From Thalassospira lucentensis (lineage in GTDB: Bacteria > Pseudomonadota > Alphaproteobacteria > Rhodospirillales > Thalassospiraceae), in contig NZ_JAATOV010000007.1 of NCBI RefSeq assembly GCF_011806425.1, positions 62,001-126,000 of the forward strand: DNA of 64,000 nt. Direction: 5' to 3'. The translations under genes and the position numbers were made by a program. The notes beneath the pieces were generated by a model. It had not been told where the DNA came from. It saw only the letters and a list, made by a program, of their open reading frames with translations, and did no database searches. Position 1 is the stretch's first letter. Every line of letters starts with the position of its first letter. Positions 1-64,000 of the stretch are shown here, in pieces.

Positions 1-4
1 GGAT

Positions 5-910
5 TTACGAAAACTGGGTCCGCAGGAAGCCTTCAAGGAAATCAGACAGCCGCCGGGCGGCAAAGCTGCGTTGCCCGGCAACAACCCGGTTCATTTCCAA
101 ATGGGTTTCAATGCGGGATGCGCTGGCCAGTGGCCGCATGACCAAGCTGCCTTGGTCTATTTCACGCTTTACCGTCATTTCAGGCAAAATCAAAACAGCC
201 GTCCCCCGCCGTGCCAGTTCCTTTTGCAGTTCAAGCGATGACGTTGTGAACGTGCTTTCACCGCATTGAAGGCCCGCATCGCGCAAACGCGCATCAAAGG
301 CACGCCGCACACCAAAGGTCCGATCCGGCAAAGCCAGCGGATGTTCAACCAAATCAACAAGGGCGATTTCATCACATTGCGCCAAGGGGTGATCGGGCGA
401 CAGAATGGCTTCGTGGCGGATTGGGGCCCGAAACCGCGTTTCAATGCGGCTGTCGGCCGTCGAAAACATGGTGACGGATAAATCGGTCAGACCGTTGGCC
501 ACCGCATCCAAGGCGGCCTGTGCAGACGTTACTGTGACTTCGATGGTGATGGCCGGATAGCGTTGGGAAAATTCGGCCAATGCCGGGGCCAAAATGGCAC
601 TGGATGCCGCGCCATTGACATAAAGCGATACAGCACCGCGTTGCAGACCGCGCAAATCATCAATAATTTGCTCGACTTCGTTCAGGTCCCGCGCAATCGA
701 AAGCGAACGTTCCGCCAATACTTCACCCGCCGCCGTCAGGCGAATGCCGCGCGGATTGCGTTCAACCAAGGCCGTGCCAAACAAATGTTCGAGCTTATCA
801 AGTTGACGGGCGATTGCGGTTGGCGACACATTAAGGGCATCTGCTGCTTGGCGGATTGATCCGCATCGCATCAATTCGTTAAATACTGTAAGGGATTGGA
901 TTTCGACCAT
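5..910 (-). CDS. LysR-family transcriptional regulator
   Basis: A DNA-binding regulator of 301 aa, the normal LysR length. The N-terminus (about residues 3-60) is a winged helix-turn-helix with the typical pattern FNELMRCGSIRQAADALNVS, followed by a linker helix and a periplasmic-binding-protein-like effector domain (about 88-295). I start it at the ATG at 910, because the MVEIQSLTVF segment matches LysR N-termini; an upstream ATG at 964 would add 18 residues that do not resemble the family. It is transcribed away from the peptide-type ABC operon that begins at 1055, and the 144-bp gap is where a LysR site would be expected. By position it probably controls that operon; its inducer is unknown. 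Confidence 0.9.
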   Translation of the reverse strand: MVEIQSLTVFNELMRCGSIRQAADALNVSPTAIARQLDKLEHLFGTALVERNPRGIRLTAAGEVLAERSLSIARDLNEVEQIIDDLRGLQRGAVSLYVNGAASSAILAPALAEFSQRYPAITIEVTVTSAQAALDAVANGLTDLSVTMFSTADSRIETRFRAPIRHEAILSPDHPLAQCDEIALVDLVEHPLALPDRTFGVRRAFDARLRDAGLQCGESTFTTSSLELQKELARRGTAVLILPEMTVKREIDQGSLVMRPLASASRIETHLEMNRVVAGQRSFAARRLSDFLEGFLRTQFS

Positions 911-1054
911 CGTTTCGCCACCACATTCATCAGTGCTACGGAAAACGTAGCACCCCGACATCAAATTATCGACTTCAAATTCACTGAAAAATGGTCTCTG
1001 TTATCAGACAGAAACATTTTCAAAATAAAATCAGGTCACATCAGGGGGACCACC

Positions 1055-2557
1055 ATGCCGAACCGTTTCACACCAATCAGAAACCTTGCCTGTGCCGTTT
1101 CGACGGCCGCACTGATTGCATTCGCCCCGACCCTGTCACTTGCCGCTGGCAGTGTGACGTTTGGTCAGCCAGTTGAACCGGCGGGACTTGACCCGACCGT
1201 GGGATCGGCTGTGGCATCGGGCGAAGTCACATGGCAGAATATTTTCGAAGGTCTGGTTGCCGTGGATCGCGACGGCGAAGTTGTCCCGCAGCTTGCCAGC
1301 GATTGGACCATTGCAGATGGTGGACTGACCTATACGTTCAAGTTGCGCCCTGATGTCACCTTCCACAACGGTGTGGCATTTGACAGTGCCACGGCGAAAT
1401 TCACCCTTGAACGCATCATTTCCGATGACAGCACCAATGGCCAAAAGGCCCTTTATACCGTCATTGAAAGCATCGATGCGCCCGATAGCACCACGCTTGT
1501 TCTTAACCTGTCGCAGCCGTCGTCAAACTTGCTGTATTGGTTGGGCTTTCCCAGTGCGGTGATGATTGAACCATCAAGCGTTGAAAGCAACAAAAGCAAT
1601 CCCATCGGCACCGGCCCGTTCAAATTTGACGAATGGCGCAAAGGGGACCGGGTTTTGATGTCGGCCTATGATGGGTATTGGGGCGAAAAACCGTCGCTTG
1701 ATGCGATCAGCGCGCGGTTCATTTCCGACCCACAGGCCCAAGCCGCCGCAATCATGTCCCACGACATTGACGTATTTGCCAAATTCGAAGCCCCGGAACT
1801 GTTTGCGCAGTTTGAAGCCGATGACAGTCTTGCCACCCATGTTGGGGTTGGCGAAATGGAAATCGTTGCGGGCATGAACAATACCCGCCCGCCGTTTGAT
1901 GACCTTCGCGTGCGGCAGGCCCTGATGATGGCCGTCGATCGCAACATTCTGGTTCAAGGGGTCGAAAGCGGCTTTGGCACCCCGATTGGCAGCCACTTTT
2001 CGCCCGCAAGCCCGTATTATGTTGATCTGACATCGGAATATAGCTTTGACGTCGAAAAGGCCAAGGCACTTTTGACCGAGGCAGGCTATCCAAATGGCTT
2101 TGAATTTACCATGAAGGTCCCGACCCGAAGCTATGCCAGCCGGTCCGCCGAAATCCTGCAGGCGCTGTTTACCCAGATCGGGGTGACGGCCAATATTGAA
2201 AGCTCGGATTTCCCGGCGACGTGGATTCAGGACGTGTTCAAAGACACCAATTACGACATGACCATTGTTGGCCATGCCGAGCCGCTTGATATCGGGATTT
2301 ATGCCCGCCATCCGTATTATTTTAACTACGACAATCCCGAATTTGATGCAGTGATGCATGACATCGATGCCGCAACAACACCGGATACCCGGGCGGCTGG
2401 TTTCAAAAAGGCACAGGAAATCATCGGCCATGATGTGCCCGCCCTGTTCTTGTATTCCGCCCCGAAATTGGGGGTTTGGGATGCGAAACTGACCGGGCTT
2501 TGGGAAAACGGTCCGGTGCCATCGAATGACATGACGGACGTTCGCTGGACGGAATAA
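1055..2557 (+). CDS. ABC transporter substrate-binding protein, family 5 (peptide/nickel/opine type)
   Basis: Periplasmic solute receptor of 500 aa for a Dpp/Opp-type ABC importer. Residues 1 to about 30 form a signal peptide (basic start, hydrophobic core, ending near SLAAG). The mature part has the SBP_bac_5 pattern, with GLDPTVG near the start and the segment LTYTFKLRPDVTFHNG. The start at 1055 follows a purine-rich ribosome site (caggggga). An in-frame upstream start at 896 would put about 53 residues ahead of the signal peptide and overlap the LysR gene, so I reject it. It is the first gene of a six-gene operon. Ligand is not predictable; the amidase at the operon end hints at an amide or short peptide derivative. 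Confidence 0.92.
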   Translation: MPNRFTPIRNLACAVSTAALIAFAPTLSLAAGSVTFGQPVEPAGLDPTVGSAVASGEVTWQNIFEGLVAVDRDGEVVPQLASDWTIADGGLTYTFKLRPDVTFHNGVAFDSATAKFTLERIISDDSTNGQKALYTVIESIDAPDSTTLVLNLSQPSSNLLYWLGFPSAVMIEPSSVESNKSNPIGTGPFKFDEWRKGDRVLMSAYDGYWGEKPSLDAISARFISDPQAQAAAIMSHDIDVFAKFEAPELFAQFEADDSLATHVGVGEMEIVAGMNNTRPPFDDLRVRQALMMAVDRNILVQGVESGFGTPIGSHFSPASPYYVDLTSEYSFDVEKAKALLTEAGYPNGFEFTMKVPTRSYASRSAEILQALFTQIGVTANIESSDFPATWIQDVFKDTNYDMTIVGHAEPLDIGIYARHPYYFNYDNPEFDAVMHDIDAATTPDTRAAGFKKAQEIIGHDVPALFLYSAPKLGVWDAKLTGLWENGPVPSNDMTDVRWTE

Positions 2558-2677
2558 CGCCGTTCTTTAGCAGACGAACCATCGTACCAAGCCCCTTCGC
2601 GCCACCAAAGGCGACCGGCATAGTTTCCTTGCCCCACAACGACCCTGCCGGTCGCCTGCGCGTTTCCTTTTTCTGAA

Positions 2678-3646
2678 ATGTGTGAAAGCCCAATGACCCC
2701 AGCCCTGAAACACATGCGCCGGGCGGCGGGATATCTTCTGATCCTGCTGGTGACGTCGTTTCTGATCTTTGTTCTGATCGAAGCGGCCCCCGGTGACCCG
2801 GCCGAAATCATGCTCGGCACTTCCGCCCAGGCAGACACCGTTGCCGCCCTTCGCGCTGACCTTGGTTTAGATCGACCAATGATGGTGCGCTATGCCAGTT
2901 GGATTGCCGGTGTGGTGACGGGCGACCTTGGCCAGTCTTACACCTATGGCACGCCGGTCGCCGAGCTGATTGGTGACCGACTGGCGGTGACCGTCCCGCT
3001 TACCCTGCTGGCGACAATTATCGCGATTTGCATTTCCTTGCCGCTGGGTGTTTGGGCGGGTTCGCGGCCCGGTGCGGTAACCGATGGGGTTGCGACGGTC
3101 TTTTCACAGTTTGGCATCGCGGTGCCGAACTTCTGGATCGGGTTGTTGTTGATCTTGCTATTTTCGCTGTCGCTTGGCTGGTTTCCGGCCGGTGGTTTCC
3201 CTGGTTGGGACGATGGCATTGACAAAGGCATCATGGCATTAATCCTGCCATCCATTGCCTTGGCCATCCCGCAGGCCGCGGTTCTGACCCGTGTGACGCG
3301 GGCCGCCGTGATTGAAGTCGCCAACGAAGATTTTGTGCGTACCGCACGGGCCAAGGGACTTGGCCGCAATCGGGCACTTTGGCTTCATACAGTGCCCAAT
3401 GCATTATTGCCGGTGGTCACCATGCTGGGTCTGCAAATTCCGTTTCTGATTTCAGGGGCGGTATTGGTTGAAAACGTCTTTACCCTGCCCGGTATTGGCA
3501 CCCTTGCCTATCAGGCGCTGTCGCAGCGCGATCTGATTGTCATTCAAAATGTGGTTCTGATGTTCGCAATCATTGTGATTGTCGTGAACCTGATTGTTGA
3601 CGGTCTTTACGCCATCCTTGATCCCAGACTACGGACGCGCAAATGA
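2678..3646 (+). CDS. ABC transporter permease, DppB type
   Basis: Inner-membrane permease of 322 aa with about six hydrophobic helices. The first spans about residues 15-35, and the extracytoplasmic segment (GLDRPMMVRYASWIAG) is typical of DppB. The cytoplasmic coupling loop is visible as FVRTARAKGLGRNRALW. It ends in the family pattern DGLYAILDPRLR. The ATG at 2678 and the one at 2693 (MTPALKH) are both possible. The stop overlaps the start of the next permease (ATGA), so the two are translationally coupled. Together with the next gene it forms the transmembrane channel. Confidence 0.92.
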   Translation: MCESPMTPALKHMRRAAGYLLILLVTSFLIFVLIEAAPGDPAEIMLGTSAQADTVAALRADLGLDRPMMVRYASWIAGVVTGDLGQSYTYGTPVAELIGDRLAVTVPLTLLATIIAICISLPLGVWAGSRPGAVTDGVATVFSQFGIAVPNFWIGLLLILLFSLSLGWFPAGGFPGWDDGIDKGIMALILPSIALAIPQAAVLTRVTRAAVIEVANEDFVRTARAKGLGRNRALWLHTVPNALLPVVTMLGLQIPFLISGAVLVENVFTLPGIGTLAYQALSQRDLIVIQNVVLMFAIIVIVVNLIVDGLYAILDPRLRTRK

Positions 3647-4461
3647 AACGGATTCCCCTTAACCTTTGGCTGGGTGGCCTGATTTCGACTTTGCTGGTCG
3701 GATCGGCGGTTCTAAGCCGTTTCTGGACGCCCGAAGACCCAATAAAAATGAACATCCTTAACCGCCTTAAGGGCCCCGGTGATGCTGGGCTGTTGGGGGC
3801 CGATCAAATCGGGCGTGATGTTTTTTCAATGATTATGGCCGGTGGCTGGACGTCGCTTGGCATTGCATTGACCGCGACCATCATTGGTGGATCGATCGGC
3901 ACCCTGATCGGGGTGACGGCGGCGGCCAAAAGCGGAATATTTGAAAAGGCATCCGGCTGGATCAACAGTGTTCTGTTTGCCTTTCCGCCGATTTTATCCG
4001 CCATTCTGTTGGGCGCGTTGCTCGGCCCGGGTGGTCTGACATCGATCATTGCGATTGGCGTTTTCATGATCCCGGTATTCACACGGATATCACGCGGGGC
4101 CGCGATGCAGATTTGGTCACGCGACTATATCAAGGCCGCCAAAATGGCCGGCAAAGGTCAGGCCCTGATTACCATCGAGCATGTATTGCCCAACATTTCC
4201 GCCCAGCTTTTGGTGCAGTTTGCCATTCAAACCGGACTTGGCATTTTGGCAGAGGCGGGATTGAGCTTCCTTGGCATGGGCATCGCCCCACCCACCCCAA
4301 GCTGGGGCAGAATGCTTGCCGATGCCCAGACCTATATCAGCACCGCGCCACATTTGGTGTTGGCACCGGGCATTGCCATTGCGCTTGCCGTTCTTGGCTT
4401 AAACCTGCTCGGCGATGGGCTGCGTGACCTGACCGATCCAAGGAGGAAACAGGCATCATGA
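3643..4461 (+). CDS. ABC transporter permease, DppC type
   Basis: Second inner-membrane permease, 272 aa, partner of the DppB-type protein. It has an N-terminal helix (about residues 10-27), the conserved luminal start LLGADQIGRDVFSMIMAG, and the coupling loop YIKAAKMAGKGQALITIEH. It ends GDGLRDLTDPRRKQ, typical of DppC. It overlaps its neighbours by 4 bp on both sides (3643-3646 and 4458-4461), a tight operon. Confidence 0.92.
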   Translation: MKRIPLNLWLGGLISTLLVGSAVLSRFWTPEDPIKMNILNRLKGPGDAGLLGADQIGRDVFSMIMAGGWTSLGIALTATIIGGSIGTLIGVTAAAKSGIFEKASGWINSVLFAFPPILSAILLGALLGPGGLTSIIAIGVFMIPVFTRISRGAAMQIWSRDYIKAAKMAGKGQALITIEHVLPNISAQLLVQFAIQTGLGILAEAGLSFLGMGIAPPTPSWGRMLADAQTYISTAPHLVLAPGIAIALAVLGLNLLGDGLRDLTDPRRKQAS

Positions 4462-5282
4462 TGCTTTCGATTAGAGACCTCCGCGTATCGTTTGAAGATA
4501 GCAGCGGTGACAGCACCGAGGTTGTGCATGGCATAAACCTTGACCTTGCGCGGGGCGAGAGCCTTGGCATTGTAGGCGAAAGCGGATCGGGAAAATCGGT
4601 TCTGTCGCTGGCGACCATTGGGCTACTGCCCGGTACTGCGCGTGCCAGTGGGCAGATCATGTTTGAGGGGCAGGACCTGTTGACCCTGCCCGAAAAACAG
4701 ATGTGCGGTTTGCGCGGGCGCAAGATCGGCATGATTTTCCAAGAACCGATGTCGGCATTAAACCCGGCCATGACGGTTGGCGCACAAATCGCAGAAGGTT
4801 TACGCCTGCATAAAGGCATGTCGCAAAGCGATGCCAAAACCGAAGCGTTGCGGTTACTCGAAATGGTTCAAATCCCGCAGGCCACCCAACGTATTAACAG
4901 CTACCCCCATGAAATGTCGGGTGGGCAGCGCCAGCGGGTGGGCATTGCGATTGCCATTGCCCTTAAGCCCGACCTTTTGATTGCGGATGAGCCCACCACC
5001 GCCCTTGATGTGACGGTGCAGGCCGAAATCCTTGATATTCTCGATGATCTGGTCACGGATTTGGGGATTTCACTGATCCTGATTTCGCATGACCTTGGCG
5101 TGATTGCGCGCATTTCTGACCGGACACTTGTGATGTATAAGGGCGACGAAATGGAGCACGGCGATACCGAACGCGTGCTGCGATCCCCCCAACATGATTA
5201 TACCCGCAAGTTGCTTGACGCGATGCCCAGCCGGGCACGCAAAAGCCTTGATCAAACCGGGATGGAGGGCCCCCATGCCTAA
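4458..5282 (+). CDS. ABC transporter ATP-binding protein, DppD type
   Basis: Cytoplasmic ATPase of 274 aa that would power the peptide-type importer. Walker A GESGSGKS lies at residues 40-47, the signature is MSGGQRQRVGIA, and Walker B is LLIADEPTTALD. It is shorter than full DppD/OppD proteins (about 320-330 aa): the C-terminal oligopeptide-transporter extension is nearly absent and the chain stops soon after YTRKLLDAMP. It pairs with the next gene as a heterodimeric ATPase. Confidence 0.92.
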   Translation: MMLSIRDLRVSFEDSSGDSTEVVHGINLDLARGESLGIVGESGSGKSVLSLATIGLLPGTARASGQIMFEGQDLLTLPEKQMCGLRGRKIGMIFQEPMSALNPAMTVGAQIAEGLRLHKGMSQSDAKTEALRLLEMVQIPQATQRINSYPHEMSGGQRQRVGIAIAIALKPDLLIADEPTTALDVTVQAEILDILDDLVTDLGISLILISHDLGVIARISDRTLVMYKGDEMEHGDTERVLRSPQHDYTRKLLDAMPSRARKSLDQTGMEGPHA

Positions 5283-6084
5283 GCTTCTGGAAATTAAAAA
5301 CCTGACGCGCCAGTTTGATCTTGGCGATGGCGAAATCACGGCATTGGATAATGTGTCGCTCTCGCTTGAAGCAGGACAAATCATGGGTGTGGTCGGCGAA
5401 AGCGGATCGGGAAAATCGACGTTAGCACGGATTGTGATGGCGCTTGATACCCCGACATCGGGCAGCGTTCATATCAATGGGCATGATCTTTTTGAATTGT
5501 CGCCATCGGCCTTACGTGCGGCCCGGCGGGATTTTCAAATGATCTTTCAGGACCCATACGGATCGCTTAATCCCCGCCACACAGTCGGGCGCCTAATTGC
5601 CGAACCGCTTCATCTGGAAAAAAATGCCCCAACCGGCTCAGCACGGCGCGAGCGGATTGGCGAGCTTTTAAAGGCAGTTGGCCTTAAGGCCGGTGACATG
5701 GATCGCTTTGCCCATGAATTTTCCGGCGGGCAACGCCAACGCATCGCGATTGCGCGCGCACTGATCACAAAGCCCAAACTTGTGGTCGCCGACGAAGCGA
5801 CCTCGGCCCTTGATCTGACGGTGCAAAAACAGATTTTGGATCTGATTTCTGGGTTGCGTGCCGAATACGGGATTTCGGTTCTGTTCATCACCCACAATAT
5901 CGGCGTGGTCGAAGAAATCTGCGACGAAGTTGCGGTTCTTGAACATGGCAAACTGGTCGAAACCGGATCAACCGATATGGTCCTGAATGCGCCCAAAGAA
6001 GCCTATACCCGCCGACTGATGAATGCTGAGCCGACATTGGAACATATCGGGCGCAAGGCGTGGCGTGACGCCCGCGCGCCGTAA
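5275..6084 (+). CDS. ABC transporter ATP-binding protein, DppF type
   Basis: Second ATPase of the importer, 269 aa. Walker A GESGSGKS is at residues 41-48, the signature is FSGGQRQRIAIARA, and Walker B is LVVADEATSALD. The start at 5275 overlaps the end of the previous gene by 8 bp; the more upstream in-frame ATG at 5194 adds residues encoded within the neighbour and is unlikely. Like its partner it lacks most of the C-terminal extension. Confidence 0.92.
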   Translation: MPKLLEIKNLTRQFDLGDGEITALDNVSLSLEAGQIMGVVGESGSGKSTLARIVMALDTPTSGSVHINGHDLFELSPSALRAARRDFQMIFQDPYGSLNPRHTVGRLIAEPLHLEKNAPTGSARRERIGELLKAVGLKAGDMDRFAHEFSGGQRQRIAIARALITKPKLVVADEATSALDLTVQKQILDLISGLRAEYGISVLFITHNIGVVEEICDEVAVLEHGKLVETGSTDMVLNAPKEAYTRRLMNAEPTLEHIGRKAWRDARAP

Positions 6085-6135
6085 GAAGACATCAGATGTC
6101 ATCGCCCCCAATAAAACCAGTTTAAAGGTGCCACC

Positions 6136-7530
6136 ATGTCCGAACTTCTTACGCTTTCTGCCCGCGATGTCCTGAATGGGTTTAAGGACAAAACAATATC
6201 GCCCGTCGAATATATGTCAGAATTGACCGCGCGCGTGGATGCGTGCGAGCCCCAAGTCTGCGCACTGTATGATTATCAGCCCGAAGACGCCATGAAGCAG
6301 GCGCGTGCAGCCGAACAACGCTGGATGGATGGCGCGCCGATGGGGCCGCTTGATGGCATGCCCGTCACGGTTAAGGAATTGATCGCCACCAAGGGCACCC
6401 CCGTCCCCATGGGCACTGCCGCGATTGATTTGACACCCGCCAAGGATGATGCACCAACCGCCGCCCGGTTAAAGGAAGACGGCGCGATCATTTTTGCCAA
6501 AACCACCTGCCCCGATTACGGGATGCTGAGTTCCGGTCTTTCGACGTTTCACCCGCTTAGCCGCAATCCCTGGGATCTGAGCCAGAACCCCGGTGGTTCA
6601 AGTGCCGGGGCCGCATCCGCCGGGGCTGCTGGATACGGCCCGCTTCATATTGGAACCGACATTGGCGGATCAGTCCGCCTGCCCGCCGGGTGGACCGGAT
6701 TGTTTGGTTTTAAGCCGTCATTGGGGCGTATCCCGATTGATCCGTATTATACCGGGCGCTGTGCCGGGCCAATGACGCCACGGGTCGATGACGCCGCCCT
6801 TTTGATGGGAACCATCACCCGCCCCGATGCACGCGATGCCACGTCCCTTCCGTACGAGGACATCAATTGGGACGCGCCGGGTATGAATGTTAGCGGCATT
6901 AAAATTGGCCTGATGATGGATGCGGGATGTGGTATCGACGCCGAACCCGATGTGCAAAAAGCGGTCCGAAATGCGGCAAAAGAATTCGAAGCACATGGTG
7001 CGGAAATCATAGAAATTCCGCCAGTTTTAACGCGCGCAATGCTTGATGGACTTGATGTGGCATGGCGGGCGCGTTTTTGGGGCATGATGCAACAATTGCC
7101 CGAGGCCAACCGGGCGAAAATCCTGCCCTATATCCATGAATGGGCAAAGGCCGGTGCATCAATCAAACCAACCGAGGTTGCCGCCGGGTTTGATCAGACA
7201 TTTGCCATGCGCAAAGCCTGTGCGAAGGCGTTTGAGGATGTCGACTTTATCTTGTCGCCGGTGAACCCAAATGTCAGCTATCCGGCGGAATGGGCATCCC
7301 CGACCAACGATCCGGCCAAACCGTTTGAGCATATTTGCTTTACCGTGCCGTGGAACATGGGGGAGCAACCAGCATGTTCGATCAATTGCGGCTTTTCACA
7401 AAGCGGTATGCCCATCGGCCTTCAGATCGTCGCCCCACGGTTTGAGGATTTGAAAGTCTTCCAACTGGCCCGCACCTTTGAAAGCTGGCACGGCCCGATC
7501 ACAAACTGGCCGGAAATCCAGCGCGGTTAA
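6136..7530 (+). CDS. Amidase signature family hydrolase
   Basis: Amide hydrolase of 464 aa with an intact Lys-cisSer-Ser triad: Lys80 (VTVKE), Ser155 in the GGSS motif, and Ser179 in GTDIGGSVR. It belongs to the family of GatA, fatty-acid amide hydrolase and aryl-acylamidase. No gatB or gatC is near and its order in the operon argues against a tRNA role, so a catabolic amidase acting on the imported solute is likely. It is the last gene of the operon, 51 bp after the ATPase. A long inverted repeat at 7561-7609 separates it from the convergent ROK gene. Confidence 0.88.
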   Translation: MSELLTLSARDVLNGFKDKTISPVEYMSELTARVDACEPQVCALYDYQPEDAMKQARAAEQRWMDGAPMGPLDGMPVTVKELIATKGTPVPMGTAAIDLTPAKDDAPTAARLKEDGAIIFAKTTCPDYGMLSSGLSTFHPLSRNPWDLSQNPGGSSAGAASAGAAGYGPLHIGTDIGGSVRLPAGWTGLFGFKPSLGRIPIDPYYTGRCAGPMTPRVDDAALLMGTITRPDARDATSLPYEDINWDAPGMNVSGIKIGLMMDAGCGIDAEPDVQKAVRNAAKEFEAHGAEIIEIPPVLTRAMLDGLDVAWRARFWGMMQQLPEANRAKILPYIHEWAKAGASIKPTEVAAGFDQTFAMRKACAKAFEDVDFILSPVNPNVSYPAEWASPTNDPAKPFEHICFTVPWNMGEQPACSINCGFSQSGMPIGLQIVAPRFEDLKVFQLARTFESWHGPITNWPEIQRG

Positions 7531-7560
7531 TGCGCGGCATATGCAAAAGCGACGCGTCGC

Positions 7561-7609
7561 ACACATCGTCCCGGACGGCATGATCACCATGCGTCCGAGG
7601 GCGATGTGT
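7561..7609. terminator. Long imperfect inverted repeat between convergent genes
   Basis: The outer arms acacatcg (7561-7568) and cgatgtgt (7602-7609) pair perfectly. The inner parts ccc/ggg, ggac/gtcc and gcatg/catgc extend the stem with small bulges. It lies between the amidase stop and the ROK regulator stop, so it can serve both directions, but there is no strong T tract. Confidence 0.5.
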
Positions 7610-7623
7610 TGATGCATACAAGT

Positions 7624-8805
7624 TCAATCGATCTTTGGCACGACAGCCGGCAGGCCCATTAATTCTGCACCGACCGGCAAGATGGCCGCAGCGTTTGCCA
7701 ATCCTGATGGGCCAAGAAGTTCTGTCGCGGTCAGGGATGGTTTGATCAGCGAACGCCGGGTTGGCAAATCGTAAAATCCCAAATTGATCTGCGCACATAG
7801 GGCGGTCAAAATTTCAAACGGCAGCGATCCACCCAGAACAATCGTGTCGGGGTTATAAAGCTGAACCACCGCGGACAGTGGTTGTGACAAGCGATTGCCG
7901 CGATCCTTAATCCAATCAACAAGTGACGCGTCCTGCCCTTTGAACAGTTTGATCAGATAATCCATCGTCAGACGCTCTATCGCACAGCCGAGATGTTGCG
8001 CCAAATCGGGCAAGTTGGGGCGCGGTCCGGTTTCGGGGATCAGCGCGCCGAAATTGGCGGCCTGGTTATATGCGCCGCGGAATATTTTGCCATCAATCAC
8101 CAAGCCACCGCCAATGCCACTATCCAAGGTCAGGTGAAAGACGCAACGACGCCCGGATTCAGGTTTGTGTGCTTCGAACCCGGCAATGCAATAGGCGGCA
8201 TTTTCCCAGTAAACCGGCAATTCAAACGTTTCGCGCAACGATGCGGCGATATCTTGAAACGGGATGCTAAATTGCCGCGGGGATATTTCAAACAATGTGC
8301 CATTTTCGCGCACGATTGCCGGCACGGCTTGGCCGATGCCAATCACGGGTGCTGGGGCGTTTTCAATTAAATCACCGACGGCATCACGGATACCCTCAAG
8401 GATGCTTTGGGCGTTACCTTTGGGCTTGATGATCCGGGTTTCGTGGACCGAACCGCTTAGATCCGCAAGGATGGCGATGCCGTCTTGTGGGGTAAGATAA
8501 AGGCCGATGCTGTAAAACGCATTTTTGTTTAAGAACAAGCGGATTGGCGGCTGCCCACGCCCGCCCTCAGACGGGGTTGATCGTTCTTCGATCACCAGCT
8601 GCATCTGTTCAAAGGTTTGAACCGCCTTGGACAGCATCGATTTTGACAGATTGAGTTTTTCAGCAATTTCAGCCCGGCTTTTGCCCGGGTTCAGCCAGAC
8701 AAAACGCAGAACGGTCTGTTCGACATCTGTTATCGGCAATCGGCCATTTTTAAACCGGGTTCGCATCGTCAACCGATTCCCTAAATCCTGAACATTTTTC
8801 CGCAC
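7624..8805 (-). CDS. ROK-family transcriptional regulator
   Basis: Repressor-type ROK protein of 393 aa: an N-terminal MarR-like winged helix (about residues 25-85, with SRAEIAEKLNLSKSMLSKAV) fused to a ROK sugar-kinase fold. The glycine loop GIGGGLVIDGKIFRGAYNQAANFG is present, but the zinc motif CxCGxxGCxE of active ROK kinases is absent, consistent with a pure regulator. The start is a GTG at 8805 preceded by AGGA at good spacing; an ATG at 8766 with AGGGA upstream is an alternative. It is divergent from the ABC/phosphoesterase operon at 8918 and probably controls it, perhaps through the palindrome at 8838-8847. Confidence 0.88.
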   Translation of the reverse strand: MRKNVQDLGNRLTMRTRFKNGRLPITDVEQTVLRFVWLNPGKSRAEIAEKLNLSKSMLSKAVQTFEQMQLVIEERSTPSEGGRGQPPIRLFLNKNAFYSIGLYLTPQDGIAILADLSGSVHETRIIKPKGNAQSILEGIRDAVGDLIENAPAPVIGIGQAVPAIVRENGTLFEISPRQFSIPFQDIAASLRETFELPVYWENAAYCIAGFEAHKPESGRRCVFHLTLDSGIGGGLVIDGKIFRGAYNQAANFGALIPETGPRPNLPDLAQHLGCAIERLTMDYLIKLFKGQDASLVDWIKDRGNRLSQPLSAVVQLYNPDTIVLGGSLPFEILTALCAQINLGFYDLPTRRSLIKPSLTATELLGPSGLANAAAILPVGAELMGLPAVVPKID

Positions 8806-8833
8806 GTTTTCCTGTGTGCGGAACTTATCTCAA

Positions 8834-8862
8834 TTGTCATGTACATGTCATGCACTTAATAG
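8834..8862 (+). promoter_or_regulatory. Predicted sigma70 promoter with embedded palindrome
   Basis: TTGTCA (8834-8839), a 17-bp spacer, then TAATAG (8857-8862) give a good match to a vegetative promoter for the ABC operon at 8918. The perfect palindrome CATGTACATG (8838-8847) overlaps the -35 box and spacer, a position where a bound repressor would block RNA polymerase. The ROK protein is the obvious candidate. Confidence 0.5.
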
Positions 8863-8917
8863 TAAGTTCGCGGTATGAACTAATTATAAGAACAACCCTT
8901 CATCGCCGGGAGCGAAA

Positions 8918-9991
8918 ATGGCCAGACTTGAAATTCGGGAGGTCTCAAAGACTTATCCCAACGGTTTCCGTGCCCTTGAAAATGTGTCTATCGACGTAAA
9001 GTCGGGCGAATTCCTTACGCTGCTTGGCCCGTCTGGATGCGGAAAAACTACATTACTCAAAGCAATTGCCGGCTTTCACCCAGTGTCGTCGGGAAAGTTC
9101 CTGATTGATGGCAAGGACGTTACGACCGATTCCCCGGAACGGCGCGACACAGCAATGTGTTTTCAGTCCTATGCCCTGTTTCCCCATATGACGGTTGCGG
9201 AAAACATCCTGTTTGGGCCACGGCAAAACCGGCTGAGCAAATCAGAATGTGACGTGCGTCTTGCCGATTCATTGCGTCAGGTCGACCTTGAAGCCCACAG
9301 CGATAAATTGCCCACTGCCCTTTCAGGTGGGCAACAGCAACGTGTGGGACTGGCGCGTGCCATGGCGATGCGCCCGGGCGTGATTCTGTTTGATGAGCCG
9401 CTTTCAAACCTTGATGCGAAACTGCGTCATCAGGTGCGCTTTGAAATGCGGGCCTTGCAGGCCGAACTTGGCTTTACTGCGATCTATGTCACCCATGATC
9501 AGGCCGAAGCACTTGCGATGTCGGATCGGATCGCGGTGATGAAGGCAGGACGCATCGAACAAATCGCGCCGCCTTCTGACATATATGACCGCCCTGCCAA
9601 TCGCTTTGTTGCCGATTTCATTGGGGCAGCCAACATCATAAGCGCTGAATTTATGGCGACGGACACAGCCAACATGTGGTCCGCACGCACAGAAATCGGC
9701 ACGTTCAAGATTGCGTCGGATGAAAACCTGACCGGCAAGAAGCGCTATATTTGCTGGCGCCCGGAAAGTGCAGAAATTGTTGAAAATGCACCAACCAACA
9801 CCGAAAACACGTTCACTGCCAAAGTTGTCACACAGGCCTATCAAGGCAATGTGACCGACATTGTCATGCGCCCGGTTACGGATGGATCAAACGACACCGT
9901 TAGCATTCAAACCCGCAAGCCCGAAACCATCCGGGCAGAGCTTTCAATCCGGTTGGCGCCAGATGCGTTTTCCGTTCTGGAGGATGTCTGA
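8918..9991 (+). CDS. ABC transporter ATP-binding protein, PotA/FbpC type
   Basis: Cytoplasmic ATPase of 357 aa. Walker A GPSGCGKT is at residues 37-44, the signature is [14 protein letters not shown], and Walker B is VILFDEPLSNLD. After about residue 240 comes the TOBE-like C-terminal extension usual for spermidine, iron and phosphonate importers. First gene of an operon of two permeases, a binding protein and a 2H phosphoesterase-like protein. It ends overlapping the next start by 1 bp. Confidence 0.92.
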   Translation: MARLEIREVSKTYPNGFRALENVSIDVKSGEFLTLLGPSGCGKTTLLKAIAGFHPVSSGKFLIDGKDVTTDSPERRDTAMCFQSYALFPHMTVAENILFGPRQNRLSKSECDVRLADSLRQVDLEAHSDKLPTALSGGQQQRVGLARAMAMRPGVILFDEPLSNLDAKLRHQVRFEMRALQAELGFTAIYVTHDQAEALAMSDRIAVMKAGRIEQIAPPSDIYDRPANRFVADFIGAANIISAEFMATDTANMWSARTEIGTFKIASDENLTGKKRYICWRPESAEIVENAPTNTENTFTAKVVTQAYQGNVTDIVMRPVTDGSNDTVSIQTRKPETIRAELSIRLAPDAFSVLEDV

Positions 9992-10866
9992 TGCGGGCAT
10001 ATTCCCCAAGCAACTGGAAACATACCGGCGTTGTATTGCTGTGTCTTTTGCCCGGTCTTGGACTGATTATCCTTTTGATCGGGACGGTCATATCAATGGC
10101 TGTTGCGCAGTCGGTTGGATATTTCAATTTTTCCGGACCAAGCGAATTTTCACTGATCTATTGGCAGAAGCAACTAGCGTCGCCGTTTTTGCATCGATCC
10201 GTTTTGTATTCGGCGAAAATATCGTTGCTGTCGTCGCTGATTTCCGTCGGGTTGGCCTACATGTTTGCGATGTGGCTTCGGCGTCCTTTTCCGGGATCGA
10301 CCATGCTGGGCGGATTGCTTAAGGCGCCGATGATGGTGCCCGGATTGGTGGCGGCGTTTTTGTTGCTGAACGTCATTGCCTTCCACGGTTTTGTGAATGA
10401 ATTCCTTTTATGGACGAACATCATTTCCAAGCCGCTTCGCATGCAAAATGACAGTTTCGGGACGGCTGTGATTTTTCTGCAGGTTTGGAAACAGATGCCC
10501 TTTGCGCTTTTGGTGCTCATCGGCCCGGTTCAATCCATCCATAACGAGATTTTTGACGCGGCGCGTGATCTTGGCGCCAGTGCATGGACACGGTTTCGCA
10601 AGATTGTCCTGCCGCTGACCCTGACCGCGATGCAGGCGGCCCTTATCCTTGTTTTCATACGGGCGGCTGGCGACTTTTCATTCCAAGTGATTGTCGGCCC
10701 GCGCGAAGTCAGTTCGATGGCGCAGTACATGTACACGGTCCAGAGGTTGTACGGCGAATGGAATGAAGCCGCGGTTGTTGCTGTCGTGCTGATGACCATG
10801 TCTCTGACAGGCGCGTTATTGCTTGCTGCTGTTTCACAATTCCTTGTTACCGGCAGGAGGCGATAA
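9991..10866 (+). CDS. ABC transporter permease, PotB type
   Basis: Inner-membrane permease of 291 aa with about six helices, the first at about residues 15-40. The coupling loop reads EIFDAARDLGASAWTRFRKIVLP, the EAA-loop pattern of the spermidine/iron/AEP permease group. The start and stop codons overlap those of its neighbours (9991 and 10866), so it is translated together with the ATPase and the second permease. Confidence 0.9.
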   Translation: MRAYSPSNWKHTGVVLLCLLPGLGLIILLIGTVISMAVAQSVGYFNFSGPSEFSLIYWQKQLASPFLHRSVLYSAKISLLSSLISVGLAYMFAMWLRRPFPGSTMLGGLLKAPMMVPGLVAAFLLLNVIAFHGFVNEFLLWTNIISKPLRMQNDSFGTAVIFLQVWKQMPFALLVLIGPVQSIHNEIFDAARDLGASAWTRFRKIVLPLTLTAMQAALILVFIRAAGDFSFQVIVGPREVSSMAQYMYTVQRLYGEWNEAAVVAVVLMTMSLTGALLLAAVSQFLVTGRRR

Positions 10867-11690
10867 TGCGCAGATCCAAACTTAATATCCTTCTTGTCGC
10901 CATTCTGGTCATTGTGCTGGTTCTGTGGCTTGCCGTACCGTTTGGCATGGCGCTTCTTTGGTCGCTTGTCGATCCGAGCAAGGCGTGGAGTTACCCGGAT
11001 TTACTTCCGCAAAAGCTGTCATTCGTGCGCTGGACAGAAATGTGGGAAACCACGAACTTGGCCTTGGCCATGGGGCATAGCTATACGCTGGCACCGATTG
11101 TGGCGGTCTGCACCTTGATCCTTGCCGCACCGACGGCCTATGCGTTTGCCAGACTGGATTTCCACGGCAAGACCGCGGCACAGATGTTGTCTTTATTGCC
11201 GTTGGTCGTGCCGGAATTTGTCACAGCGCTGTTTTTCACATCGCTTCTTTATAAGCTGGGCATCTATGCCAAGTTTCCCGCCATCGTTCTTGGGCATATC
11301 GTTTTGTTTTTGCCCTATGCGATCCGCATCCTGACGGTTTCGTTTGCGCAAGTGCGCCAAGACTTGATTGATGCGGCGCGCGATCTGGGGGCAAGCCCAT
11401 GGGCACGTTTTTCATCTGCTTTTTTGCCGGTCCTTAAACCCGGCATTCTTGCAGCCCTCATCATCGTGTTCATTCAAAGTATCGAGGAATTTGCGATTTC
11501 GTTTGTCGTCGGTTCCCCCGATTTCACGACCATTCCGACAATTCTTTATTCCTATCTTGGCGATAACTTCATCCGCCCGAATGCGGCTGTTGTGTCCCTT
11601 ATTCTGGTCGTGCCCAACATCATCCTTTTGCTGATTTTCGAACGGCTGCTCAAAAGCAATGGCGCAGTCACGGTCGGCGGCAAGGGATAA
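10866..11690 (+). CDS. ABC transporter permease, PotC type
   Basis: Second permease, 274 aa. A long first helix occupies about residues 8-30 and the coupling loop is DLIDAARDLGASPWARFSSAFLP. Heterodimer partner of the preceding permease. The start overlaps the previous stop by 1 bp, and 36 bp separate it from the binding-protein gene. Confidence 0.9.
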   Translation: MRRSKLNILLVAILVIVLVLWLAVPFGMALLWSLVDPSKAWSYPDLLPQKLSFVRWTEMWETTNLALAMGHSYTLAPIVAVCTLILAAPTAYAFARLDFHGKTAAQMLSLLPLVVPEFVTALFFTSLLYKLGIYAKFPAIVLGHIVLFLPYAIRILTVSFAQVRQDLIDAARDLGASPWARFSSAFLPVLKPGILAALIIVFIQSIEEFAISFVVGSPDFTTIPTILYSYLGDNFIRPNAAVVSLILVVPNIILLLIFERLLKSNGAVTVGGKG

Positions 11691-11726
11691 ATTAACAGCC
11701 ACTATTTTATCAACGGGAGCTTAGAA

Positions 11727-12818
11727 ATGCTAAAACGCACGCTTATAGCAGCCGCCACGGCCCTGTCTTTTGCCCAGCCTGCCCTTGCAGCCGATGACAT
11801 CATGACCAAGCCATGGGATGACATTGTCGCCCAAGCCAAAGAAGAAGGTCAGGTTGTGTGGTACAACTGGTTCTTGCAGCCACGGTTCCGCGAATTCGTA
11901 AAGGGATTTGAGGAAGAATACGGCATTGAAGTCACCATCCCTGATGGCACCAACGAAGGGAACTTCAACAAGTTTCTGGCCGAGCGCGATCGCCCAGAAG
12001 GCGATATTGACGTGATGTCCGTTCCCGGCGACGCGCTGAGCAAGTTCGACCCGAAGACCTATTTCCTCGGTCCGCTTGATACCCTGCCCGACTTTGACAA
12101 GCTACGTACCGAAATCAACAGCGGTGATGGCAAGGGATATGCGGTTGCCTATTGGGGCAATCAGACCGGCTTGGCATACGATCCGACACAGGTGGAGTTT
12201 GCCGACCTACCGCAGACGTTTGACGATCTGACAGCCTGGATGACCGCGCACCCGATGGAATTTGCGTTCAATGATCCGCAAGGTGGCGGTGCTGGCAAAG
12301 CTTTCGTTCAGATGGCTGTCCGATCAAAGGTATCTGATGCCGACCTTAAGGCCGAAAAATTTGACGCCGGATGGGATTGGTTTAAGTCGCAAAAAGACAA
12401 TTACGGCTACACCGCATCAAACGCCGATAGCCTGACCCGCCTGAACGGCGGTGAATTTCACCTTGTGGTGGCGTGGGAAGATCATCTTGCCGGCCTTCAA
12501 AAGAAAGGTGAGATCGACAAACGCATGAAATTCTACATCCCGAAATTCGGCATGCCCGGTGGCGGCAATGCGGTTGGCATTCCCGCCAATGCAAAGCACA
12601 AACATGCGGCCCTTGTTTTTGTCAATTGGCTGACCTCGGCCAAGGTGCAGGAAATGCTGGCAACGCAGCTTGGCGCATCGCCGGTGAATAGTGCGGCCAA
12701 AGGTGTTCCGGGCGGTGTGCCGGCCGAACAGCGTGCCTATTCTGTTGATTGGCTGGCGGCTGACACCACGGACGCGATTTCCAGACAGTTTCTGGAAAAA
12801 GTCGTCCTCGGTCAGTAA
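11727..12818 (+). CDS. ABC transporter substrate-binding protein, PotD/YnjB-like
   Basis: Periplasmic receptor of 363 aa. Signal peptide of about 21 residues (MLKRTLIAAATALSFAQPALA, cleaved after ALA). The mature protein has the two-lobed type 2 fold pattern (VVWYNWFLQPRFREFVKGFE, DIDVMSVPGDALSKF). A ribosome site (gggag) precedes the ATG. The group covers polyamines, ferric iron, thiamine and phosphonates; the sequence alone does not fix the ligand. The next gene suggests a phosphate-ester-like or cyclic phosphate substrate, which is my inference. Confidence 0.88.
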   Translation: MLKRTLIAAATALSFAQPALAADDIMTKPWDDIVAQAKEEGQVVWYNWFLQPRFREFVKGFEEEYGIEVTIPDGTNEGNFNKFLAERDRPEGDIDVMSVPGDALSKFDPKTYFLGPLDTLPDFDKLRTEINSGDGKGYAVAYWGNQTGLAYDPTQVEFADLPQTFDDLTAWMTAHPMEFAFNDPQGGGAGKAFVQMAVRSKVSDADLKAEKFDAGWDWFKSQKDNYGYTASNADSLTRLNGGEFHLVVAWEDHLAGLQKKGEIDKRMKFYIPKFGMPGGGNAVGIPANAKHKHAALVFVNWLTSAKVQEMLATQLGASPVNSAAKGVPGGVPAEQRAYSVDWLAADTTDAISRQFLEKVVLGQ

Positions 12819-12832
12819 ACGGAGCAATCATC

Positions 12833-13573
12833 TTGAATCAAGAAACACCTCAGAACAACGAGCGTCAGCCACAGGCTGGCGCTCAATCTGCTATCCCGTC
12901 TGGCGTTGGCCGGAAATTCCATCCTGACGGCAGCATTCGTCCCTTTCCGGGCAACACGGTGATCTGCCACCTCGATCAGGACAGCGCGCTTTTTGACGCG
13001 CTTTTGCGCATGAGAAAGACGTTGGCAGAGCTTCCTTTTGCATCGGCTTATACCTTGCTGCCGCCTGCAAGCTGGCACATGACGGTGTTTGAAGGCGTTT
13101 GCGATGAAATCCGCAAGCCCAGCTATTGGCCATCTGATTTGCCGATGACGGCACCTTTGGAAACCTGCAATGCCTTGTTTGAGCAGAAACTGCAGGACTT
13201 TGACCTTGGCAGTGATGCGCCGTTTAAAGTCAAACCTTTGGGCTTGCAGCCGCTTGTCGATGGTATCGCGCTGAACATTCAGCCGGCGACCGATGATGAT
13301 GAGCAAAGATTGCGCGATCTGCGGGATCGCCTGTCTGAGCTTTTGCTGCTGAAACATGAGCAACATGTTTCTTACGCATTTCATCTGAGCATGGGGTATC
13401 TGATCCGGAACCTAAGCCCGGATGAACAGCACCAGCTTCATGATCTTTTTGAAAATGAAAGTGCAACAAACGGCACATGCTTTGAACTGGGTGCGCCGGA
13501 GTTTTGCCGCTTTGACGATATGTTCGCCTATGAGCGGCAATTTTATCTTAAGCCACAAGAAACAACCAAATAG
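12833..13573 (+). CDS. 2H phosphoesterase-like protein (DUF1868 type)
   Basis: A 246-aa protein with two H-x-T/S motifs: His82-Met-Thr84 (in SWHMTVF) and His184-Leu-Ser186 (in YAFHLSMGYL), about 100 residues apart. This is the defining feature of the 2H phosphoesterase superfamily (2',5'-RNA ligase/cyclic phosphodiesterase fold), and the overall sequence resembles the DUF1868 group. There is no signal peptide, so it should act in the cytoplasm. It starts with TTG at 12833, with GGAG 8 bp upstream, 14 bp after the binding-protein gene, so it is cotranscribed with the importer. Expected chemistry is opening of a cyclic phosphate or hydrolysis of a phosphodiester; the real substrate is unknown. 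Confidence 0.72.
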   Translation: MNQETPQNNERQPQAGAQSAIPSGVGRKFHPDGSIRPFPGNTVICHLDQDSALFDALLRMRKTLAELPFASAYTLLPPASWHMTVFEGVCDEIRKPSYWPSDLPMTAPLETCNALFEQKLQDFDLGSDAPFKVKPLGLQPLVDGIALNIQPATDDDEQRLRDLRDRLSELLLLKHEQHVSYAFHLSMGYLIRNLSPDEQHQLHDLFENESATNGTCFELGAPEFCRFDDMFAYERQFYLKPQETTK

Positions 13574-13650
13574 ACTGAGCCGATCCGATGTGCATGCCCC
13601 CGCATGCACGTTCTCAATGCCGGTTTAAGGCAGGATCGATCCAGTCAAAA

Positions 13651-13689
13651 AAGCAGCCTTACCGGGCGCATCATCCGGTAAGGCTGCTT
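13651..13689. terminator. Perfect 15-bp hairpin, probable terminator
   Basis: The arms at 13651-13665 (aagcagccttaccgg) and 13675-13689 pair without mismatch around a 9-nt loop. A run of A precedes the left arm, giving a U tract on the minus strand; on the plus strand only ttt follows. It lies between the convergent phosphoesterase and small membrane protein genes. Confidence 0.75.
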
Positions 13690-13832
13690 TGATTTGGATC
13701 GGAAAGACGAAGCCGTTAAATTTGACTTTGACGGGCCAGACATTGGCCGCAACCCAGTGCCAGCACCTCATTGGCGATCACGACAAAAGGGGTCTGTCCC
13801 CTTATTAGTGCAGGCTAATTAGGCCATGCGCC

Positions 13833-14153
13833 TTAGGCCTTGAACTTTTTCTTTTTGAAGATGATCACCAGCAGCACTGCACAGATGATCAACACCAGTA
13901 TTTCCATTAGGCCGCGTGTCGCATGTCCATCGATGAATTGGAGTGCGTTGTTGCGAACCCCGACAGATCCCACTTCGCGTTCGCGTGCGGTAAAATACAG
14001 CCTGACAAACATGCCGGTCACGATAGAAGTGAAGATAATATCGATACCAACCAACACCGAAAGAACAATCACACCAGTCTTTTTATAGATCGGTTTGAAG
14101 AACTGCCATACGACCAAAACCAACAAGATAATTGCCGATATCGATGTGATCAT
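13833..14153 (-). CDS. Small membrane protein of unknown function, three predicted helices
   Basis: A 106-aa protein I do not recognise. Hydrophobic segments lie at about residues 4-19, 29-48 and 80-98. A short charged loop (TAREREVGS) falls between the second and third, and the C-terminus is very basic (FKKKKFKA). The ATG at 14153 is preceded by GGGGGAAAG on the minus strand; the ATG at 14177 has no ribosome site. It lies alone between the hydantoinase operon and the 13651 terminator. No function is proposed. Confidence 0.6.
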   Translation of the reverse strand: MITSISAIILLVLVVWQFFKPIYKKTGVIVLSVLVGIDIIFTSIVTGMFVRLYFTAREREVGSVGVRNNALQFIDGHATRGLMEILVLIICAVLLVIIFKKKKFKA

Positions 14154-14310
14154 CTTTCCCCCGCCCCGAGCTATCATGTTATAATAACAAAACGATATCG
14201 GAAACCGAACACCCCGCCAACCCGATCTTTTTGGCCGCGGCTTGGCCCATTGACGACGATGCCAGGTCAGTCATTGTGCAGCGGAATGATGGTGCGTGAT
14301 GGCGGCGGCG

Positions 14311-14336
14311 TTCGCCGGTCTAATCAGACCGGCGAA
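14311..14336 (-). terminator. GC-rich hairpin across the hydantoinase stop codon
   Basis: The arms ttcgccggtct (14311-14321) and agaccggcgaa (14326-14336) pair perfectly around 4 nt and include the stop codon. No T tract follows on the minus strand, so it may be a factor-dependent or mRNA-end-stabilising hairpin. Confidence 0.4.
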
Positions 14337-15739
14337 GCCGTCACCAAATTGGATTTCTGGCGGGCCAAATATTTGCCGTCGCCCTTTTGGCCAGTGACTT
14401 CGCCGTCTTTCACGACGGTTTTGCCGCGTACGATGGTGTGGACCGGCCAACCTTTGACCTGGAGGCCTTCGTAGGGGGTGTAGTCGCAGCCCTGTGCCAG
14501 CAAGTCATTGGTGATCGTGACGTTTTTGGTCGGGTCCCATAGGGCGATGTCGGCGTCTGAACCAATCGCAATCGTGCCCTTTTGCGGGTACATGCCATAG
14601 AGCTTGGCGTGGTTGGTCGCCGTCAGTGCAACAAAGCGGTTTAGGTCGATGCGTCCCTTTTGCACCCCTTCGGAAAACAGGATCGGCAGGCGAGTTGCCA
14701 CGCCGGGAATGCCATTGGGGATCCAGCGGAAGCTTTTCTTGCCCTTTTCGATCAGCTTGCCTTCGGGGTCGTCAAAACGAAACGGACAGTGATCCGATGA
14801 AAACAGATCAAACACGCCGCGCTGCAGACCATCCCAACAGGCGTCCTGACTTTCCTTGTCACGTGGCGGTGGGGAGCAGACAAATTTCGCACCCTCCATC
14901 TCGGTTTTATCGAGATCATCGGCGGTCAGCATCAGATATTGCGGGCAGGTTTCGCCAATCACCTTGCTGCCGCGCACCCGGGCGCGTTCGATTTCTTCCA
15001 TGGCTTCGCGGTTCGACACATGGACGATCACAATCGGGGTATCGACGATTTCAGCCAGTGAAAGCGCACGATGGGTGGCTTCGCGTTCGGCGGCAATCGG
15101 GCGGGTTGTCGCGTGGGATTTGGCGGAAAATTCGCCCGCCGCTTCGTGCTGCCCGATCAGGAACCGAATGGCGTCTTCGTTTTCACAATGCACCATAACA
15201 AGCGCGCCGGTATTTTTGGCCGCATCCAGCGTATCAAGAATTTCATCATCGCGCAGGCGCAGGTTTTCATAGGTCATGAAAACCTTAAACGAGGTATAGC
15301 CGTCTTCGACCAAGGCCGGAAGTTCTTGCCCCAACACTGCCGGGGTTGGATCAGTGACGATCATGTGAAACGCCACATCAATGTGGCATTCCCCGTCCGC
15401 CTTGTCGTGATAGACCTTAAGCGACTGACGCAGACTGTCGCCCCTTTCCTGCATGCAGAAACTTAGGATCGATGTGTTGCCCCCAATCGCTGCGGATCGG
15501 GTGCCGGTTTCAAAATCATCGGCCATGACAATGCCATCACCTGATGGCTGGGCAATGTGAACGTGGCTATCGATCCCGCCGGGCATGACATAAAGCCCGG
15601 TGGCGTCGACGATATCAGCACTGTCGGTTAGATCATTGGCCAAGGCAGCAATTTTGCCATCCTTGATCCCGACATCGGCCATGAAGGTGTCACTGGCGGT
15701 GACGATGGTGCCGTTTTTGATAATGCGGTCAAACTGCAT
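14324..15739 (-). CDS. hydA: D-hydantoinase / dihydropyrimidinase
   Basis: Cyclic-amide hydrolase of the amidohydrolase superfamily, 471 aa, a normal length for hydantoinases. All metal ligands are visible: His59 and His61 (DSHVHIAQP), the lysine that is carbamylated in this family, Lys152 (SFKVF), His184 (MVHCEN), His240 (IVHVSN) and Asp316 (SSDHCPF), so it should be an active dinuclear zinc enzyme. It opens hydantoins or dihydropyrimidines to N-carbamoyl amino acids. It is the last gene of the FadR-linked operon, 17 bp after the PLP enzyme. No carbamoylase gene is seen in the window, so the next step is missing here. Confidence 0.9.
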   Translation of the reverse strand: MQFDRIIKNGTIVTASDTFMADVGIKDGKIAALANDLTDSADIVDATGLYVMPGGIDSHVHIAQPSGDGIVMADDFETGTRSAAIGGNTSILSFCMQERGDSLRQSLKVYHDKADGECHIDVAFHMIVTDPTPAVLGQELPALVEDGYTSFKVFMTYENLRLRDDEILDTLDAAKNTGALVMVHCENEDAIRFLIGQHEAAGEFSAKSHATTRPIAAEREATHRALSLAEIVDTPIVIVHVSNREAMEEIERARVRGSKVIGETCPQYLMLTADDLDKTEMEGAKFVCSPPPRDKESQDACWDGLQRGVFDLFSSDHCPFRFDDPEGKLIEKGKKSFRWIPNGIPGVATRLPILFSEGVQKGRIDLNRFVALTATNHAKLYGMYPQKGTIAIGSDADIALWDPTKNVTITNDLLAQGCDYTPYEGLQVKGWPVHTIVRGKTVVKDGEVTGQKGDGKYLARQKSNLVTASPV

Positions 15740-15756
15740 GGTACCTCCTTCTGGCT

Positions 15757-17019
15757 TTAGGCGCTGAGTTCAGCGGATGCGTCGTCAAACATCTTGTCAA
15801 AGGCCGCGGTCAGTTTATCGACTTCTTCGATTGTGTTGTAATGAACCATCGCAACACGGACCAATCCGCCATTATCGGTAACATCAAGATATTCGGCCAA
15901 ACGGCGCGAATGGAAATCGCCAAAGCGAATGGCGATCTTGAACTGATCGATATACCGGCAAACCTTATCGGCATCGAGGCCATCAAAACGGAAACTGATG
16001 GTCGGAATGCGTGTGCCGTCTTTATTATCGGCATGACCAACGATGGTGCAGTTATTGCGCCCGCGCAGATAGGTCAAAAGACGATCACACAGGGCATTTT
16101 CCTGCGCGGCGATGGCATCAAAGGCCGCAACAATTTTGTCGCGCACCGATCCAGTTTCCCCAGCCATTTCACCAAGCGTTTGCAGATAATCAACAATGCC
16201 GCAGGTGGCATAAGCCAGTTCGTAGTTCGGGTTGCCCGGCTCTAACTTGCCGGGGACTTTATCCTTGCCATAGAAATAGTGATAGAGCGTGTCGAGTTCG
16301 CGCAAATAATCGTATTTGCCGTACATCATCGCATAGTGCGGGCCATAGGTTTTATAGAGGCTAAAGACGTAATAATCCGCGTCAAAAGCCTGCACATCAA
16401 TCGCGCGGTGCGGCGCATAGGCCACCGCATCCACACAGAGACGCGCACCACGTTCATGAACAAAATCGGCAATTTCGCGGATCGGATTGATCGAGCCCAG
16501 AATGTTCGAAACGTGCGTGACACAGACAAGCTTGGTACGGTCGGTCATCAAGGGTTCAAGATCAGCCAGATCAAGTTTCATCTGATCACGATCCAGCGGC
16601 CAGAATTTGATCGTAACGCCGGCATCCTGCAAACGATCCCACGGACCGATATTGGATTCATGATCGGCAATGGTGACGATGATTTCATCGCCCTTTGAAA
16701 GCTGGCTGGTCATTGCCTTTGCCAGATTTTGCAAAAGCGCTGTGGTGGAACTGCCAAAGACGATTTCTTCGGGACGGCTGGCATTGACCAGATGCATCGC
16801 GCTGGTGCGCGCCTCGAGCAAGGCAGCGGCGGCACTTTGCGAAACGTCATACGATCCACCAATCTGCACGTTCTTTTCATACAAAAACGTATTGATGCGA
16901 TCGACAGCGGATTTCAGGATTTGCGAACCGCCGGCATTGTCAAAAAACGTCCATCCGTTCGACAAAGCGGGAAACTGGCTGCGGACAAAGTCCATATCAA
17001 GTGACTTGTTTGGGGCCAT
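15757..17019 (-). CDS. Class V aminotransferase / cysteine-desulfurase-like PLP enzyme (VC1184 subfamily type)
   Basis: A 420-aa PLP enzyme of fold type I. The cofactor lysine is probably Lys223 (FSLYKTYGPH), with Asp197 (CVDAVAYAPH) contacting the pyridine nitrogen and His120 (ADHESN) stacking on the ring. The sequence resembles the VC1184-type branch of the cysteine-desulfurase family rather than IscS/SufS, and no iron-sulfur assembly genes surround it. Its place between an amino acid importer and a hydantoinase points to a catabolic lyase or transaminase. The exact reaction cannot be read from sequence. Confidence 0.8.
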   Translation of the reverse strand: MAPNKSLDMDFVRSQFPALSNGWTFFDNAGGSQILKSAVDRINTFLYEKNVQIGGSYDVSQSAAAALLEARTSAMHLVNASRPEEIVFGSSTTALLQNLAKAMTSQLSKGDEIIVTIADHESNIGPWDRLQDAGVTIKFWPLDRDQMKLDLADLEPLMTDRTKLVCVTHVSNILGSINPIREIADFVHERGARLCVDAVAYAPHRAIDVQAFDADYYVFSLYKTYGPHYAMMYGKYDYLRELDTLYHYFYGKDKVPGKLEPGNPNYELAYATCGIVDYLQTLGEMAGETGSVRDKIVAAFDAIAAQENALCDRLLTYLRGRNNCTIVGHADNKDGTRIPTISFRFDGLDADKVCRYIDQFKIAIRFGDFHSRRLAEYLDVTDNGGLVRVAMVHYNTIEEVDKLTAAFDKMFDDASAELSA

Positions 17020-17054
17020 TGGGGCATTCCTCCGAGAAGCGTAGCGTTTTGTTT

Positions 17055-17792
17055 TTAATGATCAAGAACTGCGTGCAGAAAACTGCGGGTGCGCTCTTCC
17101 TTGGGATTATCAAAGATTTCTGCGGGTGGTCCGGCTTCGATCACGTTGCCGCCATCCATAAAGATCACGCGGTCCGCGACCTGACGGGCAAAGCCCATTT
17201 CATGGGTCACAATCACCATCGTCACCCCGGTCCCGGCGAGCTTTTTCATCACATCAAGCACCTCGCCGACCATTTCTGGATCAAGGGCGGATGTCGGTTC
17301 ATCAAACAAAAGAACCTTTGGCTCCATCGCCAGAGCACGGGCAATTGCCACGCGTTGCTGCTGCCCACCTGACAGGTTTTCCGGGTATTTATCAGCCTGT
17401 TCGGAAATACCAACACGTTCGAGCAACACGCGTGCGCGGGCTTCGGCGTCCTTGGCGTTGCTGCGGCGGACCCGCATCGGGGCCAACATCACATTGCGCA
17501 ACACCGTCATGTGGGGAAACAGATTGAACGACTGAAACACCATGCCGACTTCGGCACGCACCGCGGCCAAGGCCCGGCCCGGCATTACAGTGATACCATC
17601 GACGGCAATTTCACTTTCCGCGTCGAACGATTCCAACCGATTGATGCAGCGGATCAGGGTTGATTTGCCAGACCCCGATGGGCCGATGACGCAGACCACT
17701 TCGCCTTGGGCGATTTCAAGGTCAATGCCGTGCAGAACCTGAAAACTGCCATAGGACTTTTTAAGATTGTGGATATTGATCTGAGCAGACAT
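17055..17792 (-). CDS. Polar amino acid ABC transporter ATP-binding protein
   Basis: Cytoplasmic ATPase of 245 aa, GlnQ/HisP type. Walker A GPSGSGKS is at residues 37-44, the signature is [14 protein letters not shown], and Walker B is [12 protein letters not shown]. The family segment [18 protein letters not shown] is present. The ATG at 17792 overlaps the permease stop by 1 bp (TAATG); an upstream in-frame start at 17849 lies inside the permease gene and is rejected. Confidence 0.93.
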
Positions 17793-18460
17793 TAGCGCCC
17801 CCTGCTGTAGCGTTTTTCCAGCCGGGCGACGACATAGACCATCGGCCACAGAAGGATCAGGTAAATCAAGGCCGCGCCAATCAGCGGCGTTGGATTGGCC
17901 GATAATGCCTGTGCCTGTGTTGCTTGTTTAAGCAAATCAGGCATGGCGACAACCGATGCCAAGGCGGTGTCTTTCATCACGTTGATACAGTTATTGGTCA
18001 GCGGCGGGATAACGATGCGAATGGCCTGGGGCAAGATCACATCAACCATCGTGTGACGGTTGGAAAGACCAAGCGCGGCCGAGGCTTCGAATTGACCATG
18101 CGGAATGGCTTCGATCCCGGCCCGGAAAATTTCGGCGGTATAGGCCGCAGACACCAGCGTCAACGCAGTTACGGCAGAAAAGAACGGCGATAAGCGCACG
18201 CCAACAAAAGGCAGCGCGTAATAAACAACGATCAACAAGACCAAAAGCGGGATCGAGCGGAAGATATCGATATAGCCACGCACAAGCACCTGAATGAAGG
18301 CCGGGGCATATAAGCGCGAAATGGCAAGGAAAAGTCCGCCAATCAGGCCGCAAATGATGCTTGTGATGCCAATTTGAACCGTCACAAACAAGCCGCTAAG
18401 GAGTTGCGGCAAGCTGTTGATCAGGACGGGTATGTTAAAAAAGGTCGAGAATAAATCCAT
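17792..18460 (-). CDS. Polar amino acid ABC transporter permease
   Basis: Inner-membrane permease of 222 aa, HisM/GlnP type, with about five helices. The family motif is present as [20 protein letters not shown] followed by the coupling loop. Only one permease gene exists in the operon, so the channel is probably a homodimer. It follows the binding-protein gene after a 77-bp gap that holds a strong hairpin. Confidence 0.92.
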
Positions 18461-18482
18461 AACACCACCGTTAAAGGATGTA

Positions 18483-18510
18483 CCGACGGTGAACGGTTAT
18501 TCACCGTCGG
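18483..18510 (-). promoter_or_regulatory. Intercistronic hairpin between binding protein and permease
   Basis: The perfect 11-bp arms ccgacggtgaa (18483-18493) and ttcaccgtcgg (18500-18510) enclose 6 nt. There is no T run. In ABC operons a stem here commonly protects the upstream message, so the binding protein is made in excess over the membrane parts; that role is inferred from position. Confidence 0.55.
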
Positions 18511-18537
18511 CAAAAGTCTGACTGGTCTGGGCGTCGA

Positions 18538-19335
18538 TTATTTGATCGACGGCATGTCCATGACCGTCACGGTCGAGGTGGTGTCTTCTGGTTTTGCGCC
18601 AAACCAGCTTTCGTGCAGGGCTTCGATGTAGTTTTCTTTTTTCAACTCGGTCAGCACGTCGTTTACTTCGGTTGCAAGCGGCGCATCCTTGTTAAACATG
18701 ATCGAGTATTTTTCACCGGTGGTGATACGTTCGACCACTTTGAGGTCCGGCTTGTCTTTGACGTAATAAAGAAGGGCTGGAATGTCGCTGATATAGCCGT
18801 CAATGCGGCCCGCAGCCAGATCAAGCATCGCAGGTGCAAGACCTTCGTAGCGGCGGATTTCACCCAGCGAATATTCCGCAGTGTGTTCGCCCGCCCACAT
18901 GTCACCGGTGGAGCCAGTATCGACACCAACGACTTTGCCATTCATGTCTTCAAGACCGGAAATGCCACTGGCAGCCGTCGCGGTCAGGGACTGGTCACTG
19001 TCATAGTAAGGCTGTGCAAACGTCACAGACTCAAGACGTTTATCGGTGATGGTGATCGAGGATACCGCCATGTCGATGCGGCCCGACTGAACCGCCGGGA
19101 ACAGGCCATTGAACGGGATGTTGACGAATTCGACAGTTTTGCCCAGACGACTGGCAACTTCCTTGACCAGATCAACTTCAAAACCAACGACATTGCCGTC
19201 GGCGTCCTGAAATTCCCACGGAACGTTGCCGATATTCGCACCAACCGTCAGGTCTGCTGCGTTTGCGGACGACAGCGACGAGAGTGCAAGCACCCCACCA
19301 ACGACTGAGGATGTAAGAAGTGAAAGAAATTTCAT
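18538..19335 (-). CDS. Polar amino acid ABC transporter substrate-binding protein
   Basis: Periplasmic receptor of 265 aa, family 3 type. A signal peptide of about 26 residues ends at ANA. The mature part begins ADLTVGANIGNVPWEFQDADG and contains the family signature GFEVDLVKEVASRLGK. The ATG at 19335 follows aaggaaatc on the minus strand. First gene of the operon with permease, ATPase, PLP enzyme and hydantoinase. Its promoter region contains the palindrome at 19377-19401. Confidence 0.92.
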   Translation of the reverse strand: MKFLSLLTSSVVGGVLALSSLSSANAADLTVGANIGNVPWEFQDADGNVVGFEVDLVKEVASRLGKTVEFVNIPFNGLFPAVQSGRIDMAVSSITITDKRLESVTFAQPYYDSDQSLTATAASGISGLEDMNGKVVGVDTGSTGDMWAGEHTAEYSLGEIRRYEGLAPAMLDLAAGRIDGYISDIPALLYYVKDKPDLKVVERITTGEKYSIMFNKDAPLATEVNDVLTELKKENYIEALHESWFGAKPEDTTSTVTVMDMPSIK

Positions 19336-19376
19336 GATGATTTCCTTGTGTTTTTTGCCTACCCTGAATAGTACCG

Positions 19377-19401
19377 GTCTAACTGGTCTGACCAGTTAGA
19401 C
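19377..19401. promoter_or_regulatory. Perfect 25-bp palindrome, likely FadR-type operator
   Basis: GTCTAACTGGT (19377-19387), CTG, ACCAGTTAGAC (19391-19401) form an exact inverted repeat of 11+3+11. Its core TGGTctgACCA fits the FadR/GntR operator style (T-N-G-T-NNN-A-C-N-A). It lies 41 bp upstream of the binding-protein start and 109 bp upstream of the divergent FadR-type gene. Confidence 0.75.
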
Positions 19402-19510
19402 CAAACAAACATATTAAATTGACCCGCGCAAGCGTGTTTGTGCAAAAATGAATCAAATACGTTGCACGGACGCAAGTTGGGTAAAAAATAAGCAACAAGG
19501 AAGAGCGGGC

Positions 19511-20200
19511 ATGCTCAGCAAAACACTTCTGCCGCAGACAGTTGCGCGCCAAATTCAGGAAATGATCCAAAGCGGGTCACTAAACCCCGGCGACAAGATC
19601 CCGTCCCAACGCGAATTCGCGCAGAAATTCGGCATTTCTCGTGCATCGCTACGTGAGGCGCTGCTGACGCTGGAAACACTTGGCTTGATCAAAACCGAGG
19701 CCGGGCGCGGCACCTTTGTGACTGATCCTGACAGCCACAAACAGGCGGATATGGCCCCCTGGCGCTATTCCGAGAGCCATACGGTGTTTGACGTGTTTCA
19801 AACGCGCATGATCCTTGAAGGGGAAATTGCCGCCCTTGCGTGTGATCGCCTCACGGCTGGGCAGCTTGAACATATGGCGGATGCGACCGATCAGATGGAA
19901 AAAGGTTGGGCCGCGCAGGATTTGATTTCCAACGTTGATGCGGATTTGGAATTTCACAACACGATTGTTCAGGCATGCAGCAACAGCATGCTGCGTGATC
20001 TTTATAAAACCGTGCGTGACCAGATCACCGAAACCCAACGCCAGCCGATCCCAATTACCGATCCGGAACGCATGCGCGCATCGATCGCCGAGCACCGCCG
20101 CATTATTCAGGCCCTAAAAGATGGCAACGCCAATGCGGCACGTGAAGAGATGCAAAACCACATTCGTAACACCGCGCGGTGCGCGGGACTAAAGGCATAA
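19511..20200 (+). CDS. FadR/GntR-family transcriptional regulator (FCD domain)
   Basis: A regulator of 229 aa: a winged helix at about residues 5-75 (VARQIQEMIQSGSLNPGDKI, then PSQREFAQKFGISRASLREAL), followed by an all-helical FCD effector domain with DLEFHNTIVQACSN and the late histidine in AEHRRIIQAL, which are likely metal or ligand contacts. The start at 19511 follows AGGAAG; an upstream ATG at 19448 would add 21 atypical residues. Divergent from the hydantoinase operon and adjacent to the perfect palindrome, which it most likely binds. Confidence 0.9.
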   Translation: MLSKTLLPQTVARQIQEMIQSGSLNPGDKIPSQREFAQKFGISRASLREALLTLETLGLIKTEAGRGTFVTDPDSHKQADMAPWRYSESHTVFDVFQTRMILEGEIAALACDRLTAGQLEHMADATDQMEKGWAAQDLISNVDADLEFHNTIVQACSNSMLRDLYKTVRDQITETQRQPIPITDPERMRASIAEHRRIIQALKDGNANAAREEMQNHIRNTARCAGLKA

Positions 20201-20310
20201 CACTTCGCCATTCGGCAAACATTCGGAACAAAGGCAGGTGCACCAACGTGCCTGCCGTCTTCCGATCGACACCAGGAAAATCGGAACACCAGAACCCCAG
20301 ACACACAAAA

Positions 20311-20333
20311 CCCCGCGCGGCAAACCGGCGGGG
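20311..20333 (-). terminator. Intrinsic terminator after tRNA-Val
   Basis: The arms ccccgc (20311-20316) and gcgggg (20328-20333) form a GC-rich stem. Read on the minus strand, four T follow (aaaa at 20307-20310). It sits just downstream of the tRNA. Confidence 0.6.
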
Positions 20334-20339
20334 CGGGAA

Positions 20340-20416
20340 TGGTGGGCCTAACAAGACTCGAACTTGTGACCTCTCGCATGTCAAGCGAACGCTCTAACCA
20401 ACTGAGCTATAGGCCC
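20340..20416 (-). tRNA. tRNA-Val (GAC anticodon)
   Basis: A 77-nt cloverleaf on the minus strand. The acceptor arm GGGCCTA pairs with TAGGCCC, the D arm is GCTC/GAGC, the anticodon stem TTCGC/GCGAG encloses the loop TTGACAT giving anticodon GAC, and the T arm is ACAAG/CTTGT with TTCGAGT. The discriminator base A and the CCA end are encoded. It reads valine codon GUC (and GUU by wobble). No integrase or repeated tRNA end is seen beside it. Confidence 0.96.
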
Positions 20417-20653
20417 GCAAATCCATCTTTCGAAAACCGCCCCTTCGGGTAAGAAGAAGTGGTCATGCCGTTTGCGTCGGCGAGGCGGTATTTAGCCCAA
20501 GGCAGAGAAAGGCGCAACCCCAGAAATGGTATTTTGACAAAAATTCTTCATCAATTGTGCGGCAATTCCCATATGCTATTGTCAGAGCCAATGAATTGAA
20601 ACGCCGGATTATTATCAAGATACCGTCATTAGGGATGGACGCGACGAACGACA

Positions 20654-21520
20654 ATGAACCAGTTGCCTTCGGAAATGGCCACAACCGGCCCTGCCACCGT
20701 TATCCTGCCTGCCCGGCAAACCTTGCCCGTGGTTTTTGCATCCCCGCATTCAGGACGGCAATATCCGCGCGACCTGATTGACAGCGCACGCATAGGCGCA
20801 TTTGAACTGCGCGCATCCGAAGATGCCTATGTCGATCAACTGTTTGCCGCCGCCCCACAGATGGGCGCACCGCTTCTGTGTGCGACATTCCCACGCGCCT
20901 ATGTGGATGTTAATCGCGGCGCGCTGGAGCTTGATCCACGCATGTTTGACGGCGAATTGCCCGCAGATGCCGAAATTCATTCAATGCGCGCCCTATCGGG
21001 CCTGGGATCGATCCCACGCGTGGTCAGCGGCGGGGTTGAGATTTATAAAACCCGCCTGCCCGTCGCCGAGGCATTTGATCGTATCGACACCTATTACCGA
21101 CCTTATCACCGTGCGTTGCAAAACCTGATTGAGGCGACGCGCGATAACTTTGGCTACTGCATTTTGATTGATTGCCATTCGATGCCCGGCGATTCCGTCG
21201 ACAGCATGAAGAACCGCGTTGATATGGTGCTTGGCGATTGCTATGGAAGTTCCTGCCACCCGTCATTGACACGGTTTGTCGATGATCGCATGCGCGATTT
21301 GGGCTTTGCCCCGTCGCATAATGATCCATATGCCGGGGGCTATTGCACACGCCATTATGGCCGCCCCTTGGAAAATGTGCATAGCCTTCAGATCGAGCTT
21401 GCCCGATCACTTTATATGGACGAAGCAACGATCACGCCGCACCGCGGATTTGACACCCTGCGCGAACAGATGACCCATCTGATTTCGTGCTTCCACGATC
21501 TTGACGGGAATCCGTTTTAA
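20654..21520 (+). CDS. N-formylglutamate amidohydrolase
   Basis: A 288-aa member of the N-formylglutamate amidohydrolase family (HutG/FGase). Characteristic segments are FASPHSGRQYP, YVDVNRGALELDPRMF and FGYCILIDCHSMPGDS, with acidic and histidine residues expected to hold the metal. HutG completes histidine degradation by releasing formate from N-formyl-L-glutamate. No other hut genes are in the window, so it may act on another N-acylated amino acid. It overlaps the following acetyltransferase by 1 bp. Confidence 0.85.
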   Translation: MNQLPSEMATTGPATVILPARQTLPVVFASPHSGRQYPRDLIDSARIGAFELRASEDAYVDQLFAAAPQMGAPLLCATFPRAYVDVNRGALELDPRMFDGELPADAEIHSMRALSGLGSIPRVVSGGVEIYKTRLPVAEAFDRIDTYYRPYHRALQNLIEATRDNFGYCILIDCHSMPGDSVDSMKNRVDMVLGDCYGSSCHPSLTRFVDDRMRDLGFAPSHNDPYAGGYCTRHYGRPLENVHSLQIELARSLYMDEATITPHRGFDTLREQMTHLISCFHDLDGNPF

Positions 21521-22104
21521 TGACCAGCGCTGCGCCCACCGACGACAACACCCCCATCAGCGATTTGACCATTCGGGATGCAGAACCCGAAGATTTCGCA
21601 CGCATTACAGAAATATACGGCCATCATGTTTTGCATGGCCTGGCATCCTTTGAAGAACGCGCACCGGAAATTGCCGAGCTAACATCGCGCTGGCAACATG
21701 TGCGCGAACGCGGCCTACCCTATCTGGTGGCAGAAGTTGACGGTCGGGTTGAGGGATTTGCCTATGCCGGGTCCTATCGCACACGCCCTGCCTATCGCTT
21801 TACGGTCGAAGACACGATCTATATCGCCCCAGACGTGGTCGGCAAAGGTGCGGGTCGCGCCTTGCTATCAGAATTGATTACGCGCTGTACAGCACTTGGA
21901 TATCGCCAGATGGTCGCCGTCATCGGGGATTCCGCCAATGTCGCGTCCATTGGCCTTCATGCCCGGCTTGGCTTTCGCGTGGCGGGCACATTGCAGTCCG
22001 CGGGCTTTAAACTGGGCCGCTGGGTCGACAGCGTGATTATGCAGCGCGGACTTGGTGATGGTGACGGCAATTTCCCGGATGGCAACCCGAACCGGGAAAA
22101 ATAA
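21520..22104 (+). CDS. GNAT N-acetyltransferase, phosphinothricin-acetyltransferase-like
   Basis: A 194-aa GNAT protein. The N-terminal segment IYGHHVLHGLASFEERAPE and the acetyl-CoA loop DVVGKGAGRALL match the Pat/Bar branch, which acetylates amino acid analogues such as phosphinothricin or methionine sulfoximine. The start codon overlaps the amidohydrolase stop (TAATG), so the acetylase and de-acylase-like enzymes are coexpressed. A strong terminator follows at 22146-22185. Confidence 0.88.
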   Translation: MTSAAPTDDNTPISDLTIRDAEPEDFARITEIYGHHVLHGLASFEERAPEIAELTSRWQHVRERGLPYLVAEVDGRVEGFAYAGSYRTRPAYRFTVEDTIYIAPDVVGKGAGRALLSELITRCTALGYRQMVAVIGDSANVASIGLHARLGFRVAGTLQSAGFKLGRWVDSVIMQRGLGDGDGNFPDGNPNREK

Positions 22105-22145
22105 GAGCCCTTCGAACCGCACCAATCCAGCCCAGGACACGATCC

Positions 22146-22185
22146 AAGGCGTTTTCGCACTTCATCATGCGGGAACGCCTTTTTT
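22146..22185 (+). terminator. Intrinsic terminator after the acetyltransferase gene
   Basis: A 14-bp stem (22146-22159 with 22168-22181, two G-U pairs) around an 8-nt loop, followed by TTTTTT. A textbook plus-strand terminator ending the amidohydrolase/acetyltransferase operon. Confidence 0.88.
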
Positions 22186-22386
22186 CTGGGGTGAGCCGTC
22201 TGAACATTGATCGGTGCAAGACTTTCAGCCTGCGAAGCCAAACAGAATGCACGATCTACGAAAGCCACATCACCAAAGAAACCCCAGATTGATTTGCAAT
22301 GCAGCATTTCGCGACGAGGGAAATCAAAGCATCCCACCAAGGGAATTGGCAGATCGCAAGATCAGCCTAAAACCCTGATTCCAGAC

Positions 22387-22520
22387 AAAAAAAAGGCCGC
22401 CTATGAAAGCGGCCCAAGTCTAGGGAGGAAACGTCCAAGAAACGAGCGAACAAGTCGCTCGCCGGAATGCACTGCGTCCTACCGCAGCGCACAAATGGAG
22501 ATTACTCATTTGCCGGGCGG
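22387..22520 (-). ncRNA. Candidate small RNA with exposed CCUCCC and own terminator
   Basis: On the minus strand this stretch folds into three consecutive hairpins (22492-22512, 22469-22490, 22443-22461), then an unpaired CGTTTCCTCCC (22423-22433), then a 6-bp GC stem (22395-22400 with 22409-22414) followed by eight T (22387-22394). The 22469-22490 hairpin has a G-U pair when read as minus-strand RNA but an A-C mismatch on the plus strand, which supports the minus-strand reading. There is no ORF. A free CCUCCC could act as an anti-Shine-Dalgarno seed. The promoter is weak to the eye (TTGATA at 22548-22553), so the 5' end is approximate. Confidence 0.5.
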
Positions 22521-23203
22521 GACGCAATAGCTTTTTGACTGTTTTTTTATCAAATTTATTTATGCACATTTTTTGATCAAAAATTCACATAACTGACACC
22601 GTTTCGAGCGGAAAGACCCCTTAATCCGGTTAATTTTTGATCATGCCCTAATCACAGGCAGCCATGACCAAACACTCCGAGAGGGGTAAAAAAGCCGAAT
22701 CGATTCGTTAAATTTGGCGGATTTACTGGGATTCCGCAGATCAAGCGCCTGAAACGAATCCCATCTCAGCAAATAATCAAGGCAAACACCCTCAACAGGA
22801 CGGGCAAAACCAAAAGACCGCGCCCTAACGATCAGACTGCACAGATGACCGGCGGTCATGGAATAAAGAACTAATAGATCCAATGTTATCCGATACTTAA
22901 GGATAAAATCGCCGCTCCGACAACACCTTCGTCATCCGGCATAGACCGCAAAGGCAGCACATTAACCGGAACACAGAAAATGCTCGTAACCGTGCACTGG
23001 CATCCAACCTGGAAAGAAAACCAGATGAGGACACCAGCCAGATTGGGATTGAAAGCGGGACGGAAGACAAGTGGACAGCATTCGACGGCATCAAGGCCGT
23101 GCGGCCGCAAACCGGCCTAGCGAAAGCATAGGCAGGATACCGTCACCCAAGATAGACCAATAAATATGCCAGAAAGGAACACCACAGCCGCCAGAACAAC
23201 GAA
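22521..23203. other. Gene-free stretch
   Basis: No ORF here looks coded: the short frames have no family resemblance, no ribosome site and no sustained codon bias. The first 60 bases are AT-rich and may hold the promoter of the candidate small RNA. Beyond that I see nothing I can name. It may be decayed sequence. Confidence 0.5.
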
Positions 23204-24436
23204 CTAGTTCAAAGGCTGGTTAGCAGGACCACCGCCGGGCTGAGCTGATTTACCAGCAGCCATAGCACGACCATCCGCTGCAACAGACGTTTTGCGGCCA
23301 GAAAGCTCGCCGGCGATCATATCATCATGATCACGGCGTCTTTTGGCGTCATACATCCGCTGATCAGCGAGATCGATCAGATTTTGCGGCATGGCAATCG
23401 CATCTTCAAGGCGCTCAGCCACGCCTACACTCCCGCGCTGCACCTTACCCGCGCCCAAGCTTGCAAGCCCTGGCGTCATGACACGATCAAGAATACCTTC
23501 TGCATGCGCGGTATCCACTTCTGGCAAGAGCACAAGAAACTCTTCCCCACCCCATCGCACGACCATATCTGACAGTCGAAACCGGCTGATCAGGCTTTTG
23601 CCCACCTCGGCCAAAATGCGGTCACCGTAATCGTGCCCATTGCGATCATTGATCTGCTTAAAATCATCCAGATCGATAAAGGCGACGGTATAAGGCACAT
23701 TTTTGCGCACCGCGTTGTCAAACGTGACCCGCATCATTTCCAAACCAAAGGCACGGGTAAAGCACCCCGTCAGCGGATCAAATGCGACCTCTTGTGCGGC
23801 AACAATTGTGCGATAAAACTGCACCAATGACGACATAATCGCGAGCGGCAGCAGCACCGCCAAAATCATTTCAAGCGCAACAAATCCGGTGGCCAAGGTC
23901 ACCTGCGATGCAATACCCAGCAAAACCAAAATCGGCAAGGACAAAATCCCCGCCTCAACCAAGGTGAGCGGCATGATGGCGATCATCAACACCAGCCCCA
24001 GCAAAAGGAAGCTATGGGTACTGAACATACGCTGCGTTGCGAGCGGGTCCGCGGGCGCAAGCAGACTGAGCAAGCAAACTGCGAGCAGCAGCATAAACAT
24101 CGGGAGATATGGAAAATGCCGCCGCATCCGCGCACTGACCGCGCGATTAAAAATCACCGCAAGCGAAACCCCCGCAACCAGCAGGCGCATCATAAAGGTT
24201 TGCGAACCCCACATCCGCGCATCATAAACCCCATCCCAAACAGGGATAATGATCAGCAGAGCAAAAACAAAAATGGCGGCAAAACGGGCGGTGAGCTGGA
24301 TGGATTCTTTGCGGCGCAGGTGCAATATCTCTGCATGGCGCGGCGTGTACAGAAAATCCCTGTAGCGACACCGCAACAGCCCTACGCGACGCTGACTATC
24401 TATGGTGGAACAAGGCAGCACGCAAAAGAGCTCCAA
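23204..24436 (-). CDS. Membrane-bound diguanylate cyclase (GGDEF)
   Basis: Makes cyclic di-GMP from two GTP. The N-terminal half (about residues 48-205) has five to six hydrophobic helices. The GGDEF domain follows, with active site GGEEF at 296-300 and an inhibitory-site RxxD (RLSD, 287-290) five residues before it, so product inhibition is expected. The substrate segment FIDLDDFKQINDRNGHDYGD is intact. The C-terminus is a low-complexity tail (AAGKSAQPGGGPANQ). The TTG at 24436 has no clear ribosome site, so the true start may be up to about 40 codons downstream. It stands alone. Confidence 0.88.
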   Translation of the reverse strand: MELFCVLPCSTIDSQRRVGLLRCRYRDFLYTPRHAEILHLRRKESIQLTARFAAIFVFALLIIIPVWDGVYDARMWGSQTFMMRLLVAGVSLAVIFNRAVSARMRRHFPYLPMFMLLLAVCLLSLLAPADPLATQRMFSTHSFLLLGLVLMIAIMPLTLVEAGILSLPILVLLGIASQVTLATGFVALEMILAVLLPLAIMSSLVQFYRTIVAAQEVAFDPLTGCFTRAFGLEMMRVTFDNAVRKNVPYTVAFIDLDDFKQINDRNGHDYGDRILAEVGKSLISRFRLSDMVVRWGGEEFLVLLPEVDTAHAEGILDRVMTPGLASLGAGKVQRGSVGVAERLEDAIAMPQNLIDLADQRMYDAKRRRDHDDMIAGELSGRKTSVAADGRAMAAGKSAQPGGGPANQPLN

Positions 24437-24814
24437 TTACAAAGATTTTGAGAGCCAACGGCTCCTTAAAAACGTTCACCATGTTTCCCTTATTTAACCG
24501 CAGATACAACTATCCTTAAGAAGGGCAAGGACGGAAATATCGAGACCAAATCAAGAAAATCACAAACGAAAACGACTCAAGTCACTGATATGAAATGATA
24601 TTTAATACATTATTTTATACTAAATCAAATAGAATTAATTTACCTTTCAGTGATTTTAGCCCTGCGAGGGCCAAATCCGCCCACGCGTTACCCATAAAAA
24701 AATGCGGCATGCCAAGAAAGCATGCCGCATCAACGATTCATTTGATCTGAACAACCGAGCCTTAAGACAGATTGAGCCGCCCCCACCGCAGCGAAACGCA
24801 CCGCGGCTAGATGA
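24437..24814. other. Intergenic region, AT-rich, with terminator
   Basis: A 378-bp gap between the cyclase start and the epimerase stop. It holds the terminator at 24702-24730 and a markedly AT-rich patch (about 24590-24650) that could contain the cyclase promoter. No gene is seen. Confidence 0.5.
24702..24730 (-). terminator. Intrinsic terminator after the epimerase gene
   Basis: The perfect 11-bp arms atgcggcatgc (24702-24712) and gcatgccgcat (24720-24730) are preceded on the plus strand by a run of A, giving a T tract on the minus strand. It terminates the dgcN-dgcA-type transcript. Confidence 0.85.
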
Positions 24815-25795
24815 CTAGCCCCAAAGCTCTCGGTCAGGCAATCCCATGACACCGTTGTCAAATTTCAGACCGTGCTCACGGTCTTTTGCCATCCAGATCG
24901 GACCATCAAGATCCACAATGCGCGATTTCGCACCAATGATCATGGCCGGTGCCATCGCAAGCGACGTGCCGACCATACAGCCGGTCATCAATTGAAGACC
25001 CGCCTTGGTTGCGGCCTCGGCCAACTCAAGCGCGCCGGTCAAGCCGCCGGTTTTGTCGAGCTTGATGTTGATCATGTCATAGAGATTGGCCAGACGCGGA
25101 ATGTCGGCAATCGTATGAACAGACTCATCCGCACACAACAGAACCGGGCAATCGATGCTGATCAAACCATCATCCTGCCCGGCAGGCAGGGGCTGTTCGA
25201 TCATTTCAACGCCAAGCGCATCAAGTTCCGCGCCGATATCGGCAAGAAGCTCTATCGACCAGGCTTCGTTGGCATCCACAATGATGCGAGATTTTGGCGC
25301 ACCTTCACGAACGGCACGCACCGATTCCAGCACATTTTCGCCATTCAGCTTTACCTTAAGCAAAGGGGCTGATGCGATCTTGCGGGCAGCTTCACGCATG
25401 TTATCGGGCGTATCGATGCTCAGCGTTTCGGCTGTGACCACACCTTCTGGTGCTGGGCACTCGGCCAATTCCCATGCACGACGGCCATAACGCTTGGCTT
25501 CAAGGTCCCAGTAGGCACAGTCAACTGCATTCCGTGCAGCGCCGGCTTTCATGGCATCCTGAAGTTCTTTGCGCGTCATGCCACGTGACAAGGCATCGGC
25601 CTGGGCCTCGATATCGGCGATGACGCCGTCGACGGTTTCATCATACCGCGCATAGGGAACACATTCCCCATACCCGGTATGTTCACCGTCTGACAGTGTC
25701 ACCTTGACCACATGTGCCTCGGTCCGTGCCCCGCGCGAAATTTTAAAAACCTGCGCAAGGGGGAAGACTTCGGAAATCACACTAAGCTGGGGCAA
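24815..25795 (-). CDS. dgcA: Enolase-superfamily epimerase, N-acetyl-D-glutamate racemase / dipeptide epimerase type
   Basis: A 326-aa muconate-lactonizing-type enolase. The catalytic set is visible: the lysine pair in LLKVKLNG, metal ligands Asp (IIVDANEAW), Glu (MIEQPLP) and Asp (CADESVH), and the second lysine in INIKLDKTGG. This fold covers L-Ala-D/L-Glu epimerases and DgcA, which racemises N-acetyl-D-glutamate. The gene directly follows a DgcN-type gene, which favours the DgcA role. It starts with TTG at 25795 with AGGAG upstream, 2 bp beyond the previous stop. Confidence 0.82.
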   Translation of the reverse strand: MPQLSVISEVFPLAQVFKISRGARTEAHVVKVTLSDGEHTGYGECVPYARYDETVDGVIADIEAQADALSRGMTRKELQDAMKAGAARNAVDCAYWDLEAKRYGRRAWELAECPAPEGVVTAETLSIDTPDNMREAARKIASAPLLKVKLNGENVLESVRAVREGAPKSRIIVDANEAWSIELLADIGAELDALGVEMIEQPLPAGQDDGLISIDCPVLLCADESVHTIADIPRLANLYDMINIKLDKTGGLTGALELAEAATKAGLQLMTGCMVGTSLAMAPAMIIGAKSRIVDLDGPIWMAKDREHGLKFDNGVMGLPDRELWG

Positions 25796-25797
25796 GA

Positions 25798-26802
25798 TTA
25801 AATCTCCTGCAGCTTATCAACGATGGACGCAACGCCGGTACGCACCGGATCAACTGCTGGCAAACCGAACTCGGCTTCGACATCTGCCAGAAGCTTGGTC
25901 GCAGCGGCATCATCAAGCGCCTTGGTGTTGATTGCAAAACCAACAACAACGCAATCTGGGTTGGTCAGGCGTGCATGCTGAAGGTTTACTTCCATGCAGG
26001 TTTTCAGATCCGGCAATTTATAGCCTGGAAGACCGCGCATATGTTCACGGGTCGGCTCATGACAAACCACAAGGGCGTCCGGCTGCGAACCATGAATAAG
26101 CCCCATGGTCACACCAGAGAACGACGCGTGGAACAAGCTGCCCTGCCCTTCGATGGCATCCCAGTGATCCGGATCATTTGCCGGTGCAATGGCTTCGACC
26201 GCACCAGAAATAAAGTCAGAAATCACCGCATCAACAGAGATACCTTCGCCTGCGATGAAAATACCGGTCTGGCCGGTCGCACGGAAGTCAGACTTCATGC
26301 CGCGTTTTTTCATTTCGGCATCAAGGGCCAGCGTGGTGTACATTTTACCGACCGAGCAATCCGTGCCAACAGCCAGAACACGCTTACCAGAACGCTTTTC
26401 GCCGTTACCGACAGAAACCTTGCCGTCGAAGTGACGAACATCAAACAGGCTGACACCTTTGGCCTTGGCCGCATCAACCAGTTCGGGGATCGTGGTCAGA
26501 CGGGTGTGCAGGCCATTGGCAATGTCCATGCCCGCATCAATTGCCGCCAACAATGTTTCCATCCATGCCGGGCCAATAATCCCGCCACGGTTAGCAACAC
26601 CAAGAACCAGCGTTTTAACGCCAGCTGCCTTTGCTTCGGCAATCGACATTTCCGGCAAACCAAGATCGGCCTTACAGCCCGGCAAGCTCAGCTGCGCAAC
26701 GCACCATTCCGGGCGCCACTGCTTAATGCCAATAGCGGTTTTTGCAGCCAGTTCATCCGGCGCATCACCAAGAAACATAAGATAGGGATGATTGATTTTC
26801 AT
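25798..26802 (-). CDS. dgcN: DUF1611 family protein, DgcN-type D-glutamate N-acetyltransferase
   Basis: A 334-aa protein of the DUF1611 family. A P-loop-like segment GTDCSVGKMYTTLAL lies in the centre and the C-terminal half contains VVCHEPTREHMRG. In characterised marine bacteria DgcN acetylates D-glutamate and DgcA then converts the product to N-acetyl-L-glutamate. The assignment rests on family resemblance and the adjacent dgcA-type gene. The ATG at 26802 has an AGGAGG site; an upstream in-frame start at 26826 is less likely. Divergent from a glutamine-synthetase-like gene across a region with three direct repeats. Confidence 0.8.
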   Translation of the reverse strand: MKINHPYLMFLGDAPDELAAKTAIGIKQWRPEWCVAQLSLPGCKADLGLPEMSIAEAKAAGVKTLVLGVANRGGIIGPAWMETLLAAIDAGMDIANGLHTRLTTIPELVDAAKAKGVSLFDVRHFDGKVSVGNGEKRSGKRVLAVGTDCSVGKMYTTLALDAEMKKRGMKSDFRATGQTGIFIAGEGISVDAVISDFISGAVEAIAPANDPDHWDAIEGQGSLFHASFSGVTMGLIHGSQPDALVVCHEPTREHMRGLPGYKLPDLKTCMEVNLQHARLTNPDCVVVGFAINTKALDDAAATKLLADVEAEFGLPAVDPVRTGVASIVDKLQEI

Positions 26803-26898
26803 AATACCTCCTTGACCAGCATCCAAACGGTGCCCTTATAATCTGGAGCAGTTATAGCGCAATATGGTGGAAGCGTTCCAGATATATGAATTGATATA

Positions 26899-26939
26899 TT
26901 CGACGATACACTCGATATTTCGACTATAATTCGACAATA
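26899..26939. promoter_or_regulatory. Three direct repeats TTCGACNATA
   Basis: Copies at 26899-26908, 26919-26928 and 26930-26939 differ only at one base. Start-to-start distances are 20 and 11 bp, about two turns and one turn of the helix, so bound proteins would lie on one face. A TATAAT hexamer (26925-26930) overlaps the last two. The site is between the dgcN-type gene and the glutamine-synthetase-like gene. Confidence 0.55.
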
Positions 26940-27072
26940 CGGACTAAAAAGAAAATAAAATACAAAACTATTTGAAGACCAACATCCTTTCTTGTGAATT
27001 TTGTCGGGAATGGCCCGAAAAACGCAAGAAAATGCAATTTTGAAGGACTGGCGTGAAAGCGCCCGACTACAT

Positions 27073-28422
27073 ATGAGCACCGATCTCAAGAAGTGGCTAT
27101 CTGAGCGAAAAATCGAAGAAGTCGAATGCATTGTGCCGGACATGTCAGGGGTGGCCCGGGGCAAGGTTTTGCCAACACAGAAGTTTCTGCGCGGGCTTGA
27201 GGCCAAAAGCCTCGCCATTCCCGAGGCGATTTTCTGTCTGACGGTAACGGGCGGATACCCCGAAGAAACCGATGCATTCCTTGATCCGGCCGAAAAAGAC
27301 GTGGTCATGGTACCCGATCCGGAAACGATCCGAGTCGTGCCGTGGTACGAAGAACCCACCGCCCAAATCATCTGCGACTGCTACCATTTTTCGGGTGAAG
27401 AAGTTTCAATTTCGCCGCGCGGCGTTCTTAAGCGTGTTTTGCGCGCCTTTGAAGAACGCGGCATGAGCCCGATCATCGCCCCCGAGCTTGAATTTTATCT
27501 GGTGGCGAAAAACACCGATCCGGACAACCCGCTTGAACCGCCAATCGGCCGATCAGGACGCCCGGAACGCGCATCGAACGCATTTGGTATTGATGCCATC
27601 AATGAATTCGATCCGCTGATCGAAGACCTGTACGATTATTGCGAAGCCATGGATATCGATGCCGATACCATGAGCCACGAATCGGGTCCGGCCCAGCTTG
27701 AAATGAACTTCAATCACGGCACCCCGCTGGAACTGGCCGATCAGGCTTTCCTGTTTAAGCGTACTTTGCGTGAAACAGCCTTGAAGCACGGCGTGTATGG
27801 CACATTCATGGCCAAACCGATGGGCAACCAGCCGGGCAGCTCGATGCATATCCATCAAAGCTTGCTCGACATCAAAACAGGCAAGAACCTGTTTGCCGAT
27901 GATGACGGCGAAAATTCGAAAATGTTCTTAAACTATATCGGTGGCCTGCAACGTTACTTGCCTGCTGCCATGCCGCTTTTGGCGCCGAACATGAACAGTT
28001 ATCGCCGTTTGCAGCCTTGGTCGGATGCCCCGATCAATATGCATTGGTCACTTGATAACCGCACTGTCGGCCTTCGCCAGCCAAACGGCCCGGCCGCCGC
28101 ACGACGAATTGAAAACCGCCTTCCGGGGGCAGATGCCAACCCGTATCTGGCGGTTGCCGCGTCCCTTGCCTGTGGTCTTTTGGGGATTATCGAAGAAGTC
28201 GACCCGACCTCGCCGATCGAAGGATCTGGCTATGACCGGGCACATTCCCTGCCCCGTCACATCCACGAAGCATTGGCGAAATTCCATCGCTGCAAACCCC
28301 TTAAAGAGCTTTTGGGCGAAGAATTCGCCACCGCTGTTATCGCAGTTAAAGAAGCCGAGTGGGATGCCTATCAGACCGTGATTAGCGCATGGGAGCGTGA
28401 GCACCTTCTGCTGAACGTGTAA
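27073..28422 (+). CDS. Glutamine-synthetase-family ligase (gamma-glutamylpolyamine synthetase type)
   Basis: A 449-aa glutamine-synthetase fold enzyme. N-terminal beta-grasp segment VECIVPDMSGVARGKVLP, catalytic segments APELEFYL, SHESGPAQLEMNF and GSSMHIHQSL, and the late NRTVGLRQ. It lacks the usual GlnA C-terminal adenylylation tyrosine region, typical of PuuA-like enzymes that ligate glutamate to amines. The polyamine importer immediately downstream supports gamma-glutamylation of putrescine or similar amines. Start is uncertain: ATG at 27073 chosen, ATG at 27010 or TTG at 27001 possible. Confidence 0.85.
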   Translation: MSTDLKKWLSERKIEEVECIVPDMSGVARGKVLPTQKFLRGLEAKSLAIPEAIFCLTVTGGYPEETDAFLDPAEKDVVMVPDPETIRVVPWYEEPTAQIICDCYHFSGEEVSISPRGVLKRVLRAFEERGMSPIIAPELEFYLVAKNTDPDNPLEPPIGRSGRPERASNAFGIDAINEFDPLIEDLYDYCEAMDIDADTMSHESGPAQLEMNFNHGTPLELADQAFLFKRTLRETALKHGVYGTFMAKPMGNQPGSSMHIHQSLLDIKTGKNLFADDDGENSKMFLNYIGGLQRYLPAAMPLLAPNMNSYRRLQPWSDAPINMHWSLDNRTVGLRQPNGPAAARRIENRLPGADANPYLAVAASLACGLLGIIEEVDPTSPIEGSGYDRAHSLPRHIHEALAKFHRCKPLKELLGEEFATAVIAVKEAEWDAYQTVISAWEREHLLLNV

Positions 28423-28447
28423 CGTGACATTCAACTATGCCCAATTG

Positions 28448-28483
28448 AATATTGCGCCGGGGAATCCAACCCGGCGCAATATT
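28448..28483 (+). terminator. Strong hairpin after the glutamine-synthetase-like gene
   Basis: 14-bp perfect arms (28448-28461 and 28470-28483) around 8 nt. Only a weak T signal follows (gttgcaatt), so termination may be partial. Confidence 0.55.
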
Positions 28484-28726
28484 GTTGCAATTAAACTGCC
28501 TAAATTTTCACAAGATGCGAAACATGCTTAATTTTCCATCTTATGTTTGACAATATCATGCCTTATTCGAAGGATACGAGTGTCTTGGGAGAAAATTTAG
28601 GATGTTTAATGTTCATCCATGCAGGCCGAGAAAGATGATTTTTGGGTCCGCATGGGTCGAAGGTTGGGTGTCTTAAAGACAGGACTTTCAATATTTCAAA
28701 CGCTGCCATATGGGAGGCTCAGCGAA

Positions 28727-29827
28727 ATGAAAACTCTTCTTACAACTTCCAGCCTTGTTGTGCTTGCCTCCATCGGCTTTGCCGGTGGCGCATCCGCACA
28801 AGATGAGCTGAATGTCTATAACTGGTCTGACTATATTGGCGAAGACACGGTTGCCAATTTTGAAAAAGAATACGACGTAAAGGTCAATTACGACGTCTTT
28901 GACAGCAACCAAGTCGTCGAAGCCAAACTTCTGGCTGGCAATTCGGGCTATGACGTTGTTGTTCCGACCCTTGCCGATGCGCAGCGCCTGATCGCCGCGG
29001 ACATTTTCCAGAAAATTGATAAATCGAAACTGGAAAACTTTGGCAATCTGGATCCAGTGATCCTGAGCCAGACCGCGAAATACGATCCGAACAATGATTA
29101 TGCGGTTCCCTACCTTTGGGGTACGAACGGTTTTGGGTATAACGTTGCCAAGGTCAAAGAGGTTCTTGGCGATGATGCACCGCTTGATAGCTGGGCAATG
29201 ATTTTTGACCCGAAATATGCGGAACCGCTTTCGAAATGTGGCCTGACGATGCTCGACGATCCAGGCGAGATTGTGCCGCTGGTCAACTTCTATCTGGGCA
29301 ACTTGCCAGAAGGCAAGCCGACCAAGGAAAGCATCGAAAGTGCGATGGCCCAACTTGAAAAAGTGCGCCCATACGTCACCTATTTCCACAGCTCGCAGTA
29401 CATCAATGACCTTGCCAACGGCAATGTCTGCATATCTGTAGGCTGGTCTGGTGATGTCGGACAGGCCGCGGCACGCGCCGCCGAAGCAGAGAATGGCAAC
29501 GAGATCAAATACGTGATCCCGAAAGAAGGAACACTGATCTGGTTTGACACCATGATGATCCCCAAAGATGCCCCGCACCCGGATTTGGCGCATAAATTCA
29601 TCGATTACGTTCTGCGTGCCGACGTTGGTGCGGACCTTGCGAACTATGTCGAATATGCCAGCCCGAACGAAGCGGCGATGCCAAACATCCGAGACGACCT
29701 GAAATCTGATCCGGGCGTGTATCCGACCCAGGAAGTAAAAGAACGTCTGCGGTCAAAAGTCGAACCGGATCCGCGCGAACTGCGCACCCGTACCCGTCTT
29801 TGGACCAAAGTTAAAACCGGTCAATAA
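28727..29827 (+). CDS. potF: Polyamine ABC transporter substrate-binding protein (PotF type)
   Basis: Periplasmic putrescine/polyamine receptor, 366 aa. Signal peptide of about 24 residues ending GASAQ; the mature protein begins DELNVYNWSDYIGEDT, the PotD/PotF hallmark. The ATG at 28727 is preceded by GGGAGG at 9 bp; the upstream in-frame ATG at 28619 would add 36 residues in front of the signal peptide. A strong terminator follows at 29891-29919, so the receptor gene forms its own unit ahead of potGHI. Confidence 0.9.
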   Translation: MKTLLTTSSLVVLASIGFAGGASAQDELNVYNWSDYIGEDTVANFEKEYDVKVNYDVFDSNQVVEAKLLAGNSGYDVVVPTLADAQRLIAADIFQKIDKSKLENFGNLDPVILSQTAKYDPNNDYAVPYLWGTNGFGYNVAKVKEVLGDDAPLDSWAMIFDPKYAEPLSKCGLTMLDDPGEIVPLVNFYLGNLPEGKPTKESIESAMAQLEKVRPYVTYFHSSQYINDLANGNVCISVGWSGDVGQAAARAAEAENGNEIKYVIPKEGTLIWFDTMMIPKDAPHPDLAHKFIDYVLRADVGADLANYVEYASPNEAAMPNIRDDLKSDPGVYPTQEVKERLRSKVEPDPRELRTRTRLWTKVKTGQ

Positions 29828-30244
29828 GACCAGTTTGACAGACACAATTCCCGGTTGGCCGCACATCCAAACCAACCGATGAAATCTGATAAGGGCGCGG
29901 TACAAACCGCGCCCTTTTTGACATCAGGTTGCGACAGATGTGACTCGTAAAAACTCCAACCCGATGGCGCAATATCGCCATCACTCCCTAGCCGCTTAGA
30001 GCCGCTAAAATTGCCCATTTTCTGAACACCAACAGGTCATTTACTGCCGTTTTTTGGGGCAAACGTAACTTGTTGTTCAAAATATCGCACACCCCTCTTT
30101 ACAGATTGTAGAATTGCTTCATCCTGTTATTTGGAAAGGATCGATGCGTCGACGCCAAGCACATGCACCAAAGAATGTGCAGTTGATTAACTGGGGCGGC
30201 GTGCCCGATGATTTCGGTTCGTGCAGACAATCAACAATGGGAGA
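29828..30244. other. Intergenic region with terminator
   Basis: A 417-bp gap between the receptor and the ATPase genes. Apart from the terminator at 29891-29919 I find no gene; the region must hold a promoter for potGHI, but none stands out clearly. Confidence 0.5.
29891..29919 (+). terminator. Intrinsic terminator after potF
   Basis: The 10-bp GC-rich arms aagggcgcgg (29891-29900) and ccgcgccctt (29907-29916) end in a TTTTT run. Termination here would raise receptor levels relative to the membrane parts. Confidence 0.88.
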
Positions 30245-31411
30245 ATGCCGGTGCCACAGGGGGCTTTGGAAAGCGCATATGAGGATGTGCACAAGACACA
30301 GCCTTGGAACAATCCCGACGCGGTTCCTTTTATCCGCTTTGAGAATGTAACCAAGAAATTTGGTGATTTTTACGCTGTGGACGATGTGTCTTTTGACATT
30401 TATCGTCATGAGCTTTTTGCCCTTTTGGGCGGATCAGGGTGCGGTAAAACCACACTTTTACGCATGTTAGCCGGGTTCGAAGAACCAACTGCAGGCAAAA
30501 TTTATATCGACGGTGTCGATATGTCGGGCGTGCCCCCTTACGAACGCCCAACCAACATGATGTTCCAGTCCTATGCCCTTTTCCCGCATATGAGTGTCGA
30601 GCAAAATGTTGCCTTTGGCCTTTTACAGGATGGCGTGTCGCGCACGGAAACCAAACAGTTGGTTGCCGACATGCTGGCCCTTGTGCAAATGAGCAAATTT
30701 GCCAAACGCAAGCCCCATCAGCTTTCAGGTGGTCAGCGTCAGCGCGTTGCATTGGCAAGGTCACTGGTTAAACGCCCCAAAGTTCTTTTGCTCGATGAGC
30801 CGCTTGGCGCGCTTGATAAAAAACTGCGTGAACAGACCCAGTTTGAACTGGTCAATATTCAGGAAAAAGTCGGCACGACCTTTGTCATGGTGACCCATGA
30901 CCAAGAAGAAGCGATGACCATGGCATCGCGCATTGCCGTGATGAATGAAGGTGTCATCAATCAGATCGGAACCCCGTTTGAACTTTATGAATATCCCAAC
31001 AGCCGCTATACCGCGAACTTCCTGGGCCAAGTAAATTTGGTCGAGGGTGTTTTGGTTGATGATGATGAAAAATATGCCGTCATAAAATCAGACGAAGGTG
31101 GCTGCGATATTTACATCGACCACGCGGTTCAAGGCCATCAAGGCATGACATTCTGGGCGGCGCTTCGCCCTGAACGTTTGCGCCTGACCAAGGAACCACC
31201 AGAAAACACCAAATATAACTGCATGTCGGGCAAGGTCGAAGAAATCGGCTATCTTGGTGGGCTTTCGACCTATCATGTGCTTCTTGCCAGCGGCAAACGC
31301 ATCAAGGTAACTGAACCCAACTTCACCCGCCAAATTGAACCGCGTTACACGTGGGAAGATACGGTGTGGGTATCGTGGGAGGCCGGGGCTGCTTCGGTTC
31401 TAAGTAAATGA
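30245..31411 (+). CDS. potG: Polyamine ABC transporter ATP-binding protein (PotG type)
   Basis: Cytoplasmic ATPase of about 388 aa. Walker A GGSGCGKT is at about residues 62-69, the signature is LSGGQRQRVALARS, and Walker B is VLLLDEPLGALD. A TOBE domain at the C-terminus includes WAALRPERLRL. The long N-terminal extension (about 30 residues before FIRFENVTKKFG) is usual for PotG. Start is uncertain: GGGAGA lies right against the ATG at 30245 and is better spaced for the GTG at 30251. It overlaps potH by 4 bp. Confidence 0.9.
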   Translation: MPVPQGALESAYEDVHKTQPWNNPDAVPFIRFENVTKKFGDFYAVDDVSFDIYRHELFALLGGSGCGKTTLLRMLAGFEEPTAGKIYIDGVDMSGVPPYERPTNMMFQSYALFPHMSVEQNVAFGLLQDGVSRTETKQLVADMLALVQMSKFAKRKPHQLSGGQRQRVALARSLVKRPKVLLLDEPLGALDKKLREQTQFELVNIQEKVGTTFVMVTHDQEEAMTMASRIAVMNEGVINQIGTPFELYEYPNSRYTANFLGQVNLVEGVLVDDDEKYAVIKSDEGGCDIYIDHAVQGHQGMTFWAALRPERLRLTKEPPENTKYNCMSGKVEEIGYLGGLSTYHVLLASGKRIKVTEPNFTRQIEPRYTWEDTVWVSWEAGAASVLSK

Positions 31412-32337
31412 GCGGTGACAAATTAACCCTGAAACAAAAGTTTGATCGCTGGATGATCAAACACGGCCGTGTGCTGGTGATCGGCCTTCCGTATTTTTGG
31501 CTGTTTCTGTTTTTCCTGGTGCCATTCCTGATCGTTTTAAAGATCAGCTTTGCCACGGCAGAATACGCCCAGCCACCTTATAGCGCGCTGTTTAGCTGGA
31601 TCGATGAAGGCATTACGATCACGCTGAATTTTGGCAACTATCTGTTCCTGTTATCTGACAGCCTATATGCCACCGCATATCTTAACTCGATCCGGATTGC
31701 GGCCATATCGACGATCATAACGCTTCTGATCGGCTATCCGATGGCTTATGGCATCGCACGCGCCAGCGGGACTGTGCGCAGTGTCCTTTTGATGCTGGTG
31801 ATTTTGCCGTTTTGGACGAGTTTCCTGATCCGTGTGTATGCCTGGATCGGCATCCTTGACCGCGAAGGTTTGATCAACGCGTTCTTGCTGTGGACCGGGA
31901 TCATCACCGAGCCGCTGATCATGCGCCAAACCGAAGGCGCGGTTTATATTGGTATTGTTTACACCTATTTACCGTTCATGATCCTGCCACTGTATTCCAC
32001 CTTGGAAAAGATGGATGTCAGCCTGATTGAGGCAGCACTTGATCTTGGATGTAAACCTTGGAAGGCATTCCTGAAAATTACCCTGCCCTTGTCTATGCCG
32101 GGTATTTTGGCCGGATCGCTTTTGGTGTTTATCCCCGCTGTTGGCGAATTCGTCATCCCGGAACTTCTGGGTGGACCAAACACCTTGATGATCGGGCGGA
32201 CCTTGTGGAACGAATTCTTTGCCAACCGTGATTGGCCAATCGCATCGTCTGTGGCGATTGCAATGCTGGTGTTCCTGGTGGTTCCGATTATGTGGTTCCA
32301 GCACATCCAATCCAAGCAGGAGGAAGGCCAGTCATGA
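31408..32337 (+). CDS. potH: Polyamine ABC transporter permease (PotH type)
   Basis: Inner-membrane permease, 309 aa, about six helices. The N-terminal segment VIGLPYFWLFLFFLVPFLIVLKISF is a recognised PotH/PotB start, and the coupling loop is VSLIEAALDLGCKPWKAFLKITLP. Overlaps both neighbours by 4 bp. Confidence 0.91.
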   Translation: MSGDKLTLKQKFDRWMIKHGRVLVIGLPYFWLFLFFLVPFLIVLKISFATAEYAQPPYSALFSWIDEGITITLNFGNYLFLLSDSLYATAYLNSIRIAAISTIITLLIGYPMAYGIARASGTVRSVLLMLVILPFWTSFLIRVYAWIGILDREGLINAFLLWTGIITEPLIMRQTEGAVYIGIVYTYLPFMILPLYSTLEKMDVSLIEAALDLGCKPWKAFLKITLPLSMPGILAGSLLVFIPAVGEFVIPELLGGPNTLMIGRTLWNEFFANRDWPIASSVAIAMLVFLVVPIMWFQHIQSKQEEGQS

Positions 32338-33167
32338 GTGGTAAAAGATCAACCTTCCTGATTTCGGCATTGGTATTTGGCTTTGCCTTTCTGTATGTGC
32401 CCATCCTGCTTGTGATGATTTACTCCTTTAACGAGGGGAAACTTGTCACGGTTTGGACAGGGTTCTCGACCAAATGGTATGTGTCGTTATTTTCCAATGA
32501 CGGCATGATCGATGCCGCTTGGAACAGCCTGCGCATCGGGGTGATGTCGGCGACCTTGGCCCTTGCCCTTGGCACGCCTGCTGGTCTTGTAATGTCCCGG
32601 TTTGGGCGGTTCAAAGGACGCACCCTGTTTTCGGGCATGATCGCCGCACCGCTTGTCATGCCCGAAGTCATCACCGGTCTTTCGTTGCTGTTATTGTTTG
32701 TGACACTGGAACAAATGATTGGCTGGCCAGCGGGACGTGGCATTTCGACAATCACGATTGCGCATACAACATTCTGCGCGGCCTATGTCGCGGTTGTGGT
32801 GCAGTCGCGCCTGTCGGGTATGGATACATCGGTTGAAGAAGCCGCCATGGACCTTGGGGCGAAACCGGCAAAGATTTTCTTTGTCATTACGTTGCCCATG
32901 ATCCTGCCTGCCCTTTTAGCCGGATGGCTATTGTCGTTCACTCTGTCACTTGATGACCTGGTGATCGCAAGCTTTGTGGCCGGTCCCGGATCGACGACAC
33001 TGCCGATGAAGGTTTTTTCATCGGTACGACTTGGCGTATCACCGGAAATCAACGCGCTGGCGACTTTGATCATTCTGGCCGTGTCGGCCATGATCCTGCT
33101 TTCCAGCTTGTTGATCCTGCGGTCCGAACGCAACCGAAGCCGCGCGTCAGCACAGGCAGAAAGCTAA
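32334..33167 (+). CDS. potI: Polyamine ABC transporter permease (PotI type)
   Basis: Second polyamine permease, 277 aa. Start at 32334 with AGGAGG upstream; the in-frame ATG at 32232 lies within potH and is rejected. Family features include SFNEGKLVTVWTGFSTKWY, the coupling loop TSVEEAAMDLGAKPAKIFFVITLP, and the late FTLSLDDLVIASFV. A bidirectional terminator follows at 33205-33238. Confidence 0.92.
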   Translation: MSGKRSTFLISALVFGFAFLYVPILLVMIYSFNEGKLVTVWTGFSTKWYVSLFSNDGMIDAAWNSLRIGVMSATLALALGTPAGLVMSRFGRFKGRTLFSGMIAAPLVMPEVITGLSLLLLFVTLEQMIGWPAGRGISTITIAHTTFCAAYVAVVVQSRLSGMDTSVEEAAMDLGAKPAKIFFVITLPMILPALLAGWLLSFTLSLDDLVIASFVAGPGSTTLPMKVFSSVRLGVSPEINALATLIILAVSAMILLSSLLILRSERNRSRASAQAES

Positions 33168-33204
33168 TCGCGCGACAGCGACCGGCAATGAGACACCCCA
33201 ACAA

Positions 33205-33238
33205 AAAAGCAGCGCCCGATATATTGGGCGCTGCTTTT
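33205..33238. terminator. Bidirectional intrinsic terminator
   Basis: gcagcgccc (33209-33217) and gggcgctgc (33226-33234) pair perfectly, flanked by AAAA on the left and TTTT on the right, so it works on both strands between convergent potI and the TetR gene. Confidence 0.9.
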
Positions 33239-33270
33239 CGTTTTAGGGGTAAATTTATCGTCGATTTGGT

Positions 33271-33987
33271 TTAGCTGACTGTCGCGTTTTCTTTGGCACG
33301 GCGCATCATTTCACGGCATTGCATGCCCGGTGCGACAACCTGCCAATAGGTTACAACGGCTTCTTCTGCGGACTCTGCAAAATCAATGATCAAGCTGTTG
33401 AGCGCATTTTGCTCCATCAGGTTTTTGACCCGATCAGGAAGCCGTGACATCTGCCACAGCCCCATCACCAATGCGTAAGATGACCGCATCAACTTATTGG
33501 CTTCGAGTGGCGTAATATCATAAAGCTCGGCCAAGGCATCGGCGGTACGTTTGACCATGGATGCCAAAAAACGTCTGTGGCCGACGACCATTTCATCATC
33601 AGAACCTGATTCCAAAACCCCTTGCGACAATGAAGCAAGCGACAGGAATTTTTCATTTTGGACGAGATAATCAACAAATTGCCGCGCAACCCGTGTTGAA
33701 TCGCGATCTTCGGGCCGACGCAATGCTTCTTGGTCAATAATATCAAGATTGTTTTCGAACCAACCTTTCTGAAAATGCCGAAGCACTTCAAGAAACAGTG
33801 ATTCCTTGCTTGAAAAATAAAGGTACAAAGTCCCCTTCGCGAGGTTTGCACGACGTGCAACCTCTGCGGCGGACGGCAATGTACCGTCACCTTCAAGGTA
33901 CAATTCGCGTGCGGCCTCAAGAATATCCGCACGGCGTTTTAGTTTTTGCTCATGGCTACGCGCCCGAACAAGATTCTCTTGTTCCAT
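33271..33987 (-). CDS. TetR-family transcriptional regulator
   Basis: A 238-aa regulator. The N-terminal helix-turn-helix is clear (RADILEAARELYLEGDG, then AAEVARRANLAKGTLYLYFSSKESLF, about residues 18-64), followed by a helical ligand domain. The ATG at 33987 has GGGGGAGAA upstream. It converges on the polyamine importer and faces away from the YjgN-like gene; either could be its target, neither is shown by sequence. Confidence 0.9.
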   Translation of the reverse strand: MEQENLVRARSHEQKLKRRADILEAARELYLEGDGTLPSAAEVARRANLAKGTLYLYFSSKESLFLEVLRHFQKGWFENNLDIIDQEALRRPEDRDSTRVARQFVDYLVQNEKFLSLASLSQGVLESGSDDEMVVGHRRFLASMVKRTADALAELYDITPLEANKLMRSSYALVMGLWQMSRLPDRVKNLMEQNALNSLIIDFAESAEEAVVTYWQVVAPGMQCREMMRRAKENATVS

Positions 33988-34364
33988 TAAATGTTCTCCC
34001 CCAACATTTTCCCCTAAGAGATATTATTGCATGTTAATTCACCCCAAAGTCAAATAAGACAAACTGACTACGCAAACAAATGGCGTAAAAACGCAGAAAA
34101 CTGCTACTTTCTGGCTAAAAAATTGCCAAATACAAATGAATTAAGTTCATATCGTGTCCAGTTGCGTGTTTCGAAATGGACAAAATCGGTATTTTTGTAC
34201 GGTTCTTTATGCGAGTCGTTCATGACCAAAGGTTAGCTAAAGCTATTCTTATTGGGGGGTGCGCATCGGGACAAAGTTGGTTAAAACCAATTTTGGGAAA
34301 TGGACATCTGAAAAATCAGAGCCCCCAAACAACAAAAGAAACATAACCGAGCAACCGAGGACAC
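33988..34364. other. Divergent intergenic region
   Basis: 377 bp between the TetR and YjgN-like genes, AT-rich. A 14-bp palindrome TTGGTTAAAACCAA (34277-34290) lies 74 bp before the YjgN-like start and could be an operator. No gene is seen. Confidence 0.4.
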
Positions 34365-35765
34365 ATGAGTACGCAAAACACTGGACCGGAAAAAGACGGT
34401 CCGCAGACACCTGTACCTGACAACGCGCCATCTGGCAGCGCAGATACCGGAACAGACACCGCCCCACAGGCCGCGGCACCGCAAAACAGCACCGAAGCCC
34501 AAAATCAGTCGGCGGCTGCCAACAGCATGGCCCCTGCTGGCACGGGCGATACGCAACCACCTGTTCCCGGCGCACCATTCGGTCGCGAATATGCGGGCGG
34601 CGGATCTGGCACCATTTCCTATTCCGGGCGCTGGCAAGACGTTCTGAAACTGTGCTGCTGGAACACGTTGTGGACCATTCTGACTTTCGGGATTTTCCGG
34701 TTCTGGGCGAAAACGCGCATGCGTCGCTATATCTGGAGCAACACCATCATTGACGGTGATGCCCTTGAATATACCGGCCGCGGACTTGAGCTGTTTCTTG
34801 GCTTTGTGATTGTCACGATCATTTTAGTGCCGGTTATCTTGGTGATTAACTTTGCTGCTACGATGTTGCCGCCGGAACTGATGGTCATTCCGGTCATTGC
34901 GATCTATGTAGCACTTGGCTTTTTGGTCTTTGTCGCAGTGTATCGGGCAGTCCGATACCGCCATAGCCGGACATTCTGGCGTGGCATTCGTGCGCGACTG
35001 GGCGGCTCAGCATTTAAATATGCCCTGATCGGCTTTGGCACCACGATCGTAACGGTGTTGTCACTGGGTATTCTGGCACCGCTTAGCTTTATCGCCACCA
35101 CCCGCTATGAAACCGACAACACGTGGATCGGCGAGACACAAGCGCACTTTACCGGTACGTTTGGCGCAACATTCAAACGCTGGATCAAGAGTTGGTTGAT
35201 TGTGGCTGTCGTGATCGCCGCAGTCGTTGGCGTGTCGATTGCGGCAACAAACGCAAACATCATCTGGCTTCCGCCGGTGTTTGGCATCATCGCCTATCTC
35301 GCGATTGCGTTTATTTTCGTAAGTTACCGCGTTTGGTTGATCCGCTATCAAGCCGAATGCACCGAAATGGGGTCGATCCGTTTTTCAAGCGACCTTCAAA
35401 CATCGCAATATATCAAGATCATCCTGCGCTTCTTGGGCTTGTCTCTGGTCGTTATGGTTGTTGCGGTTTTGTTGATGCTGGCGTTCGGCGGGTTTGCTGC
35501 ACTTAAAATGATCGGTTCTGGTTATGCCACCGATCCGCAGCAGGTTCTGATGGCGTTTATCCCGCTATTCATCGTCATGCTTTTGATCGCGCCGTTCTTT
35601 AACATCATGTCCTTTACCTTCCTCGTTCATTCGGTGTTGGCGGCGACCATTTCGTCACTGGATTATGATGGTGAAATCACCGATCTTCATGCCGATGCGC
35701 ACAACCAGAACATCCCGCGCACGGGCGAAGGATTGGCCGAGGCATTTGACCTTGGTGGTATTTAA
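34365..35765 (+). CDS. YjgN-like DUF898 membrane protein
   Basis: A 466-aa inner-membrane protein of the YjgN/DUF898 family, function unknown. The first about 75 residues are a soluble, disordered tail rich in P, A, T, Q and G. Then comes the family start FSYSGRWQDVLKLCCWNTLWTI-like segment (residues about 84-105) and about eight hydrophobic helices. The YjgN hallmark LTFGIFRFWAKTRMRRYIW is clear. The M48 protease gene follows after 25 bp, so the two are probably cotranscribed. Confidence 0.85.
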   Translation: MSTQNTGPEKDGPQTPVPDNAPSGSADTGTDTAPQAAAPQNSTEAQNQSAAANSMAPAGTGDTQPPVPGAPFGREYAGGGSGTISYSGRWQDVLKLCCWNTLWTILTFGIFRFWAKTRMRRYIWSNTIIDGDALEYTGRGLELFLGFVIVTIILVPVILVINFAATMLPPELMVIPVIAIYVALGFLVFVAVYRAVRYRHSRTFWRGIRARLGGSAFKYALIGFGTTIVTVLSLGILAPLSFIATTRYETDNTWIGETQAHFTGTFGATFKRWIKSWLIVAVVIAAVVGVSIAATNANIIWLPPVFGIIAYLAIAFIFVSYRVWLIRYQAECTEMGSIRFSSDLQTSQYIKIILRFLGLSLVVMVVAVLLMLAFGGFAALKMIGSGYATDPQQVLMAFIPLFIVMLLIAPFFNIMSFTFLVHSVLAATISSLDYDGEITDLHADAHNQNIPRTGEGLAEAFDLGGI

Positions 35766-35790
35766 ACCAACTTGGCTTAACGGATGAGAT

Positions 35791-36909
35791 ATGAGCTTTA
35801 ACGCCCCTGCCCGTTATTTTGACGGAAAGACATCCGCGGCCCAAAACGTCACGGTCATCATTGATGACCGTGACGTCATCCTTTGTAAGGACGGCAACCT
35901 TGGCGATGCATTTGCCACACTCAGCCGCCGCGATTTATTGCTGTGTGAAAAGCCCCATGCCAACAGCCCGCTTCGTCTGCGTCGTTTGCGCGATGACGGT
36001 ATGCGCATTGTGTTTGCCAAAGAAGACGCCAAAACTGTTGGGGATATTTTGTGCCAAGGCCCTGTGCCCGTTGCCGTTGATGAGGCATCAGGTCGCGCCA
36101 TCACCCGCCTGACGGTTGGCATCATTGGATTTACCGCATTGGTGGGATTGGTCATCTGGCTTGCGGTTCCGGTCGCGGCACAGATTTTTGCCGACCTTTA
36201 TCCAAAACAATCTGAAATCGCGATGGGCAAATCTGCCCGTGATCAAATTTTGTATACGCTTGGAAAACTCGATGACGATTTTGAAGTTTGCGAGCCAACC
36301 GACCAAGCCTATGACGCTGTCGATAAAATCATAACCCAACTGGGTACGAACACGCCGCTTGGATATGACTATGAGGTCACATTCGTGCGCAGTGACATTC
36401 CCAATGCTCTTGCCCTGCCTGGCGGTCAAATATTGGTGTTTTCGGCCCTTACCGACATCATGGACAGCCCAGAAGCCTTTACCGGGGTTTTGGCGCATGA
36501 AATCGGCCATAGCGAGATGCGCCACGGATTGCGCAACCTGTTTGCCAACAGCGCCATCACACAGTTAATCCGCTTGATCAGTGGCGGTGCAATGATTTTC
36601 CCAGCCGAGCTTGCCTTAAAACAGGGCTACACCCGCGGCATGGAACGCGAAGCAGATGCGTTTGCCCTCGACAGCATGCAACGTGCCAATATCCGCACCA
36701 CAGACACAGCCATCCTTTTCGCAAAGCTTCGCGACATGATGGAAAAGGATCACGGGGGGGTGGATTTACCCGAAATGCTGAGCTCCCACCCGGATATGAA
36801 TGCGCGTATCACCCTGTTTGAAAATGCCACCGCAACCGGCACGGTTCAGATTGATGCCGCCGAATGGCAGTCCTTAAAAACAGTCTGCGACGATGAGTCA
36901 GACGGGTAA
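35791..36909 (+). CDS. M48-family membrane metalloprotease
   Basis: A 372-aa zinc protease. The N-terminal about 100 residues form a small domain of unknown type, one hydrophobic helix follows at about 108-130, and the peptidase domain carries HEIGH at 236-240 (two zinc histidines and the catalytic glutamate) with the third ligand in EREADAFALD. The segment LALPGGQILVFSAL is typical of M48. The active site probably faces the periplasm, as in BepA/LoiP-like proteins. Coexpressed with the YjgN-like protein. Its stop overlaps the convergent Lrp gene by 12 bp. Confidence 0.88.
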   Translation: MSFNAPARYFDGKTSAAQNVTVIIDDRDVILCKDGNLGDAFATLSRRDLLLCEKPHANSPLRLRRLRDDGMRIVFAKEDAKTVGDILCQGPVPVAVDEASGRAITRLTVGIIGFTALVGLVIWLAVPVAAQIFADLYPKQSEIAMGKSARDQILYTLGKLDDDFEVCEPTDQAYDAVDKIITQLGTNTPLGYDYEVTFVRSDIPNALALPGGQILVFSALTDIMDSPEAFTGVLAHEIGHSEMRHGLRNLFANSAITQLIRLISGGAMIFPAELALKQGYTRGMEREADAFALDSMQRANIRTTDTAILFAKLRDMMEKDHGGVDLPEMLSSHPDMNARITLFENATATGTVQIDAAEWQSLKTVCDDESDG

Positions 36910-37356
36910 TTCGGTCGTGCGTTTCACTTCACGCAGCGTAATGACCGTCTGAACGCGTTCGACCCCCGGAAGCTGGGTTAATACTTCGCTGTGGATGCGT
37001 TCGTAATCGCCGGTGTCGCTATAGACCACATGCACCAGATAGTCGCTTTGGCCCGCCAATAGATAGCATTCCACCACTTCGGGGACTTTCTGAACTTCTT
37101 TTTCAAAGGTTTCCAACGCTTCGCGGGTTTGGCGCGTGATGGAAATATTGACGAACGCGTTGCCCGGCTTGCCGATGCGGGCCGGGTTGAGCAACATCGT
37201 GTAATGATCAATGAAACCGGCTTCTTCGAGAAGACGCACACGGCGCAGACATGCCGATGCTGACAGGTTCACTTTTTCCGCCAGCTCAGCATTGCTGATA
37301 CGACCATCTCGCTGCAGCAACCGCAGGATCATGCGATCACGTTCATCAATCTGCAT
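36898..37356 (-). CDS. Lrp/AsnC-family transcriptional regulator
   Basis: A 152-aa regulator. Winged helix at about residues 3-63 (DRMILRLLQRDGRISNAELA, then EKVNLSASACLRRVRLLEEAGFI) and a C-terminal RAM ligand domain (about 70-145, with VPEVVECYLLAGQSDYLVHV). Divergent from alanine dehydrogenase over 248 bp; Lrp-type activators of ald are well known (AldR, BkdR style), so it probably responds to alanine or another amino acid. Confidence 0.92.
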   Translation of the reverse strand: MQIDERDRMILRLLQRDGRISNAELAEKVNLSASACLRRVRLLEEAGFIDHYTMLLNPARIGKPGNAFVNISITRQTREALETFEKEVQKVPEVVECYLLAGQSDYLVHVVYSDTGDYERIHSEVLTQLPGVERVQTVITLREVKRTTELPV

Positions 37357-37604
37357 TTCGAATATTCCCCTGACAACATGGCTATTCTTTAAAATTATCT
37401 AGCAATGATAGCATCAAAATCACAGTGAATTGAAGATTAATTGCCCGAAATTTCGGCTATCATGCATAATCAACAAAAAGAAGGCGTAAAACGCCAATAT
37501 AACAAGGTGTGATGCGGTGTTTAAACCGTGCAAAGCACTTGGGCCCCGCCGGACCATACCGGGGGAAAGGCCGACGACCACCACATACGTCGGGAGAAAA
37601 CGTA

Positions 37605-38720
37605 ATGCTGATTGGTGTTCCGAAAGAAATCAAAAACCATGAATATCGCGTGGGATTAACCCCGGTCTCGGTCCGGGAAATCACCACGCATGGACATAAA
37701 GTGATCATCGAAACCGGTGCCGGCGCGGGCATTGGCTGCAGCGATGAGGATTACATCGCCGCTGGTGCGCAAATAGTTGAAACCGCATCAGAAATTTTTG
37801 CCACCGCCGAGATGTTGGTCAAAGTCAAAGAACCGCAAAAAGTCGAATATGAACAACTGCGTGACGGGCAGTTACTGTTTACGTATTTGCATTTGGCGCC
37901 GGATCCCGACCAAACTGCCGGGCTTTTAAAATCCGGTGTAACGGCAATTGCCTATGAAACCGTGACGGACCGCAATGGCGGCTTGCCGCTTTTGGCACCG
38001 ATGTCCGAAGTTGCCGGTCGCATGGCACCACAGGTTGGCGCCGCAGCCCTGCAAAAGGCCAATGGTGGACGCGGTATGTTGCTTGGGGGTGTTCCCGGTG
38101 TTGCCCCGGCCAAGGTCGTTGTCATTGGCGGCGGTGTTGTTGGCACCAATGCGGCCCGGATCGCCGCTGGCATGGGGGCCGATGTCACGATCCTTGATCG
38201 CAATATCAAACGCCTGACCTATCTGGATGATTTGTTTGGCCCACGCATCAAAACCCAATATGCCACGATCGATGATACCGAGGCACTCGTCTACGAGGCA
38301 GATATGGTGGTGGGCGCGGTTTTGATCCCGGGGGCCGCCGCGCCAAAACTGATCCATCGCGATCAGTTGGCCCAGATGAAACCCGGCTCCGTCATTGTGG
38401 ATGTGGCGATTGATCAGGGCGGCTGCTTTGAAACATCCAAAGCCACCACCCACGCCGACCCGACCTATATCGTTGACGAGGTGGTGCATTATTGCGTTGC
38501 CAATATGCCTGGTGCCGTGGCCCGTACATCGACCTTCGCACTCAATAACGCCACCCTGCCCTTTACCTTGGCCCTTGCCAATAAAGGCTGGAAGCAGGCC
38601 TGTCAGGATGATCCACATTTGGCGGCCGGTCTAAATGTTCATGCCGGACAGGTAACCTACAAAGCTGTGGCAGATGCGTTGGGATATGAGCACGCGCCGC
38701 AGGACAAAGTTCAGATCTAA
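37605..38720 (+). CDS. ald: Alanine dehydrogenase
   Basis: NAD-dependent L-alanine dehydrogenase, 371 aa, exactly the family length. The N-terminus MLIGVPKEIKNHEYRVGLTP contains the pyruvate-binding Arg15; catalytic lysine and histidine appear in LVKVKEPQ and TYLHLAPD. The Rossmann loop is VIGGGVVGTNAARIA, and the late segment VARTSTFALNNATLPF is diagnostic. The ATG at 37605 follows GGGAG; the ATG at 37509 would add 32 unrelated residues. It interconverts alanine and pyruvate plus ammonia, feeding carbon and nitrogen metabolism. Confidence 0.96.
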   Translation: MLIGVPKEIKNHEYRVGLTPVSVREITTHGHKVIIETGAGAGIGCSDEDYIAAGAQIVETASEIFATAEMLVKVKEPQKVEYEQLRDGQLLFTYLHLAPDPDQTAGLLKSGVTAIAYETVTDRNGGLPLLAPMSEVAGRMAPQVGAAALQKANGGRGMLLGGVPGVAPAKVVVIGGGVVGTNAARIAAGMGADVTILDRNIKRLTYLDDLFGPRIKTQYATIDDTEALVYEADMVVGAVLIPGAAAPKLIHRDQLAQMKPGSVIVDVAIDQGGCFETSKATTHADPTYIVDEVVHYCVANMPGAVARTSTFALNNATLPFTLALANKGWKQACQDDPHLAAGLNVHAGQVTYKAVADALGYEHAPQDKVQI

Positions 38721-38760
38721 GCTGGCACCGCAGATAGAGGCCGATTAGGCAGACAAAACA

Positions 38761-38792
38761 AAAGGGAGCCCCCATTGGAGGCTCCCTTTTTT
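38761..38792. terminator. Bidirectional intrinsic terminator
   Basis: aaagggagcc (38761-38770) pairs with ggctcccttt (38780-38789) and continues as TTTTTT; A residues precede the left arm. It serves ald on the plus strand and ilvD on the minus strand. Confidence 0.9.
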
Positions 38793-38817
38793 AATCAAAT
38801 CATAAACGCGGTCTGTC

Positions 38818-40671
38818 TTAGAATTCGACCTGCGTCACGTCGCGAACCGCACCTTTATCCGCACTGGTTGCCATGGCGGCGTAGGCGCGAAGGGCGGTTG
38901 TGACTTTGCGTTTGCGCGGTTTCTCTGGGCGCCAGGCTTCTGGGCCTTTGGCTTCCATGTCCTTACGACGCGCGGCCAGAACAGAATCGTCAACCACGAT
39001 CTTGATCGAGCGATTAGGGATGTCGATTTCAATCACATCGCCCGGTTCGACCAGTGCGATATCCCCACCAGCCGCGGCTTCGGGGGAAACGTGACCGATG
39101 GAAAGCCCAGATGTCCCGCCCGAGAAACGGCCGTCCGTAATCAATGCACAGGCCTTGCCAAGCCCCATCGATTTCAGATAGCTGGTCGGATAGAGCATTT
39201 CCTGCATGCCCGGACCACCTTTCGGGCCCTCATAGCGAATAACAACAACGTCGCCTTCTTTGACCTCACCGCCGAGAACCTTGGCAACGGCTTCGTCCTG
39301 ACTTTCGCAAATCACGGCCGGGCCGGTGAATTTCAGGATGCTTTCATCCACACCGGCTGTTTTAACGACGCAGCCATTGGTTGCCATGTTACCAAACAGA
39401 ACCGCAAGACCACCATCCTGGCTGTAAGCATGCTCGACATCGCGGATACAGCCGTCCTTTTCGTCCATATCAAGGTCATCCCAATAGCGTTCCTGACTGA
39501 ACGCAGTTTGGGACGGCACCCCACCCGGCATCGCGCGGAAGAACTTATGAACGGCTTCGTCCTTGGTGCGACGGATATCCCATTTTTCAAGGGCATCAGC
39601 CATGGTTTTGGAATGCACTGTTGGTACGTCCGTATGCAGCAACCCACCGCGTTCAAGTTCACCCAGAATACGCATGATACCACCGGCACGATGGACGTCT
39701 TCCATGTGATAAAGCGGATGGGATGGTGCGACCTTGGACAGGTGCGGGATTTTGCGTGACATGCGGTCCATGTCAGACATGGTAAAGTCGACTTCAGCTT
39801 CGCGTGCAATGGCCAACAGGTGAAGCACCGTGTTGGTCGACCCACCCATGGCGATATCAAGCGCCATGGCATTTTCAAATGCATCAAAGGTCGCAATGCC
39901 GCGTGGGGTCGCAGTGATGTCGTCTTCTTCGTAATAACGACGTGCAAGCCGGACCGAGGTACGGGCCGCTTCAAGGAACAGCTCCTTACGCGCCGCATGC
40001 GTTGCCAGCACCGAGCCATTGCCCGGCAGCGCAAGACCAAGCGCCTCGGCCAAGCAGTTCATCGAGTTGGCGGTAAACATGCCAGAGCATGACCCACAGG
40101 TCGGGCAAGCAGAACGCTCAACCGTTGCAACTTGCTCGTCCGAGATGTTCGGATCGGCAGCCTCAACCATCGCATCAACCAGATCAAGATGGCGTTCTTT
40201 GCCATCGATGGTGACCTTACCGGCTTCCATCGGGCCACCGGACACAAACACAGCCGGCACGTTCAGGCGCATTGCAGCCATCAACATACCCGGGGTGATT
40301 TTGTCACAGTTTGAAATGCAAACAATCGCATCCGCGCAATGGGCATTGACCATATATTCAACGGAATCAGCAATGATTTCGCGTGACGGCAAGCTATAAA
40401 GCATACCGTCATGGCCCATCGCGATGCCGTCATCAACAGCAATCGTGTTGAATTCCTTGGCAACACCACCGGCAGCTTCGATTTCACGCGCGACCATCTG
40501 ACCAAGGTCTTTAAGATGCACGTGACCCGGCACGAACTGGGTGAAGCTGTTGACGACCGCGATGATCGGTTTGTCGAAATCTTCGTCTTTCATTCCAGTG
40601 GCGCGCCATAGGCCGCGCGCACCGGCCATGTTACGACCATGTGTTGTTGTACGGGACCGATATTCCGGCAT
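38818..40671 (-). CDS. ilvD: Dihydroxy-acid dehydratase
   Basis: Converts 2,3-dihydroxy-3-methylbutanoate/pentanoate to the keto acids for valine, leucine and isoleucine. Full length at 617 aa. The iron-sulfur cysteines are visible in [12 protein letters not shown] and [20 protein letters not shown], and the family segments [21 protein letters not shown]-like start and [20 protein letters not shown] are intact. It stands alone, ending at the bidirectional terminator shared with ald. Confidence 0.97.
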
Positions 40672-41192
40672 GGAAGAACCTCTCTAATTCGCGGTGTAAG
40701 TTTCTTTATATGACTGCGGTTCTAGCACAGTCTTGGCGCAGTTTGACAGTTTTTTGCCCGAAAATTTCATCATATTCCAGCATATGGCACGATTAATACC
40801 AAAGCGCCTGATTTGACGTCTTCCTCCTTCGTAATGACGTGCAATTGCGGGCCGATACCCCACCCCTGGCGAGCCTACCCTACCTATCCGTAAGACCCAG
40901 AATACTATCCCATTAGATAGGAGACCTGAATAGAGTGAGACCATATCTTAAAGATCGATTATCGCCGCCAGGCGATTCTCCCACTCCCATTCTCGCCCCG
41001 GGCCTTCGAAGGTTCGGGGTTTTTTTTGCCCAAAATCCGGCCTATCTGGCAACCGCCTTAAAACTCCATGCTTTAAAGGCGCAGCGGAACCCTTTAATGT
41101 CTTTAAGCATTTAGATTGTCGTGGTTTTAGCAAAGCCACACACTGCAAATAGTTTATTCCCAGACCAACACAAGGCGGAGCAGCCCCGATCC
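40672..41192. other. Gene-free region with an orphan terminator
   Basis: 521 bp between ilvD and the TPR gene. Besides the ilvD promoter, which I cannot pinpoint, there is a small hairpin (atcgcc 40961-40966 / ggcgat 40971-40976) and a strong plus-strand terminator at 40996-41027 with no coding gene in front of it. A short untranslated RNA of roughly 100-200 nt is possible. I do not recognise SRP RNA, 6S RNA, tmRNA or a riboswitch. Confidence 0.4.
40996..41027 (+). terminator. Intrinsic terminator without an upstream gene
   Basis: ccccgggcc (40996-41004) pairs with ggttcgggg (41011-41019, with G-U pairs) around TTCGAA, followed by eight T (41020-41027). No plus-strand gene ends before it for more than 2 kb. 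Confidence 0.8.
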
Positions 41193-43262
41193 ATGTCCGA
41201 CAAACTAAAGACACTGTTGCGACGCGGACTGAGTGCCCACGAAGGGCGCCGCCCCGAAGAAGCTGAGAAAATCTATCGTCAGGCACTCGACCTTGAACCG
41301 GGAAATCCAGAGGCAGAGCACCTTCTGGCGACATTGCTAACAAGTGAGGGACGTTACGGCGAGGCCCTTGATCTGTTTGACAGCTGCCTGACACGATTTG
41401 GCGCCAACCCAGCGGCACGGTGCAATTACGCCATTGCCCTTGAAAGCTCCGGCCAGGTCGAAAAGGCGATTGATCAGTTTCGCCAAGCGATCAGTTATCA
41501 TGGCGACTTTCCAACCGCCCTTTATCACCTGGCCCGGCTTGAATTGCCGCGCGGACATCTTGGCCAATCTGTTGATCTGTTAGGGCGACTTTTAGGGCTT
41601 CAACCCAACCATTTTGAAGGACTACTTCTTTTTGGCGAAGCGTTGCATGCGCTTGACCAAGAAGAAGCCGCGTTAAAATCGCTGGAGCACGCCGCCGAGG
41701 CAGCAGGCATTACCCCGGTCATGATTGGCCGTGTTGCGGCGATGTTATTGCGCCTTGGGTATCCCAAACCGGCCCAACATCTTTATCAACGCGCACTAAG
41801 CATTGATCCGAAATTTGTTCCGGGTTTGCGCGGATTGGGTCAGGCACTTGCCCATCAGGGACAGTATGCCAAGGCAATCGCGCTTTTGCGCACCGCAAGA
41901 CAACTGACCAAAGACACGGTCGAGATTGATCTGGTTCTGGCTGATATCATGCTAAAATGCGGCGATGTGGACGAAACCATCGCAACACTTGAAGCGGTCC
42001 TTAAAAAACACCCCGACAATGTTAACGCTGATAGCATTCATCTGCGATCATTGGCCAAGCAATCAAGCACAGACGGGGCAGCGTTTTGCAAGGCAGCGAA
42101 AAACTGGGCCAAAAATCATATGCCCATCGCGGCACAGCCGGATTTTGCCAATAGCAAACAAACCGACAAACGATTACGCATTGGCTGGATTTCGCCGTTC
42201 TTTTCCGACCATCCCTCGTTTAAGCTTTTGGGCCCGCTTGCACGCAATTTGAATCGCAACGATGTTGAGCTGTTTTTATATTCGGCCACACCGCGCCCCG
42301 ACCGGGTGACCCATTCCTGGCAAATCATGGCAGATGGTTGGCGGGAGGTATTTGGTCAGGACCCGATGCATATCGCCGACCGCATTCGTAAGGACAAGAT
42401 CGATATCCTGATTGATTTGTGCGGCCCCCACCCGGCCCAGCCAATAGAAGTGTTCGCCCTGCATGCGGCCCCCGTTCAGGCCAGCATCGCACCAAACACA
42501 ACCGGCATGCCCCAGATGGATTATCTGATCGGGCATAAGGATATTTTCGACGGCAAGCTTCCCAGCAATAAATTGCTGACAGAAAAGCCGCAAGCGCTTG
42601 CATTCGGGCCGTATCTACCGGGCGAGTTTGATCAGGCAAGCCCGATATCGCCCCTTCCAGCAGCCGTCGGGGATGTGATCCGATTTGGCTGCATCGACCG
42701 TCTTGCGCATATCAGTGAAGACACGCTGATGTGCTTTGCACGCATTTTGAATAAGGTCGCGAACAGTCGCATCGTTGTTCAGGACGACGTTCTTGAAGAT
42801 TCCTATGCCGCCAAGACGTTTCTGGATCGGGCCCGCCAAGCCGGGATAAATCGCGATAAGCTGGACCTTGCAGGGCGCATTGCGCCAGAAGATCGCGCCG
42901 CGTTCTATGCCCAGATCGATATTGGATTGGCACCGTTTCCGGCAATATGTCTTGAAAACCATTTCGAAATGCTTTGGCACGGGGTGCCGTTTGTGTCCTT
43001 GGCTGGCGAGCTTCCGGGATCGCGGATCGGGCTGGCGCTTTTAAGTGATATCGGTCTTGCAGCCCTTTGCGCGCATACCGAAAAAGGCTATGTCGATAAA
43101 TGCGTTATGCTGACCGCCGACGTAACAGCGCTTGGCAGCATTCGCGAAAACATGCGTGATCGCCTGCAAGACAGCAAAGCCCTGCATGCGCCAGCAGTTG
43201 CCCGCGAATTTGAGGATGCCTGCCGCGACATGTGGCAAAACTGGTGTCAGGAAAACAGATAA
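41193..43262 (+). CDS. TPR protein with OGT/SPINDLY-like glycosyltransferase domain
   Basis: A 689-aa protein. Residues 1 to about 300 are TPR repeats (for example AEKIYRQALDLEPGNPEAEHLL and ALSIDPKFVPGLRGLGQAL). From about 330 a family 41 glycosyltransferase-like domain begins with RIGWISPFFSDHPS, then LIDLCGPHPAQPIEVFALHAAPVQ and LWHGVPFVSLAGELPGSRIG. Several usual OGT residues differ: the GYPGT motif is replaced (NTTGM) and the TTT near the nucleotide site is ENHF, so activity is uncertain. The start at 41193 is preferred over the ATG at 41121. It may modify surface or flagellar proteins; no targets are nearby. Confidence 0.78.
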   Translation: MSDKLKTLLRRGLSAHEGRRPEEAEKIYRQALDLEPGNPEAEHLLATLLTSEGRYGEALDLFDSCLTRFGANPAARCNYAIALESSGQVEKAIDQFRQAISYHGDFPTALYHLARLELPRGHLGQSVDLLGRLLGLQPNHFEGLLLFGEALHALDQEEAALKSLEHAAEAAGITPVMIGRVAAMLLRLGYPKPAQHLYQRALSIDPKFVPGLRGLGQALAHQGQYAKAIALLRTARQLTKDTVEIDLVLADIMLKCGDVDETIATLEAVLKKHPDNVNADSIHLRSLAKQSSTDGAAFCKAAKNWAKNHMPIAAQPDFANSKQTDKRLRIGWISPFFSDHPSFKLLGPLARNLNRNDVELFLYSATPRPDRVTHSWQIMADGWREVFGQDPMHIADRIRKDKIDILIDLCGPHPAQPIEVFALHAAPVQASIAPNTTGMPQMDYLIGHKDIFDGKLPSNKLLTEKPQALAFGPYLPGEFDQASPISPLPAAVGDVIRFGCIDRLAHISEDTLMCFARILNKVANSRIVVQDDVLEDSYAAKTFLDRARQAGINRDKLDLAGRIAPEDRAAFYAQIDIGLAPFPAICLENHFEMLWHGVPFVSLAGELPGSRIGLALLSDIGLAALCAHTEKGYVDKCVMLTADVTALGSIRENMRDRLQDSKALHAPAVAREFEDACRDMWQNWCQENR

Positions 43263-43272
43263 AACACTGCGG

Positions 43273-43917
43273 TTACGACCGGCCCAGCATATCGGTTAAA
43301 ATGTGATCCACCGCAGCACTAAGATCATCAACAACCAAATCGGCCTTTGTTGCGTCAGGAAGGGCTGCTTCCTTTGCGCCGTGCCCGGTTCGGACGATAA
43401 TGGTGCGCGTCCCTAACGCCTGCCCGGCTGCAATATCATTGATCCGGTCACCAACCATCACACTTTCAGGCAGTGAAATGGCAAACTCGTCGGCGGCGGC
43501 CAGCAGCATACCGGGTTTGGGTTTGCGGCAGTTACTTTCGCGGCGATATGCCCCCTCACCGTCTGGATGAAATGGCGAATAATAAATACCCTGCAGCGAT
43601 GCATTTTCACGCGCCAGCATCGCGATCATTTCCTGATGAATATCGCGAAGGTCGCCTTCGTTAAGGTATCCACGCGCAATGCCCGACTGATTGGTAACAA
43701 CAATCACCGGAATGCCCGCCGCATTCAGACGCGCGATGGCCTTGGCCGATCCGGGGATCAATTTTAAATCCGCCACCTTGGACAGGTAATGGACTTCTTG
43801 GTTAATAACCCCATCGCGATCGAGAAAAACCGCCGGCAACAGGTTGCGCCGGTCGCGAAAGCGCGGGGCCGGATCGATGAAGTGCCTTTTGACGGTATTT
43901 TTCGATGCTTCTTTCAT
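43273..43917 (-). CDS. gmhB: D-glycero-manno-heptose 1,7-bisphosphate 7-phosphatase
   Basis: HAD-IIIA phosphatase, 214 aa. Nucleophile and acid-base are Asp33 and Asp35 in FLDRDGVINQE. VVTNQSGIARG carries motif II, KPKPGMLL motif III and VGDRINDIAAG motif IV, and the zinc-loop region is CHPDG-like but reads PFHPDGEGAYRRESNCRKPKPG. It acts in the ADP-heptose pathway for lipopolysaccharide. The start at 43917 is chosen; the first ATG at 44001 adds 28 residues unlike the family. Other heptose genes are not in the window, so a related small phosphatase role remains possible. Confidence 0.82.
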   Translation of the reverse strand: MKEASKNTVKRHFIDPAPRFRDRRNLLPAVFLDRDGVINQEVHYLSKVADLKLIPGSAKAIARLNAAGIPVIVVTNQSGIARGYLNEGDLRDIHQEMIAMLARENASLQGIYYSPFHPDGEGAYRRESNCRKPKPGMLLAAADEFAISLPESVMVGDRINDIAAGQALGTRTIIVRTGHGAKEAALPDATKADLVVDDLSAAVDHILTDMLGRS

Positions 43918-44114
43918 CGTGTGCCTACTGATTTGGGGCCAATTGATGTTGTGAAACAATGCCGTATCGCGGCCCTGAAATACAAGGGGCGTGACACACA
44001 ATGTGCGACTTTATTCACATCGGCAGAAATTGGTAATACCATTATTTTCTTGCGGCAAAGCAGCGTTGCGTGACAATTTGACCGCAAGTTGCTTTCTGGG
44101 GGACCGTTTGACCA

Positions 44115-44990
44115 ATGTTTGCCGATATTTTTGCCATTTTGGCACCTGTTTTTATTACCACCGGGCTTGGCTACGCTTGGGCCCGTGCGGGCAAGCATTT
44201 TGACACCAATCTGGTCACCTCGATTGTTACATATTTTGCCACACCATGCTTGACCTTTGCCGCCCTTGCGACAGTTGAACTGGGCGGTGATACATTGATT
44301 TCGATGGGAACCGCTGCGGTTGCGGCCAATATCATTTTCGTCATCATTGGCTGGCCGATCCTAAAAGCTTTTAAACTATCCCCACGGACCTATTTGCAAT
44401 CCCTGACATGGCCGAATGTCGGAAATGTTGGTCTGCCACTATGCCTTCTGGCGTTTGGCAAAGAAGGTTTGGCGTTATCGGTTGCGTTTTTTGCCGCCTA
44501 TATCGTTATTCAGCTTACCATTGGTGTAGCGTTTGTATCGGGCATCTTTTCGATGCGATCCCTTGCAAAGATGCCGATTATCCCAGCCACCGTGATCGCA
44601 ACACTGTTTTTGGCGACCGATACCACCGTCCCGGATTGGTTATATAACACCACCAACCTCATCGGACAGCTGACCATCCCGTTGATGCTGTTCACTCTTG
44701 GTGTATCGTTGGCAAAACTGCGCCCAGTCAGCTTGGCACGCAGCACAGCGCTTAGCTTGCTGCGTCTTGGCATGGGGTTTGGGGTTGGTCTTGTTTTGTC
44801 GGAAGTCATGGGGCTTACCGGCGTAGAACGCGGCGTTGTGATTTTGCAGTGCTCAATGCCCGTTGCGGTGTTCTGTTATCTTTTTGCGCAGCTTTATAAC
44901 CGTGAACCCGAAGAAGTGGCTGGTGTCGTAATCTGCTCAAGCTTCCTTGCGGCCTTCGCGTTGCCCGCACTGCTTTGGTACGTTTTGTAG
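44115..44990 (+). CDS. AEC-family transporter (auxin efflux carrier/malonate type)
   Basis: Inner-membrane transporter, 291 aa, with eight to ten hydrophobic helices arranged in two halves. The N-terminal IFAILAPVFITTGLGYAWARAG and the motif SLTWPNVGNVGLPLCLLAFG, with the family NxGNxGLP, are clear. Members move organic acids or export amphipathic compounds. No linked gene suggests the substrate. It is followed by a convergent small exported protein. Confidence 0.88.
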   Translation: MFADIFAILAPVFITTGLGYAWARAGKHFDTNLVTSIVTYFATPCLTFAALATVELGGDTLISMGTAAVAANIIFVIIGWPILKAFKLSPRTYLQSLTWPNVGNVGLPLCLLAFGKEGLALSVAFFAAYIVIQLTIGVAFVSGIFSMRSLAKMPIIPATVIATLFLATDTTVPDWLYNTTNLIGQLTIPLMLFTLGVSLAKLRPVSLARSTALSLLRLGMGFGVGLVLSEVMGLTGVERGVVILQCSMPVAVFCYLFAQLYNREPEEVAGVVICSSFLAAFALPALLWYVL

Positions 44991-44995
44991 GGTTA

Positions 44996-45352
44996 TTATT
45001 TTACTTTCAGGCGATACTCGCCTGAAACACCGCCCCCCTCGTCATCTTGGGAATAAAACCCGACGGCGCAATCATACTGGCCCTTTTCAAGGTCAGGATC
45101 CCCGCGGTCGGACGCCATGCTGCGCACATATGCCCGGCAGGCTTCAACATCATCAAGGTCGGCATCGGAAATGAAGATGTCGTTGGGTTTTGATCGATCA
45201 GGCATATAAACAGCCGTGACCTTTTCCCAAGGTGCGGCATCATCGGTCCAGATCATATCAGCAATGTAGCGTTCAGGGCTTCCGAAACTGACCGTGGCAA
45301 GAATGGCAATGCCGCTTGCGATCACGGCACGACGGATCATACTTTTATTCAT
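44996..45352 (-). CDS. Small exported protein of unknown function
   Basis: A 118-aa protein I do not recognise. The N-terminus MNKSMIRRAVIASGIAILATVSFG looks like a signal peptide or anchor. The mature part is acidic with two cysteines (ACRAY and DCAVGF) about 23 residues apart, which could form a disulfide in the periplasm. Its last codons contain a perfect hairpin (tttcaggcga 45005-45014 / tcgcctgaaa 45018-45027) that may double as a terminator for the AEC gene and this one. Confidence 0.65.
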   Translation of the reverse strand: MNKSMIRRAVIASGIAILATVSFGSPERYIADMIWTDDAAPWEKVTAVYMPDRSKPNDIFISDADLDDVEACRAYVRSMASDRGDPDLEKGQYDCAVGFYSQDDEGGGVSGEYRLKVK

Positions 45353-45467
45353 TCTAATCCCTGCAAGTCAGGCCAAAAGCCACTTTTGAAAACTTATCCA
45401 TCAGGTTCACGATCACGCAGACAAAAATAAGACGACAATTTCGCCGTCTCGCGGTTTTGCAATCTGC

Positions 45468-46265
45468 TTAGCCCGTCACCGGATGTGCATGGTTCAGCGG
45501 ACCGTTTCCTTTGCCGTAATCTGGTGCCGTTCGGATGGCCTCGCGCACATAGGCGCGCGCGCGCGCAACAGAATCCGAAAGCCCCATGCCCTGCGCCAGT
45601 CCGGTTGCAATCGAACTTGCAAGCGAACAGCCCGTACCGTGATTGTTTTCCGACGGAATGCGATCACCTTCAAAGCCTTCGACATCGCCATCGTGACGCC
45701 ACAGGATATCAACAATCTTATCGCCCTCAGCATGACCACCTTTGATCAACACGGACTGAGCACCCAATTCCCCGATTTTATGGGCCGCGGTAATCATGTC
45801 TTCTTCGTTGGTAATTTTCATGCCCGACAGCACTTCTGCTTCGGGGATGTTTGGGGTTAGAACCATCGCACACGGTACCATTTTAGATATCAGCGCCTCG
45901 ACCGCGTCTTCGTTCAAAAGGCGCGAACCGCTTTGCGAAATCATCACCGGATCAACAACCACCGGGATTCCTTCACATTTTGTTTTGATAAATTGCGCAA
46001 CCGCATCAATTACCGGCACACTATGGAGCATACCGGTTTTAATCGCATCTGCACCAATATCATCAATCGTTACGGTGGCCTGCTGAACGATCAATTCCGG
46101 CGCAATGCCCAGAACATCAAACACGCCAGTGGTATTTTGGATCGTAAGGGCGGTGATTGCAGTTGCCGCATAACCGCCAAGGCATGTCACCGATTTAATA
46201 TCGGCCTGAATACCTGCCCCACCGGAACAATCAGAACCAGCGATAATTAAGACACGACCCTTCAT
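45468..46265 (-). CDS. thiD: Hydroxymethylpyrimidine/phosphomethylpyrimidine kinase
   Basis: Ribokinase-fold kinase, 265 aa. It phosphorylates HMP and then HMP-P in thiamine synthesis. The hallmark GSDCSGGAGIQADIKS is at residues about 9-24, VVDPVMISQSGSRLL is in the middle, and the anion hole is NNHGTGCSLASSIA. The ATG at 46265 is used rather than one at 46295. No TPP riboswitch is seen, since only 59 bp separate it from glmM, with which it may be cotranscribed. Confidence 0.94.
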   Translation of the reverse strand: MKGRVLIIAGSDCSGGAGIQADIKSVTCLGGYAATAITALTIQNTTGVFDVLGIAPELIVQQATVTIDDIGADAIKTGMLHSVPVIDAVAQFIKTKCEGIPVVVDPVMISQSGSRLLNEDAVEALISKMVPCAMVLTPNIPEAEVLSGMKITNEEDMITAAHKIGELGAQSVLIKGGHAEGDKIVDILWRHDGDVEGFEGDRIPSENNHGTGCSLASSIATGLAQGMGLSDSVARARAYVREAIRTAPDYGKGNGPLNHAHPVTG

Positions 46266-46324
46266 GATCGTCCTCCTCAACACCCTAAAACCCAAATAAA
46301 CATCTTCGCAGTTTCGGCGTGAAA

Positions 46325-47674
46325 TTAACCTGCCACCACGGTGATTTCGGCAACGATACCATCGACAATTTGTTCGACCTTAACCGCATCGTCGCCTTCG
46401 GCCATGACACGGATCAGCGGTTCGGTTCCGGATTTACGAATCAGAACCCGTCCGTCGCCGTTAAAGGCCTTTTCGGCAGACGAAATCGCATCGATCACAC
46501 TGCTTTGTGACAGCGGATCAGCCCCGGCAGAATAGCGCACATTTTTCAAAATTTGCGGCAACGGTTCAAACACGCGGCTCATTTCCGAAACAGGTCCGCT
46601 GCGCGATGCCAGAACGGCCAGGACCTGAAGCCCCGCCAAAAGCCCATCACCAGTTGAGGCAAAATCAGACAGCACGATATGGCCCGATTGTTCGCCGCCG
46701 ACATTACAATCAAGGGCGCGCATCTGCTCAACCACATAGCGGTCACCGACCTTGGTCCGGATTAAACGCAGATTGTTCTTTTCAAGATAGCGTTCAAGAC
46801 CAAGATTGGACATAACGGTCGCCACCAAAGCATCGCCGCGCAGCTGTCCAGTCCGCTTCCAGTGAGTCGTCACAAGGCCCATTAACTGGTCGCCATCGAT
46901 CAAATGGCCTTTTTCGTCACACATCTGAATGCGATCCGCATCACCATCAAGGGCAATACCGACATCGGCCTTTTCAGACAACACGCGATCACACATGGTT
47001 TTTGTGTAGGTCGAACCACATTGATCATTAATGTTCATGCCGTTGGGCTTCGTCCCGATTTCAACGACTTCGGCACCAAGTTCACGCAGAACTTTGGGCG
47101 CGACGGAATAAGCCGCACCATTTGCACAATCCAGAACGATCCGAAGCCCTTCGAGCGATACCGAGCCCGGAAGCGATGATTTCACAGCTTCTATATAGCG
47201 CCCCGGCGCATCATCAATACGCTGCGCACGACCCAACGCATTTGCCGGGACAAGCTTTGGCGACAAATCGCTGTCCATCAGGGCTTCGATTTCCAACTCG
47301 ACCTTATCAGACAGCTTGAACCCATCCGGACCAAACAGCTTAATACCATTATCCTGAAACGGATTGTGAGAAGCGGAAATCATCACGCCGATATCGGCAC
47401 GCATGGATTTGGTCAGCATGGCCACGGCTGGTGTTGGCATTGGCCCCACCAGCATCACATCCATCCCCATCGACGTAAAGCCGGCCACCAATGCCGGTTC
47501 AAGCATATAGCCTGACAGGCGGGTATCTTTACCGATCACGACCTTGTGGCGGTGATCCCCACGGGTGAAGTAATGGCCGGCAGCCATACCAACTTTCAAT
47601 GCGACTTCTGCAGTCATCGGTGCGGTATTGGCTGTTCCGCGAATGCCGTCTGTGCCAAAATATTTGCGGCTCAT
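46325..47674 (-). CDS. glmM: Phosphoglucosamine mutase
   Basis: Converts glucosamine 6-phosphate to the 1-phosphate for peptidoglycan and LPS. Full length at 449 aa. N-terminus [13 protein letters not shown], phosphoserine loop [15 protein letters not shown], metal loop [13 protein letters not shown], and C-terminal phosphate loop [14 protein letters not shown] are all intact. In many proteobacteria it directly follows ftsH-folP; here a two-component cassette of about 5.5 kb lies between. Confidence 0.97.
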
Positions 47675-47883
47675 GCGTGTGTTCTCTATCTGTCTGCCGG
47701 TTTAAATCCCGGGTTCATACATTCTGACTGCCGGTTATATCAAAGTGACGTTTCAATGCTACCGGCAAGTGACACATTTTAACGTTCGGTTCGCGACCAT
47801 TCGGTTAACGCGCCCCTATAAGAATAATCTGATAAAACCAATGACCTGGTCAGCAAAAACAGCTATCAGAACACCATATCGAA

Positions 47884-49974
47884 ATGTGTTTTTTTGGGGG
47901 CACTTTGCGCGAAGTTCGCCAGTTCTTGGCATTGTGCGGCATTTGGGCCGTTGTGATCATTGCCCTTATCGGTTCCATGACATCGTTTGGGTCTATCGCA
48001 TCGGCACAGACCGAAATGCCCCAGCTTGTCTTGCCTGCAAAGGGGATCGCCGCGCACATTGACCTCAACCGGTTTATGGAGCGCCTTCAAGCAGATCTTC
48101 CGATCGAGACCCCTGTCGATTTGATCGACACGCCATCTTCGGAATTTGAACGCGTCGAAGGCACACCTGCTGCTGGGTATATCAAGCGGATGGTTTGGTA
48201 CCGATTACCGTTTTCCGTTACCGCCCAAGACAAAAATGTCTTTACGCCAACATATATCGAAATTGGTCCACCGCACCTTAATGAGATCAACGTCTTTGTC
48301 ATCGACGACAAGACGCGAAATGTCGTCTGGAACAATAGACTTGGTGACCGGATTCCCAATGGTCCCAAAACGCTCAGCAGCCTAAAGCACCTTTCGGAAT
48401 GGCCGGTTTTAACCGTGGGACAGTATTGGTTAATCATCGGAATACAAACCACCAGTGCCCATATTTTTCAGGCAAAGCTTTACGCCCAAGCTGAAATGAT
48501 CTCCGACACCGAAGAACATAACCTTTTGCACAGCAGCTTTCTTGGCGTTCTGCTGGTCTTGTTTGGGGTTTATCTGACGTTTGGCATCATTACGCGCGAC
48601 AAGTCCATTCTTTGTTACAGCTTTTATGTCGCATCCATATTGATGATCAATTTGGGCACCTCGGGTTATGCCCAACTGGTTTTAAAAGATATGTGGCCAC
48701 ACGCCAGCGACTTTGTTGTCGGTGCCGGTTCGGCACTTTCAATCGGTTCGGTGATCGCGATGTGGGCGCATATTATTCGGCTTGATCATTACAATCCGCC
48801 GGTTTACCGGGCCATGCTGATCTTTTCCGTATTGGCAATTGCGGGTTCTGTCACCGCCATATCGGATTCCTATATCTATTTCATGCGAATCTTCCTTGTC
48901 CCCGTTCTGGCTTTGATGATCACGCTATTTATCTATCTGTTTTATATTGCCTATCGTGAAAAGCGGATCGCGTCGCATCTGTATTTTTTGATCGCACTTG
49001 GTCTGCCATCGCTTGCCGCTATTGTCACTGTTTTCGCATTGCTTGGTGCCCTGCCGATCACGGCGTTTACAGCCAACATGCACCAGTACAGCTCTTTTGT
49101 GCATCTCGCGATGCTTGCGATTGCGATGGGGTATCGCACTTACAAACTGACACGTCAGTCAAGTAAAGCTCATCATAACAATCGCCGGGTCGATCAGCTT
49201 GCTGGGGAACAACGCACCTTCATTACGATGCTGTCGCATGAGTTCCGTACACCACTGGCGATCATTCAACGGTCTGCCGAAATTCTTGGACTACATATGC
49301 GAAGTGAACCCGTCGCGGTCCATAACCGCCTTGCCACCATTCGCGGGAACGCAGCGCAGCTTTCTGGATTGGTTGATGCCTTTCTGACCAAGGAAACACT
49401 TGATAGCGCAAACTTCACCACATCCTTGCAGCCAACCAACATCGATGAATTGCTACGTGAATTGATCAGCCAGCGTAATCGCGAAACCCCTGATCATCAG
49501 GTTGGGTTTAGAAATGTCGATTTTGCTGTCGTTAATATTGACCGCATTCTGTTTGAACGTGCGATTATCAACTTGATCGAAAATGCCCGAAAATACGCAC
49601 CCGGCGCGCCAGTATGGATCGCGTGTAATCGGGCATCAAACGGGTTTGTCTATATTCGGGTTATTGACGACGGTCCCGGTATTCCGCTTGATGATCTTTC
49701 GCGCGTATCTAGTGCGTTTTACCGAGGACAAGATGCGGGCGTCACCCAAGGTGTTGGCCTTGGCCTGCACATCACCAACCGCATTATCGAGGCTCATAAC
49801 GGATCGATGTCAATCTCTGTCGGTGAAAATGCCGGCACCACGGTGATGATCAAAATCCCCTATAACCGGAAAGAAACAGTCCAAAAATCCAACTCGGATT
49901 TCTTTACATTACCGACCAGTCAGCGGGCAAAAGATCGTCCTGATCAGAATGATGATGGGGCTAAGAAGTCATGA
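47884..49974 (+). CDS. 7TMR-DISM sensor histidine kinase, apparently active
   Basis: A 696-aa membrane sensor. A signal-like helix (about 12-40) is followed by a periplasmic 7TMR-DISM extracellular-type domain (about 45-205, with MVWYRLPFSV), seven hydrophobic helices (about 215-425), then a kinase core: phosphoacceptor His452 (MLSHEFRTPLA), N box NLIENA with Asn567, G1 box DDGPG (595-599) and G2 box GVGLGL. All ATP-site motifs are intact. The start is uncertain: the ATG at 47884 lacks a good ribosome site. It overlaps the second kinase gene by 4 bp, and a response regulator gene ends just beyond that. Confidence 0.88.
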   Translation: MCFFGGTLREVRQFLALCGIWAVVIIALIGSMTSFGSIASAQTEMPQLVLPAKGIAAHIDLNRFMERLQADLPIETPVDLIDTPSSEFERVEGTPAAGYIKRMVWYRLPFSVTAQDKNVFTPTYIEIGPPHLNEINVFVIDDKTRNVVWNNRLGDRIPNGPKTLSSLKHLSEWPVLTVGQYWLIIGIQTTSAHIFQAKLYAQAEMISDTEEHNLLHSSFLGVLLVLFGVYLTFGIITRDKSILCYSFYVASILMINLGTSGYAQLVLKDMWPHASDFVVGAGSALSIGSVIAMWAHIIRLDHYNPPVYRAMLIFSVLAIAGSVTAISDSYIYFMRIFLVPVLALMITLFIYLFYIAYREKRIASHLYFLIALGLPSLAAIVTVFALLGALPITAFTANMHQYSSFVHLAMLAIAMGYRTYKLTRQSSKAHHNNRRVDQLAGEQRTFITMLSHEFRTPLAIIQRSAEILGLHMRSEPVAVHNRLATIRGNAAQLSGLVDAFLTKETLDSANFTTSLQPTNIDELLRELISQRNRETPDHQVGFRNVDFAVVNIDRILFERAIINLIENARKYAPGAPVWIACNRASNGFVYIRVIDDGPGIPLDDLSRVSSAFYRGQDAGVTQGVGLGLHITNRIIEAHNGSMSISVGENAGTTVMIKIPYNRKETVQKSNSDFFTLPTSQRAKDRPDQNDDGAKKS

Positions 49975-52022
49975 ATATCTCAGCCCGATCAATTCGTCAT
50001 TTCGTCAAACGCATGACGCTATTGCGCGAAAATTTCAATCGCGCATATGGGGCAACTTTGCGGGGCTTTACGCTCGCGACCCTACTCATTGTTTTTACAA
50101 TGATAATTGGGGGGAATGCTGCACAGGCCCATGGCAGCACACCGCCTACCGCGGGACATGCCGATGAAATTGTATTGGGCGGAACACTTCCTGGGAAACT
50201 CGACCTAACCCCGTATCTTTCTTGGTATGTCGACAAAAGCAAACAGATGCCCCTTGAGGCTGTGCGTACGCTTTCGCTGCAGGATTTCAGCCAAAGTAAG
50301 GGCATCCCATCATTTGGCTATACGACAAATATCATCTGGTACCGGGTCGATTTTTCTGTGGATCAGGTTTGGGACGCACGCCCCTTGATCGAGGTACAGC
50401 CCAATTACCTCAATTTCATTGATATGTATCTTTTCAAAGAGACACAAAGTGCCAAAGGAACAAACGCCCTTTGGCACACGAGCATGGGCGACCACATTCC
50501 TTCAAGCCAAAGACCGTATAAAGGTGAGTCTCATGTCGCGGATTTACCGCAACTTGATACCGGGTCGTATCAGTTGTTTATTCGCGTACAATCGAACAGT
50601 GCCAACTTGCTTACACTTACGCTTTGGCAGTCCAACGACCTGATTTCGTCGATTACACGACGCAACCTTGTGGCCAATGTCTTCTTTGGCATTTTTATCA
50701 GTATTGGCATTTCGTATTTCATCCTTGGCCTGATCGCACGTGATGCGGTGGTTGTCACGTATGGGCTTTGGATTGCGTCCGTGGGGATGGTGATATCGAT
50801 TGTTGATGGCTTTGGCTTAAGCCACCTGCGCCCGGAAGTCCCATGGATTAACGACCTGATTTTGGGCGGCTCCAACATTATATCGCAAGCTGTGGGCATT
50901 TTCCTATGGCTACATATTATGGACTTCCGCAACCGCGCACCCAAGGTATTTTGGCTCGGCATGGTGTATTGCGCCGTCATTTTAAGTTTCATCGTTGGGA
51001 CGACGAACGATCTTTACACCATCTTTGGCGCTTATATCGCCCCGTCAGTGTCGGTTTTCATGGCCTGCATGTGCTTGGTTTTGGTCAAACGCCTGATTTA
51101 TGATTTCAGAAACCCAGCACTTTGGGCCTATTTAGTCGCCCTCGCCCTGCCCAGTACCGCAGCCATTATGTTGCAACTGTCCCACACAGGCTGGATCCAG
51201 GCCACCCCACTGACCCTTGGGCTGCATCAGTTCACGTTTATATTTCACGTATTTGCAATGGGCTTATTGATGGCGATACGCCTGTTGCAGCTTGAGCGCG
51301 ACAGAGTAATCGCTTCAAACAAAGCCGAGGAAACCACGTCGCTTGTTGGAGAGCAACGCAAGCTCATTTCAATGCTATCGCACGAGTTTCGAACCCCGCT
51401 TGCCGTTATTCAACGATCGGCGGAGATGTTAATGCTGCTATCAAAGAAGCAAAGCGACGACGTCTGGGCACGATTGCAACGCATTCAATTTCAGGCCACC
51501 AAACTCGCCCGCCTCGTTGATATTTTCCTGAACAAAGACGGCATTGACGATAAGGAGTTTTCGCTCGCGCGGGAGCCCGCAAATATAAATGACTTCATGG
51601 CAGAATTTGTCAAAGATACAAGTCGCGCAGACGCCAAAATTATTCTGAGATGTATCGATACCGAGGCTGTCGAAGCCTATATCGACGAGCCGTTAATGGC
51701 GCTGGTCATGACCAACCTTGTCGAGACGTCACGGCGTTTTGCGCGCGGCACACCAATTGGCATTCAAGTCCGCCTGCAAAACAGCCAACTGGCCGAAATA
51801 TCAATCCCCTGCCAAGGCGAAGACCTAAACGATGAGGAAGTGTTGCTGATCGGAAATGCTTTGTTCCGACGAGACTTGGAAACAAAGTCGCTGCGCAATG
51901 CGCTGGGCCTTCACATTTCCCAACGCATTATTGACGCACATGGTGGGTCGATAAAGTTGCGTGACTTGGGAACCAACGGCATTGAACTATGCGTTCTATT
52001 GCCCTGTGAAGTTCTGACTTAG
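49971..52022 (+). CDS. 7TMR-DISM histidine-kinase homologue with degenerate ATP domain
   Basis: A 683-aa paralogue of the preceding kinase with the same layout: signal-like helix, DISM-type periplasmic domain, seven helices, then a DHp domain whose phosphoacceptor His471 is intact in MLSHEFRTPLAVIQRSAE. The C-terminal ATP domain aligns along its length but the motifs are gone: the N-box asparagine is Thr586 (NLVETS), G1 DDGPG is PCQGE (about 613-617), and G2 GVGLGL is NALGL. The frame is open throughout, so it is not a broken gene. I infer a pseudokinase that could be phosphorylated by, or form a heterodimer with, its neighbour. Confidence 0.85.
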   Translation: MNISARSIRHFVKRMTLLRENFNRAYGATLRGFTLATLLIVFTMIIGGNAAQAHGSTPPTAGHADEIVLGGTLPGKLDLTPYLSWYVDKSKQMPLEAVRTLSLQDFSQSKGIPSFGYTTNIIWYRVDFSVDQVWDARPLIEVQPNYLNFIDMYLFKETQSAKGTNALWHTSMGDHIPSSQRPYKGESHVADLPQLDTGSYQLFIRVQSNSANLLTLTLWQSNDLISSITRRNLVANVFFGIFISIGISYFILGLIARDAVVVTYGLWIASVGMVISIVDGFGLSHLRPEVPWINDLILGGSNIISQAVGIFLWLHIMDFRNRAPKVFWLGMVYCAVILSFIVGTTNDLYTIFGAYIAPSVSVFMACMCLVLVKRLIYDFRNPALWAYLVALALPSTAAIMLQLSHTGWIQATPLTLGLHQFTFIFHVFAMGLLMAIRLLQLERDRVIASNKAEETTSLVGEQRKLISMLSHEFRTPLAVIQRSAEMLMLLSKKQSDDVWARLQRIQFQATKLARLVDIFLNKDGIDDKEFSLAREPANINDFMAEFVKDTSRADAKIILRCIDTEAVEAYIDEPLMALVMTNLVETSRRFARGTPIGIQVRLQNSQLAEISIPCQGEDLNDEEVLLIGNALFRRDLETKSLRNALGLHISQRIIDAHGGSIKLRDLGTNGIELCVLLPCEVLT

Positions 52023-52077
52023 GCGCCTAAGGCACAAGACGGATCAACGCGCGTCCATCCCATCAAGCTGTTCCAGT

Positions 52078-52845
52078 TTAGGATTGATCGTCCGCTTCAA
52101 TGTCGCCTTCGGCTTCGCCGGAGACCGATCCAACAGATGTGAAAGCGTAACCACGGCCATATGCGGTCCGCACCGGAAGTTCTTCACCAGTTTGTTTTAG
52201 GACTTTTTGGCGTACCCGTCGGATCGCGGTATCAAGGTTACGGCAATTTTCCGCTGTATCCGCCTTGCCGAGCGCAATAACGATCTCGGGTCTGGTCAGC
52301 CACGCACCATCCGCCTCAATCAACAGCTTTACAATTGTACGTTCGGCCGCGGTCAGCGATGCCGGTGTCCCCTTTGGGTTCAACAACGTCCAATTAAGCA
52401 TATCGAGAACCCAGCTATCTTGTTCTGCTGGGCTGCTGTCCCCGCCTTTATTATCGGCGCGCGATGCGCGTCGAAGAAGCGGCTGCAAGGCGGCTTCAAT
52501 CACGGACAAGGGGCTGTCTTTGGTCAGATAAACGTCCGCACCGGACTTATAGCCCGTCAGGTGGTTGTCCATCCCCGAGAGGGATGTCAGCATCATGATC
52601 CCGCAATCAATATTCTGACGAACATGTTTGGCAAGATCGTAACCATCGGCATCAGGCAGCATGATATCAAGAATGACAGCGTGGGGCTTTTTCTGCTCAA
52701 GCGCGCGGTAGAAGCTTGCACCGGTTTCACATCCGGTGACGTCAAAGCCGCACATTTCAAGATATTCACAAAGGTCTTTGTTCAGATCGATGTTGTCTTC
52801 AACGACAAAGACGCATTGCCCCGTCTGACCTTGACTTGATGTCAT
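52078..52845 (-). CDS. OmpR-like two-component response regulator
   Basis: A 255-aa regulator. The receiver domain (about 9-125) has the acidic pair Glu16-Asp17, phosphorylation site Asp60 (VILDIMLPDADG), Thr87 and Lys109. After a linker (ADNKGGDSSPAEQ) comes a winged-helix DNA-binding domain (about 145-235) with TAAERTIVKLLIEADGAWLTR. The start at 52845 is preferred to a TTG at 52875. It faces the two kinases and ends 55 bp from the second, so it is the natural partner of the pair. Confidence 0.9.
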   Translation of the reverse strand: MTSSQGQTGQCVFVVEDNIDLNKDLCEYLEMCGFDVTGCETGASFYRALEQKKPHAVILDIMLPDADGYDLAKHVRQNIDCGIMMLTSLSGMDNHLTGYKSGADVYLTKDSPLSVIEAALQPLLRRASRADNKGGDSSPAEQDSWVLDMLNWTLLNPKGTPASLTAAERTIVKLLIEADGAWLTRPEIVIALGKADTAENCRNLDTAIRRVRQKVLKQTGEELPVRTAYGRGYAFTSVGSVSGEAEGDIEADDQS

Positions 52846-52886
52846 ACTTTTTTCCGAAGTCTGTAAGCGCGACAATTCATCGATAA

Positions 52887-53105
52887 ATGAACATGTCGAA
52901 CTCGACGTTTTCTCAACCTAAAAATGTGACATTTTATATCACGTTGTTTCTTCTGCTCTTTTTTTTAGTCCTGCACGCGCGGATTGCGCAAGCCCGAACC
53001 GCAAAAGGTCAGAAATTGCCAGAATTCAATTTTACGAATGGCAAACTCTACCCAATAAGAGAATATCCTTATTGGGTAGATGACGCCTGCTTTTACTCAA
53101 TCTAG
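52887..53105 (+). CDS. Possible 72-aa exported or membrane peptide (doubtful)
   Basis: An open frame between the divergently read response regulator start and folP stop. The N-terminus contains a hydrophobic core (FYITLFLLLFFLVLHARIAQA), signal-like with an AQA end. The rest is short and unlike anything I know. A perfect 13-bp inverted repeat lies in its 3' part, and no clear ribosome site precedes it. It could equally be noncoding. Confidence 0.25.
   Translation: MNMSNSTFSQPKNVTFYITLFLLLFFLVLHARIAQARTAKGQKLPEFNFTNGKLYPIREYPYWVDDACFYSI
53047..53080. terminator. Perfect 13-bp inverted repeat
   Basis: tctacccaataag (53047-53059) pairs exactly with cttattgggtaga (53068-53080) around 8 nt. It follows the folP gene on the minus strand by about 70 bp and may end that transcript before the response regulator gene; no T tract is present. 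Being AT-rich and palindromic it could also be a protein site. Confidence 0.4.
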
Positions 53106-53149
53106 AAGAAATAGCAACCTATACAATCATCAAGGTACAGGTTGATTTC

Positions 53150-54265
53150 CTAAACCAGTGCTGTCGAGCTCGCGACTGAGATGGCCTGCACTGTTTCTTG
53201 AACATCATGGACACGGATCATCTGCGCGCCATGTCGCCATCCGTTGACAGCCGATGCAATTGAACCGCCCAGCCGTTGTTTCGGCTCGGCTTTCGGATCG
53301 ATTTTACCGATAAAGGACTTACGCGACGTTCCAAGCAAAATCGGGCAGCCCAAACCGTGGAACAGCGCCAGTCGTGACAAAAGTTCCAAGTTATGCGACA
53401 GCGTTTTGCCAAACCCGATACCCGGATCAATACAGATTTTATCGCGTGCAATCCCGGCCCGTTCACAGCTTTCGATACGATCAAGCAGATAGTCATAAAC
53501 ATCAAGTGCCGCGCAATCATATTGCGGGTCTGCCTGCATGGTGCCTGGCTCACCCTGCATATGCATCAGCATCACAGGTGCGCCCAAACGTGCAGCAACC
53601 TCAAGCGAACGGTCATCGCCCTCAAGTCCGGTCACGTCATTGATGATGGTTGCCCCTGCCTCAATGGCGGCTTCCATCACATTGGCATGACGGGTATCGA
53701 TTGACACAACATGCCCGTAATCAGCAAGGGCGCGAATGACCGGCACGACACGTTCGATTTCTTCGGCCTCGGTAACCTCGTCTGCACCGGGACGGGTCGA
53801 CTCCCCGCCAACGTCAAGGATAGAAGCTCCAAGCGCCGCCAGCTCCCGACCTCGGGCAATTGCCTGTTCTGTGGTGTTATAATCCCCACCATCGGAAAAA
53901 CTGTCGGGCGTTACATTAACAATGCCCATAACATGGCATGACGCCATATCAAGTCCGGCAAAGTCGGCACGCTTGGTCATCAAGCGATCAAGCACATTGT
54001 TTATTTCATCAACACGTCCGCTATTTTGAACCCAGCCTTCAAGGGCAAGGAGCGGTAGGATCATGCTTTCAGCGCCACCGCCATCGCGGCGACGGATGAT
54101 CTCAAGTGCGGAAAAGCCACGGCGGGATCCCGCCAGTGGAAGCGTATTGGGATCATCGGCATGGTCGATGAAACCGGTAGGTGCGTAATAAAGCGGTCCG
54201 TCAAAATCAGCAAAGCCCCGCACATCGGCGGGGCTTCGCAGGACCGATCGGGTGATCTTGTCCAT
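53150..54265 (-). CDS. folP: Dihydropteroate synthase
   Basis: Joins p-aminobenzoate to dihydropterin pyrophosphate in folate synthesis. 371 aa, longer than the usual about 280: the first about 105 residues are an extension before the catalytic barrel starts at MGIVNVTPDSFSDGG. The pterin and phosphate motifs VDVGGESTRPGA-like (ILDVGGESTRPGADEV), INDVTGLEGD and MLMHMQGEPGTMQ, and the late GTSRKSFIG are intact, so the enzyme should be active. It follows ftsH after 14 bp, an old operon order. Confidence 0.93.
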   Translation of the reverse strand: MDKITRSVLRSPADVRGFADFDGPLYYAPTGFIDHADDPNTLPLAGSRRGFSALEIIRRRDGGGAESMILPLLALEGWVQNSGRVDEINNVLDRLMTKRADFAGLDMASCHVMGIVNVTPDSFSDGGDYNTTEQAIARGRELAALGASILDVGGESTRPGADEVTEAEEIERVVPVIRALADYGHVVSIDTRHANVMEAAIEAGATIINDVTGLEGDDRSLEVAARLGAPVMLMHMQGEPGTMQADPQYDCAALDVYDYLLDRIESCERAGIARDKICIDPGIGFGKTLSHNLELLSRLALFHGLGCPILLGTSRKSFIGKIDPKAEPKQRLGGSIASAVNGWRHGAQMIRVHDVQETVQAISVASSTALV

Positions 54266-54279
54266 CAGTCTCTTTCTTT

Positions 54280-56223
54280 TTAGCTGCCCGGTTGCGGCTC
54301 TGGGGACAGGTCCCCGCCACTTTCATCCGGGCTGTCTTTGGGGGCAGCGCCAGCACTCGGTACGGTTGAACGACGTCCACCACCCGAATCCTTGCCACTG
54401 CCGCTTGAATGACCTGAGCGGTTAATTTCTTCGCCACGCAGAAGCGCGTCGATTTCTTTACCCGACAGGGTTTCGTATTCCAAAAGCGCCTTGGCCAGAA
54501 CATGCAGGTCATCCAGATGTTCCGTCAGAACCCGCTTGGCGAATTCATAGGCTTCATCCGAATAACGACGCACTTCTTCGTCAATCATCTGCGCAGTTTT
54601 CTCAGAGATATTCTTATGCTGGGCAACGCTATGTCCTAAGAAGACCTCTTCCTGATTATCAACATATTTGACGTTACCAAGAATGTCTGAGAAGCCCCAT
54701 TCAGTCACCATCTTGCGCGCATACTGCGTCACCATGTTGATGTCCGAAGATGCGCCAGTCGTAACCTTGTCCTTACCAAAGATAAGTTCCTCGGCAACAC
54801 GACCGCCCATGGCGACAGCCAGATCAGAAATCAGCTGTTCATAGGATTTCGAAACCTGATCACGTTCTGGCAAACGCATCACCATACCCAGTGCACGACC
54901 GCGTGGGATAATGGTTGCCTTATGGATCGGATCGGACGCCGGGGTGTGCAAGGCGACAAGGGCGTGACCACCTTCGTGATAGGCTGTCAGCTTTTTCTCG
55001 TCATCGGTCATGATCATGGAACGACGTTCCGCGCCCATCATGACTTTGTCCTTGGCATTTTCAAAGTCGGCCATGGTGACAACGCGTTTGCCAAGACGGG
55101 CAGCAAGAAGGGCCGCCTCATTGACAAGATTGGCAAGATCCGCACCAGAGAAGCCCGGGGTACCACGTGCAACCGTCCGCAAATCAACATCCGGCCCCAA
55201 AGGAACCTTACGCGCATGGACACCAAGAATGTGTTCACGGCCTTCAAGATCCGGGTTCGGAACCACAACCTGACGGTCAAAACGACCTGGACGCAGCAAT
55301 GCGGGATCAAGAACGTCCGGACGGTTCGTTGCCGCAACAAGGATCACACCTTCGTTGGCTTCAAAACCATCCATCTCGACCAGCAATTGGTTAAGCGTCT
55401 GTTCACGTTCGTCATTCCCGCCGCCAAGACCAGCACCACGATGGCGACCAACGGCGTCGATCTCATCGATAAAGATGATGCATGGCGCGTTCTTTTTGCC
55501 CTGTTCGAACATGTCACGCACACGAGATGCACCGACACCAACAAACATTTCAACAAAGTCAGAACCCGAAATGGTGAAGAACGGAACGTTTGCTTCGCCG
55601 GCAATCGCACGTGCAAGAAGCGTTTTACCGGTACCCGGAGGACCAACCAGCAACATGCCTTTGGGGATTTTACCGCCAAGACGCTGGAATTTCTGCGGGT
55701 CGCGCAGGAAATCAACAACTTCTTCAAGTTCGTTTTTGGCTTCTTCAATACCAGCAACGTCTTCAAAGGTGACACGACCTGATTTCTCGGTCAGCATTTT
55801 CGCCTTTGATTTGCCAAAGCCCATGGCTTTGCCGCCACCGCCCTGCATTTGACGCATGAAGAAAATCCAGACCCCGATGATCAACAGCATCGGCAACCAG
55901 CTGATCAGCGCACTCATCAGTGGCGACAGGCTTTCTTCCGGCTTTGCTACAATCCGGACACCCTTATCGTTCAATTTTTCAACAAGGTTCGGATAATCGG
56001 GGGTGTATACATTAACAGAGCGACCATCGCGCGTTTGTGCGCTCAGGGTGTTCCCCTGAATTGTGACTTCTGAAATCTGGCCCGTATCAACTTCTGCCAG
56101 GAAGTCCGAAAACGCCATCGACGACTGACCGGACTGTCCAGAGGGCGACTGAAACAGGTTAAACAAGGCCACCAAAAGGATGGCTATGATAACCCACAGT
56201 GCGAGATTTTTTCCCATATTCAT
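54280..56223 (-). CDS. ftsH: ATP-dependent zinc metalloprotease FtsH
   Basis: Membrane-anchored AAA+ protease, 647 aa. Helix 1 at about residues 6-24, a short periplasmic domain, and helix 2 at about 107-126. AAA module with Walker A GPPGTGKT, Walker [19 protein letters not shown] and the second region of homology [19 protein letters not shown]. Zinc site HEGGHA and a C-terminal helix, ending in a G/S/P-rich tail. It degrades misfolded membrane proteins and regulators such as LpxC. The ATG at 56217 (MGKNLALW) is about as likely as the one at 56223. Confidence 0.97.
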
Positions 56224-56309
56224 TCCAAGCTACTGGTCGCAAAATATTTCTACCGTCACGCACAATCTTCCTGCGCAAGGCATGGCTAACAAATAGTCAA
56301 AAGCCTCGG

Positions 56310-57800
56310 TTACGCAAGTAGGCAGACGGGGTTCGGTAACGATTTGAACCCACTTTCCCATAAAGGGATGCGTGGTGCAAACCGCCATCGTCCATCCATG
56401 CCATATTCACCCCTGCCCTGGGGTTCTGCGCAGCCGGAAGCGGATAATACGTCGGAAAGCTTCGAAACCTCAAGCCCACCAACGGATAGCAAGCCTTCTT
56501 TATCGTAGAGAGCAGGCATGGATGCAAGGGCTGCGCGTGGTAATTCAGCAATAAATGCGAAGAATTGCCCCAATGCCGCACGAAATGCCTTCGTGTGAAA
56601 CACATCACAAAGCATCAGCGGACCAATATAAAGCACCGTTTCAGGGGCAATAGTCGCCGCTGAAACCGTCCATTCAAACCGATGATCCCAAATCACACGA
56701 CCGCCAGATCGCACCAGATTTGCGTCAACAACCTGCGGTGTTTGGTCCATGCGCCCGACTTCACGGTAAATATAAAGCCGCCCAGCCTTTTGGTGAACAA
56801 TACACCCACCAAGACTGATCCGGGGTTTAGCGTGCATTTTTAGAGACGTCAAAAGGCTGCTTAACGCATCAAAGGGCGGCATATAAACCATTCCTCCGAT
56901 GGTCCGAATAACATGCCCCAGCGCATAGCAAGCTACATCAGCATCTGAACAGCTTAAGATTGTCTCGGAGTCGACAACAGCAACTCCAACCGGCAAAATC
57001 GTTACCGACTGGGCGAGAAGCCTTGCAAGCTGCGCTTCGATTTCATGTCGGGTTTCGATAGCGTCCGATTGCGTCTTTTCCACCTCACCCACTATGCCGC
57101 ACGCGGTATCACCAAGTAATTCGTCAGTTTGACGAATCCGCACGCGTTCAAATTTTGGATTTTGGTTCGACGGATCTTCGACCCATTCTTGCCCGCGCTC
57201 CTTCAAGGTCGCGATCAGGTCAGCTTTATCGACCGACAAAAGCGGACGCAATAATCGCGTCGACGTCAGAAAACGGCGCGCAGACATGCCAGCACGCCCC
57301 ATCGGACGGCTACCACGGGACTGACGCATCGCAATGGTTTCTGATTGATCATTGTGGTGATGTGCGACCAAAAGGTGGAAAACACCGTGATCCTCACAGG
57401 CTTGATCCAGCAATCGATAACGGGCAATGCGCGCTTTTTCTTGCATCGCCCCTTTTGGCTTTGGGCCAATCCACCGCGAAACAATGTGCGCGATCCCATG
57501 GTTCTGTAGCTGTTGTCCGACCCAATGGGCTTCGGCTGCCGAATCGTCGCGCAATCCATGGTCGACGGTCATCGCAATGACTTTGCCACCACGCGCGCTG
57601 GCCCAACCATGGGCCAATAGCGCCAAGACCATGCTGTCTGCACCGCCCGATACCGCAACCGCCAGATAAGGTTTGGCCTCAAAGGGGGCGAAACTTTGCA
57701 TTAGCTCAGCAAAGACAACGGCGTCCAATGGTGTTCCATCGGACGCCGCGCGATCATCTGAATGTGGTTTGTCGGTGTATGTCGTATCAGACTGGGTCAT
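56310..57800 (-). CDS. tilS: tRNA(Ile)-lysidine synthase
   Basis: Modifies cytidine 34 of the AUA-reading tRNA-Ile to lysidine. 496 aa, on the long side. The PP-loop AVSGGADSMVLALLAHG is near residue 47, followed by the ATP-pyrophosphatase domain with ARIARYRLLDQACEDHG and HHHNDQSETIAMR. The C-terminal half is divergent, as usual. It lies 12 bp after cpoB and upstream of ftsH, an order shared by many proteobacteria. Confidence 0.93.
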   Translation of the reverse strand: MTQSDTTYTDKPHSDDRAASDGTPLDAVVFAELMQSFAPFEAKPYLAVAVSGGADSMVLALLAHGWASARGGKVIAMTVDHGLRDDSAAEAHWVGQQLQNHGIAHIVSRWIGPKPKGAMQEKARIARYRLLDQACEDHGVFHLLVAHHHNDQSETIAMRQSRGSRPMGRAGMSARRFLTSTRLLRPLLSVDKADLIATLKERGQEWVEDPSNQNPKFERVRIRQTDELLGDTACGIVGEVEKTQSDAIETRHEIEAQLARLLAQSVTILPVGVAVVDSETILSCSDADVACYALGHVIRTIGGMVYMPPFDALSSLLTSLKMHAKPRISLGGCIVHQKAGRLYIYREVGRMDQTPQVVDANLVRSGGRVIWDHRFEWTVSAATIAPETVLYIGPLMLCDVFHTKAFRAALGQFFAFIAELPRAALASMPALYDKEGLLSVGGLEVSKLSDVLSASGCAEPQGRGEYGMDGRWRFAPRIPLWESGFKSLPNPVCLLA

Positions 57801-57812
57801 GTTGCCGGGTTC

Positions 57813-58919
57813 TTAAGAACATCCGCGATTTTTGCGTTCTTGACGCGCGCGATCAAGAACAACCCCCGACGCATCCGGGAAATTATCGATCAGATGACCA
57901 AAGGTGGTGCAGGCATCCTCGGTTTTCCCAAGATTAGCCAACGACATACCAAGTTTCAAAAGATTATCAGGCGCTTTTGAACTGTCAGGATAGGTCTGGA
58001 ACCCCTCGGTAAAGGCAATGGCCGCATTTTCATACTCACCGCGCACGTAATAGGTTTCACCCAACCAATATTGCGCGTTGCCCGCCAACGGGTCCTTCGG
58101 ATGGTTTTTAACAAAAGCCGCAAGTGCCCGCTGAGCTTCGCCAAATTCCTGACGGCGCAACAACCCAAAAGCATTGCGGTACTGTTCTTCTGGTGTCCCG
58201 GTCGCAGCCGTTTCGGTTGGCGCAGAATTTCCGCCAGATGCGCCCTGGGGGATTTGCGGCGGCTGACCTTCGTTTTCGATCACACCAAACAATTGGCTGC
58301 CACGATCATTAAGCGTCTCGCCCGATCCCGCGCCACCGGCTGCACCCGCAGCATTTGCGTTCGATGCACCGTTTTGATCCGCGTTCCCGCCATTAGAAGT
58401 CGCCGCAAGCGGCGCACCAGCGCCCTTTTCAATCTGGCTAAGGCGATAGTCCACGTCAGAGACCAAGCGATCAAGACGGTCTTCAATTTTGCGGATTCGG
58501 AAATCAAATTGTTCGATCTGGCCGGTCAACTGGGTCGCCGTGCGTTCAAGATCGTTAATCTGGACCTGCTGACGTGCGGCTGCCGGGGTGGATGAACCAC
58601 CACCCGATGCGGCGGAACCTTCTGGAACACCTTCGCGGTAAACATAACGCTGCAGCAGATCAAGATCCTTGCGCAGCTGTTCGACCTGACGTCCAACGTT
58701 TGAATCCTGGGCAAATGCAGAAACAGGTGTAAGTGCTGTTACGCTGGCAAGTGCGCCAAGGGTCAAAGCAACCAAAAATCCGCGACCTTTGAACACGGAC
58801 GCAGCCCCTTTTCCACCGCTAAGAAGGCGGGAATTGGTGTGTGCGCGGAATGCCTGATTGGTATGTTCGCGCGCCTGCGCGGTTGAGCGATCCCGGATCA
58901 TTGTTAGAGCCTGTTGCAT
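57813..58919 (-). CDS. cpoB: Tol-Pal system protein CpoB/YbgF
   Basis: Periplasmic coordinator of the Tol-Pal system and peptidoglycan synthesis, 368 aa. A signal-like helix lies at about residues 48-70 ending AFAQ. Then a coiled coil (VGRQVEQLRKDLDLLQ and QINDLERTATQLTGQIEQFDFRI), a low-complexity G/N/A linker, and C-terminal TPRs with EQYRNAFGLLRRQEFGEAQRAL. The ATG at 58919 has GGAG at 8 bp but places about 47 residues before the hydrophobic core; a GTG at 58796 would give a normal signal peptide. Confidence 0.92.
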   Translation of the reverse strand: MQQALTMIRDRSTAQAREHTNQAFRAHTNSRLLSGGKGAASVFKGRGFLVALTLGALASVTALTPVSAFAQDSNVGRQVEQLRKDLDLLQRYVYREGVPEGSAASGGGSSTPAAARQQVQINDLERTATQLTGQIEQFDFRIRKIEDRLDRLVSDVDYRLSQIEKGAGAPLAATSNGGNADQNGASNANAAGAAGGAGSGETLNDRGSQLFGVIENEGQPPQIPQGASGGNSAPTETAATGTPEEQYRNAFGLLRRQEFGEAQRALAAFVKNHPKDPLAGNAQYWLGETYYVRGEYENAAIAFTEGFQTYPDSSKAPDNLLKLGMSLANLGKTEDACTTFGHLIDNFPDASGVVLDRARQERKNRGCS

Positions 58920-59244
58920 TTAATCTGCTCCATTATTTTGTTTGCTTTGGCGTTTTATGTTGCAAGGCACAGCATGCGCGACGACGCCGTGGCGTCAATC
59001 AAACGATGTAACACCGCGAAGCGCGGCGAACAGTATCCCGGCCAGACAGAATAATGTTTCTGGCAAAATGAGGGGATTACATGCAGCAGGCTCTTGCTCC
59101 TTTAGCGTCGATGCAAAGTGTTAAATGCCGATTTCAACAAGGCATAAGTATATTTTCAAACATTTCGAGGCGGCAAAAATAAGGCGCCTGCCCCAACCGG
59201 GACAGGCGCCTTGGTATTTAAGTCAGGCTTTCACCTGCACGCGC
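58920..59244. other. Intergenic region between pal and cpoB
   Basis: 325 bp holding the pal terminator (59181-59212). No gene or clear promoter hexamers stand out in the rest. Confidence 0.4.
59181..59212 (-). terminator. Intrinsic terminator after pal
   Basis: aaggcgcctg (59181-59190) pairs with caggcgcctt (59203-59212), extended by ccc/ggg. On the minus strand the stem is followed by ATTTTT. It ends the tol-pal operon and separates it from cpoB, which needs its own promoter in 58920-59180. Confidence 0.87.
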
Positions 59245-59745
59245 TTAGCGGATAACCGATACAGCGCGGCGGTTTTTCGCCCAGCTTGCTTCGTCATGAC
59301 CAAGAGCAACTGGACGCTCTTTGCCATAAGAAATGGTTTCGATGCGCGACGGGTCGATGCCCAAAGCGATCAGGTAGTCTTTTGCAGAGCTTGCACGGCG
59401 TTCGCCGAGTGCAAGGTTGTATTCACGGGTGCCGCGTTCGTCGGCATGACCTTCAACAACAACTTTGTACTGCGGGTATTTTTTCAACCAAGCAGCCTGC
59501 AATTCCAGGGTGCGGCGTGCTTCGCCAGACAGGTCATATTTGTCCAGACCAAAGAAAACACGGTCGCCAACATTAACAGCAAACCACTCTGGGCTGCTTT
59601 CTTGCAGCGAAGTGCTAGACGAGGATGACGGCTGGTTTACAGACGACACACCTTCGCCACCAGTGGTAGCCGAGCTATCAGGCGCAGTTTCACATGCAGC
59701 CAGAAGAGCGGCAGCAGCAAAGACGCTGAGAATACGAAGTTTCAT
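59245..59745 (-). CDS. pal: Peptidoglycan-associated lipoprotein Pal
   Basis: Outer-membrane lipoprotein, 166 aa. Signal peptide with lipobox LLAAC, the cysteine at about residue 18 being lipidated. A short S/T/G linker leads to the OmpA-like domain with VVEGHADERGTREYNLALGERRASSAKDYL, the peptidoglycan-binding motif. The start at 59745 is set by the lipobox; upstream in-frame starts (to 59895) run into tolB. Works with TolB to tether the outer membrane during division. Confidence 0.96.
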   Translation of the reverse strand: MKLRILSVFAAAALLAACETAPDSSATTGGEGVSSVNQPSSSSSTSLQESSPEWFAVNVGDRVFFGLDKYDLSGEARRTLELQAAWLKKYPQYKVVVEGHADERGTREYNLALGERRASSAKDYLIALGIDPSRIETISYGKERPVALGHDEASWAKNRRAVSVIR

Positions 59746-59873
59746 TCTAATTTTCCCCTTAACACCGGACGCATTCGCCCGAGTTGGTGTTTTCCATGTC
59801 TCGCGACACCGAAAATGCCCGCGATTTAAGCGAATCGCATTCAGTGCTTCGCGACAACTATACTCTTGAGATA

Positions 59874-61244
59874 TCAGGGAATCAAGGGCGACCATGCAGG
59901 ATCCGATCCATCTGCAGGTGTAACGACCTCACGCTCGTTAAAACCTGTCAAATCAATCGAATACAAACGGAAGCGATCCTTGGTTCCGTCCTTGGACGGA
60001 TGCTGGCGATGATACATCAACACCCGACCATTCGGTGCCCATGTTGGACCCTCTACGAGGAACCCGTCGGCCAGTAGTCTCTCTCCACTACCGTCTGGCC
60101 GCATGACACCGATATAGAACCTTCCTCCTTGCGATTTCGTGAATGCAATCAGGTCTCCGCGAGGCGACCAGACCGGAGTGGAATAAAGGCCACCACCGAA
60201 ACTGATACGCTGTACGCCGCTACCATCACCATTCATCACATAGATTTGTTGACCCCCACTGCGATCCGAAGTGAACGCAATGCGCGAACCGTCAGGCGAA
60301 TAAGATGGTGATGTATCTACAGCCGGATGACGCGTAAGCTGGCGTTTTTCGCGGGTGCGAAGATCCAATTGATAGATTTCGCTGTTCCCGTCAAGTGCCT
60401 GCGACATCACGACAGAGTTACCGTCAGGTGCGAATCGGGGCGCAAATGTCATCCCCGGAAAATCACCCAACAACTCCAACTCGCCCGTATCGATATCCAA
60501 AACATAGACGCGTGGTTTGTCGTTAAAGTACGACATATAAACCACTTCCTGTGCCGTCGGCGAGAACCGCGGGTTCAGCACAAGGAAACGACCATCGGAC
60601 AAGAACCGATGATTTGCGCCATCCTGATCCATGATCGCCAAACGCTTTACGCGCTTGTCGGCTGGACCGGTTTCAGAAACATAAACAATCCGTGTATCGA
60701 AATAGCCGCTTTCGCCGGTGATTCGTTTATAGATTTCATCAGCGATTTTATGGGCAATGCGGCGCCAGTTATTGGGCTGCGTACGATACGCGACACCCGC
60801 CATCTGGTTTTCTGCCAGCACGTCCCAAAGACGGAATTCAACACGAAGCAAACCGTTGGCTTCGGTAACCACACGACCATTTACCAAGGCCTGCGCATTG
60901 ATTGCGCGCCACTCGGCAAAGTTCGGGTTCACCGCAAGCGAAGAAGCACTTTGAATAAAGGCCTTTTCATTAATCGGCGCGAACAGGCCAGAACGTTCCA
61001 GGTCAGCACTAATGACCTCGGTCATGTTCTGACCAATTTCCGTTTCCGAAACCCCTTCGCCAGGGAACGGGGTCACGGCGATTGGCATCGGTTTAAGCTC
61101 ACCCCGGGTGATATCAATCCGGAGTTCCGCCTGTGCCGGCGCAATGAAACCGACATTTAGGCCAGCGACAACCGCAAGGGCACATAGCCCAGCTAAGCTG
61201 CGGCCAACCCAATTTCGTTTGTTTTCGTTGGTCTTGATCGTCAT
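59874..61244 (-). CDS. tolB: Tol-Pal system protein TolB
   Basis: Periplasmic protein, 456 aa. A signal peptide of about 39 residues ends AQA; then the TolB N-terminal domain ([20 protein letters not shown]) and a six-bladed beta-propeller with repeats such as [20 protein letters not shown] and [13 protein letters not shown]. It bridges Pal and TolA. It lies between tolA and pal in the operon. Confidence 0.96.
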
Positions 61245-61284
61245 CCTGCCTCGCTATTTTCCACGCGTGTTCAAGAACTTACTA

Positions 61285-62262
61285 TTAAAGGCCCAGCATT
61301 TCACGCATGTCAAAATTGAACGTGAATGTGCGCCACATTTCGTATTTATCCAGCGGCAGTTTCAGGGGGCTGCATTGCGGATTTAGCACTGCTCGAAGTG
61401 CACTTTCTGCAATCGTCCTGCGCGATGCATCGCCCTGAATTTCGTTCTGGTTGCTGATCCGCGCCTGTCGCACAGTCCCGTCCGGGTTTGCGCTGACGTG
61501 AATTTCCACAGAGAACGCCCCTGCTTCCTTCGCCCCTGCCGGCGGGCTCCAGCATTTTTCGATCTGACGTTTGACCGCATCCAGCTCGCTCATGGTCAGC
61601 TTGGCATCCAAACGGGTTGCCACAACTTCGCTGGCGTTTTCTTCTGGCGTTTCCTCAGGTTGCGGCTCGCTCGGATTGGCAGCAGCGGTCTCTTTCAGCT
61701 TACTAATATCCTTAAGAACGTTGAGAAAATCGGGTTTTTTCTTCTCTTCCTTCTTAGGCTCTTCTTTTTTCGGTTCCGTTTTTTTAACCGGCTCTGGCTT
61801 TGGCTGCTTTGGCTTGCTCTGCGGCGTTACCTCAGCCAATTCCTTTTCCGGCTTCGGTTCCGGTTTCGGATCTGGTTTCTTTTTTACTTCCGGCGTCGGC
61901 ACAGGTTCGGGCTTTGGCGCCGGTTTGGGTTCTGGCTTCGGCTCAGGCTTTGGCTCTGGTTTGGGTTCCGGCTTAGGTTCCGGTTTCGGTTCAGGCTTGG
62001 GCTCTGGCTTCGGCTCAGGTTTTGGCTTGGGCTTTGGTTTCGGTTCGGGTTTCGCCACCGGTTTTGTTTTAGGTTTTTCTTTGGGTTCGGGCTTTGGCAA
62101 TGCCTTCGTCGGTGCAGCGGAGAACTCATCCACAGTCACGACTTCGACCGAAATAGATTGCAGATCCAGCGGCGTTTCTTCGAACAGGTCAGGCAAGCCG
62201 AACCATGCGATCAAAAACAGCGCAAGATGCAAACCAAACGATATGAGAGCGTAGCGCAGCAT
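61285..62262 (-). CDS. tolA: Tol-Pal system protein TolA (proline-rich rod)
   Basis: Energy-transducing protein, 325 aa. One N-terminal membrane helix (about residues 4-21, LISFGLHLALFLIAWFGL). A periplasmic stalk (about 52-200) is built mainly of repeated K-P-E-P units. A C-terminal globular domain (about 225-325) contains WSPPAGAKEAGAF. In E. coli the stalk is a long Ala/Lys-rich helix; here it is a proline-rich extended rod as in TonB. It takes the proton-motive signal from TolQR to Pal/TolB. Confidence 0.9.
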   Translation of the reverse strand: MLRYALISFGLHLALFLIAWFGLPDLFEETPLDLQSISVEVVTVDEFSAAPTKALPKPEPKEKPKTKPVAKPEPKPKPKPKPEPKPEPKPEPKPEPKPEPKPEPKPEPKPEPKPAPKPEPVPTPEVKKKPDPKPEPKPEKELAEVTPQSKPKQPKPEPVKKTEPKKEEPKKEEKKKPDFLNVLKDISKLKETAAANPSEPQPEETPEENASEVVATRLDAKLTMSELDAVKRQIEKCWSPPAGAKEAGAFSVEIHVSANPDGTVRQARISNQNEIQGDASRRTIAESALRAVLNPQCSPLKLPLDKYEMWRTFTFNFDMREMLGL

Positions 62263-62268
62263 ATTTCG

Positions 62269-62724
62269 TTACGAACCCTTCGAGGGCAATTCAGCGATCA
62301 AGGCGACCTTGGTAAAACCAGCATCCTTGATCAGGCCCATGACTTCCATCACACGACCATAATCAATGGCCTTGTCCCCGCGCACAAAGATGCGGGTTTC
62401 CTGTTTATTGTCGGTGATGGCATCAAGTTTCTCGGTCAGGGTTTCCTGCGCGATTTCACTATCCATAATATAGATCGTGCCATCACTGGAAACCGAGACC
62501 ACAAGTGGCTCATCCTGCCCGGTCATCGGCGCAGCGTTGGTTTCGGGCAGGTCAACTTCGACCCCCACCGTCATCAACGGAGCCGCGACCATAAAGATCA
62601 CCAGCAGAACGAGCATCACGTCCACCATTGGCGTGACGTTGATGTCACTCATGGCGGCACGGCTGTTGCGCCGCCGTCCGCGACGTCCACCGCCGCCTGA
62701 TCCTGATGAAAGCTGTGCGCCCAT
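62269..62724 (-). CDS. tolR: Tol-Pal system protein TolR
   Basis: Inner-membrane ExbD/TolR protein, 151 aa. An arginine-rich N-terminus (GGGGRRGRRRNSR) is followed by the single helix at about residues 30-52 carrying the proton-binding aspartate in DINVTPMVDVMLVLL, then a periplasmic domain with IFVRGDKAIDYGRVMEVM. Starts 3 bp after tolQ ends and is 6 bp from tolA. Confidence 0.95.
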   Translation of the reverse strand: MGAQLSSGSGGGGRRGRRRNSRAAMSDINVTPMVDVMLVLLVIFMVAAPLMTVGVEVDLPETNAAPMTGQDEPLVVSVSSDGTIYIMDSEIAQETLTEKLDAITDNKQETRIFVRGDKAIDYGRVMEVMGLIKDAGFTKVALIAELPSKGS

Positions 62725-62726
62725 GA

Positions 62727-63458
62727 TTAGTCTCTCGTGTCGTCAAGTTGGCGCGACAGGATCGAGCTGAACTCGTCCACGAAGGCTTCGAGGCGATTGT
62801 TGTAGCGGTTCAGGTCGCTGGAGATTTTATTGTACGCAACCACTGCTGGAATCGCGGCAACAAGGCCCATCGCCGTTGCAAAGAGTGCCTCGGCAATACC
62901 CGGTGCGACAACGGCAAGCGATGTGTTTTTGGAAGCAGCGATCGACTGGAACGATGCCATAATGCCCCAAACGGTCCCAAACAGACCGACGAACGGTGCG
63001 GTTGAGCCGACCGATGCCAGGAACGTCATATAACGTTCTACGCGGTCCATTTCGCGACCCAGTGTAATTTCCATAGACTTTTCAAGGCGCTGCTGCATGC
63101 GTGCGCGCATTGTATCGCCCTTGATGCCGCGCGCCTGTGACCGGCGCCATTCGCGCATCGCAGAAACAAAAATCGCGGACATCGGATCGTTGGGCTTATC
63201 TGCGATCCGATCATACAGGTCTTCAAGCGATCCGCCCGACCAGAAGGCTTCTTCAAAGGTTGCGGCCTGTGCGCGCAATTTGCGAAGGCGCATCAATTTT
63301 TCAATAACAATGGCCCATACCCAGACAGAAGCCAATAATAGCCCGATCATCACCGTTTTGACGACCAGCCCAGCCTGCATGAAAAGTCCCCACAGAGACA
63401 TATCATGAGACATGACCGACTGCCCCAGCGTTACCGCGTCGACCACTTGATTTTCCAT
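62727..63458 (-). CDS. tolQ: Tol-Pal system protein TolQ
   Basis: ExbB/TolQ proton-channel subunit, 243 aa, with three hydrophobic helices (about 28-48, 145-170 and 180-203). The conserved segment FLASVGSTAPFVGLFGTVWG and the following GIAEALFATAMGLVAAIPAV are diagnostic. Forms the motor complex with TolR; 8 bp downstream of ybgC. Confidence 0.96.
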   Translation of the reverse strand: MENQVVDAVTLGQSVMSHDMSLWGLFMQAGLVVKTVMIGLLLASVWVWAIVIEKLMRLRKLRAQAATFEEAFWSGGSLEDLYDRIADKPNDPMSAIFVSAMREWRRSQARGIKGDTMRARMQQRLEKSMEITLGREMDRVERYMTFLASVGSTAPFVGLFGTVWGIMASFQSIAASKNTSLAVVAPGIAEALFATAMGLVAAIPAVVAYNKISSDLNRYNNRLEAFVDEFSSILSRQLDDTRD

Positions 63459-63465
63459 ATTCTTT

Positions 63466-63927
63466 TTAGTCCTCGTTCACATCCAGATAGCGCGCATATG
63501 CCGTTCTTACTTCTTCGGGAAGTCTTTGCGCCCGAAGTTCGGTTAGCGACATGCAGGCGAGATAAATCTCGATCACCACAAGTTCTTCGTGTCCGCGCAT
63601 CACTTTTTGTTCGAAACCAAGTGACGCGCCCCCAACCTTAATCACACGAGTTTCAACCGTCAGGCGGTCTTCCAACAGCGCTGCGCGGCGAAAATCGACC
63701 GTACAGTGTCTAACGGCTATGGCAACTTTGTGGCGCTCTGCAATATTTCGATTGGGAAAGCCCAACTGATGAAGCATGGCCGTTCGCGCACGCTCGGCAA
63801 ATGCCAGATAGTTGGAATGATAGACAATCCCGCCAGCGTCGGTGTCATCGTAGAAAACAATAAACGGATAATAATGCCGCTTGCCTTCAAAATGGCCCAA
63901 AAGCGCATCGTGATCATTTTGTGTCAT
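63466..63927 (-). CDS. ybgC: Acyl-CoA thioesterase YbgC
   Basis: Hotdog-fold thioesterase, 153 aa. Catalytic aspartate in FYDDTDAGGIVYHSNYLAFAERARTAML, the classic 4-hydroxybenzoyl-CoA-thioesterase pattern. First gene of the tol-pal cluster, as in most proteobacteria. Its ATG overlaps the stop of the gene entering from the right edge (ATGA). Confidence 0.95.
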   Translation of the reverse strand: MTQNDHDALLGHFEGKRHYYPFIVFYDDTDAGGIVYHSNYLAFAERARTAMLHQLGFPNRNIAERHKVAIAVRHCTVDFRRAALLEDRLTVETRVIKVGGASLGFEQKVMRGHEELVVIEIYLACMSLTELRAQRLPEEVRTAYARYLDVNED

Positions 63928-64000
63928 GACGATTGCTCTCCCGTCGGATCGTCACCAGAACCACCACCCTGACCATCAAACAGATCAGAAAGTGGCATGC
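63924..64000 (-). CDS. C-terminal end of a gene cut by the window edge, possibly ruvB
   Basis: Only the last 25 codons are visible: an open frame that ends LFDGQGGGSGDDPTGEQSS and stops at 63924, overlapping the ybgC start by 4 bp. The LSDLFDG tail and the position (ruvB commonly precedes ybgC-tolQ) suggest the Holliday-junction helicase subunit RuvB, but too little is present to prove it. Confidence 0.45.
   Translation of the reverse strand, partial: MPLSDLFDGQGGGSGDDPTGEQSS

Follow-up and report, generated by a model that had tools for sequence, protein, structure and literature searches.

The window analysed here, a 64,000-nucleotide stretch of Thalassospira lucentensis DNA, carries on its plus strand two adjacent genes for 7TMR-DISM sensor histidine kinases, namely SK1 (47884..49974, 696 aa), with intact ATP-binding motifs, and its predicted ATP-dead paralogue SK2 (49971..52022, 683 aa), in which the histidine is retained and the ATP motifs are gone. 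The SK1 stop and the candidate SK2 start share the sequence ATGA (49971..49974, plus strand), a 4-bp overlap, and convergent to both genes lies RR (52078..52875, minus strand), assigned by Pfam as an OmpR-type response regulator with a REC domain and a winged helix. Each kinase matched the Pfam domains 7TMR-DISMED2, 7TMR-DISM_7TM, HisKA and HATPase_c; the common layout and overlap from which the original prediction started were thus confirmed, as was the SK2 frame open over 683 codons. The block glmM-SK1-SK2-RR-folP-ftsH was present in 29/29 Thalassospira genomes searched, SK2 being open, full length and syntenic in every one; the 4-bp overlap is possible in 22 of them, and a gap of 1-4 nt separates the two genes in the other seven. 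Promoter-like sites did not exceed the shuffles (4 found, shuffle mean 7.0), and nine terminator-like sites were found (shuffle mean 6.4).

ATP-site motifs of the two kinases

The sensor domain of SK1 is a weak match to 7TMR-DISMED2 (residues 85-199, 48136..48480, plus strand, 29.8 bits), its phospho-acceptor aligns as His452 (49237..49239), and its HATPase_c domain (49540..49863, 80.5 bits) retains the N box NLIENARKYA, the G1 motif DDGPG and the G2 motif GVGLGL. The N box and the G1 Asp are present in 29/29 genomes, including G020, where SK1 is interrupted by a run of N and only the C-terminal part entered the motif counts, this gene being excluded from the other SK1 counts. The phospho-acceptor is His in 28/29 genomes and Tyr in G006, a sequence identical to T. 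lucentensis DSM 14000, in which the SK1 ATP site and the SK2 His are nevertheless intact; this case consists of one genome and one base change.

In SK2, also on the plus strand, Pfam detected a strongly matching 7TMR-DISMED2 sensor (residues 81-220, 50211..50630, 74.9 bits), the 7TMR-DISM_7TM membrane domain (residues 232-436, 50664..51278, 46.0 bits) and the HisKA/DHp domain (51354..51530, 34.7 bits). All 29 SK2 members match the first two at E up to 10, the 7TM score of G002 and G011 lying slightly below its cut-off. The H box, SMLSHEFRTPLA, is intact as claimed, and the predicted phospho-acceptor His471 (51381..51383) is His in 29/29 genomes, always within HEFRT, a sequence that conforms to the HExxT form of the HE/DxxN/T phosphatase motif. 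The HATPase_c domain (51684..51980) is degenerate, scoring 30.3 bits versus 80.5 in SK1, although this score exceeds the curated cut-off of 26.4. The alignment upheld each of the proposed substitutions: Thr586 (51726..51728) replaces the N-box Asn, PCQGE (51807..51821) occupies the G1 position with Cys614 for the Asp, and NALGL (51897..51911) stands at G2, where GxG aligns to RNA and is followed by LGL. The G1 Asp is present in 0/29 genomes, being replaced by Cys in 20, His in six and Tyr in three, so that SK1 alone of the pair keeps its ATP site. At the N-box position, Thr occurs in 23/29 genomes and Asn in 6/29, and the same 23 genomes lack both G2 GxG glycines; the six divergent genomes that retain the N-box Asn lack the G1 Asp and keep the first G2 glycine in 1/6 and the second in 4/6. 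SK2 therefore lacks the N-box Asn and G1 Asp required of an active HisKA kinase, and is predicted to be a histidine pseudokinase without ATP-driven autophosphorylation.

Among the 30 HisKA (PF00512) matches of the window's genome, a control that covers this family, with other DHp families outside it, the N-box Asn is missing only in SK2, and the G1 Asp is missing in two, SK2 and L151 (D to N). No kinase of the set other than SK2 shows the two losses together with a preserved His, and this control ruled out chance loss of the motifs. A sequencing or frame artefact was ruled out by the G1 loss in 29/29 genomes.

That SK2 still binds nucleotide and acts as a weak or unusual kinase would be consistent with its HATPase_c score above the cut-off, with the N-box Asn kept in six genomes and with its single-chain AlphaFold model, in which the secondary structure of a kinase CA domain is predicted with block pLDDT of 80-90 except in residues 631-650 and the last block. 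By analogy, DivL, a crippled kinase, is reported still to bind TNP-ATP weakly (PMC4211667). Nevertheless, we consider this improbable given that the G1 Asp is missing everywhere and that the N-box Asn and both GxG glycines are missing together in most of the genus.

Origin of the pair and selection

Outside the genus, the ATP motifs are intact in 7/7 outgroup kinases (six genomes), six of which have the SK1/SK2 architecture, and at these six loci no second DISM kinase was found beside the first; at one outgroup locus (G063) another kinase core lies about 2.5 kb upstream. In a tree of 14 of the 28 usable genomes and six of the seven outgroup kinases (the 797-aa G088b was left out), SK1 formed one clade (98/96) and SK2 another (100/100), which places the duplication before the genus diversified. 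The best explanation of these sequences is that a single 7TMR-DISM sensor kinase gave rise to SK1 and SK2 by duplicating in tandem before Thalassospira diversified. SK2-like degenerate copies outside the genus were not seen in samples of the order (199 genomes, E up to 1e-20, up to six candidates per genome scored) and the class (385 genomes, E up to 1e-45, up to three scored), which overlap and contain Thalassospira members. Many order-level matches cover the kinase part only, and motifs were read in the seven outgroup kinases; the G254 kinase, with a frame break in CA and a canonical reading on either side, was left out.

By parsimony, the most likely order of loss in SK2 is G1 first, with the N box and G2 later. 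A single G1 loss before the crown likewise follows from parsimony only, and there may have been two, since six genomes have His at this position and the remaining 23 have Cys or Tyr. The codons found there (CAT/CAC, TAT, TGC/TGT) are also compatible with one stepwise path.

SK2 is under purifying selection, including its dead ATPase domain. Pooled dN/dS was 0.019 in the DHp, the best-conserved part of SK2, and 0.071 in CA, compared with 0.032 in SK1 DHp, 0.045 in SK1 CA and 0.046 in the regulator REC (pairwise Nei-Gojobori, six close pairs pooled, that is, 12 of the 29 genomes, with four more pairs unpooled). The window's own genome lies outside the pooled pairs; with its nearest partner (G000-G005) SK2 gave 0.06 in DHp and 0.12 in CA, at dS of 1.65-2.11, near saturation. 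Single-domain values are rough because dS is uneven, as in the apparently recombinant SK1 7TM of G015-G021 (dS 0.99 vs. 0.21-0.36 in other SK1 domains).

The idea that SK2 is a functionless, decaying duplicate has the loss of the ATP motifs in its favour and nothing else. A decaying gene would be expected to show broken copies or a dN/dS near 1, whereas all 29 genomes carry a full-length SK2 at this locus and pooled dN/dS is far below 1 in all four domains; we regard this explanation as extremely improbable. Close orthologues with intact motifs, which would mean a recent decay, were sought in the 29 genomes and not found, and recent decay was ruled out by full length, purifying selection and the genus-wide G1 loss, as well as by the intact outgroup motifs and a duplication that predates the diversification of the genus. 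The original prediction of a functional protein, to be judged by shared residue losses and dN/dS below 1 in orthologues, is therefore well supported.

DHp likeness, regulator docking and structure models

SK1 and SK2 are far more alike in the DHp (identity 0.495) than in the other domains (0.245-0.285), and the 9/13 identity of their DHp helix 1 is tied second of 435 kinase pairs. An Arg at His+11 occurs only in these two among the 30 HisKA kinases of the genome; as read from the alignment, the predicted regulator-docking residues are common to SK1 and SK2 and absent from the other 28. In RR, the five REC residues (acidic pair, phospho-Asp70, Thr and Lys) are unchanged in 29/29 genomes and Pfam detected Trans_reg_C in the window's RR, which marks it as a canonical member of the OmpR/PhoB family. 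These shared docking residues, together with a spacing between SK1 and SK2 that is an overlap or at most 4 nt in 29/29 genomes and a regulator that always adjoins them, make it very improbable that SK2 is the receptor of another pathway, independent of SK1 and of the adjacent regulator.

In the single-chain models, the SK2 DHp has low confidence (blocks 54-75), and the PDB matches of the SK2 model include RetS cores. A viral structure comparison returned mainly histidine kinases as top matches and nothing new.

Discussion

Since SK2 lost its ATP residues and is otherwise held intact by selection, SK1 and SK2 probably work together as one receptor. We hypothesize, with a probability of about 0.5, that SK2 is an ATP-dead partner that feeds the regulator of SK1; its His471 would most likely be phosphorylated by SK1, and SK2 would also dephosphorylate the regulator. 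SK2, which retained the sensor, the membrane domain and the helices of the DHp while losing ATP-site residues, would dimerise with SK1 through their similar DHp domains; the SK1 ATPase domain would place phosphate on SK2 His471 in trans, and SK2 would pass it to the adjacent OmpR-type regulator or, in another state, remove it. The signal read by SK2 would thereby control an output powered by the ATP of SK1. Transfer in trans is favoured because the SK1 of G006 has Tyr for His while its ATP site and the SK2 His are intact. Some points count against this proposal. Conservation of the SK2 His would suit a phosphatase or a phosphate sink equally, and SK1 keeps both its His (28/29) and its ATP site and could therefore act alone. 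In the ChrS/HrrS precedent, the pseudokinase His is dispensable and truncated ChrS did not interact with HrrS (PMC9491836), and LadS is described as functioning without heterodimers (PMC4866733).

The main rival, a serious possibility although short of likely, is that SK2 is a signal-controlled, RetS-like brake, which would inhibit SK1 by DHp-DHp contact and/or dephosphorylate the regulator via HEFRT, its His never passing phosphate on. The HExxT sequence, present in 29/29 genomes, fits the phosphatase motif quoted in PMC3591291, the RetS cores among the matches of the SK2 model would agree with it, and RetS is reported to inhibit GacS, to take its phosphate and to have transmitter phosphatase activity (PMC5992135), pairing with GacS DHp to DHp (PMC12148439). 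Against a brake, though not decisively, an invariant His would be needless for a pure inhibitor, DivL carrying Tyr at that place (PMC4211667), and the G006 SK1 without phospho-acceptor is easier to explain if the SK2 His accepts phosphate.

It is also conceivable, albeit doubtful, that one kinase was split by reciprocal loss, with SK2 keeping the ancestral-type ligand sensor, the His and the docking face, and SK1 keeping the ATP site with a sensor off the family consensus, in an obligate heteromer with cross-subunit phosphotransfer. In the 11 of 29 pairs that were scored individually, SK1 gave 72.9-86.8 bits for HATPase_c and from no match at E 0.001 (3/11) up to 56.8 bits for DISMED2, SK2 gave 30.3-40.3 and 67.0-85.6 bits, respectively, and outgroup relatives scored high for both in 6/6. 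A sensor Arg (R181 of SK2) is present in 29/29 SK2 and 0/28 SK1. Against reciprocal loss, a DISMED2 match at E up to 10 remains in all 28 SK1, the sensor side is only weakly visible in column retention (0.33 vs. 0.40) and the SK1 sensor is not relaxed (dN/dS 0.154 vs. 0.145); SK1 may therefore read another ligand. If true, the two proteins would form a receptor that functions only as a heteromer and has a logic gate built into it.

Histidine pseudokinases and split kinases are already known. In the literature searched, we found no natural twin that, like SK2, retains the His and lacks the ATP site, and the reasons for which one duplicate of a sensor kinase persists after losing its ATP site appear little studied; the listed work on Thalassospira histidine kinases appears to concern other matters. 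Here a living partner, a dead partner and a single regulator stand together at one locus, with the loss traceable over 29 genomes and one SK1 without its own phospho-acceptor, and transfer and inhibition can therefore be directly tested against each other in a marine genus.

Comparison with known systems

RetS of Pseudomonas aeruginosa has a 7TMR-DISM sensor and is a hybrid kinase, and its target kinase is not known to be its tandem twin. SK2 is instead non-hybrid, is presumed to act with its own tandem paralogue, lies beside one regulator and has its G1 and N box erased. As proposed for SK2, RetS modulates another kinase, GacS, by DHp-DHp contact and has transmitter phosphatase activity (PMC5992135; PMC12148439); a RetS-type role of SK2 would rest on the likeness of its DHp to that of SK1 (0.495 identity). 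DivL of Caulobacter crescentus is a histidine pseudokinase that, like SK2, occurs in nature, and it serves a regulatory function; it is described as having Tyr550 where the His would be and as lacking DivK phosphatase activity (PMC4211667), whereas SK2 kept the His and lost ATP residues. In Corynebacterium glutamicum, the native paralogues ChrS and HrrS heterodimerise, and a CA-dead ChrS raises the output of the active HrrS, much as in our proposal; unlike SK2, it is a laboratory frameshift mutant, of a kind that the paper calls undescribed in nature in corynebacteria, its His is dispensable and two-hybrid assays showed no interaction of the truncated form (PMC9491836). In Synechocystis, the products of two genes, Hik36 and Hik43, are reported to form one split kinase with one regulator, Rre6, but the domain diagram is CheA-like (HPT, DIM, CA and CheW-interaction) and differs from that of a degenerate tandem paralogue (PMC7656254). 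CheA3 and CheA4 of Rhodobacter sphaeroides likewise carry the phospho-acceptor and the ATPase on two proteins that are active only together, a division that SK1 and SK2 may share, but they are chemotaxis CheAs of a cytoplasmic cluster from which whole domains are missing (PMC3591291). SK1 and SK2, in contrast, form a predicted membrane receptor in which every domain was kept and one ATP site was eroded residue by residue.

Results

The genome containing the window comprises 4.5 Mb. Within the window, SK1 (47884-49974, plus strand) and SK2 (49971-52022, plus strand), each with DISMED2, 7TM, HisKA and HATPase_c domains, overlap by ATGA, and the OmpR-type regulator RR (52078-52875, minus strand) is convergent with SK2, 55 bp beyond it. 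Elsewhere in the window, 22380-22450 (minus strand) matched the small RNA family suhB/mmgR (RF00519) in Rfam, and ARAGORN called a tRNA-Lys of 96 nt at 23467-23562 (minus strand), not in Rfam at gathering and possibly false.

The original prediction held that SK2 has lost its N-box Asn (Thr586), G1 (PCQGE) and G2 (NALGL), and alignment with SK1 confirmed this list as written. As a control, motifs were inspected in all 30 HisKA matches of the same genome (E <= 0.001). SK2 is the only one without the N-box Asn and the only one in which both ATP residues are gone while the His is intact; the G1 Asp is absent from two of the 30, SK2 and L151. Among the 44 HATPase_c matches of this genome, SK2 ranked 42. 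The HisKA kinase L151 (G000:C10:21941-22138) has G1 changed from D to N (SNNGDVV) with H box, N box and G2 intact, and the HisKA kinase L156 (G000:C4:1149781-1149975) has an H box without His (SREL) and degenerate CA motifs (LSDEAP).

The loss of ATP residues in SK2 is genus-wide and maintained. The block thiD-glmM-SK1-SK2-RR-folP-ftsH, with both kinase genes, occurs in all 29 Thalassospira genomes searched; judged from candidate starts, the 4-bp overlap is possible in 22, and in the other seven the genes lie 1-4 nt apart. SK2 is open, full length and provided with the phospho-accepting His in 29/29, and the G1 Asp is present in 0/29, being replaced by Cys (20), His (6) or Tyr (3). At the N-box position Thr occurs in 23 genomes and Asn in six, and of the two glycines in the G2 GxG the first is retained in one genome and the second in four. 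SK1 keeps the G1 Asp and N-box Asn in 29/29 and its His in 28/29; the exception, G006 (SK1 loci L035/L062; identified as T. lucentensis DSM 14000 by its sequence), has Tyr with intact ATP motifs, a one-base difference (TAC vs CAC in its near relative G005). The five REC residues of the regulator are conserved in 29/29. In five genomes (G009, G010, G013, G017 and G019) the DHp hairpin loop of SK2 is longer by about 9 residues and the F/lid region by about 20; the other 24 aligned orthologues lack these inserts.

Measured against G005, both kinases evolve faster than the genes around them (identity 65% for SK1 and SK2, 82% for the regulator, 97% for glmM and ftsH). Rough, counts-based dN/dS values, pooled over six close pairs (12/29 genomes, the window's own outside the set), were 0.071 for CA, 0.145 for the sensor and 0.144 for 7TM in SK2, against 0.045, 0.154 and 0.178 in SK1, and 0.046 and 0.036 for the regulator; the DHp values of 0.019 (SK2) and 0.032 (SK1) come from small numbers of nonsynonymous changes (2 and 4). 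Constraint on the dead CA of SK2 is somewhat below that on the live CA of SK1, yet far from neutral. In the pair G015 and G021, dS in the SK1 7TM was 0.99 vs 0.21-0.36 in the remaining SK1 domains, as if this segment had recombined.

AlphaFold models, from 23 sequences for SK2 and 22 for SK1, had mean pLDDT of 77.0 and 73.8. In the SK2 model the CA blocks reached 80-90, except residues 631-650 and the end, and DHp just 54-75. The best PDB matches were histidine-kinase cores, including RetS and GacS, and in this model the fold appears retained with the pocket residues gone.

Discussion

Domain scores, taken pair by pair in 11/29 genomes, look like a reciprocal loss in which SK1 would keep the CA and SK2 the sensor. 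HATPase_c scored 72.9-86.8 bits in SK1 and 30.3-40.3 in SK2, and DISMED2 21.4-56.8 in SK1 (no match at E 0.001 in three) and 67.0-85.6 in SK2; six outgroup relatives scored 72.4-88.4 and 82.9-107.3, respectively, the domains being on separate frames in G171. The DISMED2 of SK1 (48136-48480) and its orthologues departed from the family consensus. Within the GDxxPxxxRP stretch, Arg181 (SK2 numbering) occurs in 29/29 SK2, 4/5 aligned outgroup sensors and 0/28 SK1; for Arg205 the counts are 29/29, 5/5 and 8/28. Among outgroup-conserved columns, nine in the CA persist in SK1 and are missing from SK2, and one shows the opposite; in the sensor the counts were 2 vs 3 (mean retention 0.33 vs 0.40). The column count clearly backs reciprocal loss for the CA and hardly for the sensor and, by pooled dN/dS, the SK1 sensor is not relaxed; therefore, we hold reciprocal loss as a reading, not a conclusion.

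As to origin, each of six same-architecture loci examined outside the genus has one DISM kinase, and no second one was found beside it. The N, G1 and G2 boxes are canonical in these six and in a seventh kinase of different architecture. A regulator adjoins the kinase in two of the six loci (G088 and G171), and none resembling RR was found at the remaining four. An ancestral set of one kinase and one regulator is therefore plausible, not proven. In G171 (67% complete), DISMED2 and the 7TM kinase are encoded in separate frames (L128, 1447-2106 and 2142-3383) with the regulator adjoining; this separation may be genuine or the product of misassembly. In a tree of 34 rows, SK1 (98/96) and SK2 (100/100) each formed a single clade, and both show a common early split of G025, G009, G010 and G017 from the rest, a grouping supported at only 91/83 and 91/88. 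In the six genomes with an SK2 N-box Asn, SK2 identity is lowest, and parsimony suggests that SK2 lost G1 first, then the N box and G2. Since the replacing residue is His in these six and Cys or Tyr in the other 23, two separate losses of G1 are possible.

By sequence, the H box of SK2 is intact and predicted to be phospho-accepting and phosphatase-type. SK1 and SK2 are 0.495 identical in DHp and 0.245-0.285 in the remaining three domains. In helix 1 after the His, 9/13 residues are common to both (tied second among 435 pairs in their own genome), and Arg at +11 occurs only in these two of the 30 HisKA kinases. Helix-1 positions +8, +11 and +15 determine regulator choice, and the same positions are, by its title, among those altered in an HK853 rewiring structure, numbered from a phospho-accepting His that we take to be residue 260. 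This predicted common docking face, including the +11 Arg, argues that SK1 and SK2 dock one and the same regulator.

We hypothesize that SK1 and SK2 form dimers in which the ATP of SK1 would serve the His of SK2, and that SK2 would both hand phosphate to the regulator and take it back. The strongest rival is that SK2 acts as a RetS-like brake. The sole natural result favouring transfer to SK2 over such mere inhibition is the SK1 His-to-Tyr change of G006, a single genome.

In the literature searched, with subscription journals mostly outside it, we found no ATP-dead membrane paralogue that lies in tandem, has all its domains, retains the His and is conserved genus-wide. Histidine pseudokinases and split kinases as such are known, as described in the portions consulted of earlier reports (PMC9491836, PMC4211667, PMC3591291, PMC7656254, PMC12148439, PMC5992135, PMC4866733).
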